33,681 nucleotides of DNA from Deltaproteobacteria bacterium (lineage in GTDB: Bacteria > Myxococcota_A > UBA9042 > PHBI01): the NCBI GenBank assembly GCA_006226565.1, contig SBGO01000730.1:1-33681 (forward strand), in the 5' to 3' direction. The notes below the pieces were generated by a model. The model was given only the letters and a program-made list of their open reading frames with translations, did not search any database and was not told the DNA's origin. How positions within the stretch are numbered: position 1 is the stretch's first letter; each line of letters starts with the position of its first letter. This document shows, one piece after another, positions 1-33,681 of this stretch. The position numbers and the translations under genes are program-made.

Positions 1-159
1 GCCTTGGCCTTGGCCTCCGCCTCGGCCTTCTTCTTGTCGGCCTCCGCCTTGGCCTTGGCCTCCGCCTCGGCCTTCTTCTTGTCGGCCTCCGCCTTCGCCT
101 TGGCCTCCGCCTCGGCCTTCTTCTTGTCGGCCTCCGCCTTGGCCTTGGCCTCCGCGTCG
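1..159. repeat. 45-bp in-frame tandem repeat, about 3.5 copies, encoding 15-aa AEAKAKAEADKKKAE units
   Basis: gccttggccttggcctccgcctcggccttcttcttgtcggcctcc at 1-45, 46-90, 91-135 (one t>c difference near 96), partial 136-159. Confidence 0.9.
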
Positions 160-527
160 ACGGCCGGCGCCTCGGTCGGCTTGGCCTCCGCCGGGGCGGG
201 CGTCGGAATGGGCGGCGCCGCCTCGACCTCGTCCTCCTCTTCCCGGAGCTCCTCAGGGAGCTCCTCGTCCTCCGCCTCGGCGAGCGCGTCCGCGACGGGC
301 GGCGCGACCTCGACGGGCTCGGGCTTCGGCGGCAGGGGCGCGAACACCTCCTTCGTCGCCGGCACGCGCGCGGGCGCCTCGGGCTTCGACGGCTCCGGCC
401 GTCGCTCCACCGGCGGCGCGCCCTTCTTCTTGCCGCGCAGCAGCAGCAGGACGACCAGCAGCGCCGCCGCGACCGCGATGGCCACGATGATCACCGTGGT
501 GCTCGTTCCGATACCACCCGGATCCAT
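1..527 (-). CDS. Partial (C-terminus off left edge) membrane-anchored protein: N-terminal TM segment, Pro/acidic linker, KADKKKAEAEAKA repeats; possibly FtsY N-terminal region or TolA-like
   Basis: Reverse strand ATG at 527 is open to the window edge: MDPGGIGTSTTVIIVAIAVAAALLVVLLLLRGKKKGAPPVERRPEPSKPEAPARVPATKEVFAPLPPKPEPVEVAPPVADALAEAEDEELPEELREEEDEVEAAPPIPTPAPAEAKPTEAPAVDAEAKAKAEADKKKAEAEAKAKAEADKKKAE... Absent from the ORF track because its stop lies outside the window. Confidence 0.75.
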   Translation of the reverse strand, partial: MDPGGIGTSTTVIIVAIAVAAALLVVLLLLRGKKKGAPPVERRPEPSKPEAPARVPATKEVFAPLPPKPEPVEVAPPVADALAEAEDEELPEELREEEDEVEAAPPIPTPAPAEAKPTEAPAVDAEAKAKAEADKKKAEAEAKAKAEADKKKAEAEAKAKAEADKKKAEAEAKAK

Positions 528-560
528 GCGCCTTCCTCCCGACCTGAACGGCCTCGTCAC

Positions 561-599
561 GCGTGGGGGCATGTCCTACATTGCCTGTCGCCCCCACGC
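561..599. promoter_or_regulatory. 10-bp perfect inverted repeat with 19-nt spacer in a divergent intergenic region (operator or stem-loop candidate)
   Basis: GCGTGGGGGC (561-570) and GCCCCCACGC (590-599) are exact reverse complements, between genes starting at 527(-) and 671(+). Confidence 0.5.
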
Positions 600-670
600 A
601 ACCACTGTCCACCCCGCGGCCGGCGCGTCGTCCGGTTCCCAAACCGGCGGCGAGCGTGGATAATCCGGCC

Positions 671-2425
671 GTGTCATCCCGCCCGACCGTCGCGGCGTTG
701 CTCGCCTGCCTCGCCCTCGCCGCCGGCCCGGCCGACGCCTCGGCGCACCCGCTCACCGTGCGCGCCCACACCCGCGTCACCCTGACCCTCGATCGGCGCC
801 CGGACGGCGTCGTCGTCCGCGGGCGCCTCGTCGACGACCAGGGCCTCGCCGTCCCGCTCGAGGAGGTCCAGCTCGATCTCCCCGGCTACCCGACCCAGAC
901 GCGCATCACGAACGCGGACGGCGCCTTCGAGGTCGCCATCGACGGGCGAGACCTCTCGCTCCTCGAGGCCAGCCGCGGCCGCCAGCTCCCGTGGACCCTC
1001 CGCTACCACGGCGACCGCGTCTACGGCGCCTCTCTAGAGGAAGGCGTCCTCGACCTCCACCGCGTGCCGACCCGCCTCGTCGTCACCCTCGCGCCCGAGG
1101 TCGTGACCCTCGACCAGAGCGAGATCCGGGTCCACGTCGACGCCTACGGCAACAACCTCCCCATCCCCGACGCCGAGGTGCGCGTGCGCGTCGGGGACGG
1201 CACCGAGCTCGTGGGCCGCACCGGCAGCGCCGGCCGCTCGACCTTCCTCATCCGCGCCGGCCTCCTCGGGAGCCCCGGCCGCTACGACGTCCACGCGCGC
1301 TTCCTCGGCGACCACCTCTACAGCCCGGCCGACGCCGAGGCGACCCTCCGCGTCCTCCTCCCGGCGCGCGTGACCCTCCGCGTCGGCCGTGAGGGCGACG
1401 TCCATACCGGCCGCTACCGCTTCAGCGGGCGCCTCGCCGACGCCGACGGCCCGCTCGCCGGCGCGACCGTCGCCATCCTCGCCACCCCGGCCGGCAACCC
1501 CGACGCGGCGCCCCTCGTCCAGATCCTCGCCACCACCCACGCCGACGGCATCTACCTCGACGCCATCCCCGCCGAGACGCTCTTCGAGGGGCTCGACCCG
1601 ACGCGCGAGACGTCGCCGCGTGAGCTCGACGTCCGCGCCGTGTTCAGCCCGGGCGACGGTCGCCACCAGGGCGCCATCAGCCTCCCGGTCCGCATCCACG
1701 TCCCGCCGCCGCCGGGGGTGCCGACGCGCTGGTATCTCGTCGGGCTGGCGATCGTCTTCGGCATCCTGCTGCTCGCGCAGGCCGTGCGCCACCGCGTGCT
1801 GTCGGCGTTCTGGGAGCGCCTCCGCGCGGTGCGACCCGAGCGCCCCCGCGTCCTCCCCGACGACGCCGCGGAAGACGACGACCCGCCCTTCGTCGTCGCC
1901 GCCTCGGGCGGGCGCTCGCCGCGGCTCGACCACATCGCGGGCGTGGTCGTCGACGCCCACAGCGAGGCGCTCCTGGTCGGCGCCTACGTGACGCTCACCC
2001 CCGCGGACGGCGGCGACCCGCTCGTGGTCCGCTGCGGCGCGAACGGTCGCTTCGACCTCGGCCCGCTGCCGGCCGCGCGCTACCGCCTCCACGTCGAGGC
2101 CGCGGACTACCTGGCGCGCGAGGTGGCCCTCACCCTGCCCCACGACGGCGACCTCGACGGCGCGACCTTCGCCCTCGTCTCCATCCGCCGGCGCGTCCGC
2201 GACACCTACGTCCGCGCCGTGATGCGCTTCGGGTCGACGCTCTCGTGGGGCGTCGACACCCCGCGCGAGGCCTTCTTCAACGCGCGCCGCACCATCGCGC
2301 CGGACGAGCAGGCGCTCCTCGAGCTGCGCCAGCTCGTCGAGGGCGCCTGGTTCTCCGAGCGCCCGGCCACCGTCGACGACGCGGCCCGTGCCCGACGTCT
2401 CCTCCGGATCCTGGAGGCGCGATGA
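671..2425 (+). CDS. Carboxypeptidase-regulatory/Ig-like domain membrane protein with DUF4129-like C-terminus
   Basis: GTG at 671 gives a signal peptide (VSSRPTVAALLACLALAAGPADASAHP); repeated Ig/CarboxypepD_reg-like modules; TM WYLVGLAIVFGILLLAQAV; tail TPREAFFNARR...LLELRQLVEGAWFSERPATVDDAARARRLLRILE; first gene of a MoxR/DUF58-type operon. Confidence 0.75.
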   Translation: MSSRPTVAALLACLALAAGPADASAHPLTVRAHTRVTLTLDRRPDGVVVRGRLVDDQGLAVPLEEVQLDLPGYPTQTRITNADGAFEVAIDGRDLSLLEASRGRQLPWTLRYHGDRVYGASLEEGVLDLHRVPTRLVVTLAPEVVTLDQSEIRVHVDAYGNNLPIPDAEVRVRVGDGTELVGRTGSAGRSTFLIRAGLLGSPGRYDVHARFLGDHLYSPADAEATLRVLLPARVTLRVGREGDVHTGRYRFSGRLADADGPLAGATVAILATPAGNPDAAPLVQILATTHADGIYLDAIPAETLFEGLDPTRETSPRELDVRAVFSPGDGRHQGAISLPVRIHVPPPPGVPTRWYLVGLAIVFGILLLAQAVRHRVLSAFWERLRAVRPERPRVLPDDAAEDDDPPFVVAASGGRSPRLDHIAGVVVDAHSEALLVGAYVTLTPADGGDPLVVRCGANGRFDLGPLPAARYRLHVEAADYLAREVALTLPHDGDLDGATFALVSIRRRVRDTYVRAVMRFGSTLSWGVDTPREAFFNARRTIAPDEQALLELRQLVEGAWFSERPATVDDAARARRLLRILEAR

Positions 2426-3690
2426 GCCCCGCTCGCCGGGCCGCGCTCGCGCTCGCCGTGACGTCGGCGCTCGCCACGAGCGTCACCGCCGCCGCGCCCA
2501 CGGCCGACTACGACCTCGACGCCACCGCCTGGAACGCGGTCGGCTACCTCGTCACGACCGGCACCGAGGCCCGCGTCGACGTCGAGCCCACCGCGGCGCT
2601 GGACCTCTCTCAGCTGCGCCCGGACGAGGTCCTGCTCTGGCTCTACCCGCAGAGCGAGCTCCCGGTGGCCGACCTGTCGGCCTTCGTGGACGACGGCGGG
2701 CACCTGATCCTGGCCGACGACCAGGGATCCTCGGCCCCGCTGCTCGCCGCCTTCGGGATCGAGCGCGCTCCCGCGCCGCCGGCCTCCCACCGGCGCTGGT
2801 TCGAGGGCCAGGACGGGCTCCCGGTCCTGTCGCCGGCCGGCGATCACTTCCTCTTCTTCAACGTCGACGAGATCGTCGCCAACCACCCCGCCGCCCTCAC
2901 CGGCGCCGGGAGCCCCATCCTCTCCTTCGACGGCGGCGACGCCCACCTCGTCGTCGAGCGCCGGGTCGGGGCCGGCGGCGCGCTCCTCGCCATCGGGGAC
3001 CCGTCGATCTTCCTCAACCAGATGCTGCGCCGCTTCTACGGCAACAAGCAGTTCGCCGCGAACGTGATGCGCGTCTACTGCGAGCACGAGCCCTGTCGGC
3101 TGCGCCTGCTGCTCCCGGACACGACCGTCAGCGGCCACTACACCGGAGGGCTCGGCCGCTTCGGCGCCCTCCCCCGCCTCTTCGAGCGCGCCGCCACCGC
3201 CATCAACGACGCCCTCGCCGCGCTCAACTCGACCCTGACCGAGCCGCCGTGGTCGGTCTCCATCGCGCTCCTGCTGGCGCTGGTCGCGGCCATGCTGCTC
3301 GCCCTCGCCCTGGCCGCCTGGCGTCGCCCGGTCGAGGCCCCGGCGCTCGCGGTCGGCGTCCCCGCCCGCTCCCCCATCGTGGCCGAGGCCATCGGCCTGG
3401 CCGCGGTCCGCTCCGACGCGGACTTCTCGGCGCTCGCCCTGGCCCTGGCCGAGCAGGCCGAGCACCTGCTGGAGACCCGGTCCATCGAGGACTGGGTCGC
3501 CGGTCACCGTCGCCTCCCCCGCGGGGAGACCACCGAGAGCCTCCACCTCTTGCGTCACGCGGTGTTGCGCGTCAAACGCGACACCGCTAGCCTGCGATCC
3601 CGGCAGCCGCCGGCCATCTCCGCCGAGCGCTTCGTCCGCTTCTACGAGGACGTCCAGACGCTCGCGCGCTTCGGGAACCCGCGCCGGTGA
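2422..3690 (+). CDS. DUF4350 domain-containing membrane protein
   Basis: ATG at 2422 overlaps the upstream TGA (ATGA); signal peptide; VLLWLYPQSELPVADLSAFVDDGGHLILADDQG; TM near aa 280; position directly before moxR. Confidence 0.75.
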   Translation: MSPARRAALALAVTSALATSVTAAAPTADYDLDATAWNAVGYLVTTGTEARVDVEPTAALDLSQLRPDEVLLWLYPQSELPVADLSAFVDDGGHLILADDQGSSAPLLAAFGIERAPAPPASHRRWFEGQDGLPVLSPAGDHFLFFNVDEIVANHPAALTGAGSPILSFDGGDAHLVVERRVGAGGALLAIGDPSIFLNQMLRRFYGNKQFAANVMRVYCEHEPCRLRLLLPDTTVSGHYTGGLGRFGALPRLFERAATAINDALAALNSTLTEPPWSVSIALLLALVAAMLLALALAAWRRPVEAPALAVGVPARSPIVAEAIGLAAVRSDADFSALALALAEQAEHLLETRSIEDWVAGHRRLPRGETTESLHLLRHAVLRVKRDTASLRSRQPPAISAERFVRFYEDVQTLARFGNPRR

Positions 3691-3735
3691 CGCCGGCCGC
3701 TCGCCCCGTCGACCCGTTGTCACGCCAGGAGCTCC

Positions 3736-4734
3736 ATGCCCGCACCCGATAGCGGCTACACCGGCACCGAACGCGGCGCCGCTCCGCCCTCCGAGGAGGC
3801 GCAGCGGGCGCTGATGCTCAAGCAGGCCGTCGCGAGCGAGATCGCCAAGGTCTACATCGGCGACGTCCGCACCACCGACCTCCTGCTCGTCGCGCTGCTC
3901 GCCCGCGGCCACGTGCTCCTCGAAGGCGTCCCCGGCATCGCCAAGACGACCCTCATCAAGACCTTCGCGCGCACCCTCGGCTGCCGCTTCTCGCGGGTCC
4001 AGTTCACCCCCGACCTGCTGCCGGCCGACATCACCGGCACCTACGTGCTCGATCTGCGCGACAGCACCTTCGTCCTCCGCAAGGGGCCGATCTTCGCCAA
4101 CATCGTCCTCGCCGACGAGATCAACCGCGCCCCGGCCAAGACCCAGAGCGCGCTGCTCGAGGCGATGCAGGAGAACCAGGTCACCATCGAGGGGCAGACC
4201 CAGGAGCTGCCGACCCCCTTCGTGGTGCTCGCGACCCAGAACCCGGTCGAGCAGGAGGGCGTCTACCTCCTCCCCGAGGCGCAGGTCGATCGCTTCCTCT
4301 TCAAGGTCGTCCTCGGCTACCCGACCTACGAGGAGGAGCGGCGCGTCCTGATGACCTACAACGTGCCGGTCCCCGACGTGGACACGGTGCTGTCGCCCGA
4401 GGACATCCACGCGATGGCCGCCGCCGCCGAGCGCGTCTACATCGCGCCGAGCCTGCTCGACTACATCGTCCGCCTCGTCCAGCACACGCGCACCCACCAG
4501 GCGGTGCTCCTCGGCGCCTCGCCGCGCGCCTCCCTGGCGCTGATGCGCTGCGCCAAGGCGCTGGCCTTCCTCCACGGGCGCGACCACGTCCTCCCCGACG
4601 ACGTGCGGAGCCTGATGGCGCCCGTGCTGAACCACCGCATCATCCTGTCGCCCGAGGCGGAGCTCGACCAGGTCTCGGTGAACGAGGTCCTCGCCGAGTG
4701 CCTCGCCGCGGTCCCCTACAACCGGGAAGCCTGA
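3736..4734 (+). CDS. MoxR family AAA+ ATPase
   Basis: Walker A GVPGIAKTTL, Walker B VLADEINRAPAKTQSALLEAMQE, LATQNPVEQEGVYLLPEAQVDRF; 332 aa. Confidence 0.95.
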   Translation: MPAPDSGYTGTERGAAPPSEEAQRALMLKQAVASEIAKVYIGDVRTTDLLLVALLARGHVLLEGVPGIAKTTLIKTFARTLGCRFSRVQFTPDLLPADITGTYVLDLRDSTFVLRKGPIFANIVLADEINRAPAKTQSALLEAMQENQVTIEGQTQELPTPFVVLATQNPVEQEGVYLLPEAQVDRFLFKVVLGYPTYEEERRVLMTYNVPVPDVDTVLSPEDIHAMAAAAERVYIAPSLLDYIVRLVQHTRTHQAVLLGASPRASLALMRCAKALAFLHGRDHVLPDDVRSLMAPVLNHRIILSPEAELDQVSVNEVLAECLAAVPYNREA

Positions 4735-4744
4735 GCGCCCCGCC

Positions 4745-6403
4745 ATGCTGGAGACGCCCTCCCCGCGCGGACCGCGCCTCGCCCTCAGCGAGCGGGGTCG
4801 CCTCGTCGGGCTGACGGCGCTGACGTGGACGGCGGTCGGGCTCATCGCGAGCCTCCCCGTGGTCACGGCGCTCGGCCTCCTGCCCGCGACCCTCCTCATC
4901 TGGGGCTTCGTGCGGGCCCGGGTCGCGCGCCAGCGGCTCGAGGACCGCGGGCTCCAGCTCCGCCTCGACCCCGGGGCGGAGATCCGCACCGTGACCGGGC
5001 GGACCGTCGTGCTCGAGGCGCGCCCGCGCGTCACCCCCGGGGTCGACGTCCACGGGCTCGAGCTCGAGCCCGGCGTGACCGCCCCGACCCACGCGCGCGT
5101 CGTCCCCACCGACGAGGACGGCGTCTTCGAGGTCCACGTCGCGAGCCCGCGGGTCGGCCACGCCTGGATCCAGGGCTTCCAGGTGAAGGCGACGGTCGTC
5201 GGCGGTCTCTTCGAGGTGCGCGTCTGGGTCGCGACGCCCGTCGCCGTCGAGGTGCTCCCGCGCCACTTCCCCCTGCGCTCCGACGCGAGCCTGCGCGCCA
5301 CGCGCGCCTCGATGCAGGAGCACAGCGACGTGGCGTACCGGCGCCGGCCCGGCCTCGGGCTCGAGATCCGCGAGCTCCGCGACTTCCAGGCCGGGGACCC
5401 CTTCAAGCACATCGCGTGGTCGGCGAGCGCCCGCCGCGGCAAGCTCATCTCGCGCGAGTTCGAGTCCGATCTCGCGCTCTCGACCTGGATCCTCGTCGAC
5501 TGCTCGCCCTCGATGTTCTGGGGGCGGCCCGGCGACGCCCGCATCGACTACGCCATCGAGACGGCCTACAACCTCGCCTCGGTGCTCATCGCCAAGCGCG
5601 ACCGCGCCGGCCTCCTCGTCCACGACGACAAGATCCGCCTCGTCGTGAAGCCGGGCGCGGGGCCGGGGCAGCTCACGCGCATCGTCAACGCCCTGACCGA
5701 GGTGCCCCACCTCGTCCACGACGACCGCACCGAGCTCACCGACCGCGAGCTGGTCGAGCGCGTGGCGCGCTGGTTCACCGCGCAGCGGCGGCAGTCCTTC
5801 GCCCTCCCCGCCGGCCTCATCCAGGCGGGCAGCCCGCGCCTGAGCCACTACGACGAGGCGCGTCTCATCGAGGCGGCGCAGGAGGTCCTGCAGGAGGTCG
5901 CCCTCGAGGCCCGGCGGGCGCCGCTCATCCCCTTCGACGGCTACGCGGCGGACTACCAGCGCTCGGTGCTGCGGGCCTTCTGCCGCCACGTCGGCATCCC
6001 GCTGCCCGTGGACCCCACCCTCCGCCCCGGCGGGCAGGCGCGCGGGCTCGAGGCGGCGGTCGAGGCGGTGATGGCCTCGCGCGGCGGGCCGCACACGATG
6101 GTGTCGATCAGCGACTTCTTCACCGCCGACGACGTGAACGCCCTGCGCAGGGTCGCGGTCGCGGCCCGTCGGCGCCACCACTCGTTGCTCGTCCTCTGCC
6201 CCGACCACCAGGGCTTCGACCTGGCCGACGCTGACCCCGAGGATCGGCTACAGCACGCGATCATCGACGTGGAGCGGCTGCGCGTGCGCCAGAACCTGAC
6301 CCTCGCCCAGACGGTGCTCAAGCCCGCCGGCGCGGTCTTCCTCTCGGTCGGCCCCGAGGACGCCCTCGCCCGCATCCTCGCGCGGCTCAGGCAGGTGGCC
6401 TGA
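4745..6403 (+). CDS. DUF58 domain-containing protein (vWA-like)
   Basis: GLGLEIRELRDFQAGDPFKHIAWSASARRGKLISREFESDLALSTWILVDCSPSM; immediately follows moxR. Confidence 0.93.
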   Translation: MLETPSPRGPRLALSERGRLVGLTALTWTAVGLIASLPVVTALGLLPATLLIWGFVRARVARQRLEDRGLQLRLDPGAEIRTVTGRTVVLEARPRVTPGVDVHGLELEPGVTAPTHARVVPTDEDGVFEVHVASPRVGHAWIQGFQVKATVVGGLFEVRVWVATPVAVEVLPRHFPLRSDASLRATRASMQEHSDVAYRRRPGLGLEIRELRDFQAGDPFKHIAWSASARRGKLISREFESDLALSTWILVDCSPSMFWGRPGDARIDYAIETAYNLASVLIAKRDRAGLLVHDDKIRLVVKPGAGPGQLTRIVNALTEVPHLVHDDRTELTDRELVERVARWFTAQRRQSFALPAGLIQAGSPRLSHYDEARLIEAAQEVLQEVALEARRAPLIPFDGYAADYQRSVLRAFCRHVGIPLPVDPTLRPGGQARGLEAAVEAVMASRGGPHTMVSISDFFTADDVNALRRVAVAARRRHHSLLVLCPDHQGFDLADADPEDRLQHAIIDVERLRVRQNLTLAQTVLKPAGAVFLSVGPEDALARILARLRQVA

Positions 6404-6428
6404 GGCTCAAGCTCGCTGACTACCGCGA

Positions 6429-6884
6429 TCAGTGCTTGCGCTTGAGGGCCTTCCACTGGCCCTCGACGTCCGGGCGCTCGCCGCGGAGCCAGGCGTCCGC
6501 CGCGTCGTCGAGGAAGGCGTTGCGCAGCTCGCCGCGCGCCATCACCTCGACGTCGCCGAAGCGGTGGGGCTGCCAGTCGAGCGGCAGGAGCAGCTCGCGG
6601 TGGCTCTCGAAGAACTCGCCCAGGTACCAGTCGAGGAAGTCGAAGCAGACGTCGACCCCGTCGGTCATCGACATGCCCGTGTACTTCTCGCGGACGATCG
6701 CACACTCCATCGTGTAGACGAAGGTCCGGTCGGGCGTCGCCAGCGTGACGGCGGCGCTGGGGTTGTCCCCGAGGCGCGCGGCCTCGACGGTGATGCGCTC
6801 GCCCCGGAGGCCCGCGGCGTGCCGCTCCTTCAGGGCGTCGATGATACGGGCCTTGTCGGCCGGCTCGAGCAGGGGCTTCGTCAT
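6429..6884 (-). CDS. Hypothetical protein, 151 aa
   Basis: Intact ORF with ordinary amino-acid composition (MTKPLLEPADKARIIDALKERHAAGLRGERITVEA...); convergent with the DUF58 gene. Confidence 0.75.
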   Translation of the reverse strand: MTKPLLEPADKARIIDALKERHAAGLRGERITVEAARLGDNPSAAVTLATPDRTFVYTMECAIVREKYTGMSMTDGVDVCFDFLDWYLGEFFESHRELLLPLDWQPHRFGDVEVMARGELRNAFLDDAADAWLRGERPDVEGQWKALKRKH

Positions 6885-6981
6885 AGCTGGGCGACCCTAA
6901 GCACGGTTGGAGCGTGGGCGAGAGCGGCGCGCCGGCTCGGCCCGAAATCGGGCCGCGAACGGCGCGGGAGGGCTCCCACCG

Positions 6982-8088
6982 TCACACCTGGTCGCCGTCG
7001 AGCTGGCCGCACGCGGCGCCGATGTCCTCACCCTTCGAGTAGCGGATGGTGACCGTGTAGTCGGCGTCCTTCAGGACCGCGCCGAAGGCCTCGACGGCGT
7101 CGTTGGTCGGCCGCGCGTAGGGCGCGCCGGGCCACGGGTTGAAGGGGATGAGGTTCACCTTGCAGCGGACGCCCGTGAGCAGCTTCACGAGGCGCCGCGC
7201 GTCCTCGCGGGTGTCGTTCACCCCCGCGAGCATGACGTACTCGACCGTGATGCGCCGGCGCGGGGGCAGCGGGAAGGCGCGGAGCGCCGCCACGAGCTGG
7301 TCGATGTCCCACACCTTGTTGATGGGGATGACGCTGGTCCGCTGGGCGTCGTAGGAGGCGTTCAGGCTCACGGCGAGGTTCACCGGCACGTCGTGGCCGA
7401 GGCGCGCGATCTTCGGCACGACCCCGCTCGTCGAGACAGTGATGCGCCGGCTCGAGAAGTTCGCGCCGTGCTCGTCCATGAGGATGCGCAGCGACTTCAC
7501 GACGTTGTCGTAGTTGTCGAGCGGCTCGCCCATCCCCATGTAGACGATGTTGGTGACGCGCTCGCCCTCGTCCGTGCCGGTGCCGAGGACCTCCTGGGCC
7601 CAGAGCACCTGGTCGACGATCTCGGCCGCGCTGAGGTTGCGCCGCATCGGCATCCGCGCCGTGAGGCAGAAGCGGCAGCCGATCTTGCAGCCGATCTGCG
7701 AGCTCACGCACTGCGTGATGCGGTCCTCCATCGGGATGAGCACCGACTCGAGGCGGTCCCCGGCGGCGGTCCTGAAGAGGAGCTTGCGCGTCCCGTCGGC
7801 CGCCGTCTTGACGTCCTCGAGCGCGAGCCCGCCGACCCGCGCCGTCCCCTCGAGCCGCGTCCGCAGCTTCTTCGAGAGGTTGGTCATGGCGCCGACCTCG
7901 CGCGCCCGCTTCTGGTGCAACCACTGGAAGATCTGGTCGCCCCGGAAGCGGGACTCGCCCAGCTCCTCCCGAACCCAGGCCGAGAGCTCCTCGCGCGTCA
8001 TCGACTTGAGGTCGACCCTGGAGTCGAGCTCCGCGGCGACGTCGGACACGGAAGCGAGGAGAGGCGGGATCGGGAGGGGCTGGCTCAT
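6982..8088 (-). CDS. rlmN: 23S rRNA (adenine(2503)-C(2))-methyltransferase RlmN
   Basis: Radical-SAM CKIGCRFC motif, YMGMGEPLDNYDNV, RRITVSTSGVVPKI, GVNDTREDARRLVKLL; 368 aa. Confidence 0.96.
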   Translation of the reverse strand: MSQPLPIPPLLASVSDVAAELDSRVDLKSMTREELSAWVREELGESRFRGDQIFQWLHQKRAREVGAMTNLSKKLRTRLEGTARVGGLALEDVKTAADGTRKLLFRTAAGDRLESVLIPMEDRITQCVSSQIGCKIGCRFCLTARMPMRRNLSAAEIVDQVLWAQEVLGTGTDEGERVTNIVYMGMGEPLDNYDNVVKSLRILMDEHGANFSSRRITVSTSGVVPKIARLGHDVPVNLAVSLNASYDAQRTSVIPINKVWDIDQLVAALRAFPLPPRRRITVEYVMLAGVNDTREDARRLVKLLTGVRCKVNLIPFNPWPGAPYARPTNDAVEAFGAVLKDADYTVTIRYSKGEDIGAACGQLDGDQV

Positions 8089-8098
8089 GGCGAGAGTT

Positions 8099-8518
8099 CT
8101 ACTTCCGCTCGAAGCAGCTGAAGAAGTAAGCGGTCTCGAAAGCGGCGGTCTCGGGGGCGTCCGAGCCGTGGGAGGCGTTCTCGCCGATGCTCGTGCCGTA
8201 GCGGCCGCGCACGGTGTCCGGGCCGGCCTTGGTGGCGTCGGTCGGGCCCATCAGGTCACGCCACTTCTGGATCGCGCCCTCGGCCTCCAGGATCATCAGC
8301 ACCACCGGACCCGAGGTCATGAACTCGACCAGCTCGGGGAAGAAGGGGCGCTCGGCGTGGACGTAGTAGAAGCCCTCAGCCTGGGGCTTGGTGAGGCGGG
8401 TCTTCTTCATCGCGGCGATGTTGAAGCCGGCGGCCTCGATCATCGCGATGATGTTGCCGCTGTTGCCGGCCTTGACGGCGTCCGGCTTGACGATGGCGAG
8501 GGTCTGCTGAAGCGACAT
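8099..8518 (-). CDS. ndk: Nucleoside-diphosphate kinase
   Basis: QTLAIVKPDAVKAG, YYVHAERPFFPELVEFMTSGPV, GENASHGSDAPETAAFE active-site signature; AGGAG Shine-Dalgarno. Confidence 0.97.
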   Translation of the reverse strand: MSLQQTLAIVKPDAVKAGNSGNIIAMIEAAGFNIAAMKKTRLTKPQAEGFYYVHAERPFFPELVEFMTSGPVVLMILEAEGAIQKWRDLMGPTDATKAGPDTVRGRYGTSIGENASHGSDAPETAAFETAYFFSCFERK

Positions 8519-8596
8519 CGGTTCTCTCCTGAGGTTTCGGCGACGCCTTCGTCGCCAGGTCCGCGCCCGCCGCGTGGCGGGGCGAGGTTATACGAA

Positions 8597-8626
8597 GGGG
8601 CCCCACCGAGATTTCGGTGAGGCCCC
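8597..8626 (-). terminator. Stem-loop terminator downstream of sucD
   Basis: GGGGCC-C-CACCGA-GATT-TCGGTG-A-GGCCCC: 12 paired bp with one mismatch, 17 nt past the sucD stop. Confidence 0.65.
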
Positions 8627-8643
8627 GTCGAGTGAAGGTCGAA

Positions 8644-9513
<870 letters not shown>

Positions 9514-9527
9514 GTCCGTTTTCCTCC

Positions 9528-10694
<1,167 letters not shown>

Positions 10695-10879
10695 CCGCGG
10701 TGTCCTGGCTCGAGAGAAGTCGATGGCTCGGTGGGATCGCGCTCGAGCGTGCGAGCCTCAGCGATTGGCCCGTGCGGAGTCGCGATCCGAACGCCCTGGA
10801 GCGGCGGCAAGGGCGTCATCGCCCCCGAGCGTCCAGCGGGCTCGTTACCGAGTCGGCCCCCCGACGTCAAGGCGAAGCT

Positions 10880-10901
10880 CCGGCCAGGCCGGCCTGGCCG
10901 G
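10880..10901. repeat. 22-bp perfect palindrome in the sucC/prs divergent intergenic region
   Basis: CCGGCCAGGCCGGCCTGGCCGG reads identically on both strands. Confidence 0.8.
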
Positions 10902-10954
10902 CCTGTGACACCGCTCTGCGGGGCCCAGGGGCGGGGCTGGACCGGGTCGGTGCG

Positions 10955-10981
10955 TTGACACCTCGGGGCCCCATGCATAAG
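10955..10981 (+). promoter_or_regulatory. Candidate sigma-70-type promoter for prs
   Basis: TTGACA (10955-10960), 15-nt spacer, CATAAG (10976-10981); ~30 nt upstream of the prs ATG at 11014. Confidence 0.45.
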
Positions 10982-11013
10982 TGAAGGTCGCCCCCCAACC
11001 CGCTGGTGCTCCC

Positions 11014-11952
11014 ATGAACGGCTCGCTCAAGATCTTCTCTGGCCGCTCCCACCCCCACCTTGCCCAGAAGATCGCGAGGATCCTGGACATCCCCGTCGGC
11101 AAGTCGCACGTCACGCGCTTCTCGAACGAGAACCTGATGGTTCAGATCGACGAGAACGTGCGTGGGGCCGACGTCTTCGTGATCCAGACCTCCGCCCCGC
11201 CGGTGAACGAGGGGCTCGTCGAGCTGCTCATCACCATCGACGCCCTGCGCCACGCGTCGGCGGAGCGCATCACCGCCGTGATGCCCTACTTCCCGTACGT
11301 CCGCTCGGACAAGAAGGACAAGCCGCGCATCTCCATCACGGCGCGCCTGATGGCCGACCTGCTCCAGACGGCCGGCGCGGACCGCGTGTTGACGATGGAC
11401 CTGCACGCGCCGCAGATCCAGGGCTTCTTCCGGGTGCCGGTGGACCACCTCCAGGCGATCCCGATCATCGCCGACTACCTCCAGCGCCGGGACCTCTCGA
11501 ACCACGTCCTCGTGGCCGGCGACGCGAGCGAGGCCAAGGACGTCGGCCGCTACGCGAACCGCCTCCGGCTGCCGATGGCCATCATCGACAAGCGCCGCTA
11601 CGACGACTCCGAGCAGGCCAAGGCGGCCCACCTCATCGGCGACGTGCGGGGCAAGCACGCGATCATCGTCGACGACGAGGTGGCGACGGGCGGGACCCTG
11701 ATGGAGGCGGCTGCCTTCCTGAAGGAGCAGGGCGCGGAGAGCGTCATCGCCGCCTTCACCCACGCCGTGCTCTCCGGGACCGCCGTCGAGCGCGTCGACG
11801 CCTCGGTCATCGAGCAGCTCGTCTTCACCGACACCATCCCGCTGCAGGGCAAGGAGTCGAAGAAGTTCGAGGTCATCAGCGTCGCCGAGGTCTTCGCCAA
11901 GGCGATCCGCCGCATCCACAAGGGCGACTCGATCTCCGACCTCTTTCACTAG
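11014..11952 (+). CDS. prs: Ribose-phosphate pyrophosphokinase
   Basis: MNGSLKIFSGRSHPHLAQKIARILDIPVGK..., MPYFPYVRSDKKDKPRISITARLMADLL, IIVDDEVATGGTLMEAA. Confidence 0.96.
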   Translation: MNGSLKIFSGRSHPHLAQKIARILDIPVGKSHVTRFSNENLMVQIDENVRGADVFVIQTSAPPVNEGLVELLITIDALRHASAERITAVMPYFPYVRSDKKDKPRISITARLMADLLQTAGADRVLTMDLHAPQIQGFFRVPVDHLQAIPIIADYLQRRDLSNHVLVAGDASEAKDVGRYANRLRLPMAIIDKRRYDDSEQAKAAHLIGDVRGKHAIIVDDEVATGGTLMEAAAFLKEQGAESVIAAFTHAVLSGTAVERVDASVIEQLVFTDTIPLQGKESKKFEVISVAEVFAKAIRRIHKGDSISDLFH

Positions 11953-12001
11953 GCGCGCGCGGCGTCGCCGCGGCCCGCGCGGTCGGGTCGCGTCGCGCCG
12001 C

Positions 12002-12517
12002 TCAGAAGCCGACGCCGAGGGAGAAGGTGAGCTGTGACTCGAGGGCCCGCTTCGCGAGCGGCTCGTCCTCGGCCCACAGCGGCTTGGTCCACGCGGCGCG
12101 CAGCTTGACCGGCCCGAGCGCGGCGCGGATCGCCAGCTCGCCGTTGACGGTGATGACGCTGTCGGCGAGGCCGTGGCGCTCGGGGAGGAGCTTCACGACC
12201 CCGAGGGCGAGGCCGAGCTCGGGCGTGATCGGCCCCGGCAGCGGGAGGTCCACCGAGAGGCCGGCCTGGCCGCCGGCGAAGTCCATCGGCGCCGCGGGAT
12301 CGGGGGCGCTGAGGTAGGCGTCGAGCTCGACCGCGAAGGACAGGAGCGACTCGATGCCGTAGGTCAGCCGGAGCCCGCCGACGGTCGCCGTGTCGCCGCT
12401 CGAGAAGCGCGGCCCGACGCCGGCGTAGAGCGCGGTCCCGCCGGCGTGGGCCTCGGTGGGGGCGAGAGAGAGCGCGACGAGCGCGGCGGCGATGGGGGCG
12501 AGGATCCGGGAGCGCAT
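12002..12517 (-). CDS. Putative small outer-membrane beta-barrel protein
   Basis: ATG at 12517 gives signal peptide MRSRILAPIAAALVALSLAPTEAHA; alternating hydrophobic strands; C-terminal aromatic SLGVGF. Confidence 0.65.
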   Translation of the reverse strand: MRSRILAPIAAALVALSLAPTEAHAGGTALYAGVGPRFSSGDTATVGGLRLTYGIESLLSFAVELDAYLSAPDPAAPMDFAGGQAGLSVDLPLPGPITPELGLALGVVKLLPERHGLADSVITVNGELAIRAALGPVKLRAAWTKPLWAEDEPLAKRALESQLTFSLGVGF

Positions 12518-12801
12518 GACGCGTCCTCCGCACGAGCGATGAGGTCCTGGCGCCACGACGCCGGCGCTCCGATGATATTCACCTCCCGGTGAGCGCGTCC
12601 CCTCCCATGTGCGGCCGCGATCTCCCGAAGCCGGGGTGGGAGGCCCTCCGGCGGCGGCCCCGCGCGGCGCGGGCCCGCCGAAAACGAGGCCGAGATACCG
12701 CTGGGTGTTGCACCGCGGCCGCCTTCACCGCAGGATCCTCCCGGGTGGGTCCGCGGCGCGGCCGGGGACCGCCGATCGCAGCGAACGACAAGGCCCCGGA
12801 C

Positions 12802-15800
12802 TTGAACCCACGCTCCCTCACGCGCACCGTCCTCACCTCGATCGCGGCCCTGGCCCTGGTCGGGGCCGACGCCGCGGGGGCGCGGGCGGCCTTCGGCCCG
12901 GACAGCGCAGACGCCTTCGGGGCGGCCACCGGGGCGCCGACCTCGGGCGCGCGCTGGGTCGATCTCGAGGGCGACGGCGACCTCGACCTGGTCCTCGACA
13001 CCGAGGCCGCCACGGTGACGCGCCTGGCCGTGGGCGGGACCCTCGTGGCCGCGGGCGAGCTGGCCGCCACGGCGGCGCCCGTCGGCGTCGCGCTCGCGGA
13101 CTACGACGCCGACGGGCGCGTCGACCTCGCGCGCGCCCTCCCCGGTCGGATCGAGCTGTACCGCAACGCCGGCGGCACGACGCCGTTCGCCGGTACGCCG
13201 ACGCTGCTCATCCGCAGCGGGGCCTGCGGCGCCCCGGGCGACCCGCCGAACGGCCGCTGCACGGCGATCGCGGGCTTCTCCCCGACGGGCCTGGCGTGGG
13301 TCGACGTGAACGCCGACGGCTGGCTCGACCTCCTCGTCTCCGACGGCGGGGCGCCACGCGTCTTCGTGAACCCCGCGGACCCGGGCGGCGGCACGTCGTT
13401 CCCCGCCAGCGTGGCCGCCTTCCCCGCGAGCACGGCGACCGCGGGCGGCGCCGTCGCGGCCGCCGACTGGGACCTCGACGGCGACGTGGACGTGGTCCTC
13501 CCCGCCACCGCCGCCCCCGACGTGTGGCTGGCCGGCACCCTCCCCTTCGTCCCCGTGGCCGCCCCCAACTTCGCCGTGGCCGCGCCGCGCGCTCGCTCGC
13601 TCCTCTGCGACCTCGACGGAGACGGTCGCCTCGATCTCTTCCGCGCCGGCGCGGGCCTCGACGAGACCGTCGCCGGCGAGACGCCGGGGCGCGTCTTCTG
13701 GGGCAGCGCCTCGGGCGCGTTCCTCCCCATCACCAGCGGCGACCCGGAGCCCGGTCTCTCCCCGGCCGAGCCGGCCCTCGCCGCCGCCTGTGGCGACGTC
13801 GACCGCGACGGCGACCTCGATCTCGTCGTGGTCGGCGCCTGGGGCGTGCGCGTCTATCTCGGTCAGCGCGAAGACGGCTCGCCCCGACACTTCGAGGAGG
13901 ACCTCACGACCGGGCTCCCCGCGGGGCTGGTCGACGTCCGCGACGTCTCCCTCGTCGACGTCGACGGGGACGGGGACCTCGACCTCGATCTCGCGACCGG
14001 CTCGGGCCACCGCCTCTTCCTGAACACGCCCACGGGCAGCGGCGGCCACCTCACCGTCGAGGTCGTGGTCCCGGTCGGGGCCTGCACGCCGTCCGACACC
14101 ACCGGCGTGCGCGCCGACATCGGCGCGGTCGTGCTGCTCCGGCGGCCCGACGGCGGCGTGGCGGCGACCGCGGAGGTGACCGGCGGCAGCGGCTCGGCGA
14201 GCTCGTGGCGCCTCGACCTCCCCCTCGGGGACGGCGACCCGGACGCGACCTGGGAGCTGACCGTCCTCCCGCACGGCCGCGGCGTCGTGCCCCTCGCCGA
14301 GGCGCAGTACGTCCTCCCGGTCGTTCCGTCGGCGATCGACGGGATCCTGCGCGTCGGGCTCGGCGACGCCGACGGCGACGGCATCCCGGACGCGGACGAG
14401 CTCCTCGACGCCGACGCGATCCCGCTCGACCGCTACCCCGACCCCGACGACGTGGACGCGGACGGCATCCCGAACCGCCTCGACCGCGACAGCGACGGCG
14501 ACGGCATCGAGGACGCCGTCGAGGCCGGCGACGCGACCCGCTGTACCCCCGCGGCGGACGCGGACGCCGACGGCGTCCCGGACTATCTGACGCCGCCCGA
14601 CTCGGACGACGACGGGCTCGACGACATCGTCGAGGGGCTCCGGGGGACCGATCCGGGCTCGCCCGACACCGACGGCGACGGGCTCGACGACGGGGACGAG
14701 GTCGCGCTCGGGACCGATCCCCGGGACGCCGACACGGACGACGACGGGCTCCGCGACGGCGACGAGGTCGCGGGCACCGGTCCCCTCGCCGCCTACGGGC
14801 CGACCGATCCCAAGGCGCCCGACAGCGACGGCGACGAGATCAACGACGGCGTCGAGGTCGGCGTATACACGCCCGTTCCCGGCAACCCCACCGCCCCCTA
14901 CGGCTACCTCGGGACCGACGTCGACGGGCTCACCTGGCGGCCCGACCTCGAGCCCTCGACGAAGACCGATCCGACCTCCGCCGACACCGACGGCGGTGGC
15001 ATCCCCGACGGCGTCGAGGACAAGAACCACAACGGCCGCGTCGACTTCCTCGAGAAGGACCCCAACCACCGCTCCGACGACGACAGCGACGGTGACGGCC
15101 TCCTCGACATCAACGAGCTGGCGCTCGGCAGCGATCGCTTCGAGGTCGACACCGACGGAGACGGCATCGAAGACGGCGACGAGGTGGCCGCGGGCAACCC
15201 CGCGACCTTCGACCCCGGGCTCGACACCGACCCGGCCGACGCGGACAGCGACGACGACGGCCTCTCCGACGGCGACGAGCGCGACGGCACGGGCCCGCTC
15301 TCGGCGTGGGACCCGACCGATCCGCGCGACCCCGACAGCGACCACGACGGGCTCCCCGACGGCCTCGAGGTCGGTGTCGAGTACCCGGTCTTCGGCGGCA
15401 TGAGCCCCACCGAGGGCCTGACCTTCGTCGGCACGGACACCAGCGCGGCGAGCTGGCGACCCGACGCGGATCCGGCGAGCATGACCGACCCCAACGTCGC
15501 CGACACCGACGGCGACGACCTCTCCGACGGGGTGGAGGACGCCGACCGCGACGGGAAGGTCACCGTCACGATCGGCGGGACCGGCACCAGCGGCAGCGGC
15601 GAGACCGATCCGAACGTCGCCGACACCGACGGCGACGACCTCTCCGATGGCGACGAGGTCGCGCGCGGCACCGACCCGCGCGACACCGACAGCGACGACG
15701 GCGGCGTCCCCGACGGGACCGAGGTCGCCTCCCTCCTCGACCCGACCGACGGCAGCGACGACGCGTACGTCGCCGACACCGACGGGGACGGCCTCGCCAG

Positions 15801-18800
15801 CGCGCGGGAGATCGAGCTCGGCACCGACCCGTCGGTGCGCGACACCGACGGCGACGGCATCGACGACGGCGACGAGCTCGCCGCCGGCGCCCCCGGCGTG
15901 CTCGACCCCGGCCTCGACACCGATCCCGTGGACGCGGACAGCGACGACGACGGCCTCCCCGACGGCGTCGAGCGCTTCGGCACCGGCCCCCTGGCGGCCT
16001 ACGCGCCGACCGACCCGCTCGCCTGGGACAGCGACGCCGACGGGCTGCCCGACGGTCTCGAGGTGAGCGTGACCGCGCCGGTTCCCGGCGGAACGAGCGC
16101 CGGCGGGCGGAGCTTCGCCGGGACGAACACCGCCGCCGGCCACTTCAAGGCGGACGCCGATCCGGCGGGACAGACCGACCCGAACGACGACGACACCGAC
16201 GACGACGGGCTCGTCGACGGCGACGAGGACGAGGACCGCAACGGCGCGGGCAGCGGCTTCTTCGGGGCCACCGGCACCGTCGGCTTCGGCGAGACCGACC
16301 CCGCCGACCCCGACACCGACGGGGACGGCCTGCAGGACGGGACCGAGCTGGGCGTCACCGTCCCCGGCGGGACCGGCACGGACCTGGCGGTCTTCGTCCC
16401 CGACGCCGACCCCTCGCGCACGACCGGGCCGAAGGACGTCGACAGCGACGACGGCGGCATGCACGACGGCGCCGAGGACACCAACCTCAACGGGCGCGTC
16501 GACGCCGGCGAGCACAACCCGCTCTTCCCCGACGACGACGATCGGGACGAGGACGGGCTCACCGACGCCGAGGAGGCGGCGGTCGGCACCGACCCGCGGG
16601 TGACGGACACCGACGGCGACGGGCTGTCGGACGGCGCGGAGCTGGCCCTCGGCGACCGCACCGTGCGGGACGCGGGCGACACCGATCCGCTCGACGCGGA
16701 CACCGACGACGACGGGCTCCCCGACGGGACCGAGCGGCATGGCAGCGGGCCCCTCGAGCGCTTCGGCGCGACCGATCCCAACCGCGCCGACAGCGATGGG
16801 GACGGGCTCTGGGACGGGCTCGAGGTGGGCCTCGTGGCCGGCGTGCCCGGGGGCGCGACCCCCGCCGGCGTCGCCTGGACCGGGACCGACTTCGCGGCGG
16901 GCTTCGTCGCCGACGCCGACCCGACCAGCCGCACCGACCCCACCACGAAGGACACCGACCACGACGGGCTCGACGACGGCGACGAGGATCTCGACCACGA
17001 CGGCGCCGCGGTCTACGTCATCGGCGGCACCGGGACGGCCGGGTCGGGCGAGACCGACCCGACCCGCGCCGACACCGACGGCGACTTCCTCTCCGACGGC
17101 GCCGAGGGGCCCTTCGACACCGATCCGCTCGACGTCGACAGCGACGACGGCGGCGTGGAGGACGGGGTGGAGGTCGCCAACGGGCTCGATCCGCGCCAGC
17201 CCGCCGACGACGCCGGCCTCGCGGACCGCGACGGCGACCGCCTCTCCGACGCGCGCGAGGCGTTCCTCGGCCTCGACCCCGACGACGCTGACAGCGACGG
17301 CGACGGGCTCGACGACTTCGCCGAGCTCGCCGGCGGCATCCCCGGCGTCGCCAACGCGGGCGTGGACACCGACCCGCTCGACGCGGACAGCGACGACGAC
17401 GGGATCTCCGACGGCGACGAGCGCGCCGGGACCGGCCCGCTCGAGGGCTTCGGCCCGACGCACCCCCTCGAGGTCGACAGCGATCTCGACGGCCTCGTCG
17501 ACGGCGTCGAGGTCGGCGTGGTCGAGGCGATCCCCGGCGGCGTCAGCGAGGGGCCGACCGCAGTGGTCTTCGCGGGCACCGACGGCTTCGTCGGCGACGC
17601 CGACCCCGACAGCACCACCCACCCGATGCGCGCCGACAGCGACGGCGACGGGCTCGGTGACGGCGACGAGGATCTCGACCACGACGGCGCGACGAGCTTC
17701 ACGCTCGGCGGGACCGGGACGAGCGGCAGCGGCGAGACCGACCCGAACGTCGCCGACACCGACGGGGACCGGCTCTCCGACGGCGCCGAGCGCCTCGCCC
17801 GCGGGACCGATCCCCTCGACACGGACAGCGACGACGGCGGCCTCGCCGACGGGATCGAGGTCGCCAACCGCCTCGATCCCCTCGACCCCGCGGACGACAA
17901 CCGCTTCCACGACACCGACGGGGACGGCCTCGCGGACTACCGCGAGATCCTCGCCGACCTCGACTGGCGGGCCGCGGACACCGACGGCGACGGGCTGTCG
18001 GACTTCGACGAGCTGGCCCGTGGGGTGCTCGGGCGCTACGACGAGGGCGTCGACAGCGACCCGCGCGACGCCGACAGCGACGACGACGGCCTCGGCGACG
18101 GCGACGAGGTGGCCGGCTACGGCCCGTGGCCGCCCACCGACCCGCTGTCTGCGGACACGGATCTGGACCTGCTCCCGGACGGGATCGAGGTCGGCGTGAC
18201 CGAGGGCGTCCCGGCCGGCGTGAGCCCCGGCCTCGGCCTCCCCTTCGAGGGGACCGGCGCCGGCTTCGTCGGCGACGCCGATCCCACGACCACGACCGAT
18301 CCGACCCGCCCCGACAGCGACGGTGACGGGCTCCTCGACGGGGTCGAGGACGCGGACCACGACGGCGCGCAGGTCGCGACCCTGGGCGGCATCGGGACCG
18401 TCGGCAGCGGCGAGACCGACCCCGCCGCGGCCGACAGCGACGGCGACACGCTCTCCGACGGCGTCGAGGTCGCCCTCGGGACCAACCCGCTCGACAGCGA
18501 CAGCGACGACGGCGCCGTGGACGACGGCGTCGAGGTCGGGCGCGGGACCGATCCCCTCGATCCCTCCGACGACGCCCCGCCCGACACGGACGAGGATGGG
18601 CTCCTCGACTGGGTCGAGGGCGTGCTCGGGCTCGATCCCGCGCGGCCAGACAGCGACGACGACGGCCTCCCGGACGGCGAGGACGACCTCGATGGCGACG
18701 GCATCGCCACCCGGCTCGAGACCCTCGGCGGGACCCAGCCCCTCGACAGCGACGGCGACGGCACGCCCGACGCCCTCGACACCGACAGCGACGACGACGG

Positions 18801-20502
18801 GCTCGAGGACTGGGCCGAGGGCGTCGTCGACGTCGACGCCGACGGCGTCGGCGCCTGGCAAGACGACGACGATGACGGGGACGGCATCCCCACCTGGCGC
18901 GAGCTCGATCTGCCGCGGGCGGACGGCGCCGTCGCGGACGGGGCGCGCTTCGGTCGAGATGTCGACCACGACGGGATCCCCAACTACCTCGATCGCGACA
19001 GCGACGGGGACGGGGCGGCCGACGGCCCGGCGGGGGTCGGCGAGAACGACACCGACGCGGACCTGGACGGCATCCCCAACTACCTCGACCGGGACGATGG
19101 CGACGGGCCCCAGGGCGACCCCGACGGGGACGGCCTCGCGAACGCCGACGAGCTGCGGATCGGCGCCAATCCGCTGGCCGCGGACAGCGACGGGGACGGG
19201 CTCGGCGACGCCGAGGAGATCGGCGCGGTCGGCGAGCCGACCGACACGGACGACGACGAGCTGCCCGATATCATCGACGCGGACGACGACGGCGACGGGA
19301 TCCCGACCGCGCAGGAGCGGGCCGACGCGCTGCGCGAGATGGCCGTTCAGGACGACGACGGGGTCCCGCCCTGGCTCGACCGCGACAGCGACGGGGACGG
19401 CGTCGAGGACGGCGTCGAGGGGACGCGGGATCCCGACGACGACGGCGCGCCGAGCTACCTCGACCACGACGCCGACAACGACGGCACCTCGGACGCCGAA
19501 GAGGGGGCCGGAGACGCCGACGAGGACGGCGTCATCAACCTGCTCGACCCCGAGGACGCCGACGGCCCCGGGGCGGACCCGGACCACGACGGCCTGACGA
19601 GCGGCGAGGAGGCGGCCCTCGGGACCCTCGCCTACACCTCGGACACCGATGGCGACGGCGTGGTCGACGGTGAGGAGGCGGGCGACGGCCTCGCCGCGCC
19701 GCGGGACAGCGACGGGGACGGGGTCCCGGACGCGCTCGACCCCGACGACGACGGCGACGGGATCCCGTCGGTGGTGGAAGGGAGCGGCGACCCCGACGAC
19801 GACGGCGTGCCGAACCGGCTCGACGCAGACTCCGACGGCGACGGCGTGGCGGACCGCCTCGAGGGGCTCGACGACGGCGACGAGGACGGCGTCCCCGCGT
19901 ACCTCGACGACGACGCCGACGGCGACGGCGTGGCGGACCGGGACGAGGGGCCGGGCGACGCGGACCTCGATGGGCTCGCGAACGTGCTCGACCCCGACGA
20001 CGGCGACGGACCGGCGGCGGACTACGACCTCGACGACCTGACCAACCTCGAGGAGCACGTCATCGGCTCGGACCCGCGCCTCGACGACATGGACCGCGAC
20101 GGCGTGCGCGACGGCGAGGAGGTCGGCGAGGCGTGGAACCCGTGGGACACCGACGCCGACGGCGCCCCGGACTGGCGCGACGCCGACGATGACGACGACG
20201 GCCTCCCGACGTCGACCGAGGTGCTCGACGCCGAGACCTTCGGGACCGACGTGGACCACGACGGCCTGGCCAACTGGCGCGACGCCGACGCCGACGGCGA
20301 CGGCAAGCCCGACCGCGTCGAGGGCCGCGGAGACGCCGACGGGGACGGGATCCCGAACTACCTCGACGACAACGACGACAGCGACATCGGCGTCCGGCTC
20401 GCCGGGGGGCGCGGCTGCGCGGGCGGTGGCGGCGCGGCGCCGTGGTGGGCGCTGATGCTCGCCTTCGGGTGGCTCGCGGTCCGCGTGCGGCGGCGGGCCT
20501 GA
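12802..20502 (+). CDS. Giant FG-GAP/VCBS + thrombospondin type 3-like repeat surface protein with MYXO-CTERM-like anchor
   Basis: ~2566 aa. N-terminal signal-like LNPRSLTRTVLTSIAALALVGADAAGARA (TTG 12802; GTG 12589 and ATG 12607 are alternative starts); ~7 FG-GAP-like DxDGDGDLDL units; ASPIC/UnbV-like segment; dozens of DxDGDGLxDxxE calcium-binding motifs; C-terminus GCAGGGGAAPWWALMLAFGWLAVRVRRRA. Confidence 0.88.
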   Translation: MNPRSLTRTVLTSIAALALVGADAAGARAAFGPDSADAFGAATGAPTSGARWVDLEGDGDLDLVLDTEAATVTRLAVGGTLVAAGELAATAAPVGVALADYDADGRVDLARALPGRIELYRNAGGTTPFAGTPTLLIRSGACGAPGDPPNGRCTAIAGFSPTGLAWVDVNADGWLDLLVSDGGAPRVFVNPADPGGGTSFPASVAAFPASTATAGGAVAAADWDLDGDVDVVLPATAAPDVWLAGTLPFVPVAAPNFAVAAPRARSLLCDLDGDGRLDLFRAGAGLDETVAGETPGRVFWGSASGAFLPITSGDPEPGLSPAEPALAAACGDVDRDGDLDLVVVGAWGVRVYLGQREDGSPRHFEEDLTTGLPAGLVDVRDVSLVDVDGDGDLDLDLATGSGHRLFLNTPTGSGGHLTVEVVVPVGACTPSDTTGVRADIGAVVLLRRPDGGVAATAEVTGGSGSASSWRLDLPLGDGDPDATWELTVLPHGRGVVPLAEAQYVLPVVPSAIDGILRVGLGDADGDGIPDADELLDADAIPLDRYPDPDDVDADGIPNRLDRDSDGDGIEDAVEAGDATRCTPAADADADGVPDYLTPPDSDDDGLDDIVEGLRGTDPGSPDTDGDGLDDGDEVALGTDPRDADTDDDGLRDGDEVAGTGPLAAYGPTDPKAPDSDGDEINDGVEVGVYTPVPGNPTAPYGYLGTDVDGLTWRPDLEPSTKTDPTSADTDGGGIPDGVEDKNHNGRVDFLEKDPNHRSDDDSDGDGLLDINELALGSDRFEVDTDGDGIEDGDEVAAGNPATFDPGLDTDPADADSDDDGLSDGDERDGTGPLSAWDPTDPRDPDSDHDGLPDGLEVGVEYPVFGGMSPTEGLTFVGTDTSAASWRPDADPASMTDPNVADTDGDDLSDGVEDADRDGKVTVTIGGTGTSGSGETDPNVADTDGDDLSDGDEVARGTDPRDTDSDDGGVPDGTEVASLLDPTDGSDDAYVADTDGDGLASAREIELGTDPSVRDTDGDGIDDGDELAAGAPGVLDPGLDTDPVDADSDDDGLPDGVERFGTGPLAAYAPTDPLAWDSDADGLPDGLEVSVTAPVPGGTSAGGRSFAGTNTAAGHFKADADPAGQTDPNDDDTDDDGLVDGDEDEDRNGAGSGFFGATGTVGFGETDPADPDTDGDGLQDGTELGVTVPGGTGTDLAVFVPDADPSRTTGPKDVDSDDGGMHDGAEDTNLNGRVDAGEHNPLFPDDDDRDEDGLTDAEEAAVGTDPRVTDTDGDGLSDGAELALGDRTVRDAGDTDPLDADTDDDGLPDGTERHGSGPLERFGATDPNRADSDGDGLWDGLEVGLVAGVPGGATPAGVAWTGTDFAAGFVADADPTSRTDPTTKDTDHDGLDDGDEDLDHDGAAVYVIGGTGTAGSGETDPTRADTDGDFLSDGAEGPFDTDPLDVDSDDGGVEDGVEVANGLDPRQPADDAGLADRDGDRLSDAREAFLGLDPDDADSDGDGLDDFAELAGGIPGVANAGVDTDPLDADSDDDGISDGDERAGTGPLEGFGPTHPLEVDSDLDGLVDGVEVGVVEAIPGGVSEGPTAVVFAGTDGFVGDADPDSTTHPMRADSDGDGLGDGDEDLDHDGATSFTLGGTGTSGSGETDPNVADTDGDRLSDGAERLARGTDPLDTDSDDGGLADGIEVANRLDPLDPADDNRFHDTDGDGLADYREILADLDWRAADTDGDGLSDFDELARGVLGRYDEGVDSDPRDADSDDDGLGDGDEVAGYGPWPPTDPLSADTDLDLLPDGIEVGVTEGVPAGVSPGLGLPFEGTGAGFVGDADPTTTTDPTRPDSDGDGLLDGVEDADHDGAQVATLGGIGTVGSGETDPAAADSDGDTLSDGVEVALGTNPLDSDSDDGAVDDGVEVGRGTDPLDPSDDAPPDTDEDGLLDWVEGVLGLDPARPDSDDDGLPDGEDDLDGDGIATRLETLGGTQPLDSDGDGTPDALDTDSDDDGLEDWAEGVVDVDADGVGAWQDDDDDGDGIPTWRELDLPRADGAVADGARFGRDVDHDGIPNYLDRDSDGDGAADGPAGVGENDTDADLDGIPNYLDRDDGDGPQGDPDGDGLANADELRIGANPLAADSDGDGLGDAEEIGAVGEPTDTDDDELPDIIDADDDGDGIPTAQERADALREMAVQDDDGVPPWLDRDSDGDGVEDGVEGTRDPDDDGAPSYLDHDADNDGTSDAEEGAGDADEDGVINLLDPEDADGPGADPDHDGLTSGEEAALGTLAYTSDTDGDGVVDGEEAGDGLAAPRDSDGDGVPDALDPDDDGDGIPSVVEGSGDPDDDGVPNRLDADSDGDGVADRLEGLDDGDEDGVPAYLDDDADGDGVADRDEGPGDADLDGLANVLDPDDGDGPAADYDLDDLTNLEEHVIGSDPRLDDMDRDGVRDGEEVGEAWNPWDTDADGAPDWRDADDDDDGLPTSTEVLDAETFGTDVDHDGLANWRDADADGDGKPDRVEGRGDADGDGIPNYLDDNDDSDIGVRLAGGRGCAGGGGAAPWWALMLAFGWLAVRVRRRA
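14773..18590 (+). repeat. Higher-order tandem super-repeats (~687-693 bp, ~229-231 aa) inside the giant TSP3 gene
   Basis: In-frame G[TSY]GP[LW] anchors at 14773, 15286, 15979, 16741, 17428, 18115 (spacings 513, 693, 762, 687, 687), each followed by TDP...DSD.DGLPDGLEVGV...PGG and a GGTGT.GSGETDP block. Confidence 0.8.
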
Positions 20503-20540
20503 GCGCGGTCCGACGGGGCGCGGCCGCTGCGGACGCGGGC

Positions 20541-20556
20541 GGGGCCACCGGGCCCC
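20541..20556. terminator. Candidate stem-loop between convergent giant gene and kinase
   Basis: GGGGCC-ACCG-GGCCCC, 6-bp perfect stem, no T-tract. Confidence 0.3.
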
Positions 20557-20572
20557 CTGCCCTGCGTCGTCG

Positions 20573-21697
20573 CTATCGCGGCAGGATCATCTCCTCGGGG
20601 AGGAGGCGATGCTTGTCGACCTCGGGGAAGAGGTCGTCGAGGTACTCGGCCAGGCGCTCGTTGGTGGGGCCGTAGCCGGAGCTGTAGAGGAGCACCTCGA
20701 GGTCGCGGACGATGTCCTTGGCGCGCTGGTAGCGCTGGTTCGGGTCGCGCTCGAGCATCCGGCGCATGACCACCTCGATCTTGGGCGAGATGCCCGGGTT
20801 CCAGTCCCGCGGGGACGGCACCTGGCGGCTGTCGTGCAGGTGGATGGCGTCGTCGATGGACTCGACGGGGTAGACCTGCTCGCCGGTCAGGAGCTCGAAG
20901 AGCACGAGCCCCAGCGAGAACACGTCGCTGCGGGCGTCGATGGTCTGGCCGCGCGCCTGCTCGGGGGCGAGGTACGGCGCCTTGCCCATGACCTCGTTCT
21001 CGCGCGCGGTCTTGCGGGCGCTCATCGCCTTCGCGATGCCGAAGTCGGCGAGCTTCACCACGCCGCCCCAGCTCGCGTAGATGTTCACCGGCGAGACGTC
21101 GCGGTGGACGAGGAAGAGCGGGCGCCCATCGACGCCGCGCTTCTCGTGGGCGTAGGCGAGCGCGCGCGCGACCCGGCTCACGATGAAGACGGCGAGCTCG
21201 GGCGGCAGGTAGTCGTTCCGCTCGTCGAGGCGCGTGTTGATGTCCTCGAGGGTCACCCCGTGGACCCACTCCATGATGATGGCCAGGGAGCCGGCCATGT
21301 CGACGAGCTGGTAGACCTGCTGGATGTTCTCGTGGATGAGGCTCGCGACCAGCTTCGCCTCGTCGATGAACATGTCGCGGTAGTAGAAGCGGTCGAGGAG
21401 CTCGCGCCGGATGGTCTTGATGCCGACCGTCTTCGAGAAGCCGCTGACGCCGAGCTGCTCCGCGAGGAACACCTGGCCCATGCCGCCTTCGGCGACCTTG
21501 CTGATGATCCGGTAGGTGCTGACGTACTGGAATACGTCGAGGTCCACGGCGAGCTTCCGATCCGAGGCGTGTGGCAGGGCTTCCGCTGGGCCCCCCGCGG
21601 GGGCGCCGAGCGGCCGCGTCTCCCATAGGTTATTAGAGGTCGCGCGCGCGTTCTGCAAGCGGCCCGGACCGCCCGGTGAGCCCGGTGTATTCTGCAT
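20573..21697 (-). CDS. Serine/threonine protein kinase (Hanks-type, no evident TM)
   Basis: VAEGGMGQVFLAE glycine loop, VGIKTIRRE, HRDVSPVNI catalytic loop, DFGIAKA, APEQARGQTIDARSDVFSLGLVLFELLTGE. ATG at 21697 shares its A with the amidase TGA (TGATG). Confidence 0.93.
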   Translation of the reverse strand: MQNTPGSPGGPGRLQNARATSNNLWETRPLGAPAGGPAEALPHASDRKLAVDLDVFQYVSTYRIISKVAEGGMGQVFLAEQLGVSGFSKTVGIKTIRRELLDRFYYRDMFIDEAKLVASLIHENIQQVYQLVDMAGSLAIIMEWVHGVTLEDINTRLDERNDYLPPELAVFIVSRVARALAYAHEKRGVDGRPLFLVHRDVSPVNIYASWGGVVKLADFGIAKAMSARKTARENEVMGKAPYLAPEQARGQTIDARSDVFSLGLVLFELLTGEQVYPVESIDDAIHLHDSRQVPSPRDWNPGISPKIEVVMRRMLERDPNQRYQRAKDIVRDLEVLLYSSGYGPTNERLAEYLDDLFPEVDKHRLLPEEMILPR

Positions 21698-23190
21698 CAG
21701 CGCGCGGGGTTTGGTTGCCGATCGTGCCACGAATGCGCCGCCTCCAGCTGGGAGGCGAGGCGGAGGAGCGTTGCTTCGTCACCAAAACGCCCGACCCACT
21801 GCGTGCCGATGGGGAGCCCTTCCGCGTTCCAGCTCAGGGGCAGCGAGATGGCCGGTTGGCCGGTCATGTTGAAGAGCATCGTGTTCGGGGTGGCCGCCAG
21901 CGCGGTCTCGGCGAGCTCGTCGAGGGCCTTGAGGAGCAGGCGACGCGACGGGAGGGTGCGCAGGACGCCGATCTGGAGCTTCTCCTTGGCGCTGAGCGCG
22001 AACTCGCCGATGGGGACCGGCGGGCGCGCCGTCGTCGGCGTCAGGAGCACGTCGTAGCGCTCGAAGAAGCGCCCGATCACGCGGCCGGCCGCCTGGACGG
22101 TCTGGCGGGCCGCGGCGTGCTCGGTCGCGGTCAGCTTGTCGGCGATGAGCTTGAGGACCCAGGTCGCCGGCTCGAAGTCGCTCGCGCGCGGGCGGCTGCC
22201 CGCGACGTCGCCGGCCGCGCGGACCCCCAAACCCACCCCGGCCGAAACGAGGGTCAGGTAGGCGCGGACGAGGGCGGCCTGGTCGTAGTCGAAGAGCGCC
22301 TCCTCGACGTCGTGGCCGAGGTCGCTGGCCATGGTCGCGGCCGCGTCGAGGGCCGCGAGGTTGTCGGGGTGCGTCTCGTTGCCGAAGAGCGCGCGGCGCG
22401 TGAAGGCGATGCGCAGCCGGCCGGGGGGCGCGCCGACCTCGGCGGCGAAGGGCCGCTCGGGGGGATGCACCTGATAGGGGGCGCCCGCGTCGGGTCCGCT
22501 GACGGCGTCGAGCATGACGGCGGTGTCCCGTACCGTGCGCGTCAGGACGTGCTCGCAGACGAGCCCGCCCCAGCGCTCGCCGGCGTCCGGGCCCGAGGGG
22601 TTGCGGGCGCGGGTCGGCTTGAGCCCGACGAGGCCGCAGTGGGAGGCCGGGATGCGGATCGAGCCGCCGCCGTCGCCGCCGTGGGCCACGGGCACCATGC
22701 GCGCGGCGACGGCCGCCCCGGAGCCGCCGCTCGAGCCGCCGGGCGTCCGGTCGGTGTTCCACGGGTTGCGGGTCGGTCCGCGGAGCGCGGGCTCGGTCAC
22801 GCCGTAGATCCCGAACTCGGGGGTGTTCGTGCGCCCGAGGACGAGGAGCCCTGCTCGCCGGAAGCGGCTCACGAGCTCGGCGTCGTGGTCCGCGCGGTAC
22901 GCGAGCCGGAGACGCGTCGACTGCGTGCTCGGCTCGCCGGTGTCCTCGGCGAGGAGGTCCTTCAGCAGCATCGGCACGCCGCGGAAGGGGCCGTCGGGGA
23001 GCGGGCCGACCGACTCCGCGAGGGCGCGGTCGAACTGGGTGTGGACGACCGCGTTGAGGCGCGGGTTGTCGCGCTCGATCCGGGCGATCGCCGCCTCGAC
23101 CAGCTCCTTGGGCGACACGTCGCCGCGGGCGACCAGCTCGGCGAGACCGACCGCGTCGTAGCGATCGTACTCGGGCATCGGCAGGGCCAT
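21697..23190 (-). CDS. Amidase (amidase signature family)
   Basis: MLLKDLL catalytic Lys region, [42 protein letters not shown] signature. Start ATG 23190 has GAGGACGGAG upstream; GTG 23265 overlapping the previous stop is an alternative. Confidence 0.92.
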
Positions 23191-23261
23191 GACTCCGTCC
23201 TCGTCGGGGGGATGGCCCACCATGACACGGGCGACGCGCGTGCGCACGTCGCCCCGGGCGC

Positions 23262-24203
23262 TCACGGCGGGGGGAGCCCGATGTCCTGCGCGGTGTCGTA
23301 GACGCGGAGCGTGTACGGCGGCGTCTGGGGCTGCGGGTGGCCGGCGAGCCAGGTGCGCCAGGCGGCCGCGTCCTCACCGAGGCGCGCGCCGGTGAGCCGG
23401 CGGAGCGCGCGGGTGACGCGGATCTCGAGGAAGTCGGGCGCGCGGTCCAGGAAGGCGACCAGCGGCCCGATGGCGCGGGGGTCCCCGAGCTCGCCGAGGG
23501 CGTCGATGGCGGCGTGGACCAGGTCCGAGTCGAGGTCCGGGTTGAGCGTGCGGAGGAGCCCGACGAGCACGTCGACGCCCTCGGTCAGGTGGCTCGCGCC
23601 GAGGGCGCGGAGGGCCTCGGCCGCGGTCGGGACGCTGTCGGCCTCGGTCAGGGCGACGGTCATCGGCACGCCGGCCGGGTCGCCGAGGCGGCTGAGGGCG
23701 AGGGACGCCGCGCCGTGGGCGGCCTCCGGCAGCTCGTCGTGGGTGAGGATCTGGCGCAGCTCGGGCTTCGCGTCGAAGCGCTCGAGCCCGACGACGCAGC
23801 GGACGCGAAAGGCGAGATCGGTCCGCGGGCGCACGGAGATGCGGGCGAGGTTCCACACGATCCGCTCGCGCAGGCGCGGGTCCTCCTCGGAGATCTCGAC
23901 CAGGGTGTCGGCGATGACCTCCTGCATCCAGCGGGTGTCCACGTTGAGCAGGCCGCCGCAGACGCCGTAGTAGCAGATGCCGCTCTCGCAGTCGGCGTCG
24001 GCGCGGCAGCCCTGGGAGCCGCCGAAGACGTAGCTCTCGACGGCCTCGGGGAGGAGGTTGCCCTCGGGGAGCTCGAGGGGCGCGCGCTTCGCCTCGCCGG
24101 CCTCGCCGCCGCCGCAGGACGCGAGGACGACGGCGAGCACGCCGAGCCAGAGCCCGTGCCGGCGTTGGGGGCGACGGTGGTCGCGGGCGTGGCGCGCCGT
24201 CAT
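23262..24203 (-). CDS. HEAT-repeat lipoprotein
   Basis: ATG 24203 overlaps upstream stop (ATGA); lipobox LASC|GGG; CRADADCESGICYYGVCGG; HEAT-like AAHGAASLALSRLGDPAGVP / VHAAIDALGELGDPRAIGPLVAFLD. Confidence 0.82.
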   Translation of the reverse strand: MTARHARDHRRPQRRHGLWLGVLAVVLASCGGGEAGEAKRAPLELPEGNLLPEAVESYVFGGSQGCRADADCESGICYYGVCGGLLNVDTRWMQEVIADTLVEISEEDPRLRERIVWNLARISVRPRTDLAFRVRCVVGLERFDAKPELRQILTHDELPEAAHGAASLALSRLGDPAGVPMTVALTEADSVPTAAEALRALGASHLTEGVDVLVGLLRTLNPDLDSDLVHAAIDALGELGDPRAIGPLVAFLDRAPDFLEIRVTRALRRLTGARLGEDAAAWRTWLAGHPQPQTPPYTLRVYDTAQDIGLPPP

Positions 24204-24949
24204 CGGGTGGCCTCCGCGACGAAGGTGGAGAAGAGGCGGTGGCTCGACGGGCCGCCGAGCCACTCCGGGTGCCACTGGACGGCGACCGACCAGCGCCGCG
24301 TGTGGACGCGGAACGCCTCGACGAGGCCGTCCGGGGCCCACGCCTCGGCGGTGGCGCTCGGGGCGAGGTCGAGGACGCCCTGGTGGTGGACCGAGTTGAC
24401 CCGGGGCGCGCCCTCCCCTTCGAAGAGCGCGGCCACGAGGCCGCCGGGAGCGACCTCGAGCCCGTGGGCGTTGGTGTCGTAGCGGACCTGGTCGCGGTGG
24501 ACGATGTCGCCGGGGCGCTCGCTCGGCAGGTCCTGCCACAGGGTCCCGCCCTCGGCCACGTTGATGAGCTGGGCGCCGCGGCAGACGCCGAGCACCGGCT
24601 TGTCGAGCGCCACGGCGGCTGCGTAGAGCGCCAGCTCGTAGGCGTCGCGGCTCGGGTCGCCGGCCCAGCGCGGGTCGCGCAGCGGCTGACCGTAGCTCGC
24701 CGGGTCGACGTCCGCGCCGCCGCTCAGGAGGAGCCCATCGCAGCGCTGCATGACGGCCTCGGCGAGCGCCGCGAGGTCGCCGCCGGGCTCGAGGCCGGCG
24801 CGGTAGGGCATGATCGGCAGGGCGCCGACCTCCCGCAGCGCGCGCGCCATCGCGCCCTCGCCGTACTCGAGCGGCTTGTCCTTGTAGAGGGGCCGGTCTT
24901 CCGCCGGGAAGTGGTTGGGGCTGATCGCGATGAGCGGGCGGGTCTGCAT
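24200..24949 (-). CDS. Gamma-glutamyl-gamma-aminobutyrate hydrolase family (peptidase C26, PuuD-like)
   Basis: LLLSGGADVDPASYGQ, nucleophile motif GVCRGAQLINVAEGGTLWQDLP, VNSVHHQGV, VAVQWHPEW. Confidence 0.92.
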   Translation of the reverse strand: MQTRPLIAISPNHFPAEDRPLYKDKPLEYGEGAMARALREVGALPIMPYRAGLEPGGDLAALAEAVMQRCDGLLLSGGADVDPASYGQPLRDPRWAGDPSRDAYELALYAAAVALDKPVLGVCRGAQLINVAEGGTLWQDLPSERPGDIVHRDQVRYDTNAHGLEVAPGGLVAALFEGEGAPRVNSVHHQGVLDLAPSATAEAWAPDGLVEAFRVHTRRWSVAVQWHPEWLGGPSSHRLFSTFVAEATR

Positions 24950-25050
24950 CGGCGGGATGATGGTCGCCGCCGGCGTCACCGTCAACGATGGTGATCGCCG
25001 CCCTCACTGCTCCATTGCGGTGGGTCTCGGGGTTCGGGTAGCCTTCGCGC

Positions 25051-27369
25051 ATGCGAACGAACCAGCGTGGATTCTCATCGTCACGAACCGTCCTCGCTGT
25101 CGCGCTCGGCGCCGGGGTCTTTGCCCTCGCCGGGTGCGGCGACTCGGCGCCCGCTGCGGGCACCGACACCACCACCGAGGACACCGTCGTCGCGATCGAC
25201 GCCGAGGACACCGGCACGCCGGTCGACTTCGACGCGGTCATCTCCTACGACACGGTGCAGCCGGACACCGGCGGCGACACGGCGGAGGACACCGCGGACA
25301 CGCACGTCGCGAGCTGCGAAGACGACCCGATGCCGTTCTACTGCCCGTGCGAGAACAACGTGCAGTGCGCGTCGGGCTACTGCGTCGCCGTGGACGAGAC
25401 CGAGGTGGCGTCGCGCTGCTCGCGGACCTGCGAGGACAGCTGCCCGAACGGGTGGAACTGCCGCGGCGTCTCGACCGGCGGCGACCCCGTCTTCATCTGC
25501 CTCCCCCCGGTCGACAACCTCTGTGAGCCCTGCGCGACCGACGCGACCTGCGGCAACGTCGGCGACCGCTGCATCACCTTCGAGGACGGGAGCTACTGCG
25601 GGCAGAACTGCCAGGACGATCCGTCGGTGTGCCCGGACAAGTACGAGTGCGGCGAGGTGACCGGTGAGAGCGGGCAGATCCTGGCCTACCAGTGCATGCC
25701 CGTGTCGGGCTCGTGCAACTGCCCGCCGGGGACCGACTACGACAACGATCCGGCCAACTGTGGGGGCTGCCTCAAGGCGTGCAGCTACGACGGCGGCAAC
25801 CCGGGCTGCAGCGCCGGCGCGTGCTTCCTCGACGGCTGCCTCACGGGCCACGTCAACCTGAACGAGATCGACGGCGACGGCCGGCTCGACCACGACGGCT
25901 GCGAGTACGCGTGCACCGTCGTCGCGGGCGAGGACTGGCCCGACGCGGCGTGCAACGGCTCGGATTGCGACCAGGACTGCGACGGCATCGACGGGACCTG
26001 GACCCGCGCGATCTTCGTCGACTCCGCCGGCAAGAGCAGCGGCGCCGGCACGCCGGAGGACCCGATCGACACGATCACCGGGGGCATCGCCAAGGCCAAG
26101 GCGAGCGGGCGCGATCACGTCTACATCGCCGCCGGCACCTACAACGAGCAGGTCGTCGTGCAGGAGGGCATCAGCCTCTTCGGCGGCTACTCGAACGACG
26201 GGGAGTGGAGCCGTGACCTCGCGCAGTACCAGACCGTCGTCACGTCGAGCTCGGGCTTCAGCTCGGTGCGCGCGATGGTCATCGAAGGCATCGCCGACAC
26301 CAAGACCGTCATCGACGGCATCACCGCGATCGGCGGCACCAACGCCAATCCGAGCGGCTCGAGCTACGGCATCTGGATCAAGGACTCCACCAACAAGGTC
26401 CAGCTGATCCGCGTCAGCGCCATCGGCGGCAACGGCGGCACGGGCCAGGGCGGAACCGGCGGCTCCCCGGGCGCCAACGGCAACGACGGCGATCCGGGCA
26501 CCAACGCCTCCGAGTGGGACGAGACCTGCTTCAGCGGGTGTGACGACTACCGCGGCAAGGGCGGGGCCGGTGGCGCCAACGCATGCACCAGCGGCCGAAA
26601 CTCCGGTGGCGGCGCGGGCGGGACCCCTCCGAGCTGCGCGAACGGCTCCTCCGCGGGTTCGCCCTCCCCCGCCGGCACGCCCGGTGGCGCGGGCGAGAGC
26701 CCCGGCTCCCCCGGAGACGACGGCGACCCCGGTGGAAACGGCGCCGGCGGTCTCGCCGGGGGCAGCGTGAGCAGCGCGGGGTTCTGGCTCGGCGACGACG
26801 GCGCCGACGGCGGGGACGGCGAGAACGCCACCGGCGGTGGCGGCGGCGGCTCGGGCAAGTCGAAGAGCTCCACCTGCCGGCGCGACTATGGCGGTGGCGG
26901 CGGTGGCGGCGGCGGCGGCGGCTGCGGCGGGAAGAAGGGCACGGCCGGCAAGGCCGGCGGCGCGTCGTTCGGGCTCTTCCTCTTCGACGCCAGCCCGCGC
27001 ATCACCGACTGCAAGCTCGGCCACAAGAGCGGCGGCAACGGCGGCAACGGCGGCATCGGCGGAACGGGCGGCACGGGCAAGCTCGGTCGGTCCGGGGGCA
27101 ACGGTACCGGTGACGCGACCAAGGGCGGCAAGGGCGGCAACGGCGGCGACGGCGGCAAGGGTGGCAACGGCGGCGGTGGTGCCGGTGGCGTGGCCTTCGG
27201 CCTCTACATCCAGGGCTCGAGCGACCCGAGCTGCCAGAACCTCAGCTACAACCCGACGGGCGCCGGTGGCAGCGGCGGGCTCGGCGGCGTCGGCGGCAAC
27301 TCGAGCGGCAACAAGGGCGCCGACGGCCTCACCGGCGACAAGAACAAGAGCACGGCGAGCTGCCCCTGA
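25051..27369 (+). CDS. Cys-rich, DUF1565/beta-helix-like, Gly-rich repeat lipoprotein
   Basis: Signal peptide with lipobox ALAGC; many Cys pairs; IFVDSAGKSSGAGTPEDPIDTITGGIAKAKASGRDHVYIAAGTYNEQVVVQEGISLFGGY; C-terminal GGNGGNGGIGGTGGTG repeats. Confidence 0.85.
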   Translation: MRTNQRGFSSSRTVLAVALGAGVFALAGCGDSAPAAGTDTTTEDTVVAIDAEDTGTPVDFDAVISYDTVQPDTGGDTAEDTADTHVASCEDDPMPFYCPCENNVQCASGYCVAVDETEVASRCSRTCEDSCPNGWNCRGVSTGGDPVFICLPPVDNLCEPCATDATCGNVGDRCITFEDGSYCGQNCQDDPSVCPDKYECGEVTGESGQILAYQCMPVSGSCNCPPGTDYDNDPANCGGCLKACSYDGGNPGCSAGACFLDGCLTGHVNLNEIDGDGRLDHDGCEYACTVVAGEDWPDAACNGSDCDQDCDGIDGTWTRAIFVDSAGKSSGAGTPEDPIDTITGGIAKAKASGRDHVYIAAGTYNEQVVVQEGISLFGGYSNDGEWSRDLAQYQTVVTSSSGFSSVRAMVIEGIADTKTVIDGITAIGGTNANPSGSSYGIWIKDSTNKVQLIRVSAIGGNGGTGQGGTGGSPGANGNDGDPGTNASEWDETCFSGCDDYRGKGGAGGANACTSGRNSGGGAGGTPPSCANGSSAGSPSPAGTPGGAGESPGSPGDDGDPGGNGAGGLAGGSVSSAGFWLGDDGADGGDGENATGGGGGGSGKSKSSTCRRDYGGGGGGGGGGGCGGKKGTAGKAGGASFGLFLFDASPRITDCKLGHKSGGNGGNGGIGGTGGTGKLGRSGGNGTGDATKGGKGGNGGDGGKGGNGGGGAGGVAFGLYIQGSSDPSCQNLSYNPTGAGGSGGLGGVGGNSSGNKGADGLTGDKNKSTASCP
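26890..26922 (+). repeat. Trinucleotide (GGC/GGT) run encoding 11 consecutive glycines
   Basis: ggcggtggcggcggtggcggcggcggcggcggc, in frame within the lipoprotein gene. Confidence 0.85.
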
Positions 27370-27412
27370 CGGGCGACTCCGCCGTGGCAGAGCCCGGGGA
27401 TGCGACACCTGA

Positions 27413-27440
27413 CCGGCGGCCGGCTCGTCGTGGCCGCCGG
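27413..27440. terminator. Stem-loop between convergent lipoprotein and sigma-factor genes
   Basis: CCGGCGGCC (27413-27421) / GGCCGCCGG (27432-27440), 9-bp perfect stem, 10-nt loop; weak T-tract. Confidence 0.45.
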
Positions 27441-27445
27441 GGCCG

Positions 27446-27949
27446 CTACCGTACGCCGAGGAGGCGGCGCACCCGGGCCATGGCCGCGTGGAGGCGACGC
27501 CAGAGGGTCGTCTTGGGGACGGAGAGCTCACGCGCGAGGTCGTCGAGGGACTCCTCGGCGACGACGTGGCGGAGGAGCAGCGAGCGGTCCATCGCGTCGA
27601 GGGTGTCGACCGCGCGGCGCGCGGCGACCACGAGCTCGAGCCGCGGCTCGTCCACCAGGAGCTCGTCGAGGGCCGCGTCGGGCCCACGCCGGGCGGCCGC
27701 ATCACGCCGCTCTCGGACCGCGCGCCGGACGGCCCCGAGCACCGACCAGCGCGCGTAGGTGGTGAAGGCGAAGCCCTTCGCGGCGTCGTAGCGGCGCCAG
27801 GCGCGGACGGCGGCGAGGTCGGCCACGGCCTCGAGCTCGCCGTCCCCGAAGGCCGCGCGCGACCTCGACGCCGCGCGTCGGGCGAAGCGGTGGAGCCACG
27901 GCCGGTCTTTGACCGGGAAAGATGCGATGGAATCCAGGGGCTTGCTCAT
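27446..27949 (-). CDS. Short sigma-70 family RNA polymerase sigma factor
   Basis: ATG 27949, 167 aa: region-2-like LAAVRAWRRYDAAKGFAFTTYARWSVLGAVRRAVRERRD and region-4-like LDAMDRSLLLRHVVAEESLDDLARELSVPKTTLWRRLHAAMARVRRLLG. Confidence 0.78.
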   Translation of the reverse strand: MSKPLDSIASFPVKDRPWLHRFARRAASRSRAAFGDGELEAVADLAAVRAWRRYDAAKGFAFTTYARWSVLGAVRRAVRERRDAAARRGPDAALDELLVDEPRLELVVAARRAVDTLDAMDRSLLLRHVVAEESLDDLARELSVPKTTLWRRLHAAMARVRRLLGVR

Positions 27950-28138
27950 GGCTCGGCGCCAGTGCAGCGCGTGTGCCACCCGCTCCTGCTCCCCCCGGCG
28001 CGACGAGGACCGCCTCGAACGGTGGTCCTGACCTCGCCGGCTCGGGTCGTCGGACCCCACGGCTGTGGACCACGGACCCCGCCCCACCCCGGCGCGGCAG
28101 CCTTGCAGACCCTCGCCGCCGGTGGCAGTGTGCGCCCG

Positions 28139-28924
28139 ATGCGCGTGCTCATCACCAATGACGACGGGGTCCTGGCCGACGGTATCCGCGTGCTCGCGGA
28201 GTGCGCGGCGGAGGTGTTCGACGAGGTGCTGGTGGTCGCGCCCGACTCCGAGCGGAGCGCCATCAGCCAGGCGATCAGCCTCCACCACCCGCTCCGCGTC
28301 GAGGAGCTCGAGCCCGGCCGCTGGTCGGTCAGCGGGACGCCGGTCGACTCGGTCTTCATCGCCCTCGGCCACCTCCTCGCCGACGCCCGCCCGGACCTCG
28401 TGCTCTCGGGCATCAACCACGGGCCGAACGTCGGCTTCGACGTCTACTACTCGGGCACCGTCGGCGCCGCCCGCGAGGCCCTCGTCCACGGCGTCCCCTC
28501 CGTCGCGCTGTCGCTCTCCGCGCGCGGGACCGACGCGCTCGACGGGCTGCGTCCGGCCATCATCGACGTGCTCGCGCTCATCCGCGACACCGGCGTGCCG
28601 GCCGAGACGCTCCTCAACGTCAACTTCCCCACGCCCCGCCCCGACGTCTGGCCCGACGCCCGCTGGGCCGGCGTGCCCGGCCTCCGCGGCCTGCGCGTCA
28701 CCGACCTCGGCCGCCGCTACTACGGCAACGAGGTCATCTACCGCGAAGACCCGCGCGGCCGGCCCTACTACTGGATCGGCGGCGCCTTCCCGCGCCTCGA
28801 GGAGCGCGAGGGCACCGACTGCGACGTGCTCGCCAACGGCTACGTCTCGCTGACCCCCATCGGCCTCGACGCGACCCGCCGCGCCGCCTTCCCCGCCCTC
28901 GCGCCCTTCCATCAGGACGGCTAG
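28139..28924 (+). CDS. surE: 5'/3'-nucleotidase SurE
   Basis: MRVLITNDDGVLADGIRVLAE, VVAPDSERSAISQAIS, GTPVDSVFIAL, SGINHGPNVGFDVYYSGTVGAAREA. Confidence 0.95.
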   Translation: MRVLITNDDGVLADGIRVLAECAAEVFDEVLVVAPDSERSAISQAISLHHPLRVEELEPGRWSVSGTPVDSVFIALGHLLADARPDLVLSGINHGPNVGFDVYYSGTVGAAREALVHGVPSVALSLSARGTDALDGLRPAIIDVLALIRDTGVPAETLLNVNFPTPRPDVWPDARWAGVPGLRGLRVTDLGRRYYGNEVIYREDPRGRPYYWIGGAFPRLEEREGTDCDVLANGYVSLTPIGLDATRRAAFPALAPFHQDG

Positions 28925-28943
28925 ACCCACAGGACCGCCCCGC

Positions 28944-29465
28944 ATGACCGACTGGAAGAAGCTCATCGCCGACGTGCCCGACTTCCCGAAGCCCGGCATC
29001 GTCTTCAAGGACATCACCCCGCTCCTCGCCGACGGCCCGGGCTTCCGCAAGGTCATCGACGCCTTCTCCGTCGCCTTCGGCGACTCGGGCGTGACCCAGC
29101 TCGCGGCCATCGAGTCCCGCGGCTTCATCTTCGGCGCGGCCCTCGCCCACCACCTCGGCGTCGGCCTGACCCTCGTGCGCAAGCCCGGCAAGCTCCCGCG
29201 CCCGGTCTACAGCGAGACCTACGCCCTCGAGTACGGCACGGACACCGTCCAGATGCACTCGGACGCGCTGACCGTGCGCGACCGCGTCATCATCGTCGAC
29301 GACGTGCTCGCGACCGGCGGCACCGCGGCGGCGACGGCCCGCCTCGTCGAGCAGATCGGCGCCGAGCTCGTCGGCTTCGCCTTCCTGATGGAGCTGAGCT
29401 TCCTCAACGGCCGCGACAAGCTCCCGGCCGGGGTGCCGATCCACTCGCTCTACCCCCTCGGGTAG
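28944..29465 (+). CDS. apt: Adenine phosphoribosyltransferase
   Basis: DVPDFPKPGIVFKDITPLLADG, IESRGFIFGAALAHHLGVG, VIIVDDVLATGGTAAA; 173 aa. Confidence 0.96.
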   Translation: MTDWKKLIADVPDFPKPGIVFKDITPLLADGPGFRKVIDAFSVAFGDSGVTQLAAIESRGFIFGAALAHHLGVGLTLVRKPGKLPRPVYSETYALEYGTDTVQMHSDALTVRDRVIIVDDVLATGGTAAATARLVEQIGAELVGFAFLMELSFLNGRDKLPAGVPIHSLYPLG

Positions 29466-29481
29466 CGCGCCCGGACGCCAG

Positions 29482-29520
29482 AACGTGAAAGGCGGGGAGC
29501 ACCTCCCCGCCTTTCGCGTT
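29482..29520. terminator. Bidirectional intrinsic terminator between convergent apt and metG
   Basis: AACGTGAAAGGCGGGGAG-CAC-CTCCCCGCCTTTCGCGTT: 13-bp perfect core stem, 17 Watson-Crick pairs plus one T.G. Confidence 0.85.
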
Positions 29521-29540
29521 TCAGGGTCCCGTCGGAGGGG

Positions 29541-31481
29541 TCAGTGCGCGCGCTCGCCCGCCGGGACGGGCCCGGTCGGCTGCAGCAGCTCGAGGCCGCC
29601 CTCGGGCGTGTCGATCGCGAGGATCATCCCCTGCGACTCGAGCTTGAAGATCTTGCGCGGGGCCAGGTTGGCGACCATCACCACCTGCCGGCCGACGATC
29701 TGCTCGGGGGCGATCTGCTTGCCGATGCCGGCGACCACCTGGCGGCGCTCGGCGCCGAGGTCGACCTGGAGCCGAAGGAGCTTGTCGGAGCCGCTCACGC
29801 GCTCCGCCTCGAGCACCGTCGCCACCCGCAGCTCGACCTTCATGAAGTCGTCGAAGGTGATGACGCCGGCCTCGGGCTCGGACGCCGGCGCCTTCTTGTC
29901 GGCCTTCTCCTTCTTCGCCGGCTTGGCCGGCTCCGCGGGCGCCTCCGGGGCGTCCACCGTCGGCATGTCGCGGCGCGGGAAGAGCGCCTCCTCCATCGTG
30001 AGCGTCGCGCCCGGGGCGAGCCCGCCCCAGCGCAGGTCGTGGATGAGGGTCACCGGCTCCGCCCCGAGGGCCGCGGTGAGCTCGGCCATCTTCTCCGGCA
30101 TCACCGGCGCGAGCAGGCACGCCGCGTGGCGGAGCCCCTCGAGCACCGTGTAGAGCGAGCGCGCCGCCGCCGCCGGGTCGGTCTTGATCGTCTTGAACGG
30201 CGCCGTGTCGGTCATGTACTTGTTCAGCCGCCGCACGAGCTGCATCGTCTCTTCGATCGCGTTGTGCACGGCCAGGTCGCCCACGAGGTCCTGGACGCGC
30301 CCGCGGAGCGAGGTCGCCTCGGCGATGATCTCCTCCTCGTCGGGGGTCGGCGGCCCGCCGTCGGGGACCTTGCCCTCGAAGTAGCGCCCGACGAGCCCGG
30401 CCGCGCGCCGCGCCAGGTTGCCGAGGTCGTTGGCCAGGTCGCTGTTGTTGCGCTTGACCAGGGCCTCCTCGGTGAAGTTGCTGTCGAGGCCGACGACCAT
30501 GTCGCGGAGCAGGAAGTAGCGCAGCACCTCGGGGCCGTACACGTCCTTCATGCCGAGCGGGTCGACGACGTTGCCGAGGGACTTCGACATCTTGCGGTCC
30601 CCCGAGAGCCACCAGCCCGTGGCGGTGATGCTCTGCGGCAGCGGGACCCCGGCCGCGAGCAGCATCGTGGTCCAGTAGACGCTGTGGGTCGTGAGGATGT
30701 CCTTGCCGATGTAGTGGTTGGCGTGGGGCCACCACTTCTCGAAGGCGGGGTCGTCCGGCCAGCCGAGGGCGGCGATGTAGTTCGTCAGCGCGTCGAACCA
30801 CACGTACGTGACGTAGTCCTCGTCGAAGGGGATCGGGATGCCCCAGGAGAGGCGCTCCTTCGGCCGCGAGATGCACAGGTCCTGGAGGCCCTTGTCGAGG
30901 AAGCCAAGCACCTCGTTGGCGCGGTTCGCCGGCCGGATGAAGCCCGGGTTGGCGACGATGTGCGCGCGCAGCGTCTCGCCGTACTTCGACATCTTGAAGA
31001 AGTAGTTGCGCTCGGTGATGTACTGGACCTCGAGCCCGGTGTCGGGGCACTTCCCGTCGACCAGCTCCTCCTCGGCCCAGAAGCGCTCGGCGGCCGTCGA
31101 GTACCAGCCCGCGTAGTCCTGGACGTAGATGTCGCCCTGGTCGTAGAGGCGCTGGAGCAGCGTCCGGACGGCCTGGGTGTGGCGCGGCTCGGTCGTGCGG
31201 ATGAAGTCGTCGTACGCGATGTGGAGCGTGGGCCACAGATCGCGGAAGGCCGCCTGCAGCTCGTCGACGTGCTGCTGCGGGGTCAGCCCGCGCTGCTCGG
31301 CCGCCTTCTGGACCTTCTGCCCGTGCTCGTCGGTGCCGGTCAGGAAGTGGACCTCGGCGCCGAAGAGCCGCTCGAAGCGGGTCATCGCGTCGACCAGCAC
31401 GGTGCAGTACGCGTGGCCGATGTGCGGCTTCGCGTTCAGGTAGTACAACGGCGTCGTGTTGTAGTAGCGGTCGGCTGCCAT
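29541..31481 (-). CDS. metG: Methionyl-tRNA synthetase with C-terminal tRNA-binding (EMAP-like) domain
   Basis: ATG 31481: MAADRYYNTTPLYYLNAKPHIGHAYCTVLVDAMTRF, KMSKSLGNVVDP, C-terminal FDDFMKVELRVATVLEAERV...VMVANLAPRKI. Confidence 0.97.
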   Translation of the reverse strand: MAADRYYNTTPLYYLNAKPHIGHAYCTVLVDAMTRFERLFGAEVHFLTGTDEHGQKVQKAAEQRGLTPQQHVDELQAAFRDLWPTLHIAYDDFIRTTEPRHTQAVRTLLQRLYDQGDIYVQDYAGWYSTAAERFWAEEELVDGKCPDTGLEVQYITERNYFFKMSKYGETLRAHIVANPGFIRPANRANEVLGFLDKGLQDLCISRPKERLSWGIPIPFDEDYVTYVWFDALTNYIAALGWPDDPAFEKWWPHANHYIGKDILTTHSVYWTTMLLAAGVPLPQSITATGWWLSGDRKMSKSLGNVVDPLGMKDVYGPEVLRYFLLRDMVVGLDSNFTEEALVKRNNSDLANDLGNLARRAAGLVGRYFEGKVPDGGPPTPDEEEIIAEATSLRGRVQDLVGDLAVHNAIEETMQLVRRLNKYMTDTAPFKTIKTDPAAAARSLYTVLEGLRHAACLLAPVMPEKMAELTAALGAEPVTLIHDLRWGGLAPGATLTMEEALFPRRDMPTVDAPEAPAEPAKPAKKEKADKKAPASEPEAGVITFDDFMKVELRVATVLEAERVSGSDKLLRLQVDLGAERRQVVAGIGKQIAPEQIVGRQVVMVANLAPRKIFKLESQGMILAIDTPEGGLELLQPTGPVPAGERAH

Positions 31482-31569
31482 GGTCCCGTCCGGGTGAGGG
31501 TCTGGGCGCCCGATCGCGCGTCGCGCCACCATCTATGGAGGCGGATCGCCCGGCGTTCGGGCCGCCGAC

Positions 31570-31598
31570 GAGATAGAATCGCGCGGCGGCGGTGTCAA
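31570..31598 (-). promoter_or_regulatory. Candidate metG promoter
   Basis: Minus strand TTGACA (31598-31593), 17-nt spacer, TATCTC (31575-31570). Confidence 0.55.
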
Positions 31599-31635
31599 CA
31601 AGGAGCAGGTCGGTCCAAGCGGCCTCACATGAGCC

Positions 31636-31664
31636 TTGACCACCTGATCCCCGGCTGTTAGAGA
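31636..31664 (+). promoter_or_regulatory. Candidate tRNA-Arg promoter
   Basis: TTGACC, 17-nt spacer, TAGAGA with upstream TG (extended -10-like), ~38 nt before the tRNA. Confidence 0.5.
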
Positions 31665-31701
31665 CCGCTCCGCCGGCGCTCGGCACGGGTAGCGTGGCGA
31701 T

Positions 31702-31780
31702 GCCCCCGTAGCTCAGATGGATAGAGCTGGGGATTCCTAATCCCTGTAAGTCACAGGTTCGAATCCTGTCGGGGGCACCA
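31702..31780 (+). tRNA. tRNA-Arg (anticodon CCT), CCA encoded
   Basis: Cloverleaf: GCCCCCG/CGGGGGC acceptor, GCTC/GAGC D-stem, GGGGA-TTCCTAA-TCCCT anticodon arm, ACAGG-TTCGAAT-CCTGT T-arm, A + CCA. Confidence 0.97.
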
Positions 31781-31826
31781 CTCCCGCCTGCAAGCAATGG
31801 GTCTCGCAGCCTTGAACATCAGAAAC

Positions 31827-32108
31827 ATGAACCGTTCCGAACTCATCGACTCGATCGCCAAGCGGCAGAACCTCCCGCGCCGCCAGGCCGAGGACGCCGT
31901 GAACGCCATCTTCGACGCCATCGTCGGCGCCATGAAGCAGGACGAGCGGATCGAGATCCGTGGCTTCGGCAGCTTCACGACCCGCCACTATGGGTCCTAC
32001 ACCGGCCGCAACCCGCGGACCGGCGACGCCGTCTCGGTTCCCGAGAAGCGCCTCCCCTTCTTCCGCGTCGGCAAGGACCTCCGGGACCGCCTGAACCTCG
32101 ACGACTGA
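31827..32108 (+). CDS. HU/IHF family DNA-binding protein (IHF-beta-like)
   Basis: MNRSELIDSIAKRQNLPRRQAEDAVNAIFDAI...RIEIRGFGSFTTRHYGSYTGRNPRTGDAVSVPEKRLPFFRVGKDLRDRLN. Confidence 0.94.
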   Translation: MNRSELIDSIAKRQNLPRRQAEDAVNAIFDAIVGAMKQDERIEIRGFGSFTTRHYGSYTGRNPRTGDAVSVPEKRLPFFRVGKDLRDRLNLDD

Positions 32109-32117
32109 GAGCCCCCC

Positions 32118-32150
32118 GCGCGCTGCGGGCGGCTCACCGCCCCGGCGCGC
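32118..32150. terminator. Stem-loop between convergent HU and reductase genes
   Basis: GCGCGCTG-c-GGGCGG-CTCA-CCGCCC-CGGCGCGC: 14 pairs (one T.G) with a 1-nt bulge; no T-tract. Confidence 0.5.
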
Positions 32151-32160
32151 GCCCCGCGGC

Positions 32161-32886
32161 TCAGCCGAGGTTCGTCCGGATCTGCGCGGGATCGACCCCG
32201 AGCTGGGCCAGCGTGGCCCGGGTCTCGTCGATCATGATGCCCATCCCAGCCAGGTAGACGACCGTCCGCGGCGTGACGAGATCGGCGAGGTGGCGCTGCA
32301 CGCGCCCCACCCGGCCCTGCCAGCGATCGGTCGGCTCGGGGCGGCTGACCACCAGCCGCACACGCACGCCCGCGGCGCGCCAGGCCGCCTGCTCGTCGGT
32401 GAAGCAGAGCTGATCGGCGAAGCGGACGCCGTGGACCAGCGCCAGCCGCCCGCGGCGCCCCGGCGTCGCGAGCAGCTCCGTGAGCACGCTCCGGAGCGGT
32501 GAGATGCCGGTGCCGGCGCCCACGAGGAGCACGTCGCCGTGGTCGGCGCCGCTCAGATCGAAGCCGCCGCCGAGGGGGCCGTCGAGCTCGATCGGCGTCT
32601 CGGGCTCCGCGGCCATCAGCGCCCGCGCCGGGGAGCCCGCGCCGCCGTCCTTGATCAGGAAGGTCAGCGGTCCCGGCTCGTGGGGGGCCGAGGCGATCGC
32701 GAAGTAGGCGCGCTCACCCCCGGGGAGGCTCAGCGCCGCCACCTGGCCGGGCACGTAGGTCAGGGGCCGCGCGGGTTCGATGCGCACGCGCTGCAGGTCG
32801 CGCCCTTCCGGCCGCGTCGTGACGACGCGGGCCGCGGTGTGGGTCGGTCGCGGGGGCGTGGCGCCAGGCTCGGGTTGGCTCGTCAT
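32161..32886 (-). CDS. FAD/NAD(P)-binding ferredoxin reductase-like oxidoreductase
   Basis: ATG 32886; GERAYFAIASAP FAD motif, VLLVGAGTGISPLRSVLTELL NAD(P) motif, VVYLAGMGIMIDETRATLAQLGVDPAQI. Confidence 0.85.
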   Translation of the reverse strand: MTSQPEPGATPPRPTHTAARVVTTRPEGRDLQRVRIEPARPLTYVPGQVAALSLPGGERAYFAIASAPHEPGPLTFLIKDGGAGSPARALMAAEPETPIELDGPLGGGFDLSGADHGDVLLVGAGTGISPLRSVLTELLATPGRRGRLALVHGVRFADQLCFTDEQAAWRAAGVRVRLVVSRPEPTDRWQGRVGRVQRHLADLVTPRTVVYLAGMGIMIDETRATLAQLGVDPAQIRTNLG

Positions 32887-32924
32887 GCGGCATTTGAAGT
32901 ACACTCGGGCGCGCTTGGCAACGG

Positions 32925-32953
32925 TTGGCGAGAGCGGACCCGGCTGGTACAGT
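32925..32953 (+). promoter_or_regulatory. Candidate promoter for the right-edge repeat protein
   Basis: TTGGCG, 17-nt spacer, TACAGT, ~34 nt before ATG 32987. Confidence 0.4.
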
Positions 32954-32986
32954 CCGCATCCAAAGTCACCAGCAGTGAGGGGCGAC

Positions 32987-33681
32987 ATGTCTAGCAGCGG
33001 TTCCGGTGATGGGAGCGGGGGCGGCCGACGCCCAGCGCCGAGGCGTCCATCCGGCGGTCAGCGTCCGCCGACGCGTCCGGTCGCGGGCCGGCCTTCGCGC
33101 GAGCCCGATCCCGAGCCCGCCGGCGACGAGGACGCGACCCAGGCGTTCAACATCGCCGACTTCGACTTCGACTCGCCCGACTACGTCAACGAGGACGAGT
33201 CGACGGTGTCGGTCGACTCGGCCGCGCTGCGCGCCCGCGCGTCGCGTGCCGCGGCGCCGGCCGCGGACGAGGGCGAGGCGACGGTCGCGATGCAGATCCC
33301 GCAGGATCTCCTCGACGACGGGCCGAAGGCCTCGAGGAACACGATCGTCGGGCACCCGGGCGTCTCGCCGCGCACCGCGGGCGCGGTCCGCGGGGGCGCC
33401 AAGGCGCCGCGTCGGAACGAGACGCTCGCCATGGACGCCCGCAACGTCCGCGCCGCCGCCGCCGCCATGGCCGCCGACGACGACGATGACGGCGAGTCGA
33501 CGCAGGCGATGAACGTCGACGACATGCTCGCGAAGATCGACATGGGGGGGCCGCCGGCGCGCTCGGCGCAGCTCGCCGATGACGACGACGGCGAGTCGAC
33601 CCAGGCGCTGAACGTCGACGACATGCTCGCCCAGATCGACGACCGTCCGCCGGCCCGCCCGGCGCCGGCCCGCTCGGCTCC
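32987..33681 (+). CDS. Partial (3' end off window) Asp/Ala-rich protein with repeated [DEN]-x-T-x-A/V motifs
   Basis: ATG 32987 open to the window edge: MSSSGSGDGSGGGRRPAPRRPSGGQRPPTRPVAGRPSREPDPEPAGDEDATQAFNIADFDFDSPDYVNEDESTVSVDS...DGESTQAMNVDDMLAKID...DGESTQALNVDDMLAQID. Missing from the ORF track because it has no stop in the window. Confidence 0.75.
   Translation, partial: MSSSGSGDGSGGGRRPAPRRPSGGQRPPTRPVAGRPSREPDPEPAGDEDATQAFNIADFDFDSPDYVNEDESTVSVDSAALRARASRAAAPAADEGEATVAMQIPQDLLDDGPKASRNTIVGHPGVSPRTAGAVRGGAKAPRRNETLAMDARNVRAAAAAMAADDDDDGESTQAMNVDDMLAKIDMGGPPARSAQLADDDDGESTQALNVDDMLAQIDDRPPARPAPARSA

Follow-up and report, generated by a model that had tools for sequence, protein, structure and literature searches.

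A tail-anchored array of conserved threonine motifs as a candidate phosphothreonine scaffold for FHA proteins in one bacterial family

What does a protein do that carries one threonine motif after another along a chain without an FHA domain? The question arises at the right edge of the window, meaning here the whole 33,681-nucleotide stretch of DNA that was analyzed, where an earlier note had described an array of at least seven spaced threonine motifs. All seven that it listed are present in a single frame of 231 aa (32987-33681) that is open to its last full codon, which ends at 33679. Given that the window is an entire contig (G000:C192, one of 780 in a 7.7-Mb assembly) and that the frame runs off it, the gene is truncated at the right edge. 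Its GC content by codon position (0.758/0.584/0.913) is as in coding DNA at 73% GC, and AGGGG lies upstream of the ATG. Elsewhere in the window, both strands of 12364-20502 are open over about 2630 codons; of these overlapping frames, at most one is likely to be the gene.

Seven of the nine threonines in the frame fall within the motifs, with codons at 33137, 33203, 33281, 33341, 33422, 33500, and 33599; the two outside are at 33071 and 33374. The strict pattern [DE]xTx[AS](hydrophobic) occurs five times; shuffles that preserve composition average 0.062 occurrences, and none (0/20,000) reaches five. The core of motif 1 reads literally T-Q-A-F. The earlier note grouped all seven motifs as FHA-ligand-like, but SRNTIVGHP and RRNETLAMD fall outside the acidic class and represent another motif, albeit a conserved one. 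The non-acidic forms [NK]T[IL]xGHP and R[NS]xTLA[ML] are found in one copy each in all three orthologues, and may constitute a second type of site with a different reader or kinase. The last two units are indeed 99 bp apart, although they start 3 bp earlier than previously given (33488 and 33587 rather than 33491 and 33590).

Table 1. Positions of the array gene, its motifs, its neighbor, and its candidate continuation
Feature	Position	Strand	Basis or remark
Tail-anchored Thr-motif array protein, 5' part	32987..33681	+	codon-position GC; orthologues in G001 and G002
Basic Pro/Arg/Gly-rich N-terminal segment	32987..33124	+	net charge +6 over residues 1-40
Motif 1, DEDATQAFNIADFDFD	33125..33172	+	near-identical to GEATQAFNIGDFDFD, tail of tolQ-linked FHA protein (C325)
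Motif 2, EDESTVSVD	33191..33217	+	Thr kept in G002
Motif 3, DEGEATVAMQI	33266..33298	+	acidic Thr unit
Motif 4, ASRNTIVGHPG	33329..33361	+	non-acidic class; orthologue consensus [RQ][NK]T[IL]xGHP
Motif 5, RRNETLAMDA	33410..33439	+	non-acidic class, kept in orthologues
Motif 6, DGESTQAMNVDDMLAKID	33488..33541	+	copy 1 of 99-bp repeat
Motif 7, DGESTQALNVDDMLAQID	33587..33640	+	copy 2 of 99-bp repeat
FNR-like NAD-binding oxidoreductase	32161..32988	-	longest frame; true start probably near 32886
Candidate 3' half of the array gene, 198-aa open frame from the C332 edge	L018:1498-2094	-	synteny

A search of relatives recovered two orthologues, one of them complete (308 aa, G002:C90) and the other partial (G001:C93). 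Loss of the motif threonines in orthologues, which the earlier note had named as refuting its reading, is not seen: all five aligned motif threonines are identical between the window protein and the G002 protein, despite an overall identity of 47%. When the frame [DE]-x-X-x-A-phi-x-phi is collected from the ten motif-bearing proteins of the family with X left unnamed, X is threonine in 28 of 29 cases, which are not 28 independent events because the units are partly duplicates of each other, and in no case serine; these ten proteins contain 4.2% threonine and 5.4% serine overall. By this count, threonine is what stays constant in the unit, a conservation that the label "low-complexity" undersells. 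That the array might nevertheless be a functionless, slippage-prone low-complexity repeat of GC-rich DNA is suggested by its acidic Pro/Ala-rich composition, by the 99-bp duplication, by contig ends that lie inside such repeats, and by the restriction of the array scaffold to one family-level lineage. This explanation is largely refuted by the conservation of threonine and must be regarded as highly improbable: threonine stays while flanking residues change, the position of the gene is kept across three genera, and the threonine core persists in the FHA tails of other families. The divergent FNR-like gene adjoins the array gene in G000, G001, and G002 as a conserved neighbor; no functional link is claimed.

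The missing half of the gene could be traced through the orthologue. In G002 the array gene is flanked by the FNR-like gene and by GlpD, with anatomy as in G000, and a search of G000 with the tail of the G002 protein gave a match at the end of another contig, C332. The frame there contains two further units, ENESTMAVDMDAMLAEID and DEKTQAMDISMLDDID, after which come a helical stalk and, at the very end, a hydrophobic helix; the next gene is GlpD-like, matching the order in G002. This frame is most likely the rest of the window gene, and the earlier expectation that the array continues beyond the window is thereby borne out. Since C192 and C332 share no exact sequence overlap, and Pro-Ala-Arg-rich repeats lie at both contig ends, the join rests on synteny. 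Other candidates were set aside: the match at the start of C97 falls in the Gly-rich tail of an RRM-like, RNA-binding protein, and the remaining DNA matches in G000 (C17, C217, C452, C553, and C619) look composition-driven. A tail-domain scan of the named genomes had the G002 contig as its sole match; a match of G332 to the tail profile is a different coiled-coil transmembrane protein.

Both complete C-termini, MLGAIGGGLGILLMVIGLI in the C332 half and FGSLMGGITVVILVLGLIF in the G002 orthologue, form a single hydrophobic helix at the extreme end of the chain, and the N-terminal part has no hydrophobic stretch. Together these features indicate a tail-anchored protein, and by its predicted topology the motif array should face the cytoplasm. 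AlphaFold2 renders residues 1-236 of the G002 orthologue at low confidence and almost structureless, with helices at 237-262, 268-276, and 280-307. The window part and the C332 part combined hold about nine sites, with five strict units in the former and two units in the latter. Neither Pfam nor NCBIfam gives a match, to FHA or otherwise, for the window part of the protein, the C332 part, or the complete orthologue.

If the array has no reader of its own, the same motif elsewhere in the genome may point to one. Unit profiles were searched against 52 genomes of the class and 379 of the phylum, with no matches outside three genomes of one family. Within this family, the carriers are the window array protein; an FHA-TM-TPR protein; an FHA-TadA/T2SSE-like ATPase, whose G002 copy has three units; and a TM-coiled-coil-HhH protein, of which the G001 copy has five units and the G000 copy three that fit more loosely. 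The FHA-TM-TPR gene is divergent from tolQ, tolR, and tolA; it is whole in G002 (C353) and split in G000 between C325 (N-terminus) and C457 (the rest), the loci being L142:6471-9005, L011:2-316, and L065:1-2286. The first units of the two proteins are nearly alike (EDATQAFNIADFDFD in the window protein, GEATQAFNIGDFDFD in the FHA-TM-TPR protein), and an FHA protein with the same tail motif is thus present in the genome as a candidate partner in trans. Two units of the G000 FHA tail have Gly in place of Glu at -2 (GKTAAFSLDD), so that acidity at this position is not absolute. Pattern scans found no motif arrays in the remaining FHA loci of G000.

Several of these proteins deserve description in their own right. 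The G002 ATPase (L062:5684-7714) combines an FHA domain, three DESTQAINLDDIAKID-type units, and the TadA/T2SSE-like ATPase region in one protein. In G000 its counterparts seem to be split over a pair of neighboring genes on C299 (L070), of which the FHA gene lacks units. At L063:1837-3759 and L038:1258-2688, a membrane-anchored coiled-coil protein bears three to five threonine units and a C-terminal helix-hairpin-helix. Separately, the FHA protein at L073:1306-3192, which has a transmembrane segment and ends in a TonB-like part, resembles GltG of the Myxococcus gliding machinery.

The FHA-TM-TPR protein extends well beyond the family, with homologues in 46 of the 52 class genomes and a TolQ-like neighbor at three of those outside the family (L098, L101, and L105). 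The motif [DE]xTx(hydrophobic) occurs, once or more, in 23 of 24 homologous FHA tails outside the family (mean of 3.6 and maximum of 10 in 2000 shuffles), and at the center of the frame threonine is enriched 9.3-fold and serine 1.6-fold. In these tails the downstream part of the unit is gone and the acidic-Thr-hydrophobic core is kept. The FHA domain itself, closest in sequence among solved domains to those of FhaA, GarA, OdhI, and DgcB, is canonical and retains the GRG, SRRH, and NGT positions. Because the scaffold is limited to one family and the FHA protein is class-wide, the latter works without the scaffold elsewhere, and the FHA-TM-TPR protein with its tail motifs may be the more general finding.

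Whether the conserved threonine implies FHA docking has to be weighed against two other readings. The units could be short linear motifs whose binding to a partner needs no phosphorylation; the DDMLAKID segment, for instance, might fold as a short helix against a receptor, with threonine serving for helix capping or direct contact. In favor of this, conservation downstream of the threonine (phi-x-phi-DD...ID) exceeds what FHA recognition needs, and in the AlphaFold2 model of the G002 protein a short helix spans 133-140, directly after a motif threonine. This is unlikely, however, as threonine is never replaced by serine, which caps helices well too, and as it is the downstream part that is lost and the acidic-Thr-hydrophobic core that is kept in the FHA tails of other families. 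FHA domains, for their part, distinguish phosphothreonine from phosphoserine. Alternatively, the sites may be phosphorylated so as to change charge or to compete for kinases, as a sponge or a membrane-release switch, rather than for FHA docking. The many sites, the disordered acidic chain, and the basic N-terminal segment would suit such a role, yet it would tolerate serine and a variable +3 position, where a hydrophobic residue is in fact kept, and the same motif adjoins FHA domains; we give this reading little credence. The FHA-ligand reading, by comparison, is well supported by the pattern of conservation across these proteins. The conserved threonines have acidic flanks and a hydrophobic +3 residue and lie in the predicted disordered region of the array protein. 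PknA-dependent sites of mycobacteria prefer acidic residues upstream and Leu or Val at +3 (PMC7164672), preferences that the array units also fit.

Known systems provide precedents for parts of this arrangement. GarA, OdhI, and DgcB contain FHA domains that bind their own threonine tail (PMC6733907). The actinobacterial regulators GarA and OdhI share the acidic-flanked threonine in a disordered tail, and the FHA domain next to such a tail in the paralogous, tolQ-linked FHA-TPR protein falls in their subgroup; they combine one FHA domain with one or two threonines in cis. The window protein has a tail anchor and about nine sites, and its lack of an FHA domain sets it apart from the GarA type. 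For the Bdellovibrio FHA-GGDEF protein DgcB, a crystal structure shows the bound self-ligand LEK(p)TSIVASD, with Glu at -2 and hydrophobic residues at +2/+3 (PMC6733907). The peptide NSDNLEK(p)TSIVASDT resembles the G001 units EEKTSALSLDD, although DgcB has a single cis motif, no array, and no membrane scaffold. Similar in working principle is MDC1 of vertebrates, a disordered adaptor with several TQXF motifs read in trans by the FHA domains of RNF8 and Pellino proteins (PMC11884936). Several copies of one threonine motif on an FHA-less chain are present here as well, the T-Q-A-F of motif 1 being of the TQXF form, and, if our inference is right, the window protein would work like the TQXF array by analogy and not by descent; MDC1 is nuclear, relies on the ATM kinase, is a BRCT adaptor, and is non-homologous. 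StkP of Streptococcus pneumoniae has a membrane-proximal segment with seven phosphothreonines that has been proposed as a scaffold (PMC12077195), but this juxtamembrane domain is part of the kinase itself and has no repeated motif, and streptococci are without FHA domains. Finally, GltG of Myxococcus gliding (FHA-TM-TonB) is an FHA membrane protein that works together with a TolQR-like motor (PMC3169522). Although reminiscent of it, the tolQ-linked FHA protein scores only 33 bits against the 650-bit NCBIfam cut-off for GltG.

In light of the recurrence of its threonine motif in the tail of the Tol-adjacent FHA protein, the array protein is probably a kinase-controlled docking scaffold. On balance, its sequence favors a tail-anchored, FHA-less, disordered multi-site phosphothreonine scaffold whose likely reader is the tolQ-linked FHA-TM-TPR protein, a reading we hold with reasonable but not high confidence. 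Phosphorylation, binding, choice of reader, and biological output are all inferred. The scaffold would be intrinsically disordered, face the cytoplasm, and be held in the inner membrane by its single C-terminal helix, and its acidic threonine motifs would be sites for Hanks-type Ser/Thr kinases. Phosphorylation would turn the motifs into FHA ligands. Their most likely reader, the FHA-TM-TPR protein divergent from tolQRA, would use its FHA domain to choose between its own tail and the scaffold array, several copies being bound at once. With many sites per scaffold, complexes could build up at the inner membrane in a graded or multivalent way, PP2C phosphatases would reverse the docking, and the output would perhaps be control of the cell envelope through Tol, a link suggested solely by gene order around the presumed reader. 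Candidate writers, readers, and erasers are all encoded in the genome, with 67 kinase, 30 FHA, and 5 PP2C matches. The scaffold and the tolQ-linked FHA gene are not neighbors, and the number of FHA matches weakens the reader assignment. The earlier proposal of a kinase substrate or FHA docking platform is thus supported in its main point by threonine conservation, by the same arrays in FHA tails of the same genomes, and by related motifs class-wide, but not in its choice of kinase: the one at 20573-21730, given earlier as 20573-21697, is one of the 67 matches, lies 11 kb away, and has no motif or neighbor link to the array. A more speculative and rather doubtful extension is an MDC1-like hub, in which the membrane scaffold, the Tol-linked FHA-TPR protein, the FHA-TadA-like ATPase, and the coiled-coil-HhH membrane protein share one FHA-ligand motif, so that kinases would bring them together in multivalent complexes at the inner membrane to control the cell envelope.

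In the bacterial FHA regulators that have been studied best, a single FHA domain is combined in cis with one or two threonines, whereas the sequence here points to an array that would act in trans, multivalent and tethered to the membrane. The shared motif names the likely reader of the array and provides a testable peptide code. To our knowledge, few links from kinase to output are established in kinase-rich bacteria, and in such organisms this array may be a route from Ser/Thr kinases to the Tol-Pal system of the envelope.
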